A stretch of DNA of 64,000 nucleotides from contig JANYKG010000017.1 of assembly GCA_025358205.1 (NCBI GenBank), forward strand, positions 1-64,000, read 5' to 3'. Positions 1 to 64,000 of this stretch are shown piece after piece. The stretch is from Armatimonadota bacterium (lineage in GTDB: Bacteria; Armatimonadota; UBA5829; DTJY01). The notes below the pieces were generated by a model. It did not search any database. It worked only from the letters and a program-made list of their open reading frames with translations, and was not told the DNA's origin. Positions within the stretch are counted from its first letter, which is position 1; the number at the start of each line of letters is the position of its first letter. A program made the translations under genes and the position numbers.

Positions 1-172
1 GTTGCTTGATATTGGTAGTTGAGTTAGAATGGATCTGCATGCGCGTAGTCTCCTTTTTGATTTGGCGATCATCAAAGAGACTACCGCATGCTTCTCTATC
101 TTTTCAACTCCGAGTGTTCATAATGTCATGAGACTGGACACTTTGCGTTTTCGAAGGAGTATGAGCAAGAGC

Positions 173-694
173 ATGAATGGGACTGGAAGAAACCGTCTGA
201 TGTACGGATATGTCATGTGCGCGGTGACGTTGGCGCTGGCTAAAGGCGACGTGCGTGTGGCTGGGCTGGTGGTGGCGCTTGCGGGCATAGCTCTGCGCAT
301 CTGGTCCGCCGGGTTCATCGAGAAGAACGACATACTAGCCACAGGTGGACCATACGGATTGTGCCGCAATCCGCTCTATCTGGGGAGCTTCACTTTTGGT
401 GTCGGCTCGATCATCGCCATCGGTGTCTGGTGGCTGCTACCGGTCTATGCCGTCGGGTTTGCGCTGTTCTACGTCCCCACCGTGCTCAATGAGCAGAAGT
501 TTTTGGCCGATAAGTTCGGTGATAAGTACGCGGAGTATTGTCGCAAAGTGCCGCCGTTCATACCATACAAGTACGTCAGAGGCACAGGGGACTTCTCATT
601 TGCTATGTCCGTCGAAAACCGCGAACACCTGCATGCGATGGTCTCCGTGTTGTACCTGTTTATCCTCGCCGCTATTGGTCACCTGCGCGCGTAG
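173..694 (+). CDS. isoprenylcysteine carboxyl methyltransferase (ICMT/PEMT-like) family protein
   Basis: Small integral-membrane methyltransferase, about 174 aa from this start. Hydrophobic segments fill the first 60 residues and the region after the motif. The core motif GPYGLCRNPLYLG matches the GPY-x-R-NP-x-Y-x-G signature of the ICMT/PEMT superfamily, which uses S-adenosylmethionine within the membrane; the substrate cannot be told. In-frame starts exist at 29, 128, 161 and 173. AGGAG at 155-159 touches the ATG at 161 but lies about 13 nt before the ATG at 173, so 173 is preferred, weakly. The end lies 5 nt from the convergent gene's stop. The C-terminal tail after PPFIPYKY ends in one more hydrophobic stretch. 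Confidence 0.75.
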   Translation: MNGTGRNRLMYGYVMCAVTLALAKGDVRVAGLVVALAGIALRIWSAGFIEKNDILATGGPYGLCRNPLYLGSFTFGVGSIIAIGVWWLLPVYAVGFALFYVPTVLNEQKFLADKFGDKYAEYCRKVPPFIPYKYVRGTGDFSFAMSVENREHLHAMVSVLYLFILAAIGHLRA

Positions 695-699
695 CCCTG

Positions 700-3084
700 T
701 CAGCGGGCAGGCAGCTTGTACACATGCACCTCAAGCGGCTTGAAGTTATCTGCCCACACGCCTGCGGTCGTCTGAACCTGTCGCCCTTCAAACAGAACCT
801 CTGCGGGTTTCCCGTGCTTGATACCCGCCAATGTGAAGCTTGCCTTGTATTCGCCAGGCTCGCGGTTCACGGCGAACAGGTAGACCTGGCCTCCGATTTC
901 CTTGACCATGGTGTCTATAACCGGCTGCTCCGTGGCGACCTTAACCGTCCTCTCTGCGTTCGGGGTGAGCAGAACGGGAGTCAGATCCCGCATTTCACCG
1001 GCGAGTTTCTTCATATATGACCAATGCTCAGGATAGTCTTCGATATAGTATTTGGATGCCGTATGCGCCCAGTAGATGATCCCCTTGGCGCCGTGAACCA
1101 ACGCCAGGTAGGTCATGCATCGCTCTTCCGCGTCGGTGGGGCGGTGCTCACCGTTGATCTTGCCCTTGTTCCATACGCTCCAGTCGAACGCCTGGGGGAC
1201 GACCCAGACGGGCTTTCCATCGGTCATGGCGTCCACACATCCCTGCACAACATCCGCCACGCGTTTCGCCGGTGAGCCTGGTATGGGGTAGGGGTCGGTC
1301 CAAATGACATCCTGGCACAGGCAATAGTCCGCGCCTGCCTTTGGACTCATGATAACGACCGAACACGGATGCTCAGTGTCCGTCTGCTTAACCAGTTGAT
1401 ACAAGTCTCTGGCCATTGCCACACTCGATTTGCCTATGCCTTCCGGTTCGTCCACCAGATACCATCCCAGCACCGCCGGGTGGTGTACACGCGCCTTCAC
1501 GTCGGCAACTGCCTGAGCATCGGTCAGAGGCACACTCCGAACTGAGAATGGGATCGTGGGATAGACGAACGCCTTGATGTCGTTTCGGGCCGCCGCATCG
1601 AGCAGGGGAGTCACAGTGTCAACAGTGTAGGCATAGAGAACGGTGGTGTTGAACCCTGCCTTATGAGCTTCAGCCATCACTCGGTCATGATCAGTCCCTT
1701 TGCCGTCCTGAAGTGTGTACATACCGATCGGGAAGAACGGCTTGCCCTTGACAGTCAGGTACCCGTCCTTGTCGAATCCAACCTTTGGACGGGGGTTGTA
1801 CGGCATCGAGCGGCTCTGCGCTGAGGCGATCATGGTCCGGCCTTTCACTACCTGCGCCTTGATAGAGTAAACACCCTTTGGCTGCTTGGATAGGTCGAAG
1901 ATAACCGGCGTTTTGAGCGCATACGGTGGCCGTAACTTTTGTACCGCCACGGGCGCCTGAGTTCCTTCTCTCATCAGCTTGAGTTCAAGAACCGTGTCAC
2001 TGACCCGCGCCGGCTCAATGGCGACAGTGATAGCAACAGACGCTTTCTTCTGGTAGAGCTGGTAGAGTGACTCCTGCATTTCGATCGCCGTCCGTACCTC
2101 GAATTGCCTTACACAGCTCCACAGGGTTCGGCTCGTCACTGCGTCATAAAGCGCCAGCGCAAGCTTGTGTGTGCCGGGGATTCCGAGGTTGATCGAAAAT
2201 CGCACCGCGCGGGTGGCTCCCGGCTCAATCGTGAACGCCCCGGACTCGCTGGTGATGTCACTACCGCCCGTGAGTCGGTATGTATATCGTGTACTCATAG
2301 GTTTCTGAGAGCTGTTGGATACCTTGAATCCAAGGTCTTGAGTCCACGGATCCATATCCTCGGTTCTTGGAAACAACACGGAATACATATCCTTGTCGTT
2401 CATGGGCAAGATCAACTCGCCGAGCAATGCCGGCTCGGTGAAGAGATCATCGGCGGCCGACCAACTGCTGAGCTGTTCACCAGCGCCGACCCGCCCCCTG
2501 GCGAGGTTCAGACCCAGACATGGGGCCTTATCCGGCGTGATTCCCATCGTCGCGAACGGGATGCGCCATTCGGCATACCATTCGCCTTTGCCCAGAGATG
2601 TCACCAACTCCCAGTTGCCATCCCACTTAGGGTTCTCACTTACACGACTGGGGCCTTCTACTATGCACTCTGCGTCGTACACACTGCCTGCCGCATTGGC
2701 GATGAGGTGGTAGATCTTCTCGCGCCCGTTCGTCGGGTCAATTATGACCTCAATGGAGTCGTCGTTCCAGACCTCGGCATCCCGGCTTAACTTGCGGGCC
2801 GTGAGCTTGTCCATCCGTGGTTCCACGCATCGAAAGCCGAAGTACAGCGCTTTGCCATCCGTCATCGCCTTAACGTAAGTCTCCGCATCGGGTTTCTTGT
2901 CGGATGCGTTTAGCGTCGCGAACCCGCCGATCTCCTTCGCTCCAGCCCATGCCGGGTCGTCGAGTTTGCCATCAATGACCGGCGCTTTGTCTGTCCACGC
3001 GGCGTTGATCTGTTTCATCGGATGTTCGTTGGCGAACGCGCACTGCGCCGAAAGTAACACCGCGAAAACTAATAGTAGTCTCAT
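700..3084 (-). CDS. secreted CBM9-like domain plus glycoside-hydrolase-type TIM barrel protein
   Basis: Exported protein of about 794 aa. The first 20 residues form a signal peptide ending near AFA. Next comes a carbohydrate-binding CBM9/DOMON-like domain (about residues 25-210: PVIDGKLDDPAW, then DDSIEVIIDP), then a beta-rich linker. A TIM barrel resembling GH2/GH42-type catalytic domains follows (about 430-710), with GWYLVDEPE carrying the likely acid/base Glu. A C-terminal beta domain closes the protein. This organisation is typical of enzymes acting on plant or microbial polysaccharide; the substrate is unknown. The ATG at 3084 is chosen because AAGGATGG precedes it at good spacing; an in-frame start 18 nt upstream lacks this. 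The next minus-strand gene upstream begins at 7477, so it may be transcribed with it. Confidence 0.8.
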   Translation of the reverse strand: MRLLLVFAVLLSAQCAFANEHPMKQINAAWTDKAPVIDGKLDDPAWAGAKEIGGFATLNASDKKPDAETYVKAMTDGKALYFGFRCVEPRMDKLTARKLSRDAEVWNDDSIEVIIDPTNGREKIYHLIANAAGSVYDAECIVEGPSRVSENPKWDGNWELVTSLGKGEWYAEWRIPFATMGITPDKAPCLGLNLARGRVGAGEQLSSWSAADDLFTEPALLGELILPMNDKDMYSVLFPRTEDMDPWTQDLGFKVSNSSQKPMSTRYTYRLTGGSDITSESGAFTIEPGATRAVRFSINLGIPGTHKLALALYDAVTSRTLWSCVRQFEVRTAIEMQESLYQLYQKKASVAITVAIEPARVSDTVLELKLMREGTQAPVAVQKLRPPYALKTPVIFDLSKQPKGVYSIKAQVVKGRTMIASAQSRSMPYNPRPKVGFDKDGYLTVKGKPFFPIGMYTLQDGKGTDHDRVMAEAHKAGFNTTVLYAYTVDTVTPLLDAAARNDIKAFVYPTIPFSVRSVPLTDAQAVADVKARVHHPAVLGWYLVDEPEGIGKSSVAMARDLYQLVKQTDTEHPCSVVIMSPKAGADYCLCQDVIWTDPYPIPGSPAKRVADVVQGCVDAMTDGKPVWVVPQAFDWSVWNKGKINGEHRPTDAEERCMTYLALVHGAKGIIYWAHTASKYYIEDYPEHWSYMKKLAGEMRDLTPVLLTPNAERTVKVATEQPVIDTMVKEIGGQVYLFAVNREPGEYKASFTLAGIKHGKPAEVLFEGRQVQTTAGVWADNFKPLEVHVYKLPAR

Positions 3085-3133
3085 CTGACCATCCTTATCC
3101 ACATGCCTGTTGTGAAGAAAACTTGTACTCTCT

Positions 3134-6100
3134 TTACTCGATTTTCACCGGAAGCTTCACTGTGGTGGAGTTTCCAGCCTGGTCTATGGCTTTAACTTCC
3201 AGTGTGTGTTCGCCCGGGGTGAGAACATCGGTTTTCACGGTGAACGACTCGAATTTGGAGTCAAAGATGCCGTCGTCCGCCGCTGCCGCCGCCCATTCGT
3301 CGGTGTCCACGCGGTACTGCACACCGGCGATTGACACCAGGTCCTGCTGTGCGAATCCCTCGACCCGAACGCTCTTGTCCGCCTGCACAGTCAGCGTCTT
3401 CTTGAACGCCGCGATCCTCGGCTTGTGGTTGCAGACTATGATGAGTTCGGAGATGCTTTCGCCGGTCAGCGCATCAGTCGCGTTGCTCACACTGTCCGAG
3501 CCTACGATCTTCAGCAGGTATGCGCCGTCCTTGACTTTAGTCGTATCCCATGACAAACTCGTCTGCGTTGTGCCGTTCGGTGACGGCTTGTCCGCAGGGG
3601 CGGATGGCTCAGCCGGAACTGAGGCGGCGAGGTCGCCGGGCGCCTCAGCCAGTATCTTGTCTCTTACTGCCTGTGGTATCTCCGGATGCTTGTCCAACTC
3701 CGCTGCCATCTCGGCCAGCATCTGGTCCGGGTTGCCTGCCTCTGCATCCAACGCTGCATCGGGCGGTGCAGCCGCTTCTTCGGTAGTGTCGGCTGGCGCG
3801 GTTGCATCCAGTTTCTTCTTGTCCTTTGCAGCTTTCGGTTTCTCGATCTTGTCGGCCACCTGGTCCCAGGTTGCGCCGTTATCGCCGGAGTAGTAGATCT
3901 TGTATTTCAGCGTATCTTTGTCCGGGTCGGAGCCGGTCCACTTGATGGTCTGCTTGCCCGCCCATTTCTCGCCGCCCTTTGGCGCGGTTACCGTGATCTT
4001 CGGCGCCTGGTTGGCAGGCAGGTACATCACGCTGACGTCCTTCAGCTTCGGATCAGCCCCCGCGCCGCCCGATGTGAGTGTAGCCGAATACTGCACGTAG
4101 CGTCCGGGCGGACTGGATATCTTCGTGCCGGACTCCCGATATGGTTCTGACCATGAACTCCATGACGCGTCAGGATCAGCCACTGATCCGGTTCTTGTCT
4201 TCAACACCACCGCTGCGCCGGTCGGCACGTCTGCGGTCCACTCAATGATGCCCCACTTGGAGGTCAGGCCGCAATCGTGGACCGAAGATTCGTAGGTTCC
4301 TTCGGCGCTCGCAAGGTCGGCAGTGTATACCGATCCCACATTGCCGGTGCCTGCGTACAGTGTGCCGCCACCCACAGACATCGAGATGAACTGCAGGTCC
4401 TTGTAGTTTTCGAGTGTGGATACCTTGTCGTCCGCGTCAATCTTGAAAATGTTCGCGGCGGTCATCGCGTACACATTGCCCGCGTCGTCCGTCGTCATGC
4501 CCAGAACGCCTTTGTCCGCCTTGTCAAAGATTGCTTTGGGCGTGGCGTCTGCCGCCAGCTTGTAGATCATACCCTTGGGCGATGTGCCCGCGTAGAGGAC
4601 GCCCTTTGCGCCGAATGCCAGCGATGTGACAGACTCCTCGTCCGCATCATACAGCACAGTCGTCTTGCCGTTCGCATCCACCTTGTAGATGATGCCGTTG
4701 ACACCGGTGCCAACAAACAGGTTGCCGTCCTTGTCCGTCAGCAGAGCCAACGCGTGGTATTCCTGGGAGTCCAGCACGACAGATGCCTTGCCGCCCGAGT
4801 CTATCCGGTAGACCTTGCCTTTGTCGCCGGTCGCCGCGTACACTCCGCCCTTGCCGTCCGCAGCCAGTGCGGTGATGTACTTCTCGTCCGCGTCAAAGAA
4901 CTTTTCCGCCTTTCCGTCGGCAGCTATTCGGTAGATGATGCCGTTCGGTGCGGTTCCTGCAAACAGAGTTCCGCTTGAGTCCAGCGCCAGACTCTGGATT
5001 TCGAGTTCCGGCGAATCATAGACCACGGTCGTGCTTCCGTCTGCAGCGGCTTTGAGGATGATACCCTTGTTGCCGGTGCCAAGGTAGACGTTCCCCTTGC
5101 CGTCCGGTACTGCGCACCACACATACACCTGGCCGGTGTCGCAGAGTAGCTTGAGTTCAGGGCTGGTCGTCAGCAGATCAGCGGTCGTTGCGGCCGTGTT
5201 CTTGAATATGCCGGTAAGGAACTCGGTGCGGCTCGTCTGCTTCCACACGGTCGGAGTTCGTCCGACGGGTTTTTCGTTTGTGCCCGATCCGCTGTCCGGT
5301 TTCGGCGCGGTAACGGTGGTTTCATCCGGGGTCGTTGCAGCATCGTCTGCAGGCGTTGTTTTATCCGCTGTCGCAGTTGCATCCGGTGCGACAGGAATCG
5401 TTATCTCTATCGGAGCATCTGTTCCGGTATCCGCAGACACCATCTCCGCAGAGAAGCCCGATGAGTCACCGCTATCATCTATCGGTGGTTCATCCGGTGC
5501 AGCGGTATCGGGTGAAGCCGACAATGAGCTGTCCGACGACTTCTTGGAGCCGGTCTTCTTCTCGCTCTTGTCCGTCTTCTGCACGGTTATCGAAAGCCTT
5601 TGCGAACCGGAGATCACCCAGTCGGTGGGTGACACAGTCTTGATCTCGTCGCGCTCCACCGTCAGCGAGGTTACCTTGCTTGATTTCATTGACTCGGTTA
5701 GGGACGGCGGCAGGTTGCTGAACTTCTCGCCCGCAATGCTGGGCACGCTTTTCGGCAGCACGATTCTCGCCACCAGATCGTTGTTCTTGTCTCGCTCCAG
5801 GAACTTCTTAATGACTTGCTGCAGGTTCTCCATGCTAGTCGAAGAGGATGTGGAGAGCGTCGGTGGGCCGCCCATTTCCTGCAACTGCTCGGAAAGCGAC
5901 ATCGGTGGGCGGGACAGGCTTCCGCCCATCACTTCCAGGCTCACGCGCCCGTTCGGCATGTTCATCGGAAGTGTGATGCTCATCGTTTTGGTTACCGGCT
6001 CTCCCTTGAACGGTTTCAACACCGCGCTGATCTCGATGGTCTCGCCAGGCTTGTATTTTCCTTCCTTCACGAACACCTTGTCGAGTTTTGCCGTGCTGTG

Positions 6101-7477
6101 CTTTGGCGTCAGATTGACCACCACGTTTACGCGCTTCACGGCAACAGGGTAGAACTGGTTAAACTGCAGCGTGGTCAGTATCTGGCCTAACTCACCGACC
6201 ACCTTGGAGTCAATGGATAAGGCGTCGAAGAATGTGTTCTCTCGCTTAATCACGCCGACCTCACCCGCTGTGATCTCGAACTTCACGAGTGCGGTGCAGT
6301 CACCGGGATTGCCGCGCATCTCGAAGATCGCCTCGGAGATTGCGGCTGGGATGAAGCTCATGGCCAGCAGCGGATGGTTCACCACCTTGACTTTGAAGTC
6401 CCTTGCCGTGCCGCGCATGGTATCATTCACGCGCACTGTCACGGGTATCATGTCCGCCGGCCCCGCGCCCAGCCTTCCTGCAATCGCCCACGGTCTATCC
6501 TGGAACACCGTGCCGATTGGCTTGATGGGTGCGGCCAGCTTGGTGGATACCTCCAGGCTGGGGTAGATGTCGTACACCCAGGCCGTGCTCAGCGGCGCGT
6601 TGATGGCGCCTATTCCGTTCATCATCGGGTTGGAGAACATTGGGTGGCCGAACGCCAGTATCCGGTCTCCGCGCCTGTACGTTACCGTGCCAACGCCGGT
6701 CATGTCCACGTCACCGGTCACAAACGAACAGCCGACCGACGAGCCTGCCTGCACATCTACGCTCAGTTTCAACTTGTCTGAGGCAACACCGGGTCCTGCC
6801 ACCGGACGGATGTTCAGCGGCTTCAGGGATTCGCGGAGGCTTGTCATCACCCGCTCCGACATACCGCTTACCATCAGCGGTGTGGAAAGCGGACGGAAGA
6901 TCATGGTGTCCTTGTCAGCGCTGACAGGCATCGAACCGTCGTCAATCGCGACTTTGGAGTAGGAATGCCCGTTTGCCGCGATAGGTTCATCCAGGTTCAT
7001 CGTGCTGAGCGGATAGAATGAAGACGGCTTGGATGGTAGGGTAGGGTCCCACGCGTCCAGCATGAACTCAATGGGCGTCACCATGCCGATCGGTTCCTTG
7101 CCGAACGGGTAACCGAACGCGAACGCGCCTGCCACCTTGCCGTTCAGGTAGATGGGGCTGCCGCTCATGCCTTCAATCAAGTTCGCGCCCCGCTTTGTCA
7201 TGGGGCCGCCGTTCAGTTTCACCAGTATCAGGTCGTTCCCGAAGTACGCTTTCTTCAGGACGCCCAGTACCGTGACCCCGAACTTCTCCGGTTTCGTGCC
7301 GAGGAACACACTCAGGCCGTAGCCCTTCATCCCCGCTTTCACGTCCTTAATAAGCGTGATGTTCTTCAGGTCGGCAGGGTCTAGCCTTGACTTTGTGGTG
7401 GATTCGGACCACGCAGGTCGGACTGCCGAGATTAGAACTGCGAGCATGATAGCGATCCGGAGTCGCTGGTAATACAT
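3134..7477 (-). CDS. giant secreted SpoIVB-type (S55) peptidase-domain protein with beta-propeller
   Basis: About 1447 aa. A signal peptide (about 1-25) precedes an S55-like region with GMSGSPIYLNG near residues 104-113 (candidate nucleophile Ser) and AFGHPM near 276-281 (candidate His). A Ser/Asp/Thr/Ala-rich linker spans about 630-740. Then come about seven repeats of the form GNVYLGTG..G.IYK.. (about 760-1060), a beta-propeller of the NHL/PQQ sort. The C-terminal part has Ig/FnIII-like segments (PKGGEKW.....W....PD, Ala/Pro/Asp-rich insert, then EHTLEVKAIDQAGN). SpoIVB cleaves a partner during sporulation; no sporulation genes are seen here, so the role is probably a cell-surface or periplasmic one. 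Start: ATG at 7477 after AAAGGGG; a TTG one codon earlier is possible. The Ser-before-His order is discussed in the findings. Confidence 0.75.
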   Translation of the reverse strand: MYYQRLRIAIMLAVLISAVRPAWSESTTKSRLDPADLKNITLIKDVKAGMKGYGLSVFLGTKPEKFGVTVLGVLKKAYFGNDLILVKLNGGPMTKRGANLIEGMSGSPIYLNGKVAGAFAFGYPFGKEPIGMVTPIEFMLDAWDPTLPSKPSSFYPLSTMNLDEPIAANGHSYSKVAIDDGSMPVSADKDTMIFRPLSTPLMVSGMSERVMTSLRESLKPLNIRPVAGPGVASDKLKLSVDVQAGSSVGCSFVTGDVDMTGVGTVTYRRGDRILAFGHPMFSNPMMNGIGAINAPLSTAWVYDIYPSLEVSTKLAAPIKPIGTVFQDRPWAIAGRLGAGPADMIPVTVRVNDTMRGTARDFKVKVVNHPLLAMSFIPAAISEAIFEMRGNPGDCTALVKFEITAGEVGVIKRENTFFDALSIDSKVVGELGQILTTLQFNQFYPVAVKRVNVVVNLTPKHSTAKLDKVFVKEGKYKPGETIEISAVLKPFKGEPVTKTMSITLPMNMPNGRVSLEVMGGSLSRPPMSLSEQLQEMGGPPTLSTSSSTSMENLQQVIKKFLERDKNNDLVARIVLPKSVPSIAGEKFSNLPPSLTESMKSSKVTSLTVERDEIKTVSPTDWVISGSQRLSITVQKTDKSEKKTGSKKSSDSSLSASPDTAAPDEPPIDDSGDSSGFSAEMVSADTGTDAPIEITIPVAPDATATADKTTPADDAATTPDETTVTAPKPDSGSGTNEKPVGRTPTVWKQTSRTEFLTGIFKNTAATTADLLTTSPELKLLCDTGQVYVWCAVPDGKGNVYLGTGNKGIILKAAADGSTTVVYDSPELEIQSLALDSSGTLFAGTAPNGIIYRIAADGKAEKFFDADEKYITALAADGKGGVYAATGDKGKVYRIDSGGKASVVLDSQEYHALALLTDKDGNLFVGTGVNGIIYKVDANGKTTVLYDADEESVTSLAFGAKGVLYAGTSPKGMIYKLAADATPKAIFDKADKGVLGMTTDDAGNVYAMTAANIFKIDADDKVSTLENYKDLQFISMSVGGGTLYAGTGNVGSVYTADLASAEGTYESSVHDCGLTSKWGIIEWTADVPTGAAVVLKTRTGSVADPDASWSSWSEPYRESGTKISSPPGRYVQYSATLTSGGAGADPKLKDVSVMYLPANQAPKITVTAPKGGEKWAGKQTIKWTGSDPDKDTLKYKIYYSGDNGATWDQVADKIEKPKAAKDKKKLDATAPADTTEEAAAPPDAALDAEAGNPDQMLAEMAAELDKHPEIPQAVRDKILAEAPGDLAASVPAEPSAPADKPSPNGTTQTSLSWDTTKVKDGAYLLKIVGSDSVSNATDALTGESISELIIVCNHKPRIAAFKKTLTVQADKSVRVEGFAQQDLVSIAGVQYRVDTDEWAAAAADDGIFDSKFESFTVKTDVLTPGEHTLEVKAIDQAGNSTTVKLPVKIE

Positions 7478-7621
7478 CAATGAAGCCCCTTTCAGATCGT
7501 GGCACGATGGTCAGCAGAATCCTTCCACATTATTCCATCACAAACTTATATCACCAGACTGTGATAGGTGTCAAGGCATTTTGGGTATTTGGGCAGAAAG
7601 GTTTGCAGAATCTGAGGTTCT

Positions 7622-7764
7622 AACTTGGAGTGCGGTCGCGCAGTCAAAGACGAAGCTGCCGCTTTTCCCTCCGCAGATGCTTGTCTCTGCGGAATCTCTG
7701 AAAGCTTCGTATTCAGGATCCAAAGCGAAAGCTCCATTGCATTCCGCGTTCGCACTCCAAGGCA
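7622..7764. repeat. inverted-repeat element, TTGGAGTGC family, copy 1
   Basis: Lies in the 428-nt gap between two divergent genes. The ends are a perfect 11-bp inverted repeat, CTTGGAGTGCG and CGCACTCCAAG. Both arms continue with related GC-rich text ending in a CGCTTT block. The middle holds another perfect hairpin, CCGCAGA/TCTGCGG. No gene is visible inside. Similar ends occur at 32979-33098 and 62514-62638, which makes this a dispersed non-coding, MITE-like family. The flanks (7478-7621 and 7765-7905) show no gene. Confidence 0.7.
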
Positions 7765-7905
7765 AAGGGGTGTCCGGTTTCCCGAACTCCATTAACATCA
7801 TACTTATGGCCCAACCTACTGACCTACTTCCCCCAGCTCTTGAAGAATAATCGTCATTGCCTTATCATTGTTCCCGCGCGGGAATGCCGTGCGGTTGGAG
7901 GGGCA

Positions 7906-10900
7906 ATGAAAACCACCAGAATACTCATCCTGTCGTTATTCGCCATCATCGCGGCTGCCGGCGCTGAGGTCTGCGCGGCTAGTCTTGCGGCTCAGTTCAA
8001 GAACCCGGATGCGGAGTTCCGCCCAGTTCCGTTCTTTTCGCTGAACGACGACCTGAAGGCGGATGAGCTTGCCTCTCAGATCAAGGATATGCACTCACAC
8101 GGCTACGGTGGGGCGTTCTTCCATGCGCGAGCTGGTCTGATCACCCCATACATGGGCGAGGACTGGCTGAACTGCATCGCGCGCGGCGTCAAGGAGTCGA
8201 AGGGGGTCGGCAACTACGCCTGGCTCTACGATGAGGACCGCTGGCCGAGCGGGTATGCGAGCGGCATGGTTCCCGCGAAGGGCCTGGATTATCGCGCCAA
8301 GTCGCTGGGCATAGTTGAGTTCGACGTAAACAATGATACCAAGATCGAACAGAAAGACGGCCAACTGGTCATCAACGGGCTGGACAACGTGCTCGCCTTA
8401 TTCTCTTGCAGGAAGGAAGGCATGGGGTTCAAGGACATCAAGCGCATCACGCTGACTCCCACGATGGGTCTGCCCACGGGCGCGCACATTATGATGTTTC
8501 GGAAGATCGTCGCGGCTGACAGCGCCGGGTTCAACGGATTCAGCTACGTGGATGTGCTTGAGCCAAAAGTCATCAAGGCGTTCATTGACACTACCTACGA
8601 GCCGTACTACAAGAAGCTCGGGGCCGATTTCGGCAAGGCGATACCAGGGATATTCACGGATGAGCCGAACATCTCGCCGACCGCATGGACCGAAAGCCTG
8701 CCGGACAAGTTTCGCGCCAGATACGGATATGATATCCTCGACTTCCTGCCGGCGCTCTACTACGAAATAGGTGACTGGCAGCGGATACGATACGACTACC
8801 GAAGCCTAACGTGCGACATGTACGTGGAGGCCTACTCCAAGCAGCTCTACGACTGGTGCGAGCAGCATAAGATTCAGTTCACCGGCCACTACCTGGCAGA
8901 GGACAGCCTGCACAGCCAACTCCAGAGGGACGGCGCGGTTATGCCGCACTACGAGTACGAGCAGATGCCGGGCATAGACCATCTCTTCCTTAAGCTTGGC
9001 GAGGTTGTGCTGATCAAGCAGGTCAGCAGCGCGGCGAACCAGTTGGGGCGCAAGCGGGTACTTTCAGAGACGTACGGCGGCTCCGGCTGGAATATGAGCT
9101 TCGCGGACATGCGGTGGATAGCGAACTGGCAACTGGCGCTAGGCGTGAACTTCATGAACCCGCATCTGTGCCATTACTCGCTTCGGGGAAATCGCAAGCG
9201 CGACTGGCCGCCTTCCATCTACTTCCAGCAGCCCTACTGGAAATACTATGACAACGTGAACGACTACACCGCGCGCGTTTCCATGATGCTGACCCAGGGC
9301 GACTTCATCGCCGATGTGCTGGTCATCCATCCCATAGCCGGCGCTTGGAGTACGTTCAGTACACTGGACTCATCAAGGGAAGCTACCATCAATCGGCAGT
9401 TTGCCACCATCAGCAGCATCCTTCCGACAATCCATCGGGAGTTCGAGTACGGCGACGAGAAGCTGATGGCGAAATATGCCAAGGTCAGCGGTAAAGACTT
9501 CATCGTCGGCAAGATGACGTACAAGACGGTTCTCGTTCCTTCGACGGTCACGCTTTCCGGCACCACGCTGAAGCTGCTAAAGGAGTTCACGGCGGCGGGC
9601 GGCGCTGTCATCGCCGTGCGTCCGACTCCTACGCGACTGGACGGCATGGAGTCGCCCGATATCCAGTCGTTCTTCGCAAGCAATACGCCGAATGTGGTCG
9701 TCATTGATGATACCAGGAGTGAGATCGAGACGGCGTTGGACAAGGCATCACCAAAGGGCATCACAGTCAAGGATGCTATCGGCATGGAACAGCCGAATAT
9801 CGTATGCCATCGCCGCCAGGACGGGAATCGGCAGATCATCTTCCTTGCGAATACAAATCGCACCGAGTCTTATCTTGTCACCGTTGGGATCAACACGACG
9901 GGCAAGGTCGAGAGCTGGAACCTTGAGACCGGCGCAGTGGGCAATGCCGCCGCTCGTGCTGAAGGCTCGGGGACCGCCGTTGACCTGCGAATACCCGGCG
10001 GGGGATCGAAGCTTCTCGTCGTTGATAGCTCCCAGAAGCTCGTTCCCGCCAAGATGCCGGACCCAACCATGGCATACTCGGTGGAGTTGTCGAATGCGTG
10101 GCAGGTGAAGCGTCACAGCCCGAACGCGCTCACTCTCGACTACTGCCGGTATCGCATTGGCGAGGGTGAGTGGAAAGGCCCCGTGCCGGTCTATCAGGTG
10201 CAGCAGGAGATGGGCGGTCAGCCGGACGGCACGTCGGTTACTCTGAGTTTCACTTTCAACATGGGCTTCGCTCCGACCAAGGCGCCGCTCTATCTGGTGA
10301 CGGAGAAGCCTGATATCTACACGGTATTGGTGAACGGCCAGCCCGTTTCGTCCAAAGACGTCGGTTGGTGGGTGGATAAGTCGTTCCGCAAATTGGACAT
10401 CGGCAAGGCGGTCCGCACCGGTGACAACACTATCGAGATGACCTGCAAGTTCGTCAATCCTACAAAGCCCAGCACAGCTATCTTCATCAAGAATGGTGTC
10501 GAGATCGAGAACGTCTACATCGTCGGCGACTTCGCGGTTGAGGCTGCCTCATCCAAGCCTGACGGTCCGGCGGAAACCACCGTTCTGACTGGGCCGTTCA
10601 AGCTCACGCCGGAGAATCCCGTTCCGATCATTGGCGACCTGACCACCGCCGGGTATCCGTTCTTCGCGGGCGATATGGAGCTGTATCAGGATGTGAATGT
10701 ACCCTTCATGCCGGAAGGGCGGATATACCTGGAGTTCGAGGGCCTGAATGCCATCGTAGCGCGCGTGTATGTGAACGGAAAAGACGCAGGCACTGTGTTC
10801 TGGCCGCCGTATCGGACCGAGGTCACGTCGGTTCTGGAGAAGGGGAGCAATACCATACAGGTGGTACTCTCCAACAGTCTGCGGAACCTGCTCGGGCCTC

Positions 10901-11031
10901 TGCATCACAAGCAGGGCGAGCTGACCGCCGCCAGTCCGCGCTCATTTGTTGACGGCGCCAACTGGACGGAGACTTATCAGGTCGTGAAGCAGGGGATACC
11001 GGGTACAGCCAAGCTGGTTTGGGAGGAGTAG
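7906..11031 (+). CDS. secreted GH106-like glycoside hydrolase
   Basis: About 1041 aa. A signal peptide (about 1-25, ending near VCAA) is followed by a catalytic barrel. Features of the alpha-L-rhamnosidase-like GH106 group are visible: GGAFFHARAGL, WLYDEDRWPSG and GIFTDEP. The C-terminal third (about 760-1040) has beta-sandwich domains of the galactose-binding type found in GH2/GH106 enzymes (YLEFEGLNAIVARVYVNGK; WPPYRTEV). It probably releases deoxy-sugars from extracellular polysaccharide; the exact substrate is an inference. The ATG at 7906 follows GGAGGGG and is clearly better than an in-frame start 66 nt earlier. It is transcribed alone, divergent from the S55 gene. Confidence 0.8.
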   Translation: MKTTRILILSLFAIIAAAGAEVCAASLAAQFKNPDAEFRPVPFFSLNDDLKADELASQIKDMHSHGYGGAFFHARAGLITPYMGEDWLNCIARGVKESKGVGNYAWLYDEDRWPSGYASGMVPAKGLDYRAKSLGIVEFDVNNDTKIEQKDGQLVINGLDNVLALFSCRKEGMGFKDIKRITLTPTMGLPTGAHIMMFRKIVAADSAGFNGFSYVDVLEPKVIKAFIDTTYEPYYKKLGADFGKAIPGIFTDEPNISPTAWTESLPDKFRARYGYDILDFLPALYYEIGDWQRIRYDYRSLTCDMYVEAYSKQLYDWCEQHKIQFTGHYLAEDSLHSQLQRDGAVMPHYEYEQMPGIDHLFLKLGEVVLIKQVSSAANQLGRKRVLSETYGGSGWNMSFADMRWIANWQLALGVNFMNPHLCHYSLRGNRKRDWPPSIYFQQPYWKYYDNVNDYTARVSMMLTQGDFIADVLVIHPIAGAWSTFSTLDSSREATINRQFATISSILPTIHREFEYGDEKLMAKYAKVSGKDFIVGKMTYKTVLVPSTVTLSGTTLKLLKEFTAAGGAVIAVRPTPTRLDGMESPDIQSFFASNTPNVVVIDDTRSEIETALDKASPKGITVKDAIGMEQPNIVCHRRQDGNRQIIFLANTNRTESYLVTVGINTTGKVESWNLETGAVGNAAARAEGSGTAVDLRIPGGGSKLLVVDSSQKLVPAKMPDPTMAYSVELSNAWQVKRHSPNALTLDYCRYRIGEGEWKGPVPVYQVQQEMGGQPDGTSVTLSFTFNMGFAPTKAPLYLVTEKPDIYTVLVNGQPVSSKDVGWWVDKSFRKLDIGKAVRTGDNTIEMTCKFVNPTKPSTAIFIKNGVEIENVYIVGDFAVEAASSKPDGPAETTVLTGPFKLTPENPVPIIGDLTTAGYPFFAGDMELYQDVNVPFMPEGRIYLEFEGLNAIVARVYVNGKDAGTVFWPPYRTEVTSVLEKGSNTIQVVLSNSLRNLLGPLHHKQGELTAASPRSFVDGANWTETYQVVKQGIPGTAKLVWEE

Positions 11032-11050
11032 GCTAGCAGCCACTCGGAAT

Positions 11051-11110
11051 TGTAGCCGCAGGCTTCATGCCTGCGAGTTCAGAGCGCACCCGTAAAGGGT
11101 GCGACTACAG
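11051..11110. repeat. palindromic repeat, TGTAGCCGCAGGC family, copy 1
   Basis: Between two convergent genes. It has two small hairpins (GCAGGCttcatGCCTGC and GCACCCgtaaaGGGTGC), framed by TGTAGCCGCA at one end and TGCGACTACA at the other. A nearly identical copy is at 42098-42157 and a half copy at 21371-21398. Its position suggests it may act as a two-way terminator, although no T-run follows. Confidence 0.75.
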
Positions 11111-11127
11111 ACTTTATCCGAAGGCTG

Positions 11128-11940
11128 CTAAGGTGTCGTAGTCGGAGTTGTGTTAGATACGGGGGTGAGCGTCGGCGACTTGGCAGACTGTCCACTCGCC
11201 TTCGCTGTTCTGTCGGTGCGTCTTGTGCGGTAGTGCAGGCGTCTGGGCCGTTCCCAAGTGGTGATCTGGCTGATGACCTCCTGCTTGGTCGGCGTTCCGT
11301 TCTCGCAGGTCTGCAGAACCTTCATAGTGCGCTTGCCGGTTTGCCTGCTTCCAAGCCTGGCCATGTCGGACGGCGGCATAATGTCTACGGTTTGTGTGAC
11401 GAGCGATCTGTTCAGCACGGTAATCAAGCGTTTCGCGGGGCGGATGAGGATCTGATCGCCTTCGTTAAGCAGGGCAACATCAATCAAAGGATTCAAGCCC
11501 TGAATCTTGTCCAGCGTGACATTGTACTGTTTTGCCAGATCCACAGCCCGGTCGCCGACCACTATTGTGTGTATGATCGCAGGTTCTACCGGCTCGGTCA
11601 GCGCCTGGCAAGCCTCTTTCGGTGTATTGTACACCACGCCGGCAGCAGTCAGTCTGTGGATGATGCTTACTTTTTCTTTGAAGGTTGATTCACCAACAGC
11701 TTTTGTCCCCGGCTTGTCATAGGCGTGTCTCAGCAGGTCCAGCGTGTCTTGTGCATCGCGCCGACTGCTCAATGCAGCGGCTGTCACACCGTCCACGGTT
11801 ATCGCATAGTGCCCAGCGGGTAACTCCACGACTTTGCCGCGGTGCAGGAACGGCAACAAGTAGTAAGCGGCAGCCCCCAGTCCAACCACAACTGTTAGCG
11901 CTATCAGCCACTTTGTTTTGGTGGAACGTACACTTGTCAT
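11128..11940 (-). CDS. membrane-anchored LysM and G5-like domain protein
   Basis: 270 aa. One N-terminal membrane segment (about 11-30) is followed by an extracytoplasmic part. A LysM peptidoglycan-binding domain is visible at about 125-170 (HTIVVGDRAVDLAKQYNV, then LNEGDQILI). A G5-like domain follows at about 175-225 (TQTVDIMPP, then GKRTMKVLQTCENG), and a basic, then Pro/Thr-rich tail. The same layout occurs in Gram-positive M23 endopeptidases, but no peptidase domain is present here. Its ATG shares one base with the deacetylase stop (TGATG), so it is translationally coupled as the last gene of the ftsE-ftsX envelope operon. It probably helps anchor or guide wall enzymes. Confidence 0.75.
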   Translation of the reverse strand: MTSVRSTKTKWLIALTVVVGLGAAAYYLLPFLHRGKVVELPAGHYAITVDGVTAAALSSRRDAQDTLDLLRHAYDKPGTKAVGESTFKEKVSIIHRLTAAGVVYNTPKEACQALTEPVEPAIIHTIVVGDRAVDLAKQYNVTLDKIQGLNPLIDVALLNEGDQILIRPAKRLITVLNRSLVTQTVDIMPPSDMARLGSRQTGKRTMKVLQTCENGTPTKQEVISQITTWERPRRLHYRTRRTDRTAKASGQSAKSPTLTPVSNTTPTTTP

Positions 11941-12881
11941 CAGATTCCCTGAAGGTCGCTCACCTTCACCGGATGGTATCCGGCGGATTCAAGCTTGTTG
12001 ATCAGTGATTCCAGAGTGTCGGCTGTGGCCTGGCTGCCGCAGTGCATCAGCACTATGGAGCCGTTCCTTATCCGTTCGGTAACGCGAGCTTCGATCTGAG
12101 CCGGCGTGATGCCCTTTTTCACGGCGTCCCAGCAGTCAATATCCCAGTAGATGGACCGATAGCCGAGATCGCTGAGGACTGAGAGCACGTGTTCGTTGCG
12201 GTTCCCATATGGGGCGCGGAAGAACGGCTTGGTGCTCTTGCCGGTCAGGTCTACCGCGATTCGCTCAGTTCGGTCCACCTCGTCGGCTATTTCAGCGTCA
12301 CTCAGGTGAGTGAACGGCTTGTGAGAATAGGAGTGGTTGCCGATCTCGTGCCCCTCAGCGGAGATGCGTTTCGTGAGTTCCGGGTTTTTCTCCATCCACT
12401 TGCCGGTGAGAAAGAACGTCGCATGCAGACCGTGTTTTGCCAGCGTTTCCAGTATCTTCGGCACGGGCTTGGAATCCGCCCCTGCGTCGAATGTCAGCGC
12501 GATGGACGAACTGCCGGTGTCTCCACGGGCAACCTCACCATGAGGTCCACGAAGAGTGGGGCGGTTGATCGCATCCTTGCGAACGGGTTTCTCATCGGGC
12601 TTCACAGCATCGGCCGTGTCACGCGGCTGCGCAATTGCCTGGGTATGTGCCGGATGCTCCACAGGTTGCTTGATCGTGTGATTTTGCGCATCGGCGTGTT
12701 TCCGCGCTTCAGTGTGCGGGACGTAGCCTGATGACCTGGCGCCGGGATTTCTCTGGCATGTCGCGAGGAAAGCCATCCCGGCAAATGCCGCGATAATCAC
12801 GAGAAAGCCGAAGACCTTGGAAAACGGTCTCCTTGCCCTGCGTTTGCCGCCTGTGTTCCGTGACTTAGCTCTTTTCGCCAT
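11940..12881 (-). CDS. polysaccharide deacetylase (NodB domain), membrane anchored
   Basis: About 313 aa. A basic N-terminus and one membrane segment (about 20-40) precede a Pro/His-rich linker and a NodB deacetylase domain (about 125-310). Family motifs visible are TFDAGAD (motif 1, keeping the catalytic-base Asp with the second Asp changed to Ala), HSYSH (metal-binding His pair), RAPYGN, WDIDCWD and LMHCG. The likely substrate is N-acetylated wall glycan. The ATG at 12881 overlaps the end of the upstream S41 gene by 17 nt; a longer reading frame inside that gene is less likely. Its place among FtsEX, an M23 hydrolase and proteases points to wall remodelling at division. Confidence 0.85.
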   Translation of the reverse strand: MAKRAKSRNTGGKRRARRPFSKVFGFLVIIAAFAGMAFLATCQRNPGARSSGYVPHTEARKHADAQNHTIKQPVEHPAHTQAIAQPRDTADAVKPDEKPVRKDAINRPTLRGPHGEVARGDTGSSSIALTFDAGADSKPVPKILETLAKHGLHATFFLTGKWMEKNPELTKRISAEGHEIGNHSYSHKPFTHLSDAEIADEVDRTERIAVDLTGKSTKPFFRAPYGNRNEHVLSVLSDLGYRSIYWDIDCWDAVKKGITPAQIEARVTERIRNGSIVLMHCGSQATADTLESLINKLESAGYHPVKVSDLQGI

Positions 12882-14157
12882 TTGTCTTTGCCTGAGTAAC
12901 TCCCAGCCGTTCCTGCAGATACTGAACGGCGCGCTTAAGCTGTACGTCGTTCTCGTTTTTGATATCATCGTCCGACGGGTCAACCGTGATGTCAGGTTTG
13001 ATCTTCTGCGTAGGGGTGACCTCGTGCCCGTTCGGCGTTAGGTACTTTGCGGTTGTAATCGCCACAGCCGAGCCGTCATCCAGGTTGATGATGGTCTGCA
13101 CCAAACCTTTGCCGAAGCTCTCGGTTCCTATCAGCGTGCCAGCCTTGTGATCCTGAATGGCTCCAGATACGATTTCCGCTGCGCTTGCGGTGTTGCGGTC
13201 TATGAGTACTACCACAGGACGCCGGATCGGATCACGCTTGTCTGGCTCAATGGGGATGGCGCTTCGCTGTCCGCCGCGATTCTGTATGATTACTATGTCG
13301 CCGTCCTGCACGAATCTGCTGCCCACGGATACCGCCGCGTCCAGCAGTCCGCCGGGATTGCCGCGCAGATCGAATATCAAGGCCTTCGCGCCCTGTGCGT
13401 CCAGTTCCTTGATGGCCATGAACACATCAGCATCGCTCTTCTCCGTGAATTGCCGCAGTGTTACATAGCCGATTTTGTTGACGGTATCTTCCATACGCGA
13501 TTCGACCATCACGAAGGGAATGACGTCACGTGTCAGTTCCACATCAAACGGCTGAGGCGTGTCCTCACGCTTGATGGTGAGACGCACCTTTGTGTTCCTC
13601 GGGCCGCGAATCAGCTTTACCACGTCGGTGATGTCCATTCCCTGTATCATCTTGTCGTCCACTTTGAGGATCACGTCCTTGGACTTCAGATTGGCGCGAA
13701 GCGCAGGGCTATCGGCCATCGTCTTTTTGATGAAGATGCGTCCGTCCTTTGTGTCCAGTTCCGCGCCTATGCCCTCAAAGTCGCCACGGTTTTCCTCACT
13801 CATTTCCTTATGCTCGACAGGATCGAGGAAGCGGGTATACCTGTCGCCGAGAGTCGCCAGCATGCCTCTGATCGCCGCGTATGTTAGCTGCTTAGGCTTT
13901 GGCTTTGTGCCGTAGTAGTTGGAATCCACATATGCTATGACGCTGCTGTACGTTTCCACCGGCTGCAGTTCGACGCTATTCTGCGCCACTTTCTCCTTGG
14001 CGGCCGTTGCGATATCCGCTGGCATGGTTTTCAGTTCCGACAGCACTTGCCGCCCCGCGCCTGCCTGCAAGTCGCGATAGACGAATCCCACAAGGAAAGA
14101 GCCTATCAGCATGGACGCGGCGACTGCTATTCTTATTCTGCCTCTCATGTTTACCAT
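12865..14157 (-). CDS. S41 C-terminal-processing protease (CtpA/CtpB type), active form
   Basis: About 430 aa. An N-terminal membrane anchor or signal segment (about 8-27) is followed by a helical region, a PDZ domain (about 115-200, with GDFEGIGAEL) and the S41 protease core (about 225-400). The Ser/Lys dyad is intact: Ser in NTASAAEI and Lys in FGKGLVQ exactly 25 residues later, as in E. coli Prc. GNPGGLLD is also present. The family cleaves C-termini of envelope proteins and wall-hydrolase regulators. The ATG at 14157 follows AAGGA. It sits 7 nt after a paralogue that lacks the Lys, a pairing that suggests an active plus regulatory protease couple. Confidence 0.9.
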   Translation of the reverse strand: MVNMRGRIRIAVAASMLIGSFLVGFVYRDLQAGAGRQVLSELKTMPADIATAAKEKVAQNSVELQPVETYSSVIAYVDSNYYGTKPKPKQLTYAAIRGMLATLGDRYTRFLDPVEHKEMSEENRGDFEGIGAELDTKDGRIFIKKTMADSPALRANLKSKDVILKVDDKMIQGMDITDVVKLIRGPRNTKVRLTIKREDTPQPFDVELTRDVIPFVMVESRMEDTVNKIGYVTLRQFTEKSDADVFMAIKELDAQGAKALIFDLRGNPGGLLDAAVSVGSRFVQDGDIVIIQNRGGQRSAIPIEPDKRDPIRRPVVVLIDRNTASAAEIVSGAIQDHKAGTLIGTESFGKGLVQTIINLDDGSAVAITTAKYLTPNGHEVTPTQKIKPDITVDPSDDDIKNENDVQLKRAVQYLQERLGVTQAKTNGEKS

Positions 14158-14164
14158 CAAGTCC

Positions 14165-15565
14165 TTAAGCCTTTCCCAGTTTCGCCAGCAGGTATTTCAC
14201 TGCTTCATCCCGCTGAATATCATTTTCAATTCCGCCGCTTTTCACTTCGCGGTCAGGTGAGATACCTTTGCCGTTGAAGTCCACGCCTTTGGCCGTTCGC
14301 ATCTTGCCCGATGTGAGGACAGCCGCCGATCCATCTTTGAGGATCAGAGGTGTCTGCAACAATCCATCGCCGAACGTCTTGGAACCGAAGAGTACCGCCG
14401 CTTTCGACTCCTTGAGCGTTCCCGCCACAAGCTCGGCCACGCTCGCAGTGCCTTCGTTTATGAGTACCACCACTGGTATGGTCAATCTCTTGCTGACAGG
14501 TTCCTTCAACAACTTCCGCGCGTTCTTTGTTTGGATGCTTGCGATCACTCCTCCGCCGGTGATACTGCTCGCGATGGCCGCAGCGGAGTCCAGCAGTCCG
14601 CCGGGGTTGTTTCGGAGGTCCAGAATCAGAGCCTTGGCCTGTGCGGACTGTGCGCGCTTCATGGCAGCGGCAAAACTTGCGGGTGCAGAGCGGCTGAATT
14701 GGGTCACTCGAAGGTACGCCACCCCTCGATCGGTCTGTTTGGTGATGATCGGGTCCACGAACGTGTCGCGGCATTTGAGCTTGATCTCGATCGGCTTGTC
14801 TTCGCCCGCTCGCTCAACCTTTATGGTCAAGTCCCCTGTTGCTTTTGAGGTGACGGATTCTAGCGCGTCCATGATGCTCATGCCGTCCTTCAGCTTCTTG
14901 AATGCGGCTTCGTAGGCTTTCTGATAGGCCAGCGCGTCTACATCACGGTTGCGCATTGCTTTCAACATGCTTTCGAACTGAGGCTCCTTGAACGGGTCAT
15001 GGGTGATGATCCATTTGTTGTCAACGAACGCCACTGAGTCGCCAGGCAAAATGCCCGCCTTTTCCGCAGGGCTACCCGGCATGGGGGTGACAACCACAAG
15101 CTTCGTCTCATCGAGCTTGTCAACCTTCTCGCGGCGCAGGGCGAATATGGCGCCTATGCCGTGAAATCGCCCGTTGCCTGCATCAACTATCAACTTGCGC
15201 TCGGCCGGTTCCAGGAACCTGGTATCAGGATCATCAAGCGACTCCAGCATGCCGCGCACCGCACCGCGCGCCATCTCGGTCTCCTTCTCCTTGGACACGG
15301 TGTCTACATAATAGCTGCGGAGCAGACGCACCACCGAGCCTACCAGATCACGCTCAGCGCCGTCTTTTTCCTTGGCAGGTTGCAGTATCACCGGTGCGGA
15401 CTCAGGCGTGAGCTTTAGCATGGCGCTCGCTTGCATGTTCGCCGTCGCTACCTTTGTAGGCGGGCGTGTCTGCATATCGCGAAAGCCTCGACCAGCCTGA
15501 AACGCGCATACACTCAGTGCGCCGATTGCCGTCCAAGTCCAGAATACATTATGTCTTGAAGTCAA
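14165..15565 (-). CDS. S41 protease paralogue lacking the catalytic lysine
   Basis: 466 aa, CtpA-like. It has an N-terminal membrane segment, a helical region, a PDZ-like region (about 140-260, with a long insert around 175-245) and the S41 core. The nucleophile is present in GTASVAEL (Ser375). Twenty-five residues on, where the partner has FGKGLVQ, this protein reads FGDGLLQ, so Asp400 replaces the general-base Lys. A Lys three residues earlier is not in the usual place. It is therefore probably inactive or uses altered chemistry; a substrate-binding or regulatory role is an inference. The start is TTG, preceded by GAGGATGAG. It lies 33 nt after the M23 gene in the same operon. Confidence 0.85.
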   Translation of the reverse strand: MTSRHNVFWTWTAIGALSVCAFQAGRGFRDMQTRPPTKVATANMQASAMLKLTPESAPVILQPAKEKDGAERDLVGSVVRLLRSYYVDTVSKEKETEMARGAVRGMLESLDDPDTRFLEPAERKLIVDAGNGRFHGIGAIFALRREKVDKLDETKLVVVTPMPGSPAEKAGILPGDSVAFVDNKWIITHDPFKEPQFESMLKAMRNRDVDALAYQKAYEAAFKKLKDGMSIMDALESVTSKATGDLTIKVERAGEDKPIEIKLKCRDTFVDPIITKQTDRGVAYLRVTQFSRSAPASFAAAMKRAQSAQAKALILDLRNNPGGLLDSAAAIASSITGGGVIASIQTKNARKLLKEPVSKRLTIPVVVLINEGTASVAELVAGTLKESKAAVLFGSKTFGDGLLQTPLILKDGSAAVLTSGKMRTAKGVDFNGKGISPDREVKSGGIENDIQRDEAVKYLLAKLGKA

Positions 15566-15598
15566 TATTACTCATCCTCTTTTCGGTTTAGAGCCAAG

Positions 15599-16744
15599 TT
15601 AGAAATTCGTATATGGGCTAACGGGATGCCCGTTCTGCTGCACTTCGAAATGCACATGTGGGCCGGTGCTCAACCCGGTACTGCCCACGTAGGCGATCAC
15701 CTGTCCTCGGCTCACATGTGAGCCGGACCCTACTGCCAGCCTGCTGCAGTGTCCGTAGAAGGTAATAACTCCGCCACCGTGGTCCAAAACCACAGTGTTG
15801 CCGTATGCACCGTACCAGCCCGTGCCTACAACTATCCCAGACGCTCCCGCGTGTATGGGAGTTCCCGAAGGAGCGGCTATATCTGTTCCGGTATGCATTT
15901 TGGTCCGGTGCAGTATAGGGTGATATCGCATGCCGAAAGGTGAACTAATGCGTCCATTAACCGGCATCGAGAAGCTTCCGTGCCACGGCGTCATCATACG
16001 CTTCCGGCCAGCCGGTGTTGCCATCATACGTCTCATCATGGCGCTGATCTGTCTTGATGCCGCCAGTTCCGCCGCTAGTTGCTGCTCCAACTCGGCTCTC
16101 TGCTGAGATATGGTCTTCAATATCTCATGGCACTCAGCCGTTTGTTGATGCACCTGCGCCGTTACGGTTCGTTGTTGCCGTTCGAGTTGCGCGCGCTTGG
16201 CCTTCTGTTCCTCCAGCGTGGCCTTGTGGTGTTCAACCACCTGCTTGTCCTGTTTGATCTGGCTCAGCAGTTCCGAGTCTTTGCGCACCATCCCGCGGAC
16301 CACGTGCGTGCCGTTAAGAAGCTCCCAGAAGTCGTTGGCGCCCAGAAAAACATCCAGATAGCTTATCGTGCCGTACTTGTAGGTATCCACAAGTCTACCG
16401 GCTAGCAGATTGTTTCGCTCCATCAGGCGCTTTTCCACTTTTTGCAGCACAGTGAGAGTTGTGGAGAGTTTGCTGCGAGTGGACTGAAGCTGTGACTGTA
16501 TGTCTCGAAGGTTGCGCTGGGTTACCTGCAACCTGTGGCTTGATTCCTGATAGTCTCTTTCCGCGACTTTCTGCTTTTGTTTCAGCGGTCTGAGTTGCGC
16601 CTGCAAGTGGCTTATACTGCGCGATGCTCTGCTGAACTGCTGTTCAAGCCTTCGGAGGCTGCTGGAACCTAAGCATTGGCTGGGCAATAGAGCTGTCAGC
16701 GCGAACGCCGGAATCAGAATGACTGCCAGTTTTCTTCGCTGCAC
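15599..16744 (-). CDS. M23 family murein hydrolase with coiled coil (EnvC/CwlO-like partner of FtsEX)
   Basis: 381 aa. A signal peptide (about 1-26) is followed by a long coiled coil (about 28-245, Gln/Lys/Glu/Leu heptads) interrupted by the conserved TYKYGTISYLDVFLGA segment. The C-terminal M23 (LytM) domain spans about 255-381. The zinc ligands of the family are visible in HTGTDIAA and HVHFEV. This is the layout of EnvC and related activators or hydrolases that FtsEX controls across the membrane. The gene begins 19 nt after ftsX. It has its own full metal site, unlike EnvC proper, so it can probably cut peptide cross-links itself. Confidence 0.9.
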   Translation of the reverse strand: MQRRKLAVILIPAFALTALLPSQCLGSSSLRRLEQQFSRASRSISHLQAQLRPLKQKQKVAERDYQESSHRLQVTQRNLRDIQSQLQSTRSKLSTTLTVLQKVEKRLMERNNLLAGRLVDTYKYGTISYLDVFLGANDFWELLNGTHVVRGMVRKDSELLSQIKQDKQVVEHHKATLEEQKAKRAQLERQQRTVTAQVHQQTAECHEILKTISQQRAELEQQLAAELAASRQISAMMRRMMATPAGRKRMMTPWHGSFSMPVNGRISSPFGMRYHPILHRTKMHTGTDIAAPSGTPIHAGASGIVVGTGWYGAYGNTVVLDHGGGVITFYGHCSRLAVGSGSHVSRGQVIAYVGSTGLSTGPHVHFEVQQNGHPVSPYTNF

Positions 16745-16763
16745 GGGTGTACCCCCTTGTGAC

Positions 16764-17639
16764 CTATGCCTTCAGGAATTTCCTGATGGACATGAGGCTC
16801 CCGGACATCCCGATCAAGCATCCGACCGCAACCAGTCCACCGTTGAACTGTATTGGGTCCAGGCCGCTTGATATCTGAGTCAGCAGAGGCATGATCTTCG
16901 TCACTGCCTCATTCACGTAATGAGCGCTGCCGAATATCAGGCCGCACGCAATTCCGCCGCCGATCGCGCCCAGGATGACACCCTCAAAGATGTATGGCAG
17001 ACGGATGAACCAGTTCGTGGCTCCTACCAACTGCATGATTCGTATCTCACGCCGCCTGGCATACAGAGTCAGGCGGATTGTGTTGCTTACTATGAAGGCC
17101 GAGATAAGGAAAAGTATCCCGCCGACGCCCCAACTGGCGAGTTTAATGATATCGGCGAAGTTCACTACCTGCTCCACTACCTGCTGTGCCTCTATCACCT
17201 CGTCCACTCTCGGGAATTTCCTGATGGCTTTTGCCGTTTCAGTGGTGTATCTGGGGTCGTCCAGTTTCACGCGGAAATGGGTGGTCAGCGATCCGGGCCT
17301 CACGCCCTCTATGTTGACCCGGCCCTTCCACTCGTGCTTTATCTTTTCCCAGGTCGCTTCTGCGGATACTATCTCAACCGATTTTACGTGTGGCAGAGAT
17401 CGGATCATGGCATCCAGATCGGCCACCTGTCTGTCCGTAGCCCCGTCCGTCATCCATGCGGCCATCTCAAACTTCGCTAGCTGTGACTCCACCGCATTGT
17501 TCAGTCCGAATGCTAGCAGAACGAAGCTGCCCAAGACGACCAACGCCAACGCCACTGTGCCGATGGATGCCACGGACATAAGCCCGTTCCGGATTATGCC
17601 TATTATGGATTCCTTGATGGCAAATTCAAGGGTTCGCAA
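16764..17639 (-). CDS. ftsX: cell division protein FtsX
   Basis: 291 aa ABC-transporter-like membrane protein. It has one membrane helix near the N-terminus (about 22-45), a large extracytoplasmic loop (about 50-165) with the usual DARVEVFMA-like start replaced by FEMAAWMTD, then three more helices (about 175-290). The RRREIRIMQLVGATNWFIR stretch is the FtsX cytoplasmic coupling loop. With FtsE it moves ATP-driven conformational change to the wall hydrolase coded next. Its start overlaps ftsE by 14 nt. Confidence 0.93.
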   Translation of the reverse strand: MRTLEFAIKESIIGIIRNGLMSVASIGTVALALVVLGSFVLLAFGLNNAVESQLAKFEMAAWMTDGATDRQVADLDAMIRSLPHVKSVEIVSAEATWEKIKHEWKGRVNIEGVRPGSLTTHFRVKLDDPRYTTETAKAIRKFPRVDEVIEAQQVVEQVVNFADIIKLASWGVGGILFLISAFIVSNTIRLTLYARRREIRIMQLVGATNWFIRLPYIFEGVILGAIGGGIACGLIFGSAHYVNEAVTKIMPLLTQISSGLDPIQFNGGLVAVGCLIGMSGSLMSIRKFLKA

Positions 17640-18318
17640 CTTCGTAATACCTTCCCTTTTCCTCGTCCCGCACTATAGTTCCTTTGTCCAGCTCCACCAC
17701 ACGCTTGTTCATCTTGTCAACGATGTGCGTGTCATGGCTGACAACCACGATGGTGGTGCCCCTGGCGTTGATGCGGGAAAGAAGTTGGATGATGTCCCAG
17801 GATGTGTCCTGGTCCAGATTGCCGGTCGGTTCGTCCACCAGCAGCATGGGTGGATTGTGGACAAGGGCGCGGGCGATGGATATGCGCTGCTGCTCGCCCC
17901 CGGAGAGTTCGTGCGGATAGGCGTTCGGCCTGTCTTGCAGCCCCACCAGTTCCAGCATCTCAGGGACTCTAACTCGCATTTCCTTGTGCGACGCGCCGGT
18001 CACATAGAGCGCGAACTGCACGTTCTCAGCGGCTGTCTTCTGTGGGAGCAGGCGGAAGTCCTGGAATACCACACCGATGCCGCGTCTGAGCCGAGCGACC
18101 GCCCCGCCGCGCAAACGAGTGATGTCACGCTCCGCTACGATGATCTTGCCCTGAGTAGGCCGCTCTTCTTTGTAAACGAGCTTCAGGAGCGTGGATTTTC
18201 CTGTTCCGGTAGCGCCTACCACAAACACAAACTGGCCTTTTAGTATCTTCAGGTTGATGTCCCGAAGCGCCTGAATGTCGTTTGGATAGGTGACCGAAAC
18301 GTTGACGAACTCTATCAT
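17626..18318 (-). CDS. ftsE: cell division ATP-binding protein FtsE
   Basis: About 230 aa ABC ATPase. Walker A is GATGTGKST, the signature is LSGGEQQR, Walker B is MLLVDEPTG, and the H-loop is VVSHD. FtsE works with FtsX at the division septum. The ATG at 18318 opens the family-typical MIEFVNVSVTYPN; a longer frame upstream runs into repeat sequence. It is the first gene of a seven-gene envelope operon (ftsE, ftsX, M23, two S41, deacetylase, LysM). The region upstream holds tandem two-hairpin repeats. Confidence 0.95.
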   Translation of the reverse strand: MIEFVNVSVTYPNDIQALRDINLKILKGQFVFVVGATGTGKSTLLKLVYKEERPTQGKIIVAERDITRLRGGAVARLRRGIGVVFQDFRLLPQKTAAENVQFALYVTGASHKEMRVRVPEMLELVGLQDRPNAYPHELSGGEQQRISIARALVHNPPMLLVDEPTGNLDQDTSWDIIQLLSRINARGTTIVVVSHDTHIVDKMNKRVVELDKGTIVRDEEKGRYYEVANP

Positions 18319-18365
18319 TATTGTTGATCCCATCCACCCCAGCAGCCGCAGGCTGCTAGCCTGCA

Positions 18366-18420
18366 CCATTCACGAGAAACGCGAATAATGCTCTGGAGGC
18401 CCTGGATTATTAGGTTGGCC
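18366..18420 (+). repeat. two-hairpin repeat (TCAGAAGGCC family), incomplete copy
   Basis: ATTCACGagaaaCGCGAAT, then the linker TCTGGAGGCC, then CTGGATTAT without its pairing arm. It directly precedes a complete copy in tandem. Upstream of ftsE. Confidence 0.65.
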
Positions 18421-18494
18421 CGCATTATTCACGAGAAACGTGAATGGCGCTCTGAAGGCCCTGGATTGTTCACTTCGTGAATTATCCAGGCTAG
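18421..18494 (+). repeat. two-hairpin repeat (TCAGAAGGCC family), complete copy
   Basis: Hairpin 1 is ATTCACGagaaaCGTGAAT. The linker is TCTGAAGGC. Hairpin 2 is CCTGGATTgTTCAC with partner GTGAATtATCCAGG. It ends in CTAG and is followed by another partial arm (GAATAATCCAGG). It lies in the 625-nt non-coding stretch 18319-18943, where I see no gene. Confidence 0.8.
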
Positions 18495-18678
18495 CGAATA
18501 ATCCAGGTTCGCGGAGTTGCGTCAGTATATCAGACGACCTTGACTATTGCAAGCTGAACCAAGGCCGCCGCACGCTCAAAGCGCCTGCCGCACGCATCTC
18601 GGGGTTCCCCTTATGCATACGTGCAGAGAGACCCAAATGGTTTCATGGTTTGGCAGGTTTAGTTGCCCGAGGAGTTAG

Positions 18679-18858
18679 AACCACAGAGGCACGGAGGACA
18701 CGGAAAAAGAAAACGCCGATAAGGAAGCCAGGAGACCAAGGAGTAATCAGTGAACGAATCTGAGATTTCAAAAATTTAGATTGAACTGATCTTTTCGCTT
18801 CCTGCATTCATGGTTTCCTCATGGGATTCTCTCTGTGTCCTCTGTGTCTCCGTGGTTA
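18679..18858. repeat. inverted-repeat element, ACCACAGAGGCACGGAGGACACGG type
   Basis: The left arm reads AACCACAGAGGCACGGAGG and the right arm ends CCTCTGTGTCTCCGTGGTT. They are imperfect inverted copies about 180 bp apart with no reading frame of note inside. Repeats with this wording are widespread in environmental bacterial genomes. Confidence 0.7.
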
Positions 18859-18880
18859 ATGAGTTCCGGCGCGGTTTCTT

Positions 18881-18910
18881 TTGACTCTCATTCCGCTGGT
18901 GTGCTACAGT
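18881..18910 (+). promoter_or_regulatory. probable sigma-70-type promoter for the FemAB-alr unit
   Basis: TTGACT at 18881-18886 and TACAGT at 18905-18910 are separated by 18 nt. The expected start of transcription is about 18917, some 27 nt before the ATG at 18944, with AAAGGAA in between. Confidence 0.5.
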
Positions 18911-18943
18911 TAAGGCGATCCCGCACGAACGGAAAGGAATCCC

Positions 18944-20038
18944 ATGAACGTCAGAGAAATCCCCGTCGCTGAGAAGGACCGCTGGAACGCATTTATCGCC
19001 GCGTCCCCGATTGGCGATCTGCTGCAGTCCTTCGAGTGGGGTGATCTCAAACAGCGCAGCGGCTGGGAGCCGATTCGTGTGGCGGTCGAGGACGACGGTA
19101 AGATAGTCGCCGCCGCGTCAGTGCTGAAACGCAAGCTGCCGAGGCTGAACAAGTGCATTTTCTACGCGCCGCGAGGCCCAGTCTGGGATATGGATAGACC
19201 GGACGCGCTCCAGGCTCTTGTAGCTGCGATCAAGGAGATCGGCCTCAAGCACGGCGCTATCCTATTCAAAGCCGATCCGCCTGTCACGCCGGACAGCGGG
19301 TTAGCAGGCGCGCTGGAATCCGCCGGTCTCAAGAACCTACCCGATCTCAGCGGCTTCGGCGGAGTTCAGCCACGGTGCGTGATGAAGCTCGATATCAGCT
19401 CTTCACTCGATGACGTCCTCGCCGGGTGCAAGCCCAAGTGGCGATACAACATCCGCCTGGCCGAGAAGAAGGGCGTGGTCGTTCGCTCCGATCTCACCAA
19501 AGCCGACCTGCCCACCTTCTACGAACTGCTGAAGGAGACCGCCGTGCGGGACCGGTTCCTGGTGCGCGGCTACAGCTACTATGAAGACATGTGGGATACC
19601 CTCGTGGAGCCGGGGTACGCGCGGCTCTTCCTCGCGGAGTTCGATGGCGAGGCCGTCTCAGGCGCGCTTTCCTACGTCTTCGGCGACAAGTGCTGGTACA
19701 CCTACGGTGCCTCCAGCAACCGCCACCGAAACCTAATGCCGAACCACCTGATGCAGTGGCGCATGATTGAATGGGCAAAGGAGTGTGGGTGTTCAGTCTA
19801 CGATTTTCGCGGAGTTTCGCTGAACAAAGACGGCGGCGAGGACGACCATCTGCACGGGCTGAACCGCTTCAAGGAGGGGTTTGGCGCGCAGTTTGTAGAA
19901 TACATCGGTGAGTACGACATGCCGCTGTCAGGTTTCTGGTACTGGGCGTGGACGGTGGGCAAACCCCGTGCGAGCGCCATTCTCAAGGCCGTTGGTAGGC
20001 GGAAGACGGGTGCGGCGCCCGCGTCCGCAGATGTGTGA
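18944..20038 (+). CDS. FemAB/FemX-family aminoacyltransferase-like protein (GNAT fold)
   Basis: 364 aa, full length for the family. The N-terminal part (QSFEWGDLKQRSGW) is the usual opening of Fem-like proteins. The centre has YAPRGPVWD, PKWRYNIRLAEKKGV and, at about 270-300, YDFRGVS. The family transfers amino acids from aminoacyl-tRNA to lipid II side chains, or caps other envelope precursors. No membrane segment is seen. It sits 23 nt before the alanine racemase gene, which supports a role in peptidoglycan peptide supply or bridging. AAAGGAA precedes the ATG. Confidence 0.85.
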   Translation: MNVREIPVAEKDRWNAFIAASPIGDLLQSFEWGDLKQRSGWEPIRVAVEDDGKIVAAASVLKRKLPRLNKCIFYAPRGPVWDMDRPDALQALVAAIKEIGLKHGAILFKADPPVTPDSGLAGALESAGLKNLPDLSGFGGVQPRCVMKLDISSSLDDVLAGCKPKWRYNIRLAEKKGVVVRSDLTKADLPTFYELLKETAVRDRFLVRGYSYYEDMWDTLVEPGYARLFLAEFDGEAVSGALSYVFGDKCWYTYGASSNRHRNLMPNHLMQWRMIEWAKECGCSVYDFRGVSLNKDGGEDDHLHGLNRFKEGFGAQFVEYIGEYDMPLSGFWYWAWTVGKPRASAILKAVGRRKTGAAPASADV

Positions 20039-20061
20039 TGTTCGTGTGCAAGGAGGCAGCA

Positions 20062-21198
20062 ATGGCCGAGGATAGGTCTTCCAAATCAGCAGGATGCACA
20101 TCATGGGTCGAAGTAGACGCCGGGGCGCTTCGGCATAACTTTGCCGAGATCAAGTCGTTCGTCGGGCCGTCCGTGAAGGTGATGACGGTGGTGAAGGCGG
20201 ATGCGTACGGACACGGCGCTGTCGGCGCGTCTGAGATCTTCGCCGAAGCCGGCGCTGACTACCTCGGCGTGACCACGATTGAAGAAGCGTTGGAGCTTCG
20301 TGCCGCTGGAATCACGACGCCAGTCCTCATATTTTCTCCCCTGATGCCCGATCAGATGGAAGCCGCACTCAGGTTCGACCTGGAGCACACGATCTGCGAT
20401 CTCGGTCTGGCAAAGGCGGCATCGGAGACGGCGGTGAAGCTGGGAAAGACCGCTCGCATTCACGTCAAGGTTGACACCGGCATGGGTCGGCTGGGCGTGT
20501 TGGCGGACGACTGCCCGGACTTCATGTACCGCGTGGCGACGCTTGACGGCATCCAGGTTGCGGGCCTCTACACTCATTTCGCCAACGCTCTTCAGAAGGA
20601 CATCGCCGATTCCGCTGCGCAGAACGAGAGATTCTCCCAGCTCATCCCCGTGCTGAAGTCGAAGGAGATGCCCACCGGCCTGTGCCACGCCGCGAACAGC
20701 GCGGGTTTGCTGCGCCTGAGAGCTTCTCACTATGATATGGTGCGGCCCGGTACGCTGCTGTACGGCCAGTATCCCACGCGGCACATCCATGACAAGCTGA
20801 ACCTGAGCGACACCTGGAGCCTGAAAGCCCGAATCATCGCGGTGCGAAAGCTTCCCAAGGGCGCGAGGGTAGGGTACGGAAGCGAGTTCACGACAGCTAG
20901 GCCCACGATTGCGGCGGTCATCCCGGTCGGTTACTCGGACGGCTTCACGCTGATCCCCGAGAGTGTCGCGAAGCGGAACCTGAACCCCCTGAGGATGGCG
21001 GGATATCGTCTGATGGGCGGCGGCACTGGGGCTTCGGTGACGATTGGCGGTCAGAGGGCGCCAGTGATCGGCAGGATTTCGATGCAGATGTGTTCGGTGG
21101 ACGTGACGGACATCCCCGGTGTTCAGGTCGGCGACGAGGTAGTTGTACCAGCGCGCCGCACCACGGTCTCAGCCCGGATACCGAGGGTGTATGTGTAG
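20062..21198 (+). CDS. alr: alanine racemase
   Basis: About 378 aa PLP enzyme that interconverts L- and D-alanine for peptidoglycan. The PLP lysine is in VVKADAYGHG. The catalytic tyrosine of the C-terminal domain is in RVGYGSEF. HVKVDTGMGRLG and HAANSAGLLR are family hallmarks, as is RISMQMCSVDVTD. The ATG at 20062 follows AGGAGG at 5-nt spacing; a longer frame starting before the FemAB stop is unlikely. The C-terminus after DEVVVPAR is short and basic, a minor variation. Probably co-transcribed with the FemAB-like gene. Confidence 0.95.
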   Translation: MAEDRSSKSAGCTSWVEVDAGALRHNFAEIKSFVGPSVKVMTVVKADAYGHGAVGASEIFAEAGADYLGVTTIEEALELRAAGITTPVLIFSPLMPDQMEAALRFDLEHTICDLGLAKAASETAVKLGKTARIHVKVDTGMGRLGVLADDCPDFMYRVATLDGIQVAGLYTHFANALQKDIADSAAQNERFSQLIPVLKSKEMPTGLCHAANSAGLLRLRASHYDMVRPGTLLYGQYPTRHIHDKLNLSDTWSLKARIIAVRKLPKGARVGYGSEFTTARPTIAAVIPVGYSDGFTLIPESVAKRNLNPLRMAGYRLMGGGTGASVTIGGQRAPVIGRISMQMCSVDVTDIPGVQVGDEVVVPARRTTVSARIPRVYV

Positions 21199-21226
21199 CA
21201 GTTAGCAGACATCGGAGCGTACTGAT

Positions 21227-21320
21227 GCTCGGGATTCGGAAATCCCGAGCTAACTTCTGTCGGCTGATAGGTCAGGAGTAGCGTGCCGCGATGTTCGCAC
21301 TGGATTTCCGAATCCAGTGC
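21227..21320. terminator. strong hairpins between convergent alr and AI-2E genes
   Basis: Two perfect stems, GCTCGGGATT/AATCCCGAGC (21227-21250) and GCACTGGATT/AATCCAGTGC (21297-21320), lie in the convergent gap. No clear T-run follows, so a two-way stop is inferred from position. Confidence 0.45.
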
Positions 21321-21370
21321 AGGCCGCCTAGGCGGACATACCATACAGGCGCTACTACCAGCGATGCCGG

Positions 21371-21398
21371 AACGCACCCATAAAGGGTGCGGCTACAG
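21371..21398. repeat. half copy of the TGTAGCCGCAGGC palindromic repeat
   Basis: GCACCCataaaGGGTGCGGCTACAG matches the right half of the copies at 11051-11110 and 42098-42157. The left half is not present. Confidence 0.65.
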
Positions 21399-21415
21399 GC
21401 TCTTTCCGATACCTG

Positions 21416-22543
21416 CTAATCGCTCTTCTTAGCCTTCTTCTTCGGTTCGGCCGCGGGCTTTACTTTCTTCTTCGGGCGCTCGGGGCGGAGTTCCGGCTTG
21501 AACTCGAAGAGGATCTCCTGAATGCTCGCCGCGATTGGCACCGAGAGTACCATACCTGCCAGGCCGAACAACTGCCCACCCGCCAGCAACGCGAACATGC
21601 TCAGCACCGGATGCAGCCCCACGGACTTGCCGAGGATTCTTGGGGTCACTCCGTTGTCAAACACCAGGTTCAGCGCGATCGCACCAACCGGCGCTACCCA
21701 GATCGGGTGGCTGACTCCCGCCTCGTAGGTGGCCAAGCTGACCAGGAAAATGATAAGCACAGTCGCCCCTGCCCCAATGTACGGAACCGCGTAGAGTATG
21801 CCCGCCAGCAGCCCAAGTATCACTGCATAGCTGATCTTCAGTCCGGTGAGCAGCAGCATCTCCAGAATGCCGTAGAGGATACACACGATCAGCAACCCGC
21901 GCACGTAGTTACTGAAAACGGTTCCGACCTTGGACATGATCTCGGTGGTGCGCTCACGCCACGGCTCGGGTATGAAAAGCGCCGACCGTTTGCGAATTTT
22001 GTCCACATCATTCAGCAGGTAGAACGAGATGAGGGGAATCAGTATCAGCCAGAGCGCTTTCGATACATTCGCCGCGATCCACGATGATGTCGCGGAGACG
22101 GCGGCGGTGGCGCTGCCGGACACCTGGCTGCCGTATCTGGCGAAGACTTCCTGCAATGTGGTGGGAAGCTTGAACTTCACAAGCAGGGCATGGTGCGACT
22201 GCATGGAGTGTTCTGCGAAATCCTGGGCGCGCTCAGCGTAACCGGGGAAATCGCCGGCAAACTGCGAGGCTTGGTCAATGATCGCCGGAACTAGGAAGAC
22301 AAGTCCCAGAATGAACGACCCGAGAAAGACCACGTAGACTGACGCGATGGCGAAGGTTCGGGAGAATCCCATGCGCTGCATGCGGTCGAGAAGGGGATCA
22401 AGCAGCCAGGCGATGGCAAATGCTATAACAAACGGTGGGAGTATGCCCCGGACTCCCCAAAAGAACAATACCAACCCAACAATCAGCAAAGCGCTTGCCA
22501 TGAATGCAAGCAAGGCCTTGTACCACGGTGTCCCGTTCTGCAA
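21416..22543 (-). CDS. AI-2E family transporter (PerM-like membrane protein)
   Basis: 375 aa with about eight membrane segments and the family motifs IPLISFYLLND and PYIGA. The Lys/Pro-rich C-terminal tail is cytoplasmic. Members export small molecules or ions (AI-2, or Na+/H+ exchange in some); the substrate here is not known. The start is TTG at 22543 with AGGGGG upstream. It is the last gene of the stress-sigma operon, 22 nt after the sigma factor stop, so it may be part of the general stress response. Confidence 0.85.
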   Translation of the reverse strand: MQNGTPWYKALLAFMASALLIVGLVLFFWGVRGILPPFVIAFAIAWLLDPLLDRMQRMGFSRTFAIASVYVVFLGSFILGLVFLVPAIIDQASQFAGDFPGYAERAQDFAEHSMQSHHALLVKFKLPTTLQEVFARYGSQVSGSATAAVSATSSWIAANVSKALWLILIPLISFYLLNDVDKIRKRSALFIPEPWRERTTEIMSKVGTVFSNYVRGLLIVCILYGILEMLLLTGLKISYAVILGLLAGILYAVPYIGAGATVLIIFLVSLATYEAGVSHPIWVAPVGAIALNLVFDNGVTPRILGKSVGLHPVLSMFALLAGGQLFGLAGMVLSVPIAASIQEILFEFKPELRPERPKKKVKPAAEPKKKAKKSD

Positions 22544-22565
22544 TGTTTTGCCCCCTGAGATCGGA

Positions 22566-23336
22566 CTACGCTAGCAGAAGATCTTTCAACTTCTTAAGCG
22601 CCTTCTGCTGCAGCCTGGATACGTGCATTTGTGATATGTTGAGCTTTTGTGCGACTTCCGTCTGAGACATGTCCTTGAAGAATCTGAGGTCAATAATGGA
22701 GCGCTCTCTTTGTTCCAGAGTCCCCATTGCCTGTGTGAGGTCTCCATACTGGTTAATGTTGTCCAGTGAGGCATCTGTGCTGCCCAGGAACTCGGCCAGA
22801 CTGAGCGCCGTGGATTCATCCTCATGGCTCATTTTGCTGTCCATGGAGACGGTATCATAGGCATTTCCCATCTCTATGGCTTCCAACGTCTCTTCTTCGG
22901 ATGCGCCCACAAAATCGGCGATCTCCTGGATGGTAGGCACTCTGCCGAGCCTCTGCGAAAGAGCATCCGCCGCCTTGCTGGTAGCGAGGTTGAGTTCCTG
23001 AAGCCGACGTGGAACCTTCAAGCTCCACGATTTGTCACGGAAATACCGTCGAATTTCGCCGACGATGGTGGGCGTAGCGTAGGTGGAGAACTTGGTGCCG
23101 CGCTCCGGGTCATACCTGTCAATGGCGTTAATCAGCCCGATAGTACCTACCTGCACCAGGTCTTCTATCGGTTCGCCGCGGTTCATAAACTTGCCCGCCA
23201 GGAAGCGCACCAGGTTGTGATGCATGGCGACAAGCTGATTTCTTGTTTCGGGATCACGGTCGCGCGCGAATCTGCTGAATACCGCTTCGGCGTCTTCTAC
23301 GGCCCGATCTCCTGCTGGTTTCTTAGAAGTAGTCAT
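22566..23336 (-). CDS. SigB/SigF-type RNA polymerase sigma factor
   Basis: 256 aa, the size of SigB/SigF/SigG. Region 2 (about 40-110) has EDLVQVGTIGLINAIDRYDPERGTKF split across the core-binding and -10 recognition parts. Region 3 is at about 120-180. Region 4 (about 200-255) ends with the helix-turn-helix MSQTEVAQKLNISQMHVSRLQ. It lies 4 nt downstream of the RsbW-like gene and is expected to be released by the RsbV/RsbW partner switch. Region 3 lacks a clear SigA-like extension, in line with a group 3 sigma. Confidence 0.93.
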   Translation of the reverse strand: MTTSKKPAGDRAVEDAEAVFSRFARDRDPETRNQLVAMHHNLVRFLAGKFMNRGEPIEDLVQVGTIGLINAIDRYDPERGTKFSTYATPTIVGEIRRYFRDKSWSLKVPRRLQELNLATSKAADALSQRLGRVPTIQEIADFVGASEEETLEAIEMGNAYDTVSMDSKMSHEDESTALSLAEFLGSTDASLDNINQYGDLTQAMGTLEQRERSIIDLRFFKDMSQTEVAQKLNISQMHVSRLQQKALKKLKDLLLA

Positions 23337-23340
23337 GCAG

Positions 23341-23757
23341 TTACCCCGGGTACTTGACCATACTGACCAAGGTGCCTTCCGGAGTAGACTCTACCTTGAA
23401 CTCATCAACCAGCAACTCCATCAACAGCGCGCCGAGTCCCTGCTCATCAAGATCAGATGCAGATTCCTCGGAATCCGCATCCGTACACTGTACGTTGTCC
23501 TGTACTTTGACGATCAGCTTATCTGCGGCAATTTCGCTTGTGATGGTTATTTCGCCGTCAGAGACATTCGCCCTCTTTGCACGCTCTACGGCGGTGGTAC
23601 AGGCTTCCCCAACGGCAAGTCGGATGTCTTCCACTTCGTCGTAGGTAAATTGCATACGGCTGGCGACGCCGAGAATGGTGAGTCTCGCCACGCCGACGTA
23701 TTCCGGCTTCGAGGGTATTGTCAGTTCAACAACGGGAGCTTCCATCGTGTCCGTCAC
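23341..23757 (-). CDS. RsbW/SpoIIAB-like anti-sigma factor with altered kinase motifs
   Basis: 138 aa GHKL-fold protein. The N-box reads EACTTAVERA, with Thr55 where RsbW and SpoIIAB have the Mg-binding Asn. The G1 box reads VQDNVQCTD: Asp87 is kept but the two usual glycines are Val and Cys. QGLGALLMELLVDE resembles G2. It should bind the sigma factor coded next, but its ability to phosphorylate RsbV is doubtful. The start is GTG at 23757 with AAGGAGG eight nt upstream. The order is rsbV-rsbW-sigma, as in the Bacillus sigB operon. Confidence 0.85.
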   Translation of the reverse strand: MTDTMEAPVVELTIPSKPEYVGVARLTILGVASRMQFTYDEVEDIRLAVGEACTTAVERAKRANVSDGEITITSEIAADKLIVKVQDNVQCTDADSEESASDLDEQGLGALLMELLVDEFKVESTPEGTLVSMVKYPG

Positions 23758-23821
23758 CTGATAGTCCTCCTTGCCAGGTGGTATTCAAACGCATCACGCC
23801 ATTCCAACACGGCCTGATGCA

Positions 23822-24166
23822 CTACTGTACCTTGGCTATCGCATCCAGGTCTGTCGCGAAGATGTCGAAAATCTTGTCCAAACCGGTGATCTCGAAAATA
23901 CGCTTGATTCTTGGGTTTGGGCAGACAAGATCCAAGGTGCCGCTTCGCTCACGAAGTCTCTTCAGTCCACCTATCAGCACTCCCAAAGCCGTACTGTCAA
24001 GGTACTCCACGGAGGAGAGGTCCACGATCACATGCTTAACCCCGCCGTCCAGCAGTGCGATGATCTGCTGTTTGAGCTGAGGAGCGGTGTAAACATCAAC
24101 TTCACCCTCCAGACCTATGAGCGAGGCCTGATCGTTGATGCTTTTTGTAGCCAGTTTCAAGTTCAT
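23822..24166 (-). CDS. RsbV/SpoIIAA-like anti-sigma factor antagonist (STAS domain)
   Basis: 114 aa single STAS domain. The phosphorylatable serine is in EYLDSTALGVL (Ser58), and the N-terminal LEGEVDVYTAPQLK fits the family. In the unphosphorylated form such proteins bind RsbW and free the sigma factor. It lies 64 nt before rsbW and 71 nt after the YtxH-like gene, where a hairpin is seen. Confidence 0.92.
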   Translation of the reverse strand: MNLKLATKSINDQASLIGLEGEVDVYTAPQLKQQIIALLDGGVKHVIVDLSSVEYLDSTALGVLIGGLKRLRERSGTLDLVCPNPRIKRIFEITGLDKIFDIFATDLDAIAKVQ

Positions 24167-24191
24167 AACATGTCACCTTTCTCCAATATCA

Positions 24192-24224
24192 GAGGCCGGG
24201 CGCGTGTTGATCTCGCCCGACCTC
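24192..24224 (-). promoter_or_regulatory. intra-operon hairpin between YtxH-like gene and rsbV
   Basis: GAGGtCGGGCG and CGCCCGgCCTC (minus strand) form a GC-rich stem with an 11-nt loop and no T-run. It may tune transcript stability or partial termination between the stress genes and the partner-switch genes. Confidence 0.4.
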
Positions 24225-24237
24225 ACGGATTACAACA

Positions 24238-24576
24238 CTAGGCCTCCACTGTATCGTCGCCAACTGCCTCAATAATCTCTTCTCGCTTCTCGGCCATGGC
24301 CTGCTTGCCCTGCTCGATGGCGTCATGCACCTTGGCCTTAGTGGTGTCTACCAGAGTTTTGGATTTCTGCACCAGGTCGTCCACGGACGTGCTCAGATCG
24401 CCGACCACATCTTCGGCTCTGGATTTCAGATCTTCCGCAGCCTTCTTCAGGTCATCGCGGGTCTCAGTCCCGGTCTTCGGCGCAAACAGCAATCCTGCTG
24501 CCGCCCCGATGATTGCGCCCAGGCCAATGCCTGCCAGTACGCTCAGTAAAACGCTTCTCTCCTCATCGTTGTTCAC
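24238..24576 (-). CDS. YtxH domain-containing protein
   Basis: 112 aa. A glycine-rich membrane segment (LAGIGLGAIIGAAAGLLFAPKTG, about 12-34) is the YtxH signature. A charged helical tail follows, rich in Asp/Lys and predicted to coil. YtxH-like proteins in Bacillus are general-stress proteins under SigB. It overlaps the DUF948 gene by 4 nt (ATGA), so the two are translated together, as ytxG-ytxH are. The function is unknown. Confidence 0.85.
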   Translation of the reverse strand: MNNDEERSVLLSVLAGIGLGAIIGAAAGLLFAPKTGTETRDDLKKAAEDLKSRAEDVVGDLSTSVDDLVQKSKTLVDTTKAKVHDAIEQGKQAMAEKREEIIEAVGDDTVEA

Positions 24577-24992
24577 TTAGTGGTACCCTCCTTGTCAGTT
24601 TGACGAGGCCCTCTAAGGGCCTTTATTCCCTGCTTGATTCCTTCATAAACACTTGCCAGGCCATCGGTTGACGACTTTACAATATTGAGAGCGGCTGACG
24701 CGGTCTCCACGGTGTCCACCACGCGCTCTATACCGGCGGCGGCGTTGTCTACGTGTCGGACGGTTTCCGTGAGTTCCACTACCAGGCGATCCACGTCCAA
24801 CAGTGCGTTGCGCGCGTGTTGCGTTGTCTGCGTCAGTTCGTCTTCCGTCGTGTTCATCAGACTGGACAGATCTTCAGCAGTTCGTCCCAGTTTTCTGGCT
24901 TCGCGCAATACCCCTGAAATCAGCATTGCGATCGCACCGGCAATAACCAGCGCTGCGATGGATAGCGCTGCATACAGTACGTTTAGCACCAT
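24573..24992 (-). CDS. DUF948 (YtxG-like) membrane protein
   Basis: 139 aa. An N-terminal membrane helix (about 8-28) is followed by a long amphipathic helical region (LGRTAEDLSSLMNTTEDELTQ and on). This matches DUF948 proteins, which resemble parts of chemoreceptor or coiled-coil envelope proteins and pair with YtxH. The ATG at 24992 follows AGGAGGA. It is the first gene after mnmA (46-nt gap), and it starts the block of stress-related genes. Confidence 0.82.
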   Translation of the reverse strand: MVLNVLYAALSIAALVIAGAIAMLISGVLREARKLGRTAEDLSSLMNTTEDELTQTTQHARNALLDVDRLVVELTETVRHVDNAAAGIERVVDTVETASAALNIVKSSTDGLASVYEGIKQGIKALRGPRQTDKEGTTK

Positions 24993-25038
24993 CGTCCTCC
25001 TGGTTCCGACGAGTGTAAAAAAGACTCCTCACTCATCA

Positions 25039-26100
25039 TTAGTCGGCGTTGAGTATCGTTCCTCCACCGACAATAATATCATCATTGTAGCACACAACTG
25101 CCTGCCCCGGTGTGATGGCTCTCTGCGGCTCGTCGAAGGTCACCCGAACCATTCCGTCGGGTAATGGTGTGAGCACGGCAGGACAGTCTTTCATATTATA
25201 GCGCACCTTTGCGGTCACCGCAATCGGTTTTTCAAGCTTTTTTATGGAAATCAAGTTGAAATCCGTTGCGAGAAGATTAGCGCAATACAGATCTGCGTTT
25301 TGCCCTACGACTACTGCGTTCCTCTCCGGGTCCAGGCGTATTGTGTAGAGCGGTTCACGGGCGGCGATTCCTATGCGTTTCCGCTGCCCGACCGTATAGA
25401 ACGCAATCCCATTGTGCCGCCCGATCTCATTTCCAGTCGTGTCCAGAATGGGTCCCGGCGCCATTGCGTCCGGCGCATACTTCTGCAGGAATGCCGGGTA
25501 GTCCTTGTTATCTACAAAACATATTTCCTGGCTGTCCGGCTTGTCGAAAACCTCCAGGCCAATTCGCTCTGCCAGCGCGCGGGTCTCGTCTTTCTTCATA
25601 TCGCCGAGTGGGGCGATTATCCGCGACAACTGATCTTGGTTTAAGCCGCACAACGCGTAGGACTGATCCTTGCTTGCGTCCAGCCCGCGCATCAGGAGCC
25701 GACGCCCGGTTTCCTCATTATATGACACTCGAACATAGTGACCGGTTGCCATTCGTTCAGCTTCCAGTGTGCGCGCATGTTCCATCAACACTCCGAACTT
25801 GATTCGCGGGTTGCACCGCACGCACGGGTTGGGTGTTCGTCCATGTGCATACTCTGAAACGAAGTCGCGGATGACCTCGCGTTCGAACACGTCCCTCAGG
25901 TCAACCACATGGTGCTGTATGCCCAGCTTATCTGCCATCCGGCGGGCGTCTTCTACAGCCTGCGTGCATCTATCATCCTCGGGCTTTACGCGCATGGTCA
26001 GCCCCACTACGTCGAAGCCTTGTTCCACTAGCATCGCCGCAGCTACCGAGCTGTCTACGCCGCCACTCATGGCCACCGCTACCCTGGTCTTTGCCGTCAC
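25039..26100 (-). CDS. mnmA: tRNA-specific 2-thiouridylase MnmA
   Basis: 353 aa, full length. The PP-loop SGGVDSSVA binds ATP. The catalytic cysteines are in NPCVRCN and SQEICFVD. GHYVR and the C-terminal RYN.....VTF beta-barrel portion are typical. It puts sulfur on U34 of Lys, Glu and Gln tRNAs. The start is GTG at 26100, overlapping the rarA stop by 4 nt (GTGA), with AAGGGGAAA upstream. In Bacillus trmU (mnmA) also lies near rarA. Confidence 0.95.
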   Translation of the reverse strand: MTAKTRVAVAMSGGVDSSVAAAMLVEQGFDVVGLTMRVKPEDDRCTQAVEDARRMADKLGIQHHVVDLRDVFEREVIRDFVSEYAHGRTPNPCVRCNPRIKFGVLMEHARTLEAERMATGHYVRVSYNEETGRRLLMRGLDASKDQSYALCGLNQDQLSRIIAPLGDMKKDETRALAERIGLEVFDKPDSQEICFVDNKDYPAFLQKYAPDAMAPGPILDTTGNEIGRHNGIAFYTVGQRKRIGIAAREPLYTIRLDPERNAVVVGQNADLYCANLLATDFNLISIKKLEKPIAVTAKVRYNMKDCPAVLTPLPDGMVRVTFDEPQRAITPGQAVVCYNDDIIVGGGTILNAD

Positions 26101-27464
26101 CTGTCTTTCCCCTTACTGTTCGCGCGAATTATCTCAAGCCGTTCCTTGATGATCCTTTCGCGGCCGTTGTCTGTCGGCTCGTAATACGGGGCAGACTTGA
26201 TTCCGTCCGGCATATACTGTTGTTCTACCCAATGTCCGGGGTAATCATGCGCATACTTGTAACCTTTTCCGTGTCCAAGCGCTTTCGCGCCCTTATAGCT
26301 GCTGTCTCTGAGGTGAATCGGCACCGGTTTCGACTGTTTCTCGGTAACATCCTTCAGAGCACGTGTTATGCCCACATACGCCGCGTTGCTCTTCGGGGCA
26401 CATGCAAGATAGACCGCCGCCTGTGCAATCGGTATGCGTGCTTCCGGCATGCCCACGTACTCCACCGCATGTGCCGCTGCGTTCGCCAAAACCAACGCCA
26501 TGGGGTCTGCATTTCCTATGTCTTCTGCTGCGCAGACAATTATCCGCCGGACGATAAACCTCGCATCCTCTCCCGCGTAGATCATACGCGCAAGCCAGTA
26601 GAGCGCCGCATCCGGGTCAGACCCGCGCATGGATTTGATAAACGCGGATATCACATCGTAGTGGCTGTCACCGGTCTTGTCGTAGTTGAGCGATCTGTGC
26701 TGCAGGGCCTCTTCCGCTATACCAAGGGTGACCTTGCGCTTGCCTCTCTTGTCGGGCGGCACGGTCAGCGCGGCGATTTCCAGGGCGTTCAGCGCCACTC
26801 GGGCGTCACCGTTCGCTATGTTCAGCAGGTGGGCCATGGCATCGTCCGTGACCGCGATTTTCCAGTTGCCCAGTCCGCGTTCCTTGTCTTCCACTGCCCG
26901 CAGCATTATGGTCTTCAGATCTTCTTCGCCAAGCTGTTCGAAGCGGAATATGCGCGACCTGGAGATGAGCGGGGAGTTCACTTCAAAGTACGGGTTTTCG
27001 GTCGTCGCGCCTATCAGCGTGATCGTTCCGTCTTCAACATGGGGAAGAAAGGCGTCCTGCTGTGATTTGTTAAACCGATGAATCTCGTCCACAAAGAGGA
27101 TTGTCTTGTGTCCGTAGAATTTCTTCTGCTCTTTGGCCTTCTCTATGATCTTGCGGATATCGGCCACGCCGGATACGACCGCGCTGAAGTTCTCGAAGTT
27201 GGACTTGGTAGAGCGGGCTATGGTGGCGGCGAGGCTGCTTTTGCCGGAACCGGGCGGCCCCCAGAAGATGGCGGACTGTAGTTCGTCCTGTTCAATAGCG
27301 CGGCGGAGCAGGGTGCCGGGACCGATGATCTGTTCCTGGCCTACAAACTCATCTATGGTGCGGGGGCGCATGCGGGCGGCGAGCGGCATTCCTGTTTCGC
27401 CGGATGCCTCCGCGGCTTTGTCGAACAGATCTGCGGGCTGCGAATCCTTCCCAGCCGGTCTCAT
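26097..27464 (-). CDS. rarA: replication-associated recombination protein A (RarA/MgsA) AAA+ ATPase
   Basis: About 455 aa. Walker A is GPPGSGKSS, Walker B is LFVDEIHRFNKSQQD, sensor 1 is GATTENP, and the arginine-finger region is SRSRIF. The C-terminal MgsA domain includes YPHDYPGHW-like YKYAHDYPGHWVEQQYMPD. It acts at stalled replication forks. The ATG at 27464 is used; a longer frame reaches into repeat sequence. It heads the rarA-mnmA-stress-sigma transcription unit, with a 6S RNA candidate just upstream. Confidence 0.95.
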   Translation of the reverse strand: MRPAGKDSQPADLFDKAAEASGETGMPLAARMRPRTIDEFVGQEQIIGPGTLLRRAIEQDELQSAIFWGPPGSGKSSLAATIARSTKSNFENFSAVVSGVADIRKIIEKAKEQKKFYGHKTILFVDEIHRFNKSQQDAFLPHVEDGTITLIGATTENPYFEVNSPLISRSRIFRFEQLGEEDLKTIMLRAVEDKERGLGNWKIAVTDDAMAHLLNIANGDARVALNALEIAALTVPPDKRGKRKVTLGIAEEALQHRSLNYDKTGDSHYDVISAFIKSMRGSDPDAALYWLARMIYAGEDARFIVRRIIVCAAEDIGNADPMALVLANAAAHAVEYVGMPEARIPIAQAAVYLACAPKSNAAYVGITRALKDVTEKQSKPVPIHLRDSSYKGAKALGHGKGYKYAHDYPGHWVEQQYMPDGIKSAPYYEPTDNGRERIIKERLEIIRANSKGKDR

Positions 27465-27485
27465 AATGAATGCCCCCGATAGCGA

Positions 27486-27559
27486 AATGGCTGATGGCTC
27501 ATGGTCAACGAATAGCGGGCAATTGCCCAAACAACATCAACCATCAACCACCAGCCATA
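27486..27559. repeat. short inverted repeat with ATGGCTGATGG ends
   Basis: ATGGCTGATGGCTCATGG and, inverted, CCATCAACCACCAGCCAT flank about 35 nt. The wording matches the ends of the cassette at 43440-44091 (AATGGCTAATGG), so it may be a coding-free relative. It lies between the 6S candidate and rarA. Confidence 0.5.
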
Positions 27560-27564
27560 AAAAT

Positions 27565-27757
27565 GAGAAACCCCGCGGATGCCGTGTGCCTAGCAAGCTT
27601 TTGAACCCGTTCAAAACCACGGGCGGATGTCCTCTCGTATGCTTTGCGATTCCCCGTGTTGCTGGGGCTGCCACGTCGGCGTACGAATTAGACTCCTTTA
27701 ATCTTTGAGTGTAGGCTCAAAACTTCTTCAGCGAAGCACGTACACAGCAGGGCTTCT
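27565..27757 (-). ncRNA. ssrS: 6S RNA candidate (SsrS)
   Basis: No gene fits this stretch. The RNA of the minus strand shows 6S features: a terminal stem CACGGG/CCCGTG enclosing about 33 nt; a 3'-side bubble hairpin TTTTGAACGGGTTCAAAA, like the CCTTGAACC..GGTTCAAGG hairpin of known 6S RNAs; a closing stem AGCAA/TTGCT with outer pairing GTGT/ACAC and CCCTGC/GCGGGG; and a 3' text CACACGGCATCCGCGGGG. The length is about 190 nt. The order hisS-aspS-(gene)-6S-rarA-mnmA is the same as in B. subtilis, where 6S-1 lies beside yrvN (rarA). The ends are estimates. 6S RNA binds RNA polymerase holoenzyme in slow growth. Confidence 0.7.
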
Positions 27758-27771
27758 CCTGAAACCACTGG

Positions 27772-27827
27772 CTTGGACTATTCAGTCCAAGGCCTTCTGA
27801 GCAGCATTCACGCTGTTCGTGAATGCT
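27772..27827 (-). repeat. two-hairpin repeat (TCAGAAGGCC family), minus orientation
   Basis: On the minus strand: AGCATTCACGaacagCGTGAATGCT, then the linker TCAGAAGGC, then CTTGGACTgaatAGTCCAAG. It lies just upstream of the 6S RNA candidate and downstream of a promoter-like pair. Confidence 0.78.
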
Positions 27828-27853
27828 ATGGACTTATTCCCTTGCATGAGTTC

Positions 27854-27882
27854 ATTCTATCACACCTTACCCTTTTTCGCAA
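27854..27882 (-). promoter_or_regulatory. promoter-like pair upstream of the 6S candidate and rarA
   Basis: On the minus strand TTGCGA (27882-27877) and TAGAAT (27859-27854) are 17 nt apart. It would start a transcript near 27847, about 90 nt before the estimated 6S 5' end. Confidence 0.4.
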
Positions 27883-27906
27883 TCCAGTAATGTTACCTGT
27901 TTCGGT

Positions 27907-28527
27907 TCATTTTCTGTTGAACTCGGTCGCCCGCTGCATGGCCTTCTTGAAGCGTAGGAATGCCACAAAATGCGACAGCGCGTTGACCGTCGAAACGATC
28001 GCAGTTGTCATCAGTGCGAGTACACCCATCATGGCGAACCACTGCTTGCCCAGTCCCAACACTAACGTCGAAAGTCCAATAACCGCCAGCATGACTCCGC
28101 CGCACTGAGGCCCGCACGCGCGGATCATCTGCCTGGATTCCATGCGGACGAGGGAGTAGTGCGCTTCTTGGAGTGTATCCAGATGCTCTCGCAGGTCGTC
28201 AGGGATTTCGGCGCAGTCGAACGCCTGCAGGTAGTACATGGCCATTTGGGTGTTTCGATGGCTCAGTGCGCGCGCGGCGACGGCGAGGACCTTTCGGTAT
28301 GCGATACGCGCATCATCATCCCACAGACCCGCCTGCAACCAGTAAACCGCGGCATTCCGGTGGTCGCCGTGGTCGTAGTAGATTTGTCCCAGCAGCGTCA
28401 GCGCCGCCTCGTGGTCGGGCTGCAACTGGATGACCGACCTGAGGCGATCTTTGGCCTTGCGAACATCTCCTCGCGCCAGATCGTCAGCCGCCTTCGTGAC
28501 AACGCGTTCCAGCTTGTCTTGATCCAT
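27907..28527 (-). CDS. TPR-like protein with two C-terminal membrane helices (DUF6584-like N-terminus)
   Basis: 206 aa. The first 110 residues form tetratricopeptide-like helices (DLARGDVRKAKDRLRSVIQ, then YYDHGDHRNAAVYWLQAG), resembling the DUF6584 pattern in which a cytoplasmic protein's load grows with repeat number. Two membrane helices lie at about 140-160 and 163-185. No enzyme motif is visible. It follows aspS on the same strand after 136 nt that carry simple AGAT-type repeats, and occupies the place of yrvM in the Bacillus order. The function is unknown; a scaffold role is a guess. Confidence 0.65.
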   Translation of the reverse strand: MDQDKLERVVTKAADDLARGDVRKAKDRLRSVIQLQPDHEAALTLLGQIYYDHGDHRNAAVYWLQAGLWDDDARIAYRKVLAVAARALSHRNTQMAMYYLQAFDCAEIPDDLREHLDTLQEAHYSLVRMESRQMIRACGPQCGGVMLAVIGLSTLVLGLGKQWFAMMGVLALMTTAIVSTVNALSHFVAFLRFKKAMQRATEFNRK

Positions 28528-28559
28528 AAGGCAAACCCGCGCACAGCATTCGAGACATT

Positions 28560-28660
28560 AGATTCTCAGATATCAGATATCAGATTTGGGATCTCAGATT
28601 TGAAATCTCAAATTCCGATCCGCGGCCCCCAATCCGAGATCCGCAATCCGAACTCCGCAC
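28560..28660. repeat. simple and palindromic AGATATCAGAT/ATCTCA-type repeat
   Basis: The gap after aspS is filled by short units (CAGATATCAGATATCAGAT, then AGATTTGAAATCT, then CCGATCC/ATCCGAGATCC variants). It is of low complexity and contains no gene. Confidence 0.6.
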
Positions 28661-28663
28661 TTG

Positions 28664-30451
28664 TCACACCATCCGCACGTCGGAGGCCTTGCCTTCGCGC
28701 AGCTTGATGTGCAGTTCGGTGAGCTGCTCTTCAGTTACCTGTGACGGCGCCTCGGTCATCGGGTCAACCGCGGTCGCGGTCTTCGGGAACGCGATTACCT
28801 CGCGGATGTTGTCGTCATCGGTCAGCAGCATCACAAGACGGTCTATTCCGGGAGCGATTCCACCGTGCGGCGGCGCGCCGAACTCAAACGCCTCAAGCAG
28901 GTGGCCGAACCGCGCCTGCTGCTCTTCCGGGGAGTGGGCCAGCAGGTCGAATATCTTCGACTGGATGTCGCGTCTGTGAATCCTGACGCTTCCGCTCGCG
29001 CACTCGCTTCCGTTGCAGGCCAGGTCGTAGGCATTCGAGCGGCATGCGCCCGGGTCGGTCTCCAGCAGCGCGATGTCCTCTTCAAGAGGCATGGTGAACG
29101 GGTGATGCTCGGAGTCCCACCGCTTGCCTTCTTCGTCCCACTTGAACATCGGGAAGTCCACAATCCACGCAAAGTAGAGCATGTTCGGGTCGCGCAGACC
29201 GAGCTTGTCGCCGATCTCAAGCCGCAGTCGCGAGAGTGTGTTCGCCACTGTCTTGGCGTCGTCGGCCACGATCATGACCATGTCGCCAACCTTCGCGCCA
29301 GCCTTCTCTACAATCGCGCCAACCACGTCTTCTATGTACTTCAGGCTCGGGGACTTGATGCCTTCCTCGGTGATTTGAATGGTCACCAGACCCTTGCCGC
29401 CGAAGGTCTTGGACAGCTCGATCAGGTCATCTACCTGCTTCCGGCTGTAGGACGCCATGCCGGGGCCGAGCAGCGCCTTGATCTCGCCGCCCTTCGCAAG
29501 CGTGTTCTTGAATACCTGGAACTCGCTGCCTTCCACCACGTCGGCCAGGTTCACCAGTTCGAGGCCGAAGCGCATGTCCGGCTTGTCGGAGCCGAATCGT
29601 TCCATTGAGTCTGCATATGTCAGTTTCGGGAACGGCTTCACGCACTTTTTGGCGCTGAGCTTCTCGACGATCTCGATGAACAACTCCTCAACCAAGTCGA
29701 GGATGTCGTCTCGCTTGACGAACGACATCTCAACGTCGAGCTGTGTGAACTCCGGCTGGCGGTCGGCTCGCGGGTCCTCGTCGCGGAAGCACTTGGCGAT
29801 CTGGAAATACCGCTCGATGCCTGCCACCATCAGAAGCTGCTTGAGCTGCTGGGGCGACTGAGGCAGCGCGTAGAAATGGCCGGGGTAAAGTCGGCTCGGC
29901 ACCAAGTAGTCGCGTGCGCCTTCCGGGGTGCTCTTGATCAGGATGGGCGTCTCGACCTCAATGAACTCGCGTGCGTCAAAGAAGTCGCGCATCAGCTTGA
30001 TCAGCTTGTGCCGAAGTACCAGCTTCTCTTGCATCACGGGGCGGCGCAGGTCGAGATACCGATACTTCAAGCGGATAAGCTCGTCCACATCAACCTGGTC
30101 GGAGATGGGGAAGGGCGGTGTCTTGGCGGTGTTCAGCACGACGATGCTCTCGGTCGCGATCTCGATCTCGCCGGTCTTCAGCTTCGGGTTCTCAGTGCCT
30201 TCCGGCCGCTTGCGAACCGTGCCGCGAATACTGAGCACGAACTCACTGCGCACGTCTTCGGCAGCCTTGTGGGCTTCCGCTGCCACGGCGGGGTCAACCA
30301 CGACCTGCACGGTGCCCCAGCGGTCGCGGAGGTCAATGAAGATCAAGTTGCCGTGGTCGCGTCTGCGCTGCACCCATCCGTTCAGCGTGATCTCAGTTCC
30401 TATTTCCTTAGCGGTTACTTCACCGCACTTATGAGTTCGTCTCCAGTCCAT
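28664..30451 (-). CDS. aspS: aspartyl-tRNA synthetase
   Basis: 595 aa, the size of bacterial AspRS. An N-terminal OB-fold anticodon-binding domain (about 1-105, with [15 protein letters not shown]) is followed by the class II catalytic core. Motif 2 is [18 protein letters not shown] and motif 3 is [17 protein letters not shown] insertion domain sits at about 290-400. Whether it is discriminating or charges tRNA-Asn too cannot be told. It is 144 nt downstream of hisS, and the two are probably one unit as in Bacillus. GAGGGGC precedes the ATG. Confidence 0.96.
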
Positions 30452-30517
30452 GTCTAGCCCCTCTTCCTCGTCCTTGTGCTGTTCCTCTTACTCTTACTCG
30501 TACTCGAAAATCTTTAT

Positions 30518-30598
30518 AAGTGATGAGTGATACGTGAACTCCTTCGACGGTTCTACCTGACTCCCAGGCCCAGTTCACTCATCACTTATCACTCATCA
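30518..30598. repeat. GTGATGAGTGATA-type inverted repeat between hisS and aspS
   Basis: AAGTGATGAGTGATACGTGA and the imperfect inverse TCATCACTTATCACTCAT bound about 81 nt. The hisS stop codon lies inside its right arm, so the element seems to have landed at the very end of the gene. Confidence 0.6.
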
Positions 30599-31858
30599 TG
30601 AAAGCGCTTCTGCTATCTTCTCAACTGCCTCACAAATCGGAACATCATTCTCTTCCTTCGTACCCATGTTCCGAACCTTTACCAGGCCCTGGTTCAATTC
30701 ATCCTCGCCGATGATGACAACGAACTTGGCCTGTTCACGGTCGGCAGCCTTCATCTGCGATTTCATGCTCTTGCCCGAATAGTCCGTCTCAGCGGCGATT
30801 CCGGCCTTGCGCAGATCGGCCAGCAGCTTAATTCCGAGTTCCCTGGTCGCTTCACCCAGCGTTATTACGAACACCGATGGATGAACATTTATCGGCGGCT
30901 CGATGCCCTGTGCTTCCATGATCAGGAGCATCCTCTCTATGCCGCAGCCGAATCCCACTGCAGGAGTCGGAGGTCCGCCCATCTGGGTAACCAGTCCATC
31001 ATACCGACCTCCCCCGATGACCGTGCTCTGCGCTCCAAGGTCGGCGCTCTGGAACTCGAACGCGGTCTTGGTGTAGTAATCCAGTCCGCGCACCAACCGT
31101 GGGTCAAGGATATAGGAGATACCCAGGTCGTCCAGATAGCGCAGAACCGCCTTCAGGTGATCGCCGCAGTCCTGGCACAGGTGATCCACAATGCTCGGTA
31201 TGTTGACCGTGAACTCCTTGCAGCCTGGGGCCTTGCAGTCCAGCATCCTGAGCGGGTTCGTATCGTATCGCACCTGGCAGGTTTCGCATAGCTCGTTCAG
31301 GTAGGGCTTTACATCCTGCCTCAGCGCGTCCTTATACTGGGGGGCGCACTCCGGGCAGCCGACCGAGTTGATCTTGAGTTCGCAGCCGCCGACCCCAAGC
31401 GTGGCGAGAAACTGGCTGCCAAGCGCGATGACCTCGGCGTCCATTGCCGGGTCCTGGGAGCCGAACGCTTCGATGCCTACCTGGTGATGCTCCCGATATC
31501 GCCCGGCCTGCGGTCGCTCGTAGCGGAACACTCCGGTGATGTAGTAGAATTTGTTGACGGGCTGTTCACCGTGCAGCTTATGCTGGACGTAGGCGCGCAC
31601 TATTGGCGCGGTTCCTTCGGCGCGCAGAGTCATGCTCCGCTCGCCCCTATCCTGGAACGTGTACATCTCTTTGCTGACGATGTCCGTATGCTCTCCCACG
31701 CTGCGGGTGAAAAGGTCCGTTTCCTCAAAAGTAGGCGTGCGGAGTTCGTTGTACCCGAAGAGTCGGCAGATATCGCGGAATTTCCCCTCGACGTACTGCC
31801 ACCGAGGGCTTTCACGGGGCAGGATGTCCTGGGTTCCCCGCGGTGCGGAATATCGCAT
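30596..31858 (-). CDS. hisS: histidyl-tRNA synthetase
   Basis: 420 aa class II synthetase. Visible are motif 2 YRHHQ-type YRYREHHQVGIEAFG (as GRYREHHQ), HisA motif RGLDYYTKTAFEF, GGRYDGLV, motif 3 GFGCGIERMLLI, and the C-terminal anticodon domain (about 325-420). A four-Cys insert (CPECAPQ, CETC, CKAPGC, CQDCG) is typical of many bacterial HisRS. The ATG at 31858 follows GGAGG. The last residues and stop fall within a repeat. Confidence 0.96.
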   Translation of the reverse strand: MRYSAPRGTQDILPRESPRWQYVEGKFRDICRLFGYNELRTPTFEETDLFTRSVGEHTDIVSKEMYTFQDRGERSMTLRAEGTAPIVRAYVQHKLHGEQPVNKFYYITGVFRYERPQAGRYREHHQVGIEAFGSQDPAMDAEVIALGSQFLATLGVGGCELKINSVGCPECAPQYKDALRQDVKPYLNELCETCQVRYDTNPLRMLDCKAPGCKEFTVNIPSIVDHLCQDCGDHLKAVLRYLDDLGISYILDPRLVRGLDYYTKTAFEFQSADLGAQSTVIGGGRYDGLVTQMGGPPTPAVGFGCGIERMLLIMEAQGIEPPINVHPSVFVITLGEATRELGIKLLADLRKAGIAAETDYSGKSMKSQMKAADREQAKFVVIIGEDELNQGLVKVRNMGTKEENDVPICEAVEKIAEALS

Positions 31859-31880
31859 GAATCGGTTTCCTCCAAGCGAT

Positions 31881-31910
31881 ATAGTAGGTCATTCAAGCGT
31901 GGATTGTCAA
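31881..31910 (-). promoter_or_regulatory. sigma-70-type promoter for hisS-aspS
   Basis: On the minus strand TTGACA (31910-31905) and TACTAT (31886-31881) are 18 nt apart. GGAGG (31873-31869) and the hisS ATG at 31858 follow. The leader is therefore only about 15-20 nt, too short for a T-box. Confidence 0.65.
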
Positions 31911-32083
31911 ACTTGGCATGGTTTTCTCAGACAGGCGAAGGGAAATCTAACAGGATAAGCAGGATGTGGAGGATCAGAGTGGGAAGCGAACATCCAACAT
32001 CCATCCGCCGCGGCGGACGAACTCCCAACATCGAACACAGCACCCGAAACCCGGAACCTGGCACCGGGAACCTCGCACCCGCC

Positions 32084-32905
32084 CTACGACAACTTGATGC
32101 CCGTCCGCTCGAACTCGGTGCGGATGGCTTCTCGGAGTGCGGAGACAACCGCGTCCTGTCTGCCTGGTCTGACCTCCCCGATCACGCGGATGGTGACGCT
32201 GGCCGCGTTCATCGCTGAGATTCCGTCCGCTCTGGGTGGGCTGACCATGCCTTCGACATCCTTGGAAATGCTGTCCGCCGCGCTGTTGATGGCCGCGCGC
32301 ACCTTCTCCAGGTCTGAGTCTGCCGCCACGCTTACGTCCAGCACGGACTGAACTGCCCCTCGGCTGTGGTTGGTTACCATCGTGATGTCGCCGTTTGCGA
32401 TGATAACCAGCTTGCCAACGTCGTCGCGGAGTTGGGTCACTCGCATGCCCAGTTCCTCAACCGTTCCCGTAACCGCGCCGATGGTCACATACTCGCCAAC
32501 CGAATACTGGTGTTCCAGCACGATGAAGAAGCCGGAGATGATGTCGCGAACGAGTTTCTGCGCGCCGAACCCAACCGCCAGGCCGACCACGCCGGCGGCC
32601 GTCAGCACCGGGGCGGCGTCTATATCAAAGACCCGCAGGACCATGATGCCTGAGATGAAGATCAGTACGTAGAACACCGTGCTCTTTATCAGACTGCCCA
32701 ACGTCTTGATCCGCCCTGTAACGGATGCCCCGTCGTCCTGCCGCTTGATGACCGTGGCCATGATCCTGTTCGTCAGCCGGTTTGCGATGAACCTCACGAG
32801 CAGGAAGAAGATGATGATCTTCACAATCGCCCATATCTTGAAGACGGCGATAGTCAGTCCGCCGATGTGTACACTTCCAAGGTCGTTTAGCCAGTTGATG
32901 TTCAT
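32084..32905 (-). CDS. small-conductance mechanosensitive channel (MscS family)
   Basis: About 273 aa, close to E. coli MscS (286). Three membrane helices lie in the first 110 residues. The pore-lining TM3 reads LTAAGVVGLAVGFGAQKLVRDIISGFFI. The beta domain that follows has YSVGEYVTI and the NGDITMVTNHSRG region. It releases osmolytes when turgor rises. The ATG at 32905 follows AAGGGG at good spacing; an upstream in-frame start is less supported. The 178 nt between it and hisS contain repeat-like text (CCGGAACCTGGCACCGGGAA) and no gene. Confidence 0.93.
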   Translation of the reverse strand: MNINWLNDLGSVHIGGLTIAVFKIWAIVKIIIFFLLVRFIANRLTNRIMATVIKRQDDGASVTGRIKTLGSLIKSTVFYVLIFISGIMVLRVFDIDAAPVLTAAGVVGLAVGFGAQKLVRDIISGFFIVLEHQYSVGEYVTIGAVTGTVEELGMRVTQLRDDVGKLVIIANGDITMVTNHSRGAVQSVLDVSVAADSDLEKVRAAINSAADSISKDVEGMVSPPRADGISAMNAASVTIRVIGEVRPGRQDAVVSALREAIRTEFERTGIKLS

Positions 32906-32978
32906 GATCCAGCCCCTTCGCGCGAGTTGTTTCTCACAGGGAAAGTTCGCCATGCAGTCTAGTCCTTCCTGCGAAACC

Positions 32979-33098
32979 CTTTTGGAGTGCCGGCGGTCTT
33001 GACGCCGCTTTGTCTTTCGCCTACAGCCTTGGTCTTAGCCCCGCTGATTGATCTCTCGTCGGAAGTAAAAAGCGCAGTCGAGCCTGCGCACTCCAAAG
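32979..33098. repeat. inverted-repeat element, TTGGAGTGC family, copy 2
   Basis: CTTTTGGAGTGC on the left and GCACTCCAAAG on the right, 120 bp overall. CGGCG.CTTGACGCCGCTTTG stands in the left arm, and a diverged counterpart is in the right. It is non-coding and part of the 308-nt gap between divergent mscS and the ECF sigma gene. Confidence 0.75.
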
Positions 33099-33213
33099 TG
33101 CCTCGCGGTGTGCTAGAATAAACAAGTCATATCTCTTACTCTCAGAAATTCCGAAGGTTCTGCGCGTTGCGAGTATCTACCCTTGTGAAGCACGATCAAC
33201 ATGGAGGCGATCC

Positions 33214-33765
33214 TTGCAGGACACATGCTGCGAGCGACAACTGAATGACAGCGAACTGGTGGCGCTGACCCGCAAGGGCTCGATGAACGCATTCGACACT
33301 TTGGTCGAGCGCTATCGCAAGAGCATCTATCGCATGGCGCGAGGGATGACTCAGAGCCACGATGCCGCCGACGACCTCTCGCAGGAGACCTTTGTCCAGG
33401 CGTACAAGCAGATTCGGCAACTCCAGAACCCGGAAAGCTTCGGGCCGTGGCTTCGGAAGATACTTGTCAACCTCTGCATCAAGCAGTCCAAGAAGGTCGC
33501 GCTTGCGTGGCTTGAGGAGCACGAGGTCGAGTCGCCTGAATCTCCGTCCGCCGACGCCGAACGAAGCATGGTGCGGGACACCGTGAGGAACGCGATCATG
33601 GACCTTGATCCCGCTGAGCGCGCGGTGGTGCAGTTGTTCTACATCGAAGGCCTGAAGCAGACCGAGATCGCCGATGCCCTGGGCTGCCCGGTTGGCACCG
33701 TCTGGTCGCGCCTGAACTCCGCACGAGGCAAGCTGCGCGGGCGATTGGCGGATTTGATCTCTTGA
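33214..33765 (+). CDS. ECF-type RNA polymerase sigma factor
   Basis: 183 aa. Region 2 (about 15-85) includes YRMARGMTQSHDAADDLSQETFVQAY; region 4 (about 125-183) includes YIEGLKQTEIADALGCPVGTVWSRL. The start is TTG at 33214, six nt after GGAGG. The next gene, 27 nt on, codes an anti-sigma factor with a zinc-binding motif, the usual pairing. The regulon is unknown, but the following TlpA-like and ABC exporter genes may belong to it. Confidence 0.92.
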   Translation: MQDTCCERQLNDSELVALTRKGSMNAFDTLVERYRKSIYRMARGMTQSHDAADDLSQETFVQAYKQIRQLQNPESFGPWLRKILVNLCIKQSKKVALAWLEEHEVESPESPSADAERSMVRDTVRNAIMDLDPAERAVVQLFYIEGLKQTEIADALGCPVGTVWSRLNSARGKLRGRLADLIS

Positions 33766-33792
33766 TGCGGCTGTTGCCGTATGGAGGATATG

Positions 33793-34641
33793 ATGGATTG
33801 TTCGAGAGTAAGAGACCTGATTCCACAATACTGCAGCGACGAGCTGGATGCTGAGACCCGCCGACAGATGGACGAGCACATCTCCGGCTGCTCCAAGTGC
33901 CACGATGAACTCAAACAGGAGCAGGAACTGAGCCGGGTGATCAGCAAATCAATGGCCGACGACCCGCCCGAGGAGTACTGGGATGACTACAACGCCAAGG
34001 TTCGTTCCAGAGCGCGAGGCGTAACCGGCATGCTGTGGCGGACGGGTTCGATTCCGGGATGCCTCGCAGGTGCTTTCAACGGACTCGTGCTGGGCGGCCT
34101 ATTCATTTTGCTGTACATGGGCCACGGACTGCGGTCTATCCATCCCGTCTGGCTGAAGAACAGCGTGGTTGGTCTGATCCTTGTCGCGACATTGACCGCT
34201 CTTTACTTTGTAGGCGCTCGCGCTCTGAAGAAGGCGAATCTCCGAGTTCTGCCGCGCTACGAGAAGGACGAGACGGGGCTGAAACAGGCAATCGTCGCCA
34301 AACCCATCAATCGCACTGTCTTCATTGCACTGCGAATGACGGGCTATGTCGGAATGTCGTTATTCGCCACGCTTCTCCTCACGGGGACATGGGGGTTGGT
34401 TCGTTGGCTCACGCCTTCGTGGACGGTCAGCGTATTTCGAGCAGTCATGCTGATTCTGTTCGCCGCCGGTATACCCGCGCAGTACGTGTCGATCTGCGAC
34501 TATATGGATGGTTCGCATCGCCTCGTCGAATGGGGCAAGAGGCACCGCATTTACCTCCGCAGTTTAACTGTGGGCTTCACGTTACTGGGGGCTGCCATGC
34601 TTGGCGTCAGCATCTGGCAGCTTACCATCATGATCCGCTGA
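33793..34641 (+). CDS. membrane anti-sigma factor with N-terminal zinc finger (zf-HC2)
   Basis: About 282 aa. The N-terminal zinc-binding anti-sigma motif shows an early Cys (MDCSRVRDL) and HISGCSKC, the H-x3-C-x2-C pattern. Five to six membrane helices follow, at about 80-105, 115-135, 175-200, 210-230 and 255-280. GGAGG at 33783-33787 sets the start at 33793 rather than 33781. It probably holds the ECF sigma factor coded 27 nt upstream. The multi-pass membrane part suggests that it senses a membrane or envelope signal. Confidence 0.85.
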   Translation: MDCSRVRDLIPQYCSDELDAETRRQMDEHISGCSKCHDELKQEQELSRVISKSMADDPPEEYWDDYNAKVRSRARGVTGMLWRTGSIPGCLAGAFNGLVLGGLFILLYMGHGLRSIHPVWLKNSVVGLILVATLTALYFVGARALKKANLRVLPRYEKDETGLKQAIVAKPINRTVFIALRMTGYVGMSLFATLLLTGTWGLVRWLTPSWTVSVFRAVMLILFAAGIPAQYVSICDYMDGSHRLVEWGKRHRIYLRSLTVGFTLLGAAMLGVSIWQLTIMIR

Positions 34642-34748
34642 TCTCTGAACCACCTTGGATAATTGCCGCAACCTTTCGCGCGATAGGAGAGTCTGTATAC
34701 AAGGGCGACGCAGAACGCAGCGTGCGGACCCGGATTAGGAGAGTATCA

Positions 34749-35378
34749 ATGAACCAGAAGGTTGGGTTGTACACTCTGGTCGCGGTACTGGTGGCAGGGT
34801 TCGGATGGACAAGCTACCAGGTCAAGCGGTCGGAAATGGTAGGGGCGAGCGCCAGCGGGAAGATAACATTCTTATCTTCTAAGAGCGGCGCGGAGAAGAG
34901 GCAAGCTCCGGATTTCACACTGCCGGCGCTTGACGGGTCGAAGGTGTCTCTTGCCGATTTCGCGTGCAAGGACGTCGTGCTTCTCGAATTCTCATCGGTC
35001 TCGTATCCAATGTGCCGTGCCCTAATGCCCGGTCTCGCGGAGTTGGAGCAGAAATACGGGAGCAAGGGTCTGAAGGTCATCACTGTCAACTGGGGAGATG
35101 ACACCGCTGCGGTGTCACGCTTCGTGAAGGAAACCAGCTACAAGCCGCTGATTCTCCTCGACGACGGCTCCGTGCGCGAGCGGTACCACGTCATCGCGAT
35201 GCCGACTATCGTGATCGTGGATAAGTCCGGTGAGATATCTTCCGTTCGTTTGGGCCAGGTTGGGCCGCAACAGAGTTGGATTGAAGAGGAGATATGCAAG
35301 TTGTTGGGGTTGAAGTACACTCCCCCAATTGCCGCCAAGTCAACAAAGGGGGTGGTCCGTTTTGACCAGCATAATTGA
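34749..35378 (+). CDS. TlpA/AhpC-like thioredoxin-fold protein with one active-site Cys
   Basis: About 209 aa. An N-terminal membrane anchor (about 6-22) precedes a redoxin domain beginning at APDFTLPALDGSKVSL (about 53-68). In place of WCxxC the protein has SYPMC: Tyr86 stands where the first Cys should be, and Cys89 is kept. The cis-Pro is present in AMPTIVIVD. It is probably a one-Cys or redox-silent member. AGGAGAG precedes the ATG. A long overlapping frame that begins in the anti-sigma gene is not real. Its last 17 nt overlap the ABC ATPase start. Confidence 0.82.
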   Translation: MNQKVGLYTLVAVLVAGFGWTSYQVKRSEMVGASASGKITFLSSKSGAEKRQAPDFTLPALDGSKVSLADFACKDVVLLEFSSVSYPMCRALMPGLAELEQKYGSKGLKVITVNWGDDTAAVSRFVKETSYKPLILLDDGSVRERYHVIAMPTIVIVDKSGEISSVRLGQVGPQQSWIEEEICKLLGLKYTPPIAAKSTKGVVRFDQHN

Positions 35379-36294
35379 ACTAGATCATCTGACGAAAAGC
35401 TTCAAGGGGCGCGGGCGCAAGGTGGAAACCACGGCTGTCAACGACCTGTCTTTCTCGGTTGAACAAGGCGAGATATTCGGATTCCTCGGGCCAAACGGTG
35501 CGGGCAAGACGACCACGCTCTATACGTTACTAGGTTTTCTTCATCCCAGTTCGGGCGGCGGCAGCGTGTTCGGGCTTCCTTTCGGCGATCCCGAGGGGTT
35601 GCGCAGGATAGGCTATCTGCCGGAGTACGTCAACCTCCACGAGTATTATACGCCGGACGGCATGCTGAACTACTATGCACGGCTATCGGGACTGGACCCG
35701 GTTGAGGCAAGGGCACGCGCGTCATATGTGCTTGAACGGCTTGGCATAGCAGACGTGTGCAACAAGCGGATATCCAAGTTCTCAAAGGGCATGATACAGC
35801 GGCTGGGCCTTGCACAAGCAGTACTCGGAAACCCGGACCTGCTGTTCCTTGATGAGCCGACATCGAGTCTTGATCCGGTCGGCAGGAAAGACGTCAAAGA
35901 CCTGCTGCTCGAACTGAAGGCGCAGGGCAAGACTGTCGTCATCAGTTCGCACATTCTCAGCGACATCGAGTCACTGTGCGACAGGGTGGCGATTATCAGA
36001 AAGGGCCGTCTGGTAAAGACAGGCAAACTCGACGAACTGCTGTCCACCGGGAGCGGTGTCAGGATAACCACCGACAAGCTGCCAACGGATGCCGTCAACG
36101 AAATTCAGCAGTTGGGTGGCGTTGTCATTGGGTCTGATACCGTTTTCGCGATAGAACTGCCTGACCGTGAGAAGGAGTACGATGTGATAGGTATTCTGCG
36201 AAAACACGGCTGTCCGCTAATCTCGGTGGCCGAACAGAAGTCCAGCCTTGAGGACTACTTCTTCGATATCATGAAGGGGGAAGAGACCAAATGA
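35362..36294 (+). CDS. ABC transporter ATP-binding protein (DrrA/CcmA-like exporter)
   Basis: About 310 aa. Walker A is GPNGAGKTT, the signature is FSKGMIQRLGLAQA (F-S-K-G-M in place of LSGGQ), Walker B is LLFLDEPTSSLDP, and the H-loop is ISSHI. A C-terminal regulatory domain (about 225-310) is typical of ABC-2 exporters. The TTG start at 35362, with AAGGGGGTGG upstream, fits the SD better than the longer frame and gives the usual N-terminus (TSIIELDHLTKSF). It overlaps the TlpA-like gene and is joined to the permease by ATGA. Confidence 0.9.
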   Translation: MTSIIELDHLTKSFKGRGRKVETTAVNDLSFSVEQGEIFGFLGPNGAGKTTTLYTLLGFLHPSSGGGSVFGLPFGDPEGLRRIGYLPEYVNLHEYYTPDGMLNYYARLSGLDPVEARARASYVLERLGIADVCNKRISKFSKGMIQRLGLAQAVLGNPDLLFLDEPTSSLDPVGRKDVKDLLLELKAQGKTVVISSHILSDIESLCDRVAIIRKGRLVKTGKLDELLSTGSGVRITTDKLPTDAVNEIQQLGGVVIGSDTVFAIELPDREKEYDVIGILRKHGCPLISVAEQKSSLEDYFFDIMKGEETK

Positions 36295-37094
36295 GTATCC
36301 TAGCAGTTGCCAAGGATCAGTTCAGCGACCTTCTGCGCCGCCGATATTTGCTGGTCATATTCATCGGCGCGCTGGCGATAATCGGCATGTGGGTCGGATA
36401 TCTGGCGCTAATGAAGAGTCTGTTCCCCGCGATGCAGCAGGGCGCACAGGATGCCGCCACCAAGGGAATGACGGAGATGATGATAGGTGGACTGCAGGTT
36501 GCATTACACGCGATCATCGGGTCCATCGGCGTTCTCCTGGCACTCGGTCTGATGTGTTTCTCCGTCACCAGCGAGGTATCCAAGGGTACGGTCAGGATGA
36601 TTCTTTCGCGTCCGGTGCGGCGATATGAGTTTTTCATCGGTAAGTGGCTCGGCTGTGTCTGCATAGTCGGGGTATACACGCTGCTGGTGGGAACCATGGT
36701 GTGTACCTACACCTACTACTCGTTCGGCAGACTGCTGCCGGTTATACCGCTCTCGATTGCGATGCTGTTTCTCAAGGCGATCACGGTCGGCAGTATTGGC
36801 ATGGCGCTTGCGATGTGGCTGCGTCCGATAGTGGCTCTGCTGGTTGCCTATCTCGCAGCCGCCGAGACCTTTCTGTTCATTGCCGGATTCATGCATGGAA
36901 TCGCCAAGTCCGTTATGCACACGCTCTTCTATGCGTTGCCGAGCTACAAGGCATTCGACCTGTACACCGGGATAATGAATGGGACAATCATGAGCGGCGC
37001 TGAGATAGCCTACCGAGTCGCCTATGCCGTGCTCATCTGGGCGCTGATGCTCATCGCGGGTGCGTCCCTGTTCCAGCGACGAGATCTGGCGTGA
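36291..37094 (+). CDS. ABC-2 type transporter permease
   Basis: 267 aa with about six membrane helices and the ABC-2 motif SEVSKGTVRMILSRPVRRYEFFIGKW (about 97-122). It forms the export channel with the preceding ATPase, whose stop overlaps its ATG by 4 nt. The substrate is unknown. Its place in the ECF sigma cluster suggests envelope stress or drug export. Confidence 0.88.
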   Translation: MSILAVAKDQFSDLLRRRYLLVIFIGALAIIGMWVGYLALMKSLFPAMQQGAQDAATKGMTEMMIGGLQVALHAIIGSIGVLLALGLMCFSVTSEVSKGTVRMILSRPVRRYEFFIGKWLGCVCIVGVYTLLVGTMVCTYTYYSFGRLLPVIPLSIAMLFLKAITVGSIGMALAMWLRPIVALLVAYLAAAETFLFIAGFMHGIAKSVMHTLFYALPSYKAFDLYTGIMNGTIMSGAEIAYRVAYAVLIWALMLIAGASLFQRRDLA

Positions 37095-37175
37095 TTTGGA
37101 GACGAGTAAGTTTCCGCCTGATTTCACGGCATAATCTACCAATATTCAACACAATAACAACAGGAGGTTCCGAGT

Positions 37176-37886
37176 TTGATTAAGTATGTAAAGGCAATGG
37201 GCATCCTACTATGCGTCTCACTGATGGTCTCGGCGATTGTCGGCTGTGGGAAGAAGCAATCGGCACAGACTGATGCAGGCTCAAGCGGCGAAGTGGCAAA
37301 GTCACCGGTAGCGCAGGTGACGCCGCAGGTCGCTCCCGATGCTCCGAAACCAGTTGTACGGAGTTCCAATCCGCTGGCCGACCTGATGAAGAAGCAGTCT
37401 GGACTCACCAGCTATGTTATGACCATGAAGATGGGCGCTCAGGATATGAAGAGCGCGATGAAGATGGAGAACGGCAAACCGGTTCGCATTAGGACGGATA
37501 TGGGCGCCATGGGCTGGACGCTGGTACAGTATGATAAGGGCGTGCAGTATATGGGCAACTCCAAGACAAACGTGGCGATGGAGATACCGCTGAAGGGTTC
37601 ACAGCATAATGCGCCTTCCACTATGATTATGCCCAGCGCGGAGGCTCTCAAGTCATACAAAATAGAGTCAGAGACGCTGGACGGGGTGGACTGCCTGAAA
37701 GTGAGCAAGGCTGATAGCAGCACGACTGTTTGGATGGAGAAGGAACATGGGCTTCCGGTGCAGATGATAATGGGTGGCAAGCCCATGAAGCTTAAGTATG
37801 AGCAAGTGAACGCAGTGCCGGACAGCGCGTTTGAGCTTCCCGCAGGTGTGCAGGTGCAGAAGGCGCCGACAGCGCCCGGACGGTGA
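37176..37886 (+). CDS. LolA-like fold lipoprotein
   Basis: 236 aa. The signal peptide ends in a lipobox (SAIVGC, Cys near 25), so it is membrane-anchored by lipid. A Pro/Ala/Val linker follows, then a beta-rich domain (about 68-225) with repeated GMxxTxxMKMGxxD-type strands, similar to LolA/LolB or DUF4412-like lipoprotein folds. The start is TTG at 37176, with AGGAGG eight nt upstream. A terminator follows at 37916, after which the group II intron lies. Confidence 0.78.
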   Translation: MIKYVKAMGILLCVSLMVSAIVGCGKKQSAQTDAGSSGEVAKSPVAQVTPQVAPDAPKPVVRSSNPLADLMKKQSGLTSYVMTMKMGAQDMKSAMKMENGKPVRIRTDMGAMGWTLVQYDKGVQYMGNSKTNVAMEIPLKGSQHNAPSTMIMPSAEALKSYKIESETLDGVDCLKVSKADSSTTVWMEKEHGLPVQMIMGGKPMKLKYEQVNAVPDSAFELPAGVQVQKAPTAPGR

Positions 37887-37915
37887 GTAGTCACTGAGAA
37901 TACAGAACGAACAGT

Positions 37916-37947
37916 GGGGCGGGTCCGATTGCGGATGCCGCCCTTTT
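37916..37947 (+). terminator. intrinsic terminator after the lipoprotein gene
   Basis: The stem GGGCGG-g-TCCG / CGGA-tg-CCGCCC with an ATTG loop is followed by TTTTGTGT. It ends the sigma-ABC-lipoprotein unit. The group II intron begins about 16 nt downstream. Confidence 0.8.
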
Positions 37948-37962
37948 GTGTATGCCGGGCAT

Positions 37963-39816
37963 GTGCTCGATATCGGAGGTGAAAGTCCTCTACGGTAAAG
38001 GGAGTGAGAACCGTTAAGCGGAGGCAAGGGCGTCACCGTGAGGTGGGGTCTGAAAGAAGCCCGAGCCACAGTCACGACCTGACGAACAGAAACCGGATAG
38101 TAGGCCACAGGCGGTGGGTGAGCTGGCATGAGACGGTGAAACCCTCAACTCCCAAGACCGGCCTGTGGTAAATTCGGCAGGAGCGGGGCGAAAGATCGAG
38201 CGCTTATCCCGGGAGATCTGTCACTCTGTCCGCGTGAGGCGGACTATGCCAGCAGCAATGCAGACAAAAGGAGTGACAGAAGTCAGCAGAGGCCATAGTA
38301 TCCGCGTGATGCGGAGAAGGGCCGAACACGAAGACACAAGGAATCGCCGGAGGAATCGAGGCCGTGGCGGAGCAGAATATCGGACAACCGGCTTTCGACT
38401 ACGATGAGGCGGGTGAAGCCCGGCCTGGGCGTAGTGAAGGGCATCAAGCGGCATCGGCGTCCCCCGAGACGAGAACCTTGGCGCAGAGCCTCATGGAGGC
38501 AGTAGTAGATGCGCGGAACATGCGCGCAGCCCTGAAACGAGTCAGAGAGAACAAGGGAAGCCCAGGAGTAGACGGGGTGACCGTGGATAAGCTCCCGGAG
38601 TACCTTATGGAACACTGGCAGAGAATAAGGGCAGAACTGCTTGATGGTAAGTACAAACCCCAGCCTGTAAGGCGGGTGGAGATACCGAAGCCGGACGGCG
38701 GAGTGCGACAATTGGGCATTCCGACCGTAATGGATAGGTTGATCCAGCAGGCAGTGCTACAGGTACTTGGGCCACTCTACGCCCCCACCTTCTCGGAATC
38801 GAGCTATGGATTCAGACCCGGCAGAAGTGCCCACCAGGCGGTGAGAGCCGCGAGAGAGCACGTAGCGAGCGGAAAGGAATGGGTAGTAGACCTAGACATC
38901 GAGAAGTTCTTCGACCGCGTGAACCACGATATCCTGATGGGCCGTTTAGCACGGCGCATAGGGGATAAGCGTGTGCTAAGGCTGATTCGCGCATATCTGA
39001 ATGCAGGGATCATGGCAGACGGAGTGGTGATAGAGCGGCACGAAGGCACACCACAGGGAGGGCCACTCTCACCGTTACTTGCCAACATACTCCTTGACGA
39101 GTTCGACAAGGAGTTGGAGAAGCGAGGGCACAGGTTCGTAAGATATGCAGATGATTGCAACATCTACGTAGCCACAGAGCGTGCAGGTGAGAGAGTAATG
39201 AAATCGCTCACGCAGTTCCTGGAGAAGAAACTCAGGCTGAAGGTGAACAAGGAGAAATCCGGGGTAGCCAAGCCGAGGGAGCGGAAGTTTCTGGGATTGC
39301 GGATAGTGAAAGGGAAAGAAGCGTTCATAAGCATCGCGCCCAAATCGCTTGAGCGATTCAAGAAGGCAGTGCGGCGTATCACAAAGCGAAACCGAGGAAG
39401 GAGCCTGACCCATGTGATAACGGAACTAAATCGTTACACGACGGGATGGGTGAACTACTTCGGGATTGCAGATGCCAAATCCATCATGCAAAAGCTGGAT
39501 GGATGGATACGCCGTAGACTGAGGTGCTTGATCTGGAAGCAGTGGAAAGGATGGCAAACTCGGGCACATAATCTCCTGAAGGCAGGAGTAGGCCCGTGGC
39601 TGGCCTATGGCATCGTCTCCGGGAAGCATGGGCCGTGGAACGTTGCCGGAAGCCCTGCCATGACGAAAGCCATCACGAATGCGTACCTGAAGCAGCAAGG
39701 CTACAAGAGTCTCTATGAGCGTTACATGACGCTCGCGTCTTCGTGAACCGCCGGATGCGGACCCGCATGTCCGGTGGTGTGGGGGGAGGAGCCGGTGACG
39801 ACTCCTCCTACCCGAT
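37963..39816 (+). mobile_element. group II intron, likely class IIC-like
   Basis: The proposed 5' end is GTGCTCG at 37963, followed by domain I text GGAGGTGAAAGTCCTCT. The 3' end is at TACCCGAT near 39816. Domain V is seen near 39741-39778 (GAACCGCCGGATGCGG, then CCGCATGTCCGGTGGT). Domain VI is the following GGAGGAGccggtgacgACTCCTCC hairpin. The coded protein has RT and maturase parts but no HNH endonuclease. Insertion just after an intrinsic terminator is the known habit of IIC introns. The ends are inferred from motifs. Confidence 0.8.
38364..39746 (+). CDS. ltrA: group II intron reverse transcriptase/maturase
   Basis: 460 aa. RT domains 0-7 run from about 55 to 300, with GSPGVDG, YGFRPGRSAHQA, VVDLDIEKFFD, GTPQGGPLSPLLANI, the catalytic RYADD (about residue 265) and FLGL. 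A maturase domain X (about 330-400, GWVNYFG) and a C-terminal segment (RGPW-like HGPWNVAGSPAM) follow. No endonuclease domain is present, consistent with priming from the replication fork. The GTG start at 38364 lies after AGGA. It reads without frameshift and looks intact. Confidence 0.93.
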   Translation: MAEQNIGQPAFDYDEAGEARPGRSEGHQAASASPETRTLAQSLMEAVVDARNMRAALKRVRENKGSPGVDGVTVDKLPEYLMEHWQRIRAELLDGKYKPQPVRRVEIPKPDGGVRQLGIPTVMDRLIQQAVLQVLGPLYAPTFSESSYGFRPGRSAHQAVRAAREHVASGKEWVVDLDIEKFFDRVNHDILMGRLARRIGDKRVLRLIRAYLNAGIMADGVVIERHEGTPQGGPLSPLLANILLDEFDKELEKRGHRFVRYADDCNIYVATERAGERVMKSLTQFLEKKLRLKVNKEKSGVAKPRERKFLGLRIVKGKEAFISIAPKSLERFKKAVRRITKRNRGRSLTHVITELNRYTTGWVNYFGIADAKSIMQKLDGWIRRRLRCLIWKQWKGWQTRAHNLLKAGVGPWLAYGIVSGKHGPWNVAGSPAMTKAITNAYLKQQGYKSLYERYMTLASS

Positions 39817-39999
39817 TGAGCCAACCATCCAATCCTCATCCGCCTACTTCCGTCCGCCGCCATCCCTAATCCTACGTAGTCTGCCTGTAGATTCTACGGG
39901 GTTTTACCGATAATTCGGTTGTCACCCCGCTCGAACCATGCCTGCGGGGGCGCGTTATCATGCATCGGATACAGGTGCTCCTGGGGAGGAACAGACTCA

Positions 40000-40650
40000 A
40001 TGAACTGGGTTTCAAACGCGTTTAGCCTTTTGGTCAAGGGTGGGCCGGTCATGGTTCCACTCATGCTCTGCTCAGTGGTCTCGGTCACTGTAATGATCGA
40101 GCGCTGGGTCTTCCTGAACCGCTCCAAGTGCGATTCAGAAAGTCTGATGAAGAAGGTCGAGAATTACCTCGCTCTCGGCAAGTATCAGGATGCCGTTCGG
40201 GTCTGTCGCACTGATGAGACACCGCTCGGCGAGATGCTGGTGTGCGGCATGGAAAGCGGTTCCAAATCGGCTGAGAAGTGCATGGAAGAGCAGGCGCTCA
40301 GATCAACGCCCAGCCTCTTCCAGAAGCTCAGCATGCTGGACACCATCATCACCATCGCGCCTCTGCTTGGTCTGCTTGGCACGGTCACCGGCATGATCCG
40401 CTCGTTCCACGTCATCTCAACCAAGACCGGGCTGAGCACTCCCACCGCCATCACGGGCGGCGTGGCCGAAGCGCTTATCGCCACTGCCACTGGTCTTGCC
40501 ATCGCTATCACCACGCTCATTGGCTACAACTTCCTGACAGAGATGGCCAAGCACGTGGTCAGCGACATGGAAGTGAATGGCACTCGCCTGCTCAATATTC
40601 TCTCATCGGATGAGGAGGAACAGCATGCGGCTAAAGCAATGGGAGCCTAA
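40000..40650 (+). CDS. exbB: MotA/TolQ/ExbB family proton channel protein
   Basis: About 216 aa with three membrane helices (about 17-37, 110-135 and 155-180). The conserved segment TIAPLLGLLGTVTGMIRSF and the following GGVAEALIATATGLAIAI are the ExbB/TolQ signature. With ExbD it uses the proton gradient to drive TonB. The ATG at 40000 follows GGGAGGA. Upstream 39817-39999 shows no gene; it is the intron's 3' exon side and leader. Confidence 0.92.
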   Translation: MNWVSNAFSLLVKGGPVMVPLMLCSVVSVTVMIERWVFLNRSKCDSESLMKKVENYLALGKYQDAVRVCRTDETPLGEMLVCGMESGSKSAEKCMEEQALRSTPSLFQKLSMLDTIITIAPLLGLLGTVTGMIRSFHVISTKTGLSTPTAITGGVAEALIATATGLAIAITTLIGYNFLTEMAKHVVSDMEVNGTRLLNILSSDEEEQHAAKAMGA

Positions 40651-41038
40651 GAAAGCCCGCATCGAAATCATCCCGATGATTGACACGATCTTCTTCCTGC
40701 TCGTGTTCTTCATGATCGCGTCTATGGCGATGACGACCATGAAGGGCATTCCCGTTAACCTTCCCAAATCCGCCACGGCCACCGACCGCTCACCGGTTCG
40801 GACCGTGGTGACCGTGAGCACGAAGGGTAACTATTACATTGACAAGGAGCAGGTCGCGTTTGAAGAGATCGCGCCTGTTTTGAGCGCACGATTGAAGGAT
40901 AACCCCAAGATGGTTGTGGTCATAAACTGCGACAAGGGACAGAATTGGGGCAGGGGAATCGAAGTGATGGACGAGGCAAAGCGCGCGGGCGCAGAGGTGC
41001 TCACCATTGCCACGGAACCCAAGGCGGCGAAAGGGTAG
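40625..41038 (+). CDS. exbD: ExbD/TolR family protein
   Basis: 137 aa. One N-terminal membrane helix (about 22-42) contains the essential Asp in IPMIDTIFFLLVFFMIA. A periplasmic domain follows (about 45-137). It overlaps the end of exbB by 26 nt; GAGGAGGAA precedes the ATG. It forms the stator with ExbB. Confidence 0.92.
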   Translation: MRLKQWEPKKARIEIIPMIDTIFFLLVFFMIASMAMTTMKGIPVNLPKSATATDRSPVRTVVTVSTKGNYYIDKEQVAFEEIAPVLSARLKDNPKMVVVINCDKGQNWGRGIEVMDEAKRAGAEVLTIATEPKAAKG

Positions 41039-41041
41039 TCC

Positions 41042-42073
41042 ATGCGGGACAGAGTCCTCAGGTACGCGTTGGCCGCATCGGTTGGCGCGCACATCATTAT
41101 TTTATGCGCGGTCGGCAAGACCTACTCGGCCTCCGGAAACGTTCCGGCGCCTGAGCAGCTTTCCGCCATCCGCGTGAATGTGGAAACACCGGCGGGTGAG
41201 AAGCCCAGGCCCCGTCCGATCATGCCGCCACGCCCGGAGTTGATCCCGGAACAGCCGAAACCCATTGACACACCTCCTGTGACCAAGACTCTGCGGGAGC
41301 GCATCTTTGGCGTCAAAACACCTCTGCCACCCACGCCGATATCTCAGCCGCAGGTGCGCCAGGCGCCTCAGCCGATGCCGCGCCCGCTGCCGACATCAAC
41401 CAAGCCAGCGTCAAACAAACTGCCAGGCAATCCCGGCGGCGCTCTGAACATGGGAACAGGAAGCTCACACGGCGAGAATCTGGGCAACAGCGGTCGGACT
41501 CCCGTAGGTTGGGTTCCTGGTTCGTCCGGTGGCGATGGCAAGGGATCGGGCAGCGGACCCGGTGTGGGCAAACCTGAGCCGGTTCACGGCGCGGTTGACG
41601 GACCTGGAAAAGAGGCTTCTCCACCGCCTCCTCCGCCACCACCGCCTGCCCCTGATATCGAGGCGAAGGTCTGCGCGGAATCCGGCATGCTTCCCGGCCC
41701 GAATTGTGAGCGCGTGGGCGTCAGATCGTTTCGACCGGGCAATCAGCCCACGGGTGTCTGCACGGTGTGTAAGCCGAAGCACGTGTCAACCCTCGCCGAC
41801 AGATCTGTTCCTGAAATGATAAGCGGCAGACGAGCGCCGAAGTACCCGGAATCTGCCAGGGACAAGGGCGTAGAAGGCTCGGTCACAGTTGAGTACACTA
41901 TCAATATCGAGGGCGGCGTCTCCGGCGTACAGGTCAGTTCATCGTCCGGCGATTCGTCTCTGGATTCCGCGGCTGTGGCTGCGGTTGAGAGTCGAAAGTA
42001 CAAACCGGCGATTCAGGCTGGCATCCCCCGCAACTACCGCAAGCGCGAAACCTTCCACTTCGCGCTGGACTAG
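41042..42073 (+). CDS. TonB family protein with a four-Cys insert
   Basis: 343 aa. It has an N-terminal membrane anchor (about 7-25), a long Pro/Gly-rich periplasmic span (about 45-205, including a Pro9 run) and a C-terminal TonB domain (about 260-343: PKYPESARDKGVEGSVTVEY, then KYKPAI). Between them (about 205-250) is a Cys segment: VCAESGML....C......F.PGNQPTGVCTVC. This resembles a motif near the C-terminus of class A penicillin-binding proteins. It starts 3 nt after exbD, so exbB-exbD-tonB form one operon. Confidence 0.88.
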   Translation: MRDRVLRYALAASVGAHIIILCAVGKTYSASGNVPAPEQLSAIRVNVETPAGEKPRPRPIMPPRPELIPEQPKPIDTPPVTKTLRERIFGVKTPLPPTPISQPQVRQAPQPMPRPLPTSTKPASNKLPGNPGGALNMGTGSSHGENLGNSGRTPVGWVPGSSGGDGKGSGSGPGVGKPEPVHGAVDGPGKEASPPPPPPPPPAPDIEAKVCAESGMLPGPNCERVGVRSFRPGNQPTGVCTVCKPKHVSTLADRSVPEMISGRRAPKYPESARDKGVEGSVTVEYTINIEGGVSGVQVSSSSGDSSLDSAAVAAVESRKYKPAIQAGIPRNYRKRETFHFALD

Positions 42074-42097
42074 CGCGCCGCCGGACAAAGCCTGACC

Positions 42098-42157
42098 TGT
42101 AGCCGCAGGCTTTATGCCTGCGAGGTCAGACCGCACCCGTAAAGGGTGCGGCTACAG
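42098..42157. repeat. palindromic repeat, TGTAGCCGCAGGC family, copy 2
   Basis: TGTAGCCGCAGGCtttatGCCTGC, GAGGTCAGAC, then GCACCCgtaaaGGGTGCGGCTACAG. It is nearly identical to 11051-11110. It is followed at 42187-42206 by a lone ATTCACGaataaCGTGAAT hairpin that looks like half of the two-hairpin family. Confidence 0.78.
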
Positions 42158-42291
42158 GCTCTATCCGATCCCTAACTCATCGTGATCATTCACGAATAAC
42201 GTGAATAACCCCCAGAATGAACTTAACCACGCAGGAAATTCGTCATACAGGCTAGAATGTCCCATGTATAACCACGGGATCGGAGCGCGGA

Positions 42292-42801
42292 TTGGCGGAC
42301 CAGCACACTACTCTCAGGATACTCGGCGTTGATCCGGGACTGAACATCAGCGGGTATGGGCTGATAGATGTCCTGAGGGGCCAGCCGTCGCTGATCGAGG
42401 CAGGGGTCATCCGCATCCCGGCCAGGCGTCCGCTGGAGCAGAGGCTGTCCACGCTCTTTCACGGAATCCAGGAGTTGATGCAGGAGTTCAAGCCCGGCGC
42501 GCTCGCATTGGAAGAGGTCTACACACACTATGAGCGCCCCAGGGTGGCGGTGATGATGGGCCATGCGCGCGGCGTTATCTGCCTGGCTGCGGCGGTCAAC
42601 CAGGTTCCGGTGTTCAGCTATGCTCCCACGCATATCAAGAGTTCGCTAACCGGCAACGGGCGTGCGAGCAAGGAGCAGGTCAGGCGAATGGTGGAGGTCA
42701 CCCTGCGCCTGAAGAAGTGCCCGGAACCGTTGGACGTATCGGATGCGCTGGCAGCGGCTTTGTGCCACATCTCCAGAACCGGCAGGGAGGGTTTGATTTG
42801 A
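42292..42801 (+). CDS. ruvC: Holliday junction resolvase RuvC
   Basis: 169 aa. The catalytic acidic residues are visible in GVDPGL, ALEEVY and DVSDALAAALCH. Together with RuvA and RuvB it resolves Holliday junctions. The start is TTG at 42292 with GGAG six nt upstream. Its TGA overlaps the ruvA start (TTGA). Confidence 0.95.
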   Translation: MADQHTTLRILGVDPGLNISGYGLIDVLRGQPSLIEAGVIRIPARRPLEQRLSTLFHGIQELMQEFKPGALALEEVYTHYERPRVAVMMGHARGVICLAAAVNQVPVFSYAPTHIKSSLTGNGRASKEQVRRMVEVTLRLKKCPEPLDVSDALAAALCHISRTGREGLI

Positions 42802-43430
42802 TTTCATTTCTGCAGGGCAGTCTAACCATAGCCAGCGACTCCGAGGTCATCATCTGGGCGAACGGCATCGGCTATCAGATCATGGTGCCTGCCACAGTCA
42901 TGCATACCCTCCAGAAAAAGTCCGAGGACGAGTGTCGCGACGTTCGTCTCATCACGTTTCACTACCTGGAGAACAACCAGTCGCGAATCGTGCCGAGGCT
43001 GATTGGGTTCAACAACGAGATCGAGCGCGAGTTCTTCGAGCTGTTCATTACAGTGGCCGACCTGGGACCGAAGACCGCTGTTCGCGCGCTGTCGAAGGCG
43101 TTCCACTCCATCGCCGAGTCAATAGAGCAGGGAAACCACAAGGAACTGACCGCGCTGCCCGGCATCGGCGATAAGAAGGCGCGGCAGATAGTGGCCACGC
43201 TCCAGGGCAAGGCCGGGAAGTTCGCCATGCTGCAGGACGAGGAGATATCATCTTCGCCGCAGCCGAAGGAGGACATCCAGACCGACGCTATCGAAGTATT
43301 GCTTCAACTGGGTTACAGGCGCAGCGAGGCGCAGGCGATGGTTACCAGCGCCGTGGAGTCCACGTCCCCTAGGCCGAAGACGTCCGAAGAACTGATACAG
43401 AAGATATACGAACTGAAGCTTATGAAGTAG
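42798..43430 (+). CDS. ruvA: Holliday junction branch-migration protein RuvA
   Basis: About 210 aa. An N-terminal OB fold (about 1-70) begins at ISFLQGSLTIA. A helix-hairpin-helix domain shows LPGIGDKKARQIV (and the first HhH as ADLGPKTAVRAL). The C-terminal RuvB-binding domain (about 165-208) reads EVLLQLGYRRSEAQAMV. The start is TTG at 42798, overlapping ruvC by 4 nt, after AGGGAGG. ruvB is not adjacent: a cassette lies between them. Confidence 0.95.
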   Translation: MISFLQGSLTIASDSEVIIWANGIGYQIMVPATVMHTLQKKSEDECRDVRLITFHYLENNQSRIVPRLIGFNNEIEREFFELFITVADLGPKTAVRALSKAFHSIAESIEQGNHKELTALPGIGDKKARQIVATLQGKAGKFAMLQDEEISSSPQPKEDIQTDAIEVLLQLGYRRSEAQAMVTSAVESTSPRPKTSEELIQKIYELKLMK

Positions 43431-43439
43431 AGCGCAAAG

Positions 43440-44091
43440 AATGGCTAATGGCTGGCCCGCCGAGAGCGGGAATGGACGATGGCTCACGGACAATGGCTGA
43501 TTGCTGTTGGAGGATGGACGATGGAGAGAATTCGGGACGTGGAGCAGATGCCGATTCATCGGTTGTTCGAGGATCTGGCATTCCGAGTAGAGGAATCGAC
43601 TCGGCGTTTTGGACCGGAGTTCCGGTGGCTCCGTGTTCAGGTTCTTCGTTCATCCGAATCGGTGTGTGCCAATCTTGCCGAGGGGTTTTACGCCCAGTAC
43701 AGCACGGAGTATGCTCAATCTTTGCATCGTTGTCGCCGTGAAGCCCGCGAGTCCATAGCTCATATTCGCTATGCGAAGGGAGTCGGGCAGCTTGACGAGA
43801 CCTTGAGTGATTCTATCATCTCCTCGTATGTGAGCGCTCTTGTGCAACTAGCCAGATTGATCTCCGCCATAGAGAAAAAGATAATCGAGAGAGGGAAGGG
43901 CAAAGACCTGTCCTGCATAGTCAGAGAAGAACCTTGCGAATATGAGGTGGATTCGTGTGAGTATGCTTAGCCGACTGTGCCGGAGCGTTCCGGTCATCCA
44001 TTGCCCATCAGCCATGGATTCCCAGCCATTCCGGCTAGCCATAAGCCATTTTCCCTAAGCCATTCCGGCTAGCCATTGTCCATTAGCCATT
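43440..44091 (+). mobile_element. inverted-repeat cassette carrying a four-helix-bundle (S23/IVS) gene
   Basis: Both sides of the inner gene are built of the same short words. The left side starts with AATGGCTAATGG (43440-43451) and the right side ends with its exact inverse CCATTAGCCATT (44080-44091). Several degenerate AGCCATT units lie within 43981-44079. It looks like a small mobile or mobilised unit between ruvA and ruvB. Confidence 0.6.
43521..43970 (+). CDS. four helix bundle protein (S23 ribosomal/IVS family)
   Basis: About 149 aa, the size of TIGR02436 four-helix-bundle proteins coded by 23S rRNA intervening sequences and of the related Avd fold. The family pattern is visible: FEDLAFRVEE, LRVQVLRSSESVCANLAEGF and Y.QSLHRCRREARES. 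A Cys/Glu-rich tail (CIVREEPCEYEVDSCEYA) is extra. The ATG at 43521 follows GGAGG. The cellular role is unknown. The flanking inverted words and the break in ruvCAB suggest that it travels with the cassette. Confidence 0.85.
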   Translation: MERIRDVEQMPIHRLFEDLAFRVEESTRRFGPEFRWLRVQVLRSSESVCANLAEGFYAQYSTEYAQSLHRCRREARESIAHIRYAKGVGQLDETLSDSIISSYVSALVQLARLISAIEKKIIERGKGKDLSCIVREEPCEYEVDSCEYA

Positions 44092-44104
44092 CTCGGAGGT
44101 AGCC

Positions 44105-45175
44105 ATGTCCCGAGACAAGATAATATCAGGCGACGATGCAGATGAAACCCCGGTTCGTGAGGCCGTCGTGAGTTCGGCGCTGGACCCGGAAGAGGATCGT
44201 CAGCAATGGAATCTGCGGCCGAAGACCCTGTCTGAGTACATCGGCCAGACCACTGTCGTCGAGAGCCTGAACATCGCCATCACCGCCGCGACCAACAGGC
44301 GCGAGCCGTTGGAACACGTCCTCCTGCACGGCTCGCCCGGCCTCGGCAAAACCACCCTCGCGCATATCATCGCAACCGCCATGGGCGCAAACATCATCGC
44401 CACGTCCGGCCCGGCAATCGAGAAACCCAAGGACGTCATGGGGATCCTCTCAAGCCTGGAGGTCGGCGATGTGCTCTTCATAGACGAGATTCACCGCCTC
44501 TCGCGCGTGGTGGAGGAGTTCCTCTACTCCGCCATGGAGGATTTCCAGGTGGACTTCGTGCTGGACCGGGGTGCGTATGCAAAGACCATAAAGGTGCCAC
44601 TCAAGCGGTTCACACTGGTCGGCGCCACCACCCGCGCGGGGATGCTCTCGGCGCCTCTGCGCGACCGGTTCGGCATATTCACGCACATGGACTACTATGA
44701 AACTGAGGAACTCAAGCGCATCGTCCAGCGGTCCGCGGGCATCCTGAGCGTGAAGATTGACCCCAAGGGAGCTGAGGAGATCGCCCGCCGATCACGAGGC
44801 ACACCCCGGATAGCCAACCGCCTGCTCCGCCGAGTTAGGGACTACGCGGAAGTGGAATCGGACGGCACAATCACCCGTGAGCTTGCGGACATCGCGCTGA
44901 AGCGTGAGATGGTTGATGAAATGGGGTTGGACAAGCTCGACCGAGCGTTCCTCCGCACGATCATAGAGTTCTACGACGGCGGACCGGTCGGCATTGAGGC
45001 GCTCTCCGCGACCCTGAACGAGGAGACGGATACGCTTGTGGACATGGTGGAGCCGTACCTGCTGAAGATTGGGTTCCTCAACCGCACGCCCAGCGGCCGC
45101 AAAGCCACCCGCACCGCTTGCGAGCACCTGGGCATGAACACCGCCAAGCGCAAGCAGGGGCAGCTTCCACTCTAA
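44105..45175 (+). CDS. ruvB: Holliday junction branch-migration ATPase RuvB
   Basis: 356 aa. Walker A is GSPGLGKTT, Walker B is LFIDEIHRL, sensor 1 is GATTRAG, and the arginine finger region is LRDRFGI. The C-terminal winged helix (about 270-345) has [13 protein letters not shown] precedes the ATG, directly after the cassette's right end. Its last 4 nt overlap the convergent ywbE-like gene. Confidence 0.96.
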
Positions 45176-45375
45176 CACCCACCACCAAGCACCTGTTGAA
45201 CTCGTCCCACGCGGCCATCCTCCAGCATCACCTTGATGCCGTGCGGGTGGGATGAGCTCTTCGTAAGCAGTCGCGCCACCACACCCTCGGTCTGCTGACC
45301 GCTCGGCTGGTTCTGCTTCTCCACTATGCGCACCCGCTGCCCTGGTTGGATCTCGCTTCTGTTCGGCGTTGGCAT
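45172..45375 (-). CDS. YwbE family protein (DUF2196)
   Basis: About 67 aa. It matches the YwbE pattern [18 protein letters not shown] followed by [30 protein letters not shown]. The fold is a small SH3-like barrel; the function is unknown. AGGAG lies ten nt before the ATG at 45375. It sits 13 nt after the two-CW gene, so the two are probably co-transcribed. Confidence 0.85.
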
Positions 45376-45388
45376 GATAGACATACTC

Positions 45389-45694
45389 CTACTCGTCATG
45401 CAACTTATCCAAGACGACCTTACCGCTTTGGAACGCTCGTTCCTCTTCGCAGATCACCGACTTGTAAAAATCACATTTCATGCAATTATTGAACTTATGC
45501 GCGTAGATGCCTTGCACCTCGCCTCCGCACAGGGTTCCCGCAACCATCCAACAGGTTCGTCCGCCATTCTTTCCGCAGTTGACGCCATCTACCCGGATCT
45601 CCGTTGCCGATGGACAAACGCCAAATTCGGCGACGATTGCGCCGCCTGGTTCTCTGCCGCACTTCTTATATTCCCAGCAGTTCAGTTTGCTCAT
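45389..45694 (-). CDS. two-CW domain-containing cysteine-rich protein
   Basis: About 101 aa with nine cysteines. It opens with CWEYKKCG and later shows NGGRTCWMVAGTLCGG, the two Cys-Trp units that name the family, then NNCMKCDFYKSVICEE. It may bind a metal or FeS cluster; no function is established. It sits before the YwbE-like gene. Confidence 0.78.
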   Translation of the reverse strand: MSKLNCWEYKKCGREPGGAIVAEFGVCPSATEIRVDGVNCGKNGGRTCWMVAGTLCGGEVQGIYAHKFNNCMKCDFYKSVICEEERAFQSGKVVLDKLHDE

Positions 45695-45858
45695 TGATCG
45701 CCCCAATCTCCCGCGTCATACCCGTCACTATGGATTCATCGCGCTATCACATATTATCGGCGGATTCGATGGACGTGACAGGCGCTACTCAAAGTCGGTT
45801 GCAGCAGCCAACGTCCGTTGCGCATGTCTCTGTATTCCCTGTGTACAACCTGGTTTCC

Positions 45859-45867
45859 TGTTATAAT
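45859..45867 (+). promoter_or_regulatory. extended -10 promoter element before the 868-aa secreted protein gene
   Basis: TGTTATAAT is a TG-n-TATAAT extended -10. The expected start of transcription near 45875 leaves room for GGAGG at 45890-45894 and the TTG at 45903. No good -35 is seen, as is usual with an extended -10. Confidence 0.5.
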
Positions 45868-45902
45868 TGCACTGGTGAGGCTGCGAGATGGAGGATTGCG
45901 AG

Positions 45903-48506
45903 TTGAAGAAGATGCCGCCGAAGTACCTGGGGATTGTCAGAGGCATGCCGCGTTTCATCCTAGTGATTCTTGCTAGCGTTCTGTGCTCCCACTGCGTTTG
46001 TGCGGACCCCCTGAAGGTCGCCGTTTTGAACGACGGCCCGGCAGTCAGCGACATTCAGAAGCTCTATCAGCAGGCAGGATATGCTGTCGCATTGGATAGC
46101 GAAGCAGACCTTGCGAACCTGAAGGCCCCGGAGACGGCGCTTCTGGTCATCCCGCCAAAATCGGTCTTCCCGCCGAACGCCCGCAGGGGTCTGAACCGCT
46201 ATCTCGCGGAAGGCGGGAATGTGGCCGACCTGTCACCCCAAGCCTTCAACTACGACCCCAAGCCGGTTGACCCAAAGCCGATAGTGGACTTCGGCAAGGA
46301 AGGCGGATACACGGTCACCAAGCCGGAGAGCGGCGCCTACACGGTCATCAATCTGCCTGGCGGTAAGTCGAAGGGTATCCACCTTGCATCGAAGTACGTC
46401 TATGACGGCGAACTCTTCGTGAGCATTCCATTGGAGGCGCACCGTTCCGCCGACCGGAGCGTGGTCTGCTTCGATGCCAAGGGAGACTACGACATTGACG
46501 CACTTCGCCTGACGTTGGAGGACGATTCCGCCGCGAAGTATGTTGCGTTTGTGGAGTTGGGACGAGACTGGCGGCGCTACACACTCTCGTTCGCCGACTT
46601 CGTGCGGGTCGGCGAGGAGAAGAACCCCGCGCCTGTTGAACCCGCGAAAGTGCGCTTGCTCACCCTGGGAGTACACTACAAGGTGGTGTGGAAGGACGTC
46701 CGGGGATCGTTCTCCCTAGGGCAGGTATCGCTGGCTAAGGCGAGTCGGTTCGCTGGGGTTCCGACCTCATACATTATGAAGTGGCGGAATCGGTATGCCA
46801 GGTCGGGCGCGCCGTTCCCAGACTGGATTATTGATCCGTTCCAGCTTCCACAGCATTTCCGAGGAACCGAGGACATGGAGATAGGCGATGCGCTGAAGGT
46901 GACCGATATGCGCCGCGCGCCGATCCCATTGGCGAAGAGTTCTGGCAGGCAGGTCACCGCGTCAGAGATCCGCACGTTCACCGGCGGGCCGTATGCCAAA
47001 TCGTCGCTGATCTTGTTCAGCATCGAGGGGGGTGATTATGCGCCCGGGAAGCCGCTTGCCAAAGCGCTCATCTCCGCAAGCGATCTCGTTACCAGGACAT
47101 GCCGGATAGCGAAAGTCACGCCGATCACCACACCGGCGGACGAGAAACCGACTCAACTTCGCTGTAAGGTCTCGGTGCTTAACCCACTTTCGACCAGCGT
47201 CAGTGGACGGGTGACCGTTACCGTCGCGGACGGACTGATGCACGGCTCCGAGACAGCCCGCCTCAAGCCAGGCGGCTTCACCGATGTGACGGTCAACCTT
47301 GGAGAAGCGCCGCAGGCGTTCCCGATGACAAGATTCAAGTGGCGCGCTGAGGTCGAGGCTGGCGGCAGGCACGACGCCCTCGCGGATACCGTGGACGTGG
47401 AGCGGTCGTTGATTCAAGCCGCGATATACATGATGAACGTGCAGAAAGGTCATCCAGATGGCCGATTCAGCATCTACTTCTTCACAGACATCTATACCGC
47501 CCGCACGCTCTTCGCACTGAGCAACTACCTGCGCGCCCCGGCGGTCTGGGAGCGCAACGCCGACCTGCTGGCCGGGCTGAAGCCGCACGACTTCGCCGAG
47601 TCCGCGTTCCGGTTCTGCGACATGGTAGTCTCGCGGCAGACGGCGGAAGGCGGCATCTCCATCGGCTATGCAGAGCGCGACAACCTGCTCTTCACCGCCG
47701 ATGACGGCACCATAGTCCTGGGTCTCCTGCAAATCGCCTCTCAGATGGGTGACGATGCTCGCGCAAAAAGATACACGGAAGCCGGGCGCAAGTATTTCAA
47801 GTTCCGTGAGTCGCTGTACATCTCGGCGGAGAAGTCAAAGCGGCTTCAGGAGCAGTTCGGTAAGGATGCACCGGGCACGCGGGAAGGCCTTTACGGCCTC
47901 GGATTGCTCAACAGTGACATGCTGAAGAAGAACGGTGAGCACTGGCCGGAACCTAAGATCGAGGAGCGCGGCATTCAGTGGGTAATGCCGATATCAATGG
48001 GCGCAGTTGCCGCTTTGGACCTGATGAACCCGTCAAGCCCGGAGTACCACCCTGTCGTTTTGCGCGATGCCGCCGAGATCATCAACCAGGATTATGGAAT
48101 CGGCCGATCGAGCTACTTCCACGTCGAGTGTCTCTTCTGGATGCGCCAGGCAATCACCGACCCCGACATCCGAGCGAAGCTCCTGACGAAGATCGAGCAA
48201 TTCATCCCGCAGGTGCTGGGCGCCGATGACACTCCATACTACTTCCAGGGACGCGGCGCCCTTCACTGGCTCAACCTGGCGTACTACCGGCAGATAGAGG
48301 ACAGCGCTCGTACCAGGGCGCCGATGGCTCAGGGCGTCTGGCAGCTCTGTTCGGAGAGTTCCGGAGGTTCACTCAAGGGCATCGCGGATAGGTTCCCGTC
48401 AACGGCATATGGGCCGTCATGCGGTGGATACCGGACAGTCGCGTACGGCAGCATAGCTCTCATGGAACTGCTGAAGCCTGGCAGCACACGTCTTCAGAAA
48501 AGGTAG
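45903..48506 (+). CDS. large secreted protein with alpha/alpha-toroid-like C-terminal half
   Basis: About 867 aa. A signal peptide lies near residues 15-36 (hydrophobic, ending VCA). The N-terminal third has a Rossmann-like segment resembling the glutamine-amidotransferase-like domain of some glycosidases (LKVAVLNDGPAV, then GGNVADLSP). A beta-sandwich region follows, like the carbohydrate-binding domains of secreted enzymes. The C-terminal half (about 485-860) is helix-rich with repeated ALSNYLRAP/FRFCDMVV/ALHWLNLAYYRQ units, like the (alpha/alpha)6 barrels of glycosidases and lyases. No known active site was recognised. The TTG at 45903 after GGAGG is preferred. It is joined closely (6 nt) to the URO-D gene, so the two probably act together. 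Confidence 0.65.
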   Translation: MKKMPPKYLGIVRGMPRFILVILASVLCSHCVCADPLKVAVLNDGPAVSDIQKLYQQAGYAVALDSEADLANLKAPETALLVIPPKSVFPPNARRGLNRYLAEGGNVADLSPQAFNYDPKPVDPKPIVDFGKEGGYTVTKPESGAYTVINLPGGKSKGIHLASKYVYDGELFVSIPLEAHRSADRSVVCFDAKGDYDIDALRLTLEDDSAAKYVAFVELGRDWRRYTLSFADFVRVGEEKNPAPVEPAKVRLLTLGVHYKVVWKDVRGSFSLGQVSLAKASRFAGVPTSYIMKWRNRYARSGAPFPDWIIDPFQLPQHFRGTEDMEIGDALKVTDMRRAPIPLAKSSGRQVTASEIRTFTGGPYAKSSLILFSIEGGDYAPGKPLAKALISASDLVTRTCRIAKVTPITTPADEKPTQLRCKVSVLNPLSTSVSGRVTVTVADGLMHGSETARLKPGGFTDVTVNLGEAPQAFPMTRFKWRAEVEAGGRHDALADTVDVERSLIQAAIYMMNVQKGHPDGRFSIYFFTDIYTARTLFALSNYLRAPAVWERNADLLAGLKPHDFAESAFRFCDMVVSRQTAEGGISIGYAERDNLLFTADDGTIVLGLLQIASQMGDDARAKRYTEAGRKYFKFRESLYISAEKSKRLQEQFGKDAPGTREGLYGLGLLNSDMLKKNGEHWPEPKIEERGIQWVMPISMGAVAALDLMNPSSPEYHPVVLRDAAEIINQDYGIGRSSYFHVECLFWMRQAITDPDIRAKLLTKIEQFIPQVLGADDTPYYFQGRGALHWLNLAYYRQIEDSARTRAPMAQGVWQLCSESSGGSLKGIADRFPSTAYGPSCGGYRTVAYGSIALMELLKPGSTRLQKR

Positions 48507-48512
48507 GAGATC

Positions 48513-49649
48513 ATGGCAACCAGAGATATCAGCCACGCATCACTCGCGATCAAACAGAACTGCACCGTTCGGCGTGAGGAGTATCTGGACTACATGACCT
48601 TCCAGGCGAACGCGAGGCCGCTGTTCACCGAGATATTCGGTCCGCTGATCGGCCTCAAGGAGGAGTGGGCGGAGCAGGGCGCTTTGCCTGAAGAACTGGA
48701 TTTATCAGCGTTCGAGTACCGCTGTCCCATGCGCGCGGGCGTGCCGGTCCACACCGGCTGGGTGGGCGGCGATCCGGAGCAGGTGCTTGAGGAGACGGAT
48801 GACTACCGCATCACCCGCGACGCCAGGGGTCGCACGATGAAACTCTGCAAGGGGTTCGCGACACTCCCGCTTCCGCTCGATCATCCTGTGAAGAACATGG
48901 ATGACTGGCTGAAGCTCAAGCCGCGATACGAGTTCTCGGAAGACCGTTTCAGCAAGGACTGGGAGCAGACCGCCCGGGCGCATCAGCAGGCGGGGCGTTC
49001 ACTTACCGTCGGCATCCCCGGCGGGTTCGACGAACCGAGGCAACTCATGGGCGAGGAGGAGCTATGCGTGTCGTTCTACACTCAGCCGGAGCTGATCCAC
49101 GATATCCTGCAAACCATCGGCGACACGGCGATGAAGGCGCTTGATAGAGTGTCTTCGGTCGTGCAGGTGGACGAGTTGAGCGTGCATGAGGACCTGGCCG
49201 GTAAGAGCGGTCCGTTGGTCGGCCCCAGCCAGATCGAGGAATTCATCAAGCCCTACTATCGGCGAGTGTGGGACATGCTGCAGAACAGGGGTGCGCGGCT
49301 CTTCAGCCAGGATTCCGACGGCAACATGAACCCGGTGATAGACGCGTTTGTGGATGCCGGGATCAACGTGATGTACCCCATGGAACCTGCGTCCGGCATG
49401 GACATTGTGAAGGTCCGCGAGGCTTACGGCGCCAGGCTCGCGTTCTGGGGCGGGATTGACAAGCACGTGATCAGGCGCACCAAAGAAGAGATTGAGGCCG
49501 AACTGGAGTACAAGATTCCGCTAATGGTGCGCACAGGCGGATGCATCCTCGGCCTCGACCACCGCATCCCGAACGGCACGCCGCTGGAGAACTACCGCTT
49601 CTACATCCGCAAGGCCTGGGAGATTCTGAATCGCGAGGTAGGGTCGTAG
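48513..49649 (+). CDS. uroporphyrinogen decarboxylase (URO-D) family protein
   Basis: 378 aa TIM-barrel protein of the URO-D superfamily. Visible are IPGGFDEPRQLMG, VDELSVHEDLAGKSGPLVGP, YPMEPASGMDIV, FWGGIDKHVI and the C-terminal GGCILGLDHRIPNGTP. It lacks the N-terminal active-site motif of true HemE, so heme synthesis is unlikely. Such proteins are numerous in polysaccharide-degrading lineages and related to corrinoid methyltransferases; the true reaction is unknown. AGGAGA precedes the ATG. Confidence 0.82.
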   Translation: MATRDISHASLAIKQNCTVRREEYLDYMTFQANARPLFTEIFGPLIGLKEEWAEQGALPEELDLSAFEYRCPMRAGVPVHTGWVGGDPEQVLEETDDYRITRDARGRTMKLCKGFATLPLPLDHPVKNMDDWLKLKPRYEFSEDRFSKDWEQTARAHQQAGRSLTVGIPGGFDEPRQLMGEEELCVSFYTQPELIHDILQTIGDTAMKALDRVSSVVQVDELSVHEDLAGKSGPLVGPSQIEEFIKPYYRRVWDMLQNRGARLFSQDSDGNMNPVIDAFVDAGINVMYPMEPASGMDIVKVREAYGARLAFWGGIDKHVIRRTKEEIEAELEYKIPLMVRTGGCILGLDHRIPNGTPLENYRFYIRKAWEILNREVGS

Positions 49650-49712
49650 CGGAATGAACTGATCGGACTTGCACTTTTTCACAAAAAACGTGCATAATAT
49701 CGGAAGAGCAAG

Positions 49713-49780
49713 CCTGCGCTATCCCCAAGTGCATAGCGCAGGGCCTTCTGAGCATTGTTCACGAACTTCGTGAACAATGC
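49713..49780 (-). repeat. two-hairpin repeat (TCAGAAGGCC family), minus orientation
   Basis: On the minus strand: GCATTGTTCACGaagttCGTGAACAATGC, then TCAGAAGGC, then CCTGCGCTATgcacttggggATAGCGCAGG. A further TTTTTCACaaaaaaCGTGCAT piece stands upstream at about 49675-49700. It fills the gap between the URO-D and response-regulator genes. Confidence 0.85.
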
Positions 49781-49809
49781 GGACCAGTTCGGTCGGAGGA
49801 AGAACGGTT

Positions 49810-50247
49810 TTGTGCAAAATACTTGTTGTGGATGACGAAGAGCAGGTGAGGGCGGCGATTCAGCGACGACTGCAGCGTGAGGGCTACAAGGTTGATGCGG
49901 TAGCGGGCGAGGCGGAGGCGGTCGAGCGCATTCAGAACGCTGACCCCCACTACGATATCGTGCTGACCGATATGGTTATGGAAGACCCGGACAGCGGTGT
50001 TAAGATACTTCAGACCGCGTTTGCCGAGGACATCTTTACCGAGGTTCTGGTGCTCACTGCATACGGCAACGTGGCCAACGCTGTGGAGTGCATGAAGCGC
50101 GGCGCGTTCGACTACGTGGAGAAGAACATCCCCGGCGTGGACGTGTACGAGCTGATGAGCCTGAAGGTCGCGCAGGCAATGGACCGGCGGCGCTCGTCCG
50201 TCAGCACTGCCCGCCGACTGGATGGAATAGGCCGATCCCTACGCTGA
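49810..50247 (+). CDS. single-domain response regulator
   Basis: 145 aa CheY-like receiver with no output domain. The acidic pair is D8-D9, the phosphoacceptor is Asp54 (LTDMVM), the switch Thr is Thr83 (VLTAYG), and the Lys is Lys105 (DYVEKN). A short basic tail (about 122-145) follows. No histidine kinase is nearby. The start is TTG at 49810 with GGAGGA upstream. It is separated from its neighbours by two-hairpin repeats on both sides, so it is probably a separate unit. Confidence 0.88.
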   Translation: MCKILVVDDEEQVRAAIQRRLQREGYKVDAVAGEAEAVERIQNADPHYDIVLTDMVMEDPDSGVKILQTAFAEDIFTEVLVLTAYGNVANAVECMKRGAFDYVEKNIPGVDVYELMSLKVAQAMDRRRSSVSTARRLDGIGRSLR

Positions 50248-50292
50248 TGCCTCTCGGTATTTTCTGAACGACGGAACCACAATCCCTGGTCC

Positions 50293-50365
50293 GCATTATT
50301 CACAAATTTCGTGAATAATGCTCAGAAGGCCCTGCATGATGCGGGGATCGCATAATGCAGGCTAG
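50293..50365 (+). repeat. two-hairpin repeat (TCAGAAGGCC family), complete copy
   Basis: GCATTATTCACaaatttcGTGAATAATGC, then TCAGAAGGC, then CCTGCATgATGCggggatcGCATaATGCAGG, then CTAG. The final AG with the next GAG makes AGGAG (50364-50368), the probable ribosome-binding site of the AddB-like gene. Confidence 0.88.
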
Positions 50366-50374
50366 GAGTGACAC

Positions 50375-52222
50375 ATGCCGTTGCGCCTGCTCGCCGGACC
50401 CGTCGGAAGCGGCAAGACCACATGCCTGCTGGATACCTTCAAGCGGTTTTCGCCCGCGGAGAGTCTGTCGTCCGTGCGACTTGTGACGCCCAACCTCAGC
50501 CACGCTCGGCGAGTGCGCAAGACTCTGCTTTCAGACCCCGCTTTTCCGGGTTTCTTCGGCGATACCGTGCTGAGCATGCACGGGTTTGCGTCGGAGATCA
50601 TCAGGCTGTCCGGCCTCAATGCGCCTGGTATAGCCGGGGAGTCTGCGCGCACGCTCTTGCTGCAGCGAGTGATTAGCGAACGATGCCCGCCGTGCTTTGA
50701 GTCCGTGCGCTCTACCCCAGGATTCTCCGATGTGATGGTCCGAGCGATCAGCCTGCTGAAGCAGTCGGGCGTGCTCACGGATTATCTGCGCGTTGCGGTT
50801 GAATCTGCTCCCCATCTGCCAGCGCATTCTCGCGAGAAGCTGACGGGGGTCGCTGAAGTTTATGCGTCCTTCCAGACCGCGCTTGAGGCGTCCGGCCTTG
50901 GCGAATCGGACGATATTCTTCGCCTTGCTTTTTCTGCTGGGTCACCTTTCAAGCTCGTGCTGTTCGACGGGTGTACGCGCTTCAGTCCGCTTGAACGGGA
51001 GTTGATGGCCAAACTCGCTCAGGATTCTGATGTCATCGTCGCGCTGGACAGCGATGATACCGGGCGGTATGCAGAGGCGGAATCGGCGATCCGATTCTTC
51101 GCTCAGTTGCCGGACACAACTATCGAGCGGATGGCTTCTCGACGCACGGAGTCAGGCCTGACTCATCTCGCGCGGTCTGGCTTCGTTCCTTCCGCAGAGG
51201 CCATACCACCCGACGATACGGTAACGGTATTCAATGCGGCGGATCGGCGGTTGGAGACGGAGATGGTCGCGCGAGAGATCAGGCGGCTGAACCGTGACGG
51301 TTTCGCGTGGCAAGAGATCGCGGTGGTTTGCCGTGGCTCGCGGGAGAGGCAGCGCGTGTCCGGCATCATGCGCGAGTACGGCATCCCGATAGCGGAGGAG
51401 TACCTGCCGCTCAGTTCGTCGCCGCTGGTGTCGCGAATGCTGAGGTTGATGGACGGCATGGAACCTCAGTCTGCTCTCGACACCGCGCTGAGTGACACAC
51501 CTCCGCCAACCGACGAACGCGCCTTGCGGGAGTACAATGCAGCGCACAGGGCGATCAGGCGCATCATTGATGACATGCCGAACGCTCCCGCCGAGGATAT
51601 CGCCCGGTTGGTAAGGTCCACGGTCGAGAGTCGCGACTACCGGATGCCCGGCTCAGCCGAAGACGGCATCTGCATAACCAACCCGATCGGGATCGCGGGC
51701 CGGACGTTCCGCGCGGTGTTCGTGACCGGCCTCAGGGACGGCGTATTTCCGCGCGTGCCTGCCGAAGACCCCATTGTCAGCTACCGCGAGCGTGCGGCGT
51801 TGAATGCGGTTCTGCCTCATCCACTGACTGTACGAGCAGACGAAGAGCAGGCCGAGTGCGCGGCCTTTGTCTCCTGCGCAACCTCTGCATTGGACAAACT
51901 GTACCTGTGCGTGGATACCCAATCGTCTTTTCTTGATCAGGCTGAACGGCTATTTACCATGCCTTTGCCGATGCGCGAGGCGCTTGCTGCAGACATTCTC
52001 CCGACGCTTGGTGAGGCTGAAACCCTCCACGAGACCATCGCGCGGACCGTCCACGATTCGGTTGCCGGCGAAGACATCAATGCCGCCGCGACCGCCTACA
52101 ACGCGCTGATTCAGGCAGGCGCTTTTCAGCCCGATGTGTTCAGATGGATGGGCAGAGACTACTCACAGCCCGTGCCTGCCTACCTTCGAGTCCTCACGGG
52201 GTGGCCGGAGGTGTCCGAATGA
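50375..52222 (+). CDS. AddB/AdnA-like helicase-type subunit without nuclease domain
   Basis: 615 aa, about half of a normal AddB (about 1150 aa). Walker A is GPVGSGKTT at residues 8-16. Later AddB-like text is seen: FDGCTRFSPLERELMAKLA (about 190-208), ETEMVAREIRRL and FVTGLRDGVFP (about 445-455). The sequence ends exactly where AddB proteins go on with the RecB-type nuclease and its iron-sulfur cysteines; neither is present. It overlaps the next gene by 4 nt (ATGA), and the start uses the AGGAG formed at the end of a repeat. The function is probably in double-strand break processing with the following protein. Confidence 0.78.
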   Translation: MPLRLLAGPVGSGKTTCLLDTFKRFSPAESLSSVRLVTPNLSHARRVRKTLLSDPAFPGFFGDTVLSMHGFASEIIRLSGLNAPGIAGESARTLLLQRVISERCPPCFESVRSTPGFSDVMVRAISLLKQSGVLTDYLRVAVESAPHLPAHSREKLTGVAEVYASFQTALEASGLGESDDILRLAFSAGSPFKLVLFDGCTRFSPLERELMAKLAQDSDVIVALDSDDTGRYAEAESAIRFFAQLPDTTIERMASRRTESGLTHLARSGFVPSAEAIPPDDTVTVFNAADRRLETEMVAREIRRLNRDGFAWQEIAVVCRGSRERQRVSGIMREYGIPIAEEYLPLSSSPLVSRMLRLMDGMEPQSALDTALSDTPPPTDERALREYNAAHRAIRRIIDDMPNAPAEDIARLVRSTVESRDYRMPGSAEDGICITNPIGIAGRTFRAVFVTGLRDGVFPRVPAEDPIVSYRERAALNAVLPHPLTVRADEEQAECAAFVSCATSALDKLYLCVDTQSSFLDQAERLFTMPLPMREALAADILPTLGEAETLHETIARTVHDSVAGEDINAAATAYNALIQAGAFQPDVFRWMGRDYSQPVPAYLRVLTGWPEVSE

Positions 52223-55200
52223 GGGTGCTCTTTCGGCGCAAGGCGGACAGATCGGCTGATGAGCGCATGCTCACCATCGAGCGTTCTGATTGGAGCCTGA
52301 ATGCCTTCCTGACCTCGCTCCTGCGAGAGTACGCTGTGATCGCGGGTGTTGACCCTGGGTTCAGAATGCTGAGTGAGAGCCGCAGGCGGGCGCTGGCCGG
52401 TCGTGTGGCGGAACGGCTGATGGAGGATCGGGCGTCACTCATCATGGAGCTTGGGGTTGTGGACGGCGACACCACGCTGATTCGCGAGGCGTTCCTTAGG
52501 CTTCATCAGGCAGGCGGAATCGTCCCTGCGCGCACAGCCGACCCTCGACCGTTCGCTGAGGCGCTTGGCCGCTGCTGCATGGACATCCTCGCGCCGCTTG
52601 CGAACGATGAGGATGCGCCTGAGGAGATCGTCAACCGCATTCGATCAGCCGCGCCGGGGCTGATGCTTGCGGCGAACCGGCTGGTGGAATCCTTCGACTG
52701 GAAGGCTCTGAGAAAGCTGCGGACGTTTCGTGGGATGTTCCGGCCCAGGGGTGGATTCCACAAATTCGAGCAGTCGCTGATCTGCGCTCGACAGGCCCTG
52801 GATCAGCTCATCGGCGCTTGTCTTGACGGGCAGTCGGCCCGGTGCGCGGACACGATGGTTGAACTGGTCGCAGAGTTCGAGACCCGATACTCCGCTGAGA
52901 AGGCGGGCCTCGGTGTGATGGACGTCGCCGACTTGCACGCAAAGGACCGGGCGATATGCACCGACATTCCCGAAATCGCCGAACGCCTTCGCGCCGAGTA
53001 CCCCGTTGTTCGCGTGCCGGACTGGAGCGACTGGACAGACGATGAGCGCGAGACCATCTCCTCCATCTGGCCATCGGGCGCCCTGATTATCGAGTCGCAA
53101 CAGTGGCCCTCCGCGCGACCGGGTATCACCGCGTTCGTGGACTATCTGTTCTCCGAGATCAATAGCGAGGATGGCGAGAAACGCCGTGTCGCTCACCCGA
53201 AGTCGCGAGAAACCGACGTCGAACTCATCATTCTGCCCACACCCTATGTTCGCACACCTGACGCTACTTACCGGCGGCACAGGCGCGAGGCGGCTGCCAT
53301 CGCCGAACGGATGCTTCAACTCAACTCCGAGGGCACGGCCTGGCGCGACATGGTCGTGATTCTGCCGTCGGGGTGGGATGCCGCCACCTACGAACGCGAA
53401 CTGCTCAGGCGCTGCATACCGGTCTGCGCCCTCGCCGGTTACGGGTTTTACGACGCGCCCGAAGTACGGGATGCGCTGAACGTTTTGCGCCTCACAGCCG
53501 ATCCTGAGAACCCCGATGCGCTCTTCCATGTGCTTGGCTCGCCGTTTGTGGGACTCACCGAACGCACACTGGCAGGTATCCGTGACGCCGCGTTTGAGTC
53601 GCCTGATCTACCGCTGTGGCGCGCGCTGCTGGAGTCTGCGCCTGCCGATGATGCCGACTCCCGAAGACTGAAGGAGTTCTTTCAGTGGATGCCGGAGTTG
53701 GTCGCCAGGAGCGACTCTGCGACAGCGGGCGAGTTGCTGGATACCGCTCTTTCCGCCACGTCATTCGACCTCAAGTTGCTGGCCATGCCGCTGGGCCTGA
53801 AGCGATACGCGAACATCCGCAAGCTACGGCAGAACCTCGCTGAGCCGGTGGGCTTGGAAGAATTCCTTGCCGGAATGGACGAGTCAGACCGCCTCGGCAT
53901 CGGCGAGCAGGAGGCCAGGCTGAGCGCGCCGGATGAGAACGCCGTGCGAATCATGACCATCAATCAGACGAGCGGTCAGCACTACCCAGTAGTTTTTCTG
54001 CCTGATCTTTCCCGCAGGCTCGGCGGCGCGAGGAGCATCTACGCCTTCGACTCGGACAGGGGCCTCGCGGTTGCACCGGTCGCCGATAACGGGCAACGGT
54101 GGATGTCGCTCAACTTCCGCGAGACCGAGGCCGCCGCTATGGGCAAGCGGGTGGAGGACGAGATGACGCGCCTTCACACAGCCATGGCCCGCGCAGCGGA
54201 GAAGCTGATCCTCATCGGTTGTACCGATCTGAACCCCAATCCGAGACGCGCATATAGCGAGACTCTGTCGGCCATGGGGTGGATCGAGCGAGCGCTCAAT
54301 CTGGGGCCGCAGTCTCGTGCGGGTGCGCTGAACGTGGGGCCATGCACGGTGGATCTGCGCTTTGTGGACCCGTCCGCGCCAATGCAGCCGACCGAAGAAC
54401 GGGCGACTCTGGCATTGAGTTACTCGGATGATCTGCGCGAGTGCCTGCCGGTTGACCTGCCGCCTGATACCGCGATCTCCGAAGCCGTCAGCAGATGTCT
54501 ACAAACCCCGTCCACCCCGGCTGTCCGCCTGAGCAGGCTGTCCGTCAGCCAAGCGCTGGACTACATGGAGTGCCCTGCACGGTTCCGGTATCGTCACATC
54601 CTCGGCATGCCCGATGAGCCATCTGAACCGCCGGACGACCTGGGCGAAGACGAGTACTCCGCCGCCGATCTGGGGCAGGCGGTTCACGATGCGCTCTCCC
54701 GCGTGGATTTCTCCATAGGCATTGGCTTTCAGTTGGACGAACTTACCGCCGTTCCGCACATGGGTATACGCGCCGAGATGAGGGAACTTCTTACCCGCTT
54801 TGGAGAGTCTAAGTGGTGGGCCGAGCTTGCCGCCGCCGATGAGCTGCTCAGGGAAATACCGTTCGAGATCATGGTCGAGGGCAAGGTGTTCGCCGGGCGC
54901 ATAGATGCGATCTACCGGCAGGGCGCTGCGTGGACGGTGCTCGACTACAAGACCGGGCGCGGCGAGGACAAGGCGCGGTACGAGATGCAGGTCGGCATGT
55001 ACGCACATGCTCTCCACCGGCTCCTCGGCGTGATGCCAGCCAGGTCCGCGCTCGCACTGCTCACGACAGGCGGCGAATGGGTGCGCGACACCTCGGACGG
55101 TGAGTCCGCCCGCACGGCACTGGACTCAGTGAAGCAAGCCGTCCGCAGCCTGGATGAAGCCATATTCACAAGTCAGTCCGGTGAATACTGCCGATGGTGT

Positions 55201-55245
55201 GCCTGCTCACGTACTTGCCCGCAGGAATCCGTGAAGTGCGAGTAG
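52219..55245 (+). CDS. AddA-like protein: degenerate UvrD helicase core with intact RecB-type nuclease
   Basis: 1008 aa. Homology to AddA begins at about residue 32 (FLTSLLREYAVIAGVDPGFR, AddA's region after the first helicase motifs). The Walker A domain is absent. The place of VDEFQDT reads VPDWSDWT (about 265-273) and motif V (TIHxSKGLEFP) reads TINQTSGQHYP (about 580), so ATP use is unlikely. The C-terminal nuclease is intact: GRIDAIY (about 893), DYKTG (about 909), and the iron-sulfur cysteines ECPARF (about 785) with CxxC-x5-C in YCRWCACSRTC (about 991). AddA normally has a motor and nuclease, so this is a notable variant. It is coupled by ATGA to the AddB-like gene. Confidence 0.8.
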   Translation: MRVLFRRKADRSADERMLTIERSDWSLNAFLTSLLREYAVIAGVDPGFRMLSESRRRALAGRVAERLMEDRASLIMELGVVDGDTTLIREAFLRLHQAGGIVPARTADPRPFAEALGRCCMDILAPLANDEDAPEEIVNRIRSAAPGLMLAANRLVESFDWKALRKLRTFRGMFRPRGGFHKFEQSLICARQALDQLIGACLDGQSARCADTMVELVAEFETRYSAEKAGLGVMDVADLHAKDRAICTDIPEIAERLRAEYPVVRVPDWSDWTDDERETISSIWPSGALIIESQQWPSARPGITAFVDYLFSEINSEDGEKRRVAHPKSRETDVELIILPTPYVRTPDATYRRHRREAAAIAERMLQLNSEGTAWRDMVVILPSGWDAATYERELLRRCIPVCALAGYGFYDAPEVRDALNVLRLTADPENPDALFHVLGSPFVGLTERTLAGIRDAAFESPDLPLWRALLESAPADDADSRRLKEFFQWMPELVARSDSATAGELLDTALSATSFDLKLLAMPLGLKRYANIRKLRQNLAEPVGLEEFLAGMDESDRLGIGEQEARLSAPDENAVRIMTINQTSGQHYPVVFLPDLSRRLGGARSIYAFDSDRGLAVAPVADNGQRWMSLNFRETEAAAMGKRVEDEMTRLHTAMARAAEKLILIGCTDLNPNPRRAYSETLSAMGWIERALNLGPQSRAGALNVGPCTVDLRFVDPSAPMQPTEERATLALSYSDDLRECLPVDLPPDTAISEAVSRCLQTPSTPAVRLSRLSVSQALDYMECPARFRYRHILGMPDEPSEPPDDLGEDEYSAADLGQAVHDALSRVDFSIGIGFQLDELTAVPHMGIRAEMRELLTRFGESKWWAELAAADELLREIPFEIMVEGKVFAGRIDAIYRQGAAWTVLDYKTGRGEDKARYEMQVGMYAHALHRLLGVMPARSALALLTTGGEWVRDTSDGESARTALDSVKQAVRSLDEAIFTSQSGEYCRWCACSRTCPQESVKCE

Positions 55246-55271
55246 AACTGCTTCCACTGGAGGACAGCTAG

Positions 55272-56225
55272 TTGACGCTTGAAGAACAATTCTTCCGACT
55301 GATCAAGACCCTGCAGCTTATCGAACGCGAACCCGGAGAGTGGGACGCCGCCGCGCTGGAGGTCGAGTTCAACGTCGGCCACGCCACGGTCGAGCGGGAC
55401 ATCCGCATACTGAGGCAGTGGGGCACCATCGAGCGCAAGAAGGGCTGCTTTGTCGTCAAGGACATGAAGTTCATGCCGCGCAACTTCACCTCCAGTGAGA
55501 CCCTCGCGCTGGTGCTGGCCGGGAGCATGATCGCCAGCCGCATCGAGATGCCGCCGTCCGACTCCCTCCGCAGCGCGATGAAGAAGATTGACTCCGTGCT
55601 GCCGGAGCAGGTTGATACCATGATCCGCCGAATGCAGAAGCGCTTCTCTATCGGCGTGGACCTAGTCCGTGAGTGCAACTCCGAAATCCTGAACTCCATC
55701 AGCAAGGCGGTTTCGAGTCACCGAACCGTTGAAATATCCTACTACGTGCCGGGTCGCAACGAGATCACCAGGCGCAAGGTTGACCCTTACGGTCTGACCT
55801 TCCGATTCGGCACTTGGTATGTAATAGGCTACTGCCACCTGCGCGACGGGGTGCGCACGTTTGCCGTGGACAGGGTGAAGAGCCTGAAGACCACGCAAAA
55901 GCGCTTTGTGTATCCGGGCGATTTCCACCTGGAGGAGTATCTGGAGCGCGGTTGGCGGCTGCAGGCGAACGCGGAACCGGAACACATAGTCCTGCGTTTT
56001 TCACCCGCGATAGCCCCGCTGATAATGGAGTGCAAGTTCCATCCGCATCAGAAGCTGACACTGCAGGATGATGGGGCGGCGCTGTTCGAGGTCACCGTCG
56101 CTGGGGTTGACGAGATCAAGCACTGGGTGCTGGGATACGGTGACAAGGTGGAAGTCATCGGCCCGCAGAGCCTTCGCGATTCCGTGGCAGCCACCGCACG
56201 AAACATGGCCGCAGTATACTCCTAG
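55272..56225 (+). CDS. WYL domain transcriptional regulator
   Basis: 317 aa. An N-terminal winged helix-turn-helix (about 1-65, with HATVERDIRILRQWGTIE) is followed by a WYL domain (about 140-225: WYVIGYCHLRDGVRTFAVDRVKSL, with the typical W-Y-V for WYL) and a C-terminal WCX part. WYL proteins often bind DNA or nucleotides; PafBC in mycobacteria controls DNA-damage genes including adnAB. It starts with TTG at 55272, 26 nt after the AddA-like gene and with GGAGG upstream, so it is probably the operon's own regulator. Confidence 0.9.
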   Translation: MTLEEQFFRLIKTLQLIEREPGEWDAAALEVEFNVGHATVERDIRILRQWGTIERKKGCFVVKDMKFMPRNFTSSETLALVLAGSMIASRIEMPPSDSLRSAMKKIDSVLPEQVDTMIRRMQKRFSIGVDLVRECNSEILNSISKAVSSHRTVEISYYVPGRNEITRRKVDPYGLTFRFGTWYVIGYCHLRDGVRTFAVDRVKSLKTTQKRFVYPGDFHLEEYLERGWRLQANAEPEHIVLRFSPAIAPLIMECKFHPHQKLTLQDDGAALFEVTVAGVDEIKHWVLGYGDKVEVIGPQSLRDSVAATARNMAAVYS

Positions 56226-56228
56226 TCC

Positions 56229-56301
56229 ACATTATTCACAAAGAGCATGAATGATGCTCAGAAGGCCGCGGATTATGCGGGACGTGCATAATCCGCGCTA
56301 G
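56229..56301 (+). repeat. two-hairpin repeat (TCAGAAGGCC family), complete copy
   Basis: ACATTATTCAcaaagagcaTGAATgATGC, then TCAGAAGGC, then CGCGGATTATGCgggacgtGCATAATCCGCG, then CTAG. It starts 4 nt after the WYL stop. Its final CTAG runs into AGAGG before the ATG at 56310, so again the repeat end is part of the ribosome-binding site. Confidence 0.88.
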
Positions 56302-56309
56302 AGGTAAAT

Positions 56310-57488
56310 ATGAAACACACACTCGCTATGCTGGTTCCTATACTGCTGAGCTTCGCGCTCACTTCCGCCGCCAACGCCGGGGTCACTACCGGACGCAGGC
56401 TCTTCAGGTTCCAGAACAAGTCGGACTTCCGCGGCTTCGAGATCTCAGGCGCGCGCTGGGATGCCGACGCTGGCGGTATGGTCTTCCAGCCCCAGGGCGC
56501 GCAGACCGATGAGTCCAGCAGCATCCCTTACGGTATGGTGGAGTCGCCGGTTGTCAAGATCGGCTTCCCGACCGACGAATTTGTGCTTTCCTGGAACGCG
56601 ATCACCCCGCCGGAGAGCTTCTGCACCGTCTACATCCAGGTTCGATCCAAAGGGTTCTGGAGCCGCAAGTTCGCCTACGCGATCTGGAACCGCGACAAAA
56701 AGCCGGTCCAGCGCATGACGATGACGAAGGTTGAGGACGACCTGGCGAGTCTGGAGCAGGACATCCTGACCATGAAGACCCAGGCGGATGCTTTCCGCGT
56801 CTCCGTGAAGCTCTCATCGCGCGACGGCAAGACCTATCCCACACTTCGCATGCTTACGGTTCACTGCCTCAGCCGCACCGTCGCAGGCCCCAGGACTCGC
56901 ATAAACAAGGCTGTGTGGGGGACCGACCTCGATGTGCCGCAGCGTTCGCAGCTCACCGTGCCTGAGGGGAACCGCTTCTGCAGTGCGACCTGCTCGTCCA
57001 TGGATTTGGAGTATTGGGCGCACAAGTTGAACAGGCCGGAGCTGAACATACCGCTTCAGCAGGCGGTGGATGGCATATATGATTATGAAGCAGGTGGCAC
57101 CGGCACGTGGCCGTTCAACACCGCGTTTGCCGGGGAGTTCGGCGGACTGCGCGCATTAGTCACCCGGCTGGCGAGCATGGCCGACGCCGAGCGGTGGATA
57201 GCCAAAGGTGTGCCAGTCATCCTCAGCATTGACCACAACGTGCTGCGCGGAACCCCGCAGGCGGGGCGCGGCGGGCATCTCATCCTGCTGCGGGGCTTTG
57301 ACAAGAACGGCGACTGCATCATCAACGATCCCTACACGTTCCTGGACAAGGGCGAGGTAGTGCGTAGGGTCTTCAATCGCAAGCTCGTGACGGACGCCTG
57401 GATCGGCGATTTCCAATCGAGCGGCACGGCGTACATCATGTACCCGGACGGCTGGGACGTTCCACGGAACAGCATCGGTAACTGGTAG
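56310..57488 (+). CDS. secreted C39-like (papain-fold) peptidase domain protein
   Basis: 392 aa. The signal peptide ends near ANA (residue 23). A beta-rich N-terminal domain (about 30-190) precedes a peptidase_C39_2-like domain (about 205-375): VPQRSQL...... NRFCSATC (catalytic Cys) and GRGGHLILLRGFDKNGDCIINDP (catalytic His and following Asn/Asp). Related proteins cut or bind peptides outside the cell; the target is unknown. AGAGGT precedes the ATG. Confidence 0.82.
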   Translation: MKHTLAMLVPILLSFALTSAANAGVTTGRRLFRFQNKSDFRGFEISGARWDADAGGMVFQPQGAQTDESSSIPYGMVESPVVKIGFPTDEFVLSWNAITPPESFCTVYIQVRSKGFWSRKFAYAIWNRDKKPVQRMTMTKVEDDLASLEQDILTMKTQADAFRVSVKLSSRDGKTYPTLRMLTVHCLSRTVAGPRTRINKAVWGTDLDVPQRSQLTVPEGNRFCSATCSSMDLEYWAHKLNRPELNIPLQQAVDGIYDYEAGGTGTWPFNTAFAGEFGGLRALVTRLASMADAERWIAKGVPVILSIDHNVLRGTPQAGRGGHLILLRGFDKNGDCIINDPYTFLDKGEVVRRVFNRKLVTDAWIGDFQSSGTAYIMYPDGWDVPRNSIGNW

Positions 57489-57490
57489 CA

Positions 57491-57556
57491 TGCATTATGC
57501 TTTTCCGCATAATGCGTGGCATTCAGATCGTCGTTCGCGAAGAGGGCGAACAATGT
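57491..57556 (-). repeat. diverged two-hairpin repeat (TCAGAAGGCC family), minus orientation
   Basis: On the minus strand: ACATTGTTCGCcctcttcGCGAAC, then a diverged linker TCTGAATGCC, then GCATTATGCggaaaaGCATAATGC and CTAC in place of CTAG. It follows the C39-like gene. Confidence 0.6.
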
Positions 57557-57672
57557 GGGGGTGAGCGCTATACAATGCCGAGTCGCCCGGCTGTAAGGAA
57601 ATGATTTAATTTTCCCCTCCATCGTGGAAATATAGTATAGAGACCGATTCTAGCAAAACAGGATTTCGACGG

Positions 57673-58413
57673 ATGTTCTTCAGAAGTAAGAGTCTTTTCT
57701 ATATCTCCATCTGCATGCTCATGGTTTTGCCGGCTATAGGCGTCCGGGCCGATCTGCGTGCCAGAATCAAAGAGGCCACGTCGGGCTTCAAGGATGCCAC
57801 CGTAACGTGCAAGGTTCTATCCACCAATCGCAATGAACTTCAGAAGATCGGCAAGGATTTCTCCAAGTCATACGAGTTCAAAAACACCACCGTCTGGTAT
57901 AAAGCCCCAGACAAGATGAAGGTCGAGGGCAATCTCGGCATGGTCAAGGTCTGCATGATCATGAGCGACAAGTACAAGTGCATCAGCGTTCCCTCCCTGC
58001 ATCTCTCCAAGAGAGAAGACATCAGCGATGATCCGCACAAGCGGCAGACGGACTTCGACATGGGCATCATCACAGAATCGCTGTGGCTGGACTATATCGT
58101 GACCGACACGGAGATCGAGAAGAGCGGTGATAAGGAGATTGCCAAGATCACGTTCATTCGCGACAACTCCCGGGAGAAGAAGCTTGTTGCCTGGGTGGAT
58201 GTTGATTCGCTGAAGCTTCTGAAGGTTGATAAGTATGAGAGCAACGGCGCGCTTAAGTCGAGGCTTATATTCTCCGGCCACGTAAAATACGGCAGCATCT
58301 GGGTGCCCGGCAGGGTGGATGTCTACAGCCCTTCCGGTAAGTTGGCGGCCTCATCCGGCTACGAGGGCATCAAGGTCAACACCGGCCTTTCGGACTCAAT
58401 GTTCAAGATGTGA
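57673..58413 (+). CDS. LolA-like outer-membrane lipoprotein-sorting-type protein, secreted
   Basis: 246 aa. The signal peptide ends near VRA (residue 26). The rest is a single beta-rich domain of the LolA/LolB fold (YEFKNTTVWYKAPDKMKVEG, then VAWVDVDSLKLLKVDKYESNG). Its similarity to the 37176 lipoprotein is of fold only, and there is no lipobox. It probably carries or binds lipids in the periplasm. The ATG at 57673 has only weak SD support. Confidence 0.72.
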   Translation: MFFRSKSLFYISICMLMVLPAIGVRADLRARIKEATSGFKDATVTCKVLSTNRNELQKIGKDFSKSYEFKNTTVWYKAPDKMKVEGNLGMVKVCMIMSDKYKCISVPSLHLSKREDISDDPHKRQTDFDMGIITESLWLDYIVTDTEIEKSGDKEIAKITFIRDNSREKKLVAWVDVDSLKLLKVDKYESNGALKSRLIFSGHVKYGSIWVPGRVDVYSPSGKLAASSGYEGIKVNTGLSDSMFKM

Positions 58414-58446
58414 AGTTTCCGTCTTCTGTTATCTGTATGTTGAACT

Positions 58447-58481
58447 CCCTCTCCTATTATTGGGAGAGGGCAGGGTGAGGG
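58447..58481. repeat. CCCTCTCC/GGGAGAGGG hairpin repeat
   Basis: CCCTCTCCtattattGGGAGAGGG followed by CAGGGTGAGGG. It is a widely distributed type of short palindrome, and could also end transcription from the LolA-like gene, although no T-run follows. Confidence 0.55.
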
Positions 58482-58572
58482 TCCCAAAATTCCCGCCTCT
58501 TCACGCAGGACTAATGCTTGCACACACGCAATATAACTGCGAGTAAAGCCAGCCCTAGCCGAGAGGTGTTCC

Positions 58573-61500
58573 ATGCCCGATGCGCCGCCAATCATTCATG
58601 ACCTGGTAGACCGGTTCCACGAAAACAGATCTCTCTACATGAACGCCGCGAGCTACAACGAGGAGCAAACCCGCGCCGAGTTCATCAATCCGCTTTTCGA
58701 GGCGCTGGGCTGGGACGTATCGAACAGGAACGGCTACTCACCCGCCTATATGGATGTCGTATTCGAGGGCACCATCCGCACCGAGGGCAACGCAAACGCG
58801 CCGGACTACACCTTCCGCGTCGGCCAGAAGCGCATGTTCTTTGTGGAAGCCAAGAAGCCCGCCGTAAGCATCAACTTCGACCCGGAGCCTGCGCGCCAGA
58901 TTCGCCGGTATTCGTGGACAGCCAAGCTTCCTCTGGGTATCGCCACCAACTTCCACGAACTGGCCGTCTATGACGGGCGCACCCCACCAAAGTCCGTGGA
59001 CAAGGCGAGCTATGCGCGGCTCATATACATGAGGTACACCGAATTCCCCGATCGCTGGCAAGAACTGGCGGGCATATTCGGCCGTGAAGCAGTGTGGAAA
59101 GGCTCATTCGATAAGTACGCACAGAAGGACAAGGGGAAGACCGGCACCGCCGAGGTGGACGATCAGTTCCTTAAGCAGATAGAGGAATGGCGTTCTCTGC
59201 TAGCTCATAACCTCGCGCTTAGAAACAAGGCCCTTAGTGTCCAGGAATTGAACTACGCCGTCCAGAGCACCATTGACCGCATCGTATTCCTCCGCATCTG
59301 CGAGGATAGAGGCATCGAGGCGGCTGGTCAGCTCTTCGGCATGACCAGCGGTCCGAACACTTACCGCAGGCTGGTTGACCTCTACTACAAAGCGGACGAC
59401 CGGTACAACTCCGGCCTCTTCCATTTTCGCCAGGACAAGACCCGACAGGAGTCGGCGGACGACTTCACGCCCGGCCTGAACATAGACGACAAGGTTCTGA
59501 AGGACATCATCGGCGGGCTTTACTATCCGAAAAGCCCTTATGCATTCTCAGTCATCGGTGCGGAGATACTCGGCAACGTGTATGAGCAGTTCCTGGGCAA
59601 GGTCATTAGTCTCACCGCAGGGCATAAGGCGCTGGTGGAAGAGAAGCCTGAGGTCAAGAAGGCGGGCGGCGTCTACTACACCCCGGCGTACATCGTTGAC
59701 TACATAGTGAAGAACACCGTGGGCAAGCTCTGCGAGGGCAAGACCCCCAAGCAGGTGGAAAAGCTGCGGATACTGGACCCGGCCTGCGGATCAGGCTCAT
59801 TCCTCATCAACGCCTACGCATGGCTGCTGAGCTGGCACCTGGATTACTACGTAACGCACGGCCCGGAGAAGCATAAGAAGGAAATATACTGCGTACCCGG
59901 CGGTGGTTGGCGCTTGGCGACCAAAGAGAAGAAGCGGATACTTCTCAATAACATCTACGGCGTGGATATAGACAGCCAGGCGGTGGAGGTTACCAAGCTG
60001 AGCCTGCTGCTAAAGGTGTTGGAGGGCGAGAGCGCGGAGACTCTGGACAACCAGCTAAGGCTGCTGCACGAGCGCGCCCTGCCTGATCTGTCTGAGAACA
60101 TCAAGTGCGGTAACTCCCTGATCGGAACGGACTTCGATACCACCGGCCTGAGCGATGAGGAGATTCGGAAGATCAATCTGTTCGACTGGCAGACCGGCTT
60201 CCCCGATATCATGGAAAACGGCGGCTTCGATGCAGTGATTGGGAACCCGCCGTACATCAGAATCCAGACGATGAAGGAATGGATGCCGCGCGCAGTTGAG
60301 CATTACAAAACGGCTTACAAGTCTGCTGCGAAGGGGAACTACGATATCTATGTCTTGTTTGTTGAGCGCGGGCTGTCCCTACTGAATAAACACGGCAAGC
60401 TTGGGTACATCCTGCCCCACAAGTTCTTCAACGCGCAGTACGGCGAACCGCTGAGGCAACTAATAGCGAGTGGGAAGCAACTATCCGAGGTTGTACACTT
60501 CGGGGATCAACAGGTCTTCGAGAATGCCACGACCTATACCTGTTTGCTGTTCCTTGGCAAAGCCGGGTGTAATGAGTTGACCTTCACGCAGGTTACCGAT
60601 CTGTCACAGTGGAGAAGTGCCGGTACTGGCACGACCGGCAGCATTCCAGCCAACAACATCGGCAGTGCCGAGTGGAACTTCGTAGTCGGTGCAGGAAGCT
60701 TCCTTTTCGAGAAGTTACGTGCTATGCCTACGACACTGGGATCCGTGGCCAAGTCTATGTTCGTTGGACAACAGACAAGCGCCGATACCGTGTATTTATT
60801 CAAAGATCATCAGCCTGCGAAGAACTCTGATACCCTTGATGTGCGTTCCCATGAGCTAGAGGAATGGATCACCATAGAGCAGAGCATCCTTAGGCGCGTC
60901 GTACGAAGTGGGGACATCCGCAGATACGAGGCACGTGCCTCTGCATACGTGCTCTTCCCGTATGAGGTGAGGAATTGCGCCGCACGGTTACTAACCGTCG
61001 ACGAGCTTAGTCCGCTTGCCGGGCATTATCTAAACAGGAATAAGGCACTGCTTGAGGAACGCGAGAAAGGGAAGTTCAAAGATCCAGAATGGTACCGATT
61101 TGGCCGCCACCAGAACGTTGGCATGTGGGAACAGCCGAAACTCATGGTGCCATATATGATAACCGAACTTGCGGCCTACTTGGACCGCTCAGACGATTAC
61201 TACTTCATCAATGTCACGACCGGTGGGTATGGGATCACGATAGATGAATCCCAGGTCACCCTTGAATACTGCTGTGGATTACTGAACTCACGTCTACTCG
61301 ATTTCTATCTCAAGAAGGTATCCACGAATTTTCATGGCGGCTACTTCGCAGCCAACAAGCAGTTCATCGAGCTTCTCCCCATCCGCACGATCAACTTCGA
61401 CGATCCTGCGGACAAGGCCCAGCACGATAAGATGGTGAAACTCGTGGAGAAGATGCTGGACCTGCACAAGAAGCTGGACACGGCCAACATCCCCGGCGAC

Positions 61501-61614
61501 AAAACCGCCATCCAGCGGCAGATAGATACCACAGATCGAGAGATAGACAGGCTCGTCTACCACCTCTACGGCCTCACCCCCGACGAGATCAAAATCGTGG
61601 AGGAATCGCAATGA
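58573..61614 (+). CDS. type IIG restriction-modification enzyme (Eco57I-like)
   Basis: 1013 aa single-chain R-M protein. An N-terminal PD-(D/E)XK nuclease is suggested by PDYTF (about 77) and FVEAKK (about 92). The gamma-class N6-adenine methyltransferase core has motif I DPACGSGSF (about 401-409) and motif IV NPPYI (about 558-562). The target-recognition part (about 640-960) follows, and the tail has coiled helices (TTDREIDRLVYHLYGL). It should cut unmodified DNA away from its site and methylate its own site. GAGAGGTG precedes the ATG. ATGA joins it to the next gene. Confidence 0.9.
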   Translation: MPDAPPIIHDLVDRFHENRSLYMNAASYNEEQTRAEFINPLFEALGWDVSNRNGYSPAYMDVVFEGTIRTEGNANAPDYTFRVGQKRMFFVEAKKPAVSINFDPEPARQIRRYSWTAKLPLGIATNFHELAVYDGRTPPKSVDKASYARLIYMRYTEFPDRWQELAGIFGREAVWKGSFDKYAQKDKGKTGTAEVDDQFLKQIEEWRSLLAHNLALRNKALSVQELNYAVQSTIDRIVFLRICEDRGIEAAGQLFGMTSGPNTYRRLVDLYYKADDRYNSGLFHFRQDKTRQESADDFTPGLNIDDKVLKDIIGGLYYPKSPYAFSVIGAEILGNVYEQFLGKVISLTAGHKALVEEKPEVKKAGGVYYTPAYIVDYIVKNTVGKLCEGKTPKQVEKLRILDPACGSGSFLINAYAWLLSWHLDYYVTHGPEKHKKEIYCVPGGGWRLATKEKKRILLNNIYGVDIDSQAVEVTKLSLLLKVLEGESAETLDNQLRLLHERALPDLSENIKCGNSLIGTDFDTTGLSDEEIRKINLFDWQTGFPDIMENGGFDAVIGNPPYIRIQTMKEWMPRAVEHYKTAYKSAAKGNYDIYVLFVERGLSLLNKHGKLGYILPHKFFNAQYGEPLRQLIASGKQLSEVVHFGDQQVFENATTYTCLLFLGKAGCNELTFTQVTDLSQWRSAGTGTTGSIPANNIGSAEWNFVVGAGSFLFEKLRAMPTTLGSVAKSMFVGQQTSADTVYLFKDHQPAKNSDTLDVRSHELEEWITIEQSILRRVVRSGDIRRYEARASAYVLFPYEVRNCAARLLTVDELSPLAGHYLNRNKALLEEREKGKFKDPEWYRFGRHQNVGMWEQPKLMVPYMITELAAYLDRSDDYYFINVTTGGYGITIDESQVTLEYCCGLLNSRLLDFYLKKVSTNFHGGYFAANKQFIELLPIRTINFDDPADKAQHDKMVKLVEKMLDLHKKLDTANIPGDKTAIQRQIDTTDREIDRLVYHLYGLTPDEIKIVEESQ

Positions 61615-62420
61615 CCATGCTTGCAGAGATGGAAAAGGCAATCAAGGAACTTGAAGAACGGAAGAATCTACTATGCGCCATCCTTCAGAAGTCAGGCTGG
61701 GTGGACGAAAGATCGCACACATCCATACCAGAGAGCATAGCTAGTGGCCCCGATCTTGAAGACCTTTTCGGTGCGAAATTGCCGGAACGGCGACCTTTGC
61801 CGTCTGGCGCTGAACGCGATTACCAGCAGTGGTACAGCGCGGCATGGACGATCATCGCCCGAAACCAGCCGAGTCGTCTGGCCGAGTTCGAAGCGGCTTA
61901 TTGTACGCCGCCCAAGCAGTTTGCGCCTGGCATAAAGCAGTTGCTAGCAAAGAAACAAGTTGCACAGGACGAGCTGTTCACATTGCTTGATCTTGTCAAC
62001 ACTCAATTCGAGATTCTCGCAGCGGTGCCATGCCACCTCACGTACAGCATCTACGACATCGAACTGACGGCTTACTCGCTCCTCATGGATGATGAGATTG
62101 GGGCCGCACGGCATCTGTTGTCAAGAGGCTTTCGACGTCCGTCCGGTGCGCTTGCCGGGGTAATCCTAGAGCGTCACCTGAAGAACCTTCTTCGCAAACA
62201 TACTCCGCCAATCAAGTATAAGCAAGGCGATACCCTCGCACCACTAAACGATTTGGCGAAGGCCGTGATATACGATGTTGTGACATGGCGGAAGATTCAG
62301 CATATGACCGACCTCCGAAATCTATGCGACCACGATAAGGAACGCGAGCCAACAAAGGAGGAGGTTGCTGAACTGGTCGAGGGTGTGTCAAGTCTACTGA
62401 AGAATCACATCTCCCTCTGA
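61611..62420 (+). CDS. HEPN-like protein coupled to the type IIG R-M gene
   Basis: 269 aa. An N-terminal coiled helix (about 4-25) and a central helical domain precede a C-terminal HEPN-like segment with the RNase motif R-x4-H (RNLCDH, Arg236 to His241). A DKEREPTKEEVAELV tail typical of HEPN proteins follows. HEPN proteins of this sort are often toxins or phage-defence ribonucleases; here the role is an inference. Its ATG overlaps the R-M stop by 4 nt. Just after its end lies a fragment of another R-M C-terminus, which suggests that the gene was inserted or swapped in. Confidence 0.65.
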   Translation: MTMLAEMEKAIKELEERKNLLCAILQKSGWVDERSHTSIPESIASGPDLEDLFGAKLPERRPLPSGAERDYQQWYSAAWTIIARNQPSRLAEFEAAYCTPPKQFAPGIKQLLAKKQVAQDELFTLLDLVNTQFEILAAVPCHLTYSIYDIELTAYSLLMDDEIGAARHLLSRGFRRPSGALAGVILERHLKNLLRKHTPPIKYKQGDTLAPLNDLAKAVIYDVVTWRKIQHMTDLRNLCDHDKEREPTKEEVAELVEGVSSLLKNHISL

Positions 62421-62422
62421 TA

Positions 62423-62509
62423 TCCACTGACCGCGAGATAGACATCCTGGTCCATCAGCTCTACGGCCTGACGGAAGACGAGATCAAGATCGTAGAGGAG
62501 GGCGCTTAG
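62423..62509 (+). pseudogene. vestigial C-terminal tail of a second type IIG R-M gene
   Basis: 29 codons starting at the TCC of 62423 and ending at a TAG read STDREIDILVHQLYGLT and on. They match the last 28 residues of the intact R-M protein (TTDREIDRLVYHLYGLT and on) at 21 of 28 positions. The frame differs from both neighbours and has no start of its own, so it is a remnant, not a gene. Confidence 0.82.
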
Positions 62510-62513
62510 CCCT

Positions 62514-62638
62514 ATGGACTGCGAAGGGCTTGACTTCGCTTTTCGTGGGTTGGCTTGATAACCCGGATATTCTGTGCAGTCCGACCGGCGTCAAGCCGCC
62601 TGGCACAAAGCGGTGTCGAGACCACACGCACTCCAAAG
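62514..62638. repeat. inverted-repeat element, TTGGAGTGC family, copy 3 (worn left end)
   Basis: The right end GCACTCCAAAG is well kept. The left end reads TGGACTGCGAAGGGCTTGAC, a decayed TTGGAGTGCGGCGGCTTGAC. CGTCAAGCCGCC and AAGCGG words match copies 1 and 2. It lies between the R-M remnant and the recG promoter. Confidence 0.62.
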
Positions 62639-62696
62639 CGGCATTCTGCCTCCCATGCACCCATACCCCCACACTCCCATACATCCCCAAATAACA

Positions 62697-62726
62697 TTGA
62701 CAAGACGTCGGGTAGCTGACTATAAT
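62697..62726 (+). promoter_or_regulatory. consensus sigma-70-type promoter for recG
   Basis: Perfect TTGACA (62697-62702) and perfect TATAAT (62721-62726), 18 nt apart. The start of transcription should be near 62733, only about 8 nt before the GTG at 62741. Confidence 0.8.
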
Positions 62727-62740
62727 ATCGGGGTTGTTCC

Positions 62741-64000
62741 GTGATAAGCGAAAGTCAGCACTCTAATGAATCTGCGCCGGAAGGCGGGCGATCATTCACT
62801 CACACCCCCATGTTGGATACCGAGGTAAGGTACGTCAAAGGGGTTGGCGAGCGTCTGTCGAAGCTGATGGGGAAGTTGGGCGTGTTTACCGTCCGTGACC
62901 TCCTCACGCACTTTCCGCACAGGTATGAGGACCGGTCTCGCTTCTTGAAGATCGGACAGCTCAGACCGGGCGATGCGGCAACTTTCATCGGCACGGTCGC
63001 GCACACGGAGAACGTGCGAACACCGCGATCTCACAAGCTACTGACAAAGGTTGCGGTTCAGGACGGCACCGGGGTTGTGACCCTTGTTTGGTTCAACCAG
63101 CACTATATCAAGCCGAAGTTCGATAAGCTGCGCGGGCGTGAGATCGTTGTCTACGGCACGGCCCTGTACAGCAACCGCGGGCTTGAGATAGTCAACCCGG
63201 AGTGGGAAGAAGAGGACAGCGGCGGCGACTCGACTGCAACCGGGCGAATCGTGCCGGTCTATCCGCTCACCGAGGGGCTGTTTCAGAGTACCGTTCGCAA
63301 GGCGATTCACAGGGCGCTGGATACGTATCTGTCCAAGTTGGGCGATGTGCTGCCGGATGAGATCATGAATCGGCGCGACCTGGTGGACGTTCAGTGCGCA
63401 TACAAGAATATTCACTTTCCTGAGAGCCAGGAGGCTTTGGACGCGGCGCGGTATCGGTTGGTCTATGAGGAGTTGTTCCTCCTGCAACTTGCGCTGGCGA
63501 TGCGAAAGCAGAATGTGACTACCGCCCAACCGGGTATAGTCTTTGAGATAGCGCCGGAGTACACCAGGGCGTTTTACGATTCGCTGCCGTTTGATTTCAC
63601 GACCGCGCAGAAGCGTGTGGTCGCGGAGATTCACCGGGACATGAGCCGTCCCACCGCCATGAATCGTCTGGTGCAGGGCGATGTGGGATCGGGCAAGACG
63701 GTGGTGGCGGTGGCGGCGATGATGGTGGCGGTTCACAACGGATACCAGACCGCCATGATGGCGCCGACCGAGATTCTGGCCGAGCAGCACTACAGAGTGC
63801 TGTCTCGAATCCTTGAAAACCTGGGAGTGGAAACGGCGCTGCTGATAGGCAGCATGACCGCCAAGCAGAAGCGTTTGGTTCGCGAGCGTGTGGCGTCCGG
63901 CGAGGTCAAGGTGGTGGTCGGCACGCACGCGCTGATTCAGGAGGACGTGGAGTTCAAGAACCTTGGGTTCGCCGTGATAGACGAGCAGCACCGGTTCGGC
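62741..64000 (+). CDS. recG: ATP-dependent DNA helicase RecG, 3' end beyond the window
   Basis: Reading is open to the window edge (420 codons). The N-terminal wedge (OB) domain is visible from VRYVKGVGERLSKLMGKLGV to about 190. Then the helicase core begins, with Walker A QGDVGSGKTVV, motif Ia APTEILAEQH, and Walker B-type VIDEQHRFG at the very end. RecG remodels stalled forks and Holliday junctions. Two starts are possible: GTG at 62741, almost leaderless from the strong promoter, or ATG at 62810 without a clear SD but nearer the family N-terminus. RecG joins RuvABC, RarA and the AddAB-like pair in a window rich in recombination genes. Confidence 0.93.
   Translation, partial: MISESQHSNESAPEGGRSFTHTPMLDTEVRYVKGVGERLSKLMGKLGVFTVRDLLTHFPHRYEDRSRFLKIGQLRPGDAATFIGTVAHTENVRTPRSHKLLTKVAVQDGTGVVTLVWFNQHYIKPKFDKLRGREIVVYGTALYSNRGLEIVNPEWEEEDSGGDSTATGRIVPVYPLTEGLFQSTVRKAIHRALDTYLSKLGDVLPDEIMNRRDLVDVQCAYKNIHFPESQEALDAARYRLVYEELFLLQLALAMRKQNVTTAQPGIVFEIAPEYTRAFYDSLPFDFTTAQKRVVAEIHRDMSRPTAMNRLVQGDVGSGKTVVAVAAMMVAVHNGYQTAMMAPTEILAEQHYRVLSRILENLGVETALLIGSMTAKQKRLVRERVASGEVKVVVGTHALIQEDVEFKNLGFAVIDEQHRFG

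Follow-up and report, generated by a model that had tools for sequence, protein, structure and literature searches.

Among described systems, the closest are the 23S rRNA IVSs with an S23/IVP ORF of Leptospira, Coxiella and Brucella (PMC4990558), which have complementary ends closing a stem around the ORF and a sporadic distribution. Pentameric structures of the S23/IVP protein have been solved, and no function is known for it. Its fold is shared by Avd of diversity-generating retroelements (DGRs). Short palindromic, gene-less multicopy units that share a genome with a related gene-bearing unit are known as MITEs and REP/RAYT. In addition, heptamer repeats of cyanobacteria, Xanthomonas and Beggiatoaceae have repeatedly been described as over-represented and unexplained. 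They are intergenic, have a 7-nt unit and frequently form inverted pairs (70 cases in Xcc); the cyanobacterial STRRs were reportedly described in 1990. Orphan heptamers of this kind are TAACTGA (PMC4679880) as well as GGGAATC and GGGGA(C/T)T of Xanthomonas and Nostoc (PMC4692102); both papers treat the repeats alone and leave the S23/four-helix-bundle gene unmentioned. In the literature, of which most subscription papers were out of reach, we found no paper joining heptamer repeats to the S23/IVP protein, and priority is uncertain.

In this study, a 64,000-nt stretch of an Armatimonadota contig (the window) was analysed, in which the gap between ruvA and ruvB holds a 652-bp unit (43440-44091), a PF05635 four-helix-bundle gene flanked by inverted heptamer arrays (Table 1). 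The preliminary description had reported perfect 12-nt inverted ends and an S23/IVS gene splitting ruvA from ruvB, and this was exact. It had also listed degenerate AGCCATT words beside the inverted ends; both are present, but they are not separate features and together make up one tandem heptamer array per side. The arm units are degenerate heptamers (ATGGNNN upstream, NNNCCAT downstream), and the 12-nt ends are the outermost units of the two longer arms. A short GC-rich stretch interrupts the upstream arm, which contains the SD and the start codon of the four-helix-bundle gene. The GGAGG (44095-44099) and ATG of ruvB fall beyond the right end of the cassette.

Table 1. Coordinates of the ruvA-ruvB cassette, its host genes and gene-less arrays in the window.
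Feature	Position	Strand	Basis
ruvA, host gene, left neighbour	42798..43430	+	ORF and profile search; stop 9 nt before cassette
Left perfect 12-nt end, AATGGCTAATGG	43440..43451	+	Sequence and motif search
Upstream arm, degenerate heptamers (ATGGCTA, ATGGACG, ATGGCTC, ATGGACA and others)	43440..43527	+	Sequence; lag-7 array at 43484-43527
Four-helix-bundle gene (23S rRNA-IVP/S23 family), 149 aa	43521..43970	+	PF05635, TIGR02436, AlphaFold2, Foldseek
Downstream arm, inverted heptamers (TAGCCAT type)	43995..44091	-	Sequence; pairs with upstream arm in predicted RNA fold
Right perfect 12-nt end, exact inverse of left	44080..44091	-	Sequence and motif search
ruvB, host gene, right neighbour	44105..45175	+	ORF and profile search
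Gene-less inverted array with the cassette's word (ATGGCTGATGGCTCATGG ... CCATCAACCACCAGCCAT)	27486..27560		Motif search, array scan
Gene-less heptamer array with the word of cassette L016 of this genome (ATCTCAG/ATCTCAA type)	28551..28669		Array scan, word comparison
Gene-less heptamer array, ACCCGAA/GAACCTG type	32017..32085		Array scan

At up to two mismatches, the left end has 11 matches in the window against 3.2 expected, and seven of the 11 lie within the cassette. ATGG occurs seven times in 43430-43530 and CCAT ten times in 43970-44105, with a window background of 0.47 ATGG per 100 nt. The inverted arm-to-arm alignment scores 26, a value reached by 5 of 2000 random placements at equal spacing, and the predicted RNA of the unit closes on its own arms (z -4.4). 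Thus, like the 23S rRNA IVSs, the unit has an S23/IVP ORF and complementary ends that close a stem. Unlike them, it lies in a protein-coding operon outside an rRNA gene, and each of its arms is a word-specific heptamer array for which the genome also contains gene-less relatives. A 23S rRNA gene on plasmid AZO_p2 of Azospirillum lipoferum is interrupted by a PF05635 ORF, whose stem is a heptamer array of the type described here (GAGGACGGATGACAGAGGACGGAGGACAG and its inverse); therefore, classical IVSs and intergenic cassettes look like one element family. The cassettes are unmatched in Rfam, where matches were limited to the rRNA and tRNA genes of one locus (L127). As in DNA transposons and MITEs, terminal inverted repeats are present, but the ORF list and profile search place no transposase in the cassette, of which the four-helix-bundle ORF is the sole ORF; nor does the unit contain a Y1 (HUH) transposase gene flanked by its palindromes, as REP/RAYT would. 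It further differs from both in its tandem-heptamer ends and in words that vary among the units of one genome. No target site duplication was seen at 43440/44091. In contrast to Avd of DGRs, no RT, template or variable repeat adjoins the cassette. The nearest RT is a group II intron-type ORF of 460 aa (38364-39746), about 4 kb upstream, which seems unrelated to the cassette.

The cassette protein matches PF05635 (E 1e-11, 45.4 bits; cut-off 33.8) and TIGR02436 (E 3e-12). As read from the sequence, the likely start is the ATG at 43521, within the upstream array and with GGAGG 8 nt upstream, and the stop is at 43968-43970; an alternative start lies further upstream (43479). With an alignment of relatives, AlphaFold2 gave a confident four-helix model (mean pLDDT 87). 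The closest solved structures in Foldseek are XCC0516 (2GSC) and BT_0352 (2RLD), with five chains each, followed by Avd of DGRs (4DWL, 8UB7); XCC0516 is described as a homopentamer (Lin et al., 2006, cited in PMC4990558). PADLOC gave no match of note to a defence system, and a search of a phage collection gave no match; a defence role and a phage origin were accordingly discarded.

Three genomes of the same family have ruvA and ruvB about 79, 11 and 11 nt apart without the four-helix-bundle gene, these genomes being too distantly related to give base-exact borders, and in a fourth relative a different gene lies upstream of ruvB. The empty junction that the preliminary description had proposed to look for is therefore found. 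In the 79-nt gap (L024) there is a degenerate repeat resembling ATGTCAA, which may represent a gene-less remnant. PF05635 was absent from the ruvB locus in the 40 relatives searched, so the gene was not found fixed at ruvA-ruvB without inverted ends in distant relatives, the case that would speak against a mobile unit; at other operon sites, fixed copies that do have ends are common. Within the Armatimonadota genome there are 13 PF05635 genes, and the majority of the short ones are flanked by an inverted array pair, the word differing from pair to pair. Other copies of the same ends do occur, the perfect 12-mer being present ten times in this genome, but the others that were inspected lie in gene-less arrays. 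Its own cassette words match the gene-less arrays of this genome better than do the cassettes of other genomes (median 22.5 vs 16.5, p 0.003). A gene-less ATGG hairpin array also lies between an apparent groES and groEL in this genome (L008, about 1501-1580 of its locus).

The preliminary description considered a stand-alone cassette unusual; on the contrary, such cassettes are the usual state of the PF05635 family across Bacteria. Inverted arms (score of at least 18) accompany 76% of 156 PF05635 genes from about 20 phyla, against 1% of 303 control ORFs of the Armatimonadota genome, the flanks of the 156 genes being taken from the HMM match and hence slightly closer to the gene than the control flanks. 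About one quarter of PF05635 genes have no detectable arms. For 75 genes of the phylum Armatimonadota, the upstream flank aligned to the reverse-complemented downstream flank with a median of 21, compared with 11.4 for mismatched pairs and 12 in direct orientation. At 80 named loci from about 20 phyla the median inverted-flank score was 19 vs 11.1, and 51 of the 80 were significant. The arrays have a period of 7, occasionally 8, and were detected in 158 of 315 near flanks, lag 7 being the best in 107 of them, vs 7 of 298 flanks 800 nt away. Median arm length is 33 nt (IQR 30-40; array borders are fuzzy).

Each lineage's PF05635 cassettes carry their own heptamer word. The word is identical in six of seven protein pairs (86%) at 80% identity or more and in 1-3% of pairs below 60%. 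At orthologous sites both arms change together (for example GTGGAAA vs GTGGAGA at one site), which could be due to change in place or, alternatively, to replacement by related cassettes. Between nuoC and nuoD of Rhizobiales (L140, L143, L144, L152, L155, L165, L131), the word differs in almost every genus. In an even sample of 369 gammaproteobacterial-type genomes, a search for GGGAATC triplets gave one match, G419, which was then taken as the centre of a family that looks xanthomonad by content. Here the gene lies between accB and accC with arms of the GGGAATC type, the orphan heptamer described above. GGGRWTM arrays were present in all five genomes with the accB-accC cassette vs 5 of 21 others. 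The prediction that the arm word recurs in the genome was borne out by G445, with GGGACTC as the word of its cassette arms: three tandem GGGACTC units matched at 51 places in this genome and the GGGAATC type at none, although the GGGACTC word is shared by three further genomes. Four of 17 genomes have GGGAATC arrays without a detectable gene, and loss or divergence must be assumed there.

Filled and empty sites were found for homologous cassettes. A cassette carried by conjugative plasmids of Trichormus and Scytonema is missing from plasmids of Aulosira, Nostoc carneum and Tolypothrix that are about 97% identical to them. At the Trichormus-type site, the empty AAAAAGTAATTAACAA becomes the filled AAAAAGTAAT-[AAATCAG...CTTCTTT]-GTAATTAAC, with GTAAT on both sides as a 5-bp duplication. 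In two homologous Nostoc plasmid operons, cassettes lie at two different gaps, each gap being empty in the other operon; their proteins are 36% identical and their words different. Cassettes at unrelated sites with 79-85% identical proteins share one common word. Further pairs with and without the cassette are nrdB-nrdA (antisense), cas6-cas4 and cas10-cmr3. Target duplications, for which the preliminary description had also suggested a search, are thus found in one clean 5-bp case, though none is seen at ruvA-ruvB; in the three plasmid cases they measured 5, 3 and 0 bp, which is no fixed length. TTCTA at the Nostoc 441|288 site was discarded as a duplication because it also ends the unit at another site (L333).

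The ends can also move without the gene. In Nostoc plasmid pNPM1 (L339:717-898), a four-helix-bundle gene that is otherwise near-identical to that of L331 is interrupted by a 182-bp gene-less unit, which has the same word and lacks a target duplication; this indicates movement in trans. This unit has 98 matching places in 43 plasmid records; in one cyanobacterial family, 20 of 30 genomes contain matches to it, many of these genome matches being to the arms alone. It forms a MITE-like family in Nostocales. GATAA follows 10 of 11 inspected copies, and since the GATAAA of L339 was part of the gene before insertion, a preferred target is suggested. At L326, an array and the 5' third of a four-helix-bundle gene remain, fused to the next gene. 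The idea of a small mobile unit moved in trans, as put forward in the preliminary description, thus holds for the homologues, where a discrete unit moves and its ends can do so alone; for the ruvA-ruvB copy, empty in three relatives, movement as a unit would follow by analogy.

Could the arrays be ordinary slippage-prone repeats into which four-helix-bundle genes insert, and thus targets instead of ends? Gene-less arrays are indeed common (23 in a 574-kb sample of the Armatimonadota genome), and at cas6-cas4 another heptamer array is present in the relative that lacks the gene. However, the empty Trichormus-type plasmid sites and Nostoc gaps are array-free, the flanks are inverted and not direct copies, and the words track protein lineage at unrelated sites. 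Pre-existing repeats as targets are therefore rejected where close empty sites exist, and overall we regard this explanation as very unlikely. An Avd-like partnership, in which the unit moves by reverse transcription with the RT supplied in trans, would be in line with the Avd fold, a PHROG Avd match of relatives (E 3e-8) and the sense bias described below. Yet several genomes with 4-9 copies (G006, G008, G016, G017, G024) have no PF00078 match, the RT of the window is group II-type and about 4 kb off, and the gene-less unit is not a transcript-like copy of the gene, which makes this the most improbable of the alternatives.

A domesticated host gene is somewhat easier to imagine, though still improbable. 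The protein would then regulate its own operon via the repeats, as TRAP or ribosomal proteins do, with regulatory arms and incidental mobility. In many genera the gene has persisted at accB-accC and nuoC-nuoD, which agrees with this, as do the sense orientation in 94 of 103 genes between co-oriented neighbours and an upstream arm that runs into the start codon and in 74 of 82 cases is G-rich on the sense strand. It is difficult to reconcile with presence and absence at ruvA-ruvB, with antisense copies (L121, L087, L168), with frameshifted or truncated ones (G419, L326, L339) and with neighbours that are unrelated at nearly every site. At accB-accC and nuoC-nuoD, the long persistence nevertheless leaves room for a host function.

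Taken together, the ruvA-ruvB cassette is probably an intergenic, stand-alone element of the IVS/S23 family that is mobile as a whole and leaves behind arrays of heptamers. Such an element would enter intergenic gaps beside the upstream stop codon, mostly sense-oriented in operons. Its arms, whose pairing is an in silico prediction, could pair with each other once transcribed, like those of 23S rRNA IVSs, and the host genes would stay usable. Decay, or movement of the ends alone, would then give rise to gene-less arrays, as in cyanobacteria. The ring-forming protein may bind its own word, whether in RNA or in single-stranded DNA, and favour the spread of the word. A second protein acting in trans, perhaps a Y1/HUH transposase, would cut and join the strands. 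Y1_Tnp co-occurs with the PF05635 family (20 of 27 vs 4 of 14 genomes, p 0.008; with genome size accounted for, the partial rank correlation is 0.36), and duplication-free insertion next to a constant word would be compatible with a Y1 enzyme, at which these data may hint.

It is tempting to speculate, though doubtful at present, that the element addresses itself: a pentameric ring would read its own single-stranded 7-nt word at about one unit per subunit, word and protein would co-evolve, and movement in trans would write the word across the genome as a main source of bacterial heptamer satellites. Five times 7 is 35 nt, close to the median arm of 33 nt, from which about one heptamer per ring subunit was derived. 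Apart from this, the cassette arrays look like a source of the unexplained bacterial heptamer repeats, which are here joined to the S23/IVP protein. This link makes both protein and repeats testable: each cassette predicts the word that its protein should bind, and a genome's word predicts a cassette, present or past.

The 23S_rRNA_IVP protein was reported as CRISPR-linked (PMC3936711, PMC10910872). These reports may reflect cassettes inserted in cas operons, as at L122 (cas6-cas4) and L332 (cas10-cmr3), gaps that contain no such gene in relatives. Some PF05635 proteins, L020 and L021 among them, are long (>200 aa), have a weak PF05635 domain and lack clear arms; they look like a different, non-mobile branch. 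In Calothrix sp. PCC 7103, seven near-identical four-helix-bundle genes (L278-L284) with GGCAGTA/GGCAGAG heptamers could be taken for a recent burst of self-mobility; this was rejected, as the copies are passengers inside an ISL3-like IS.
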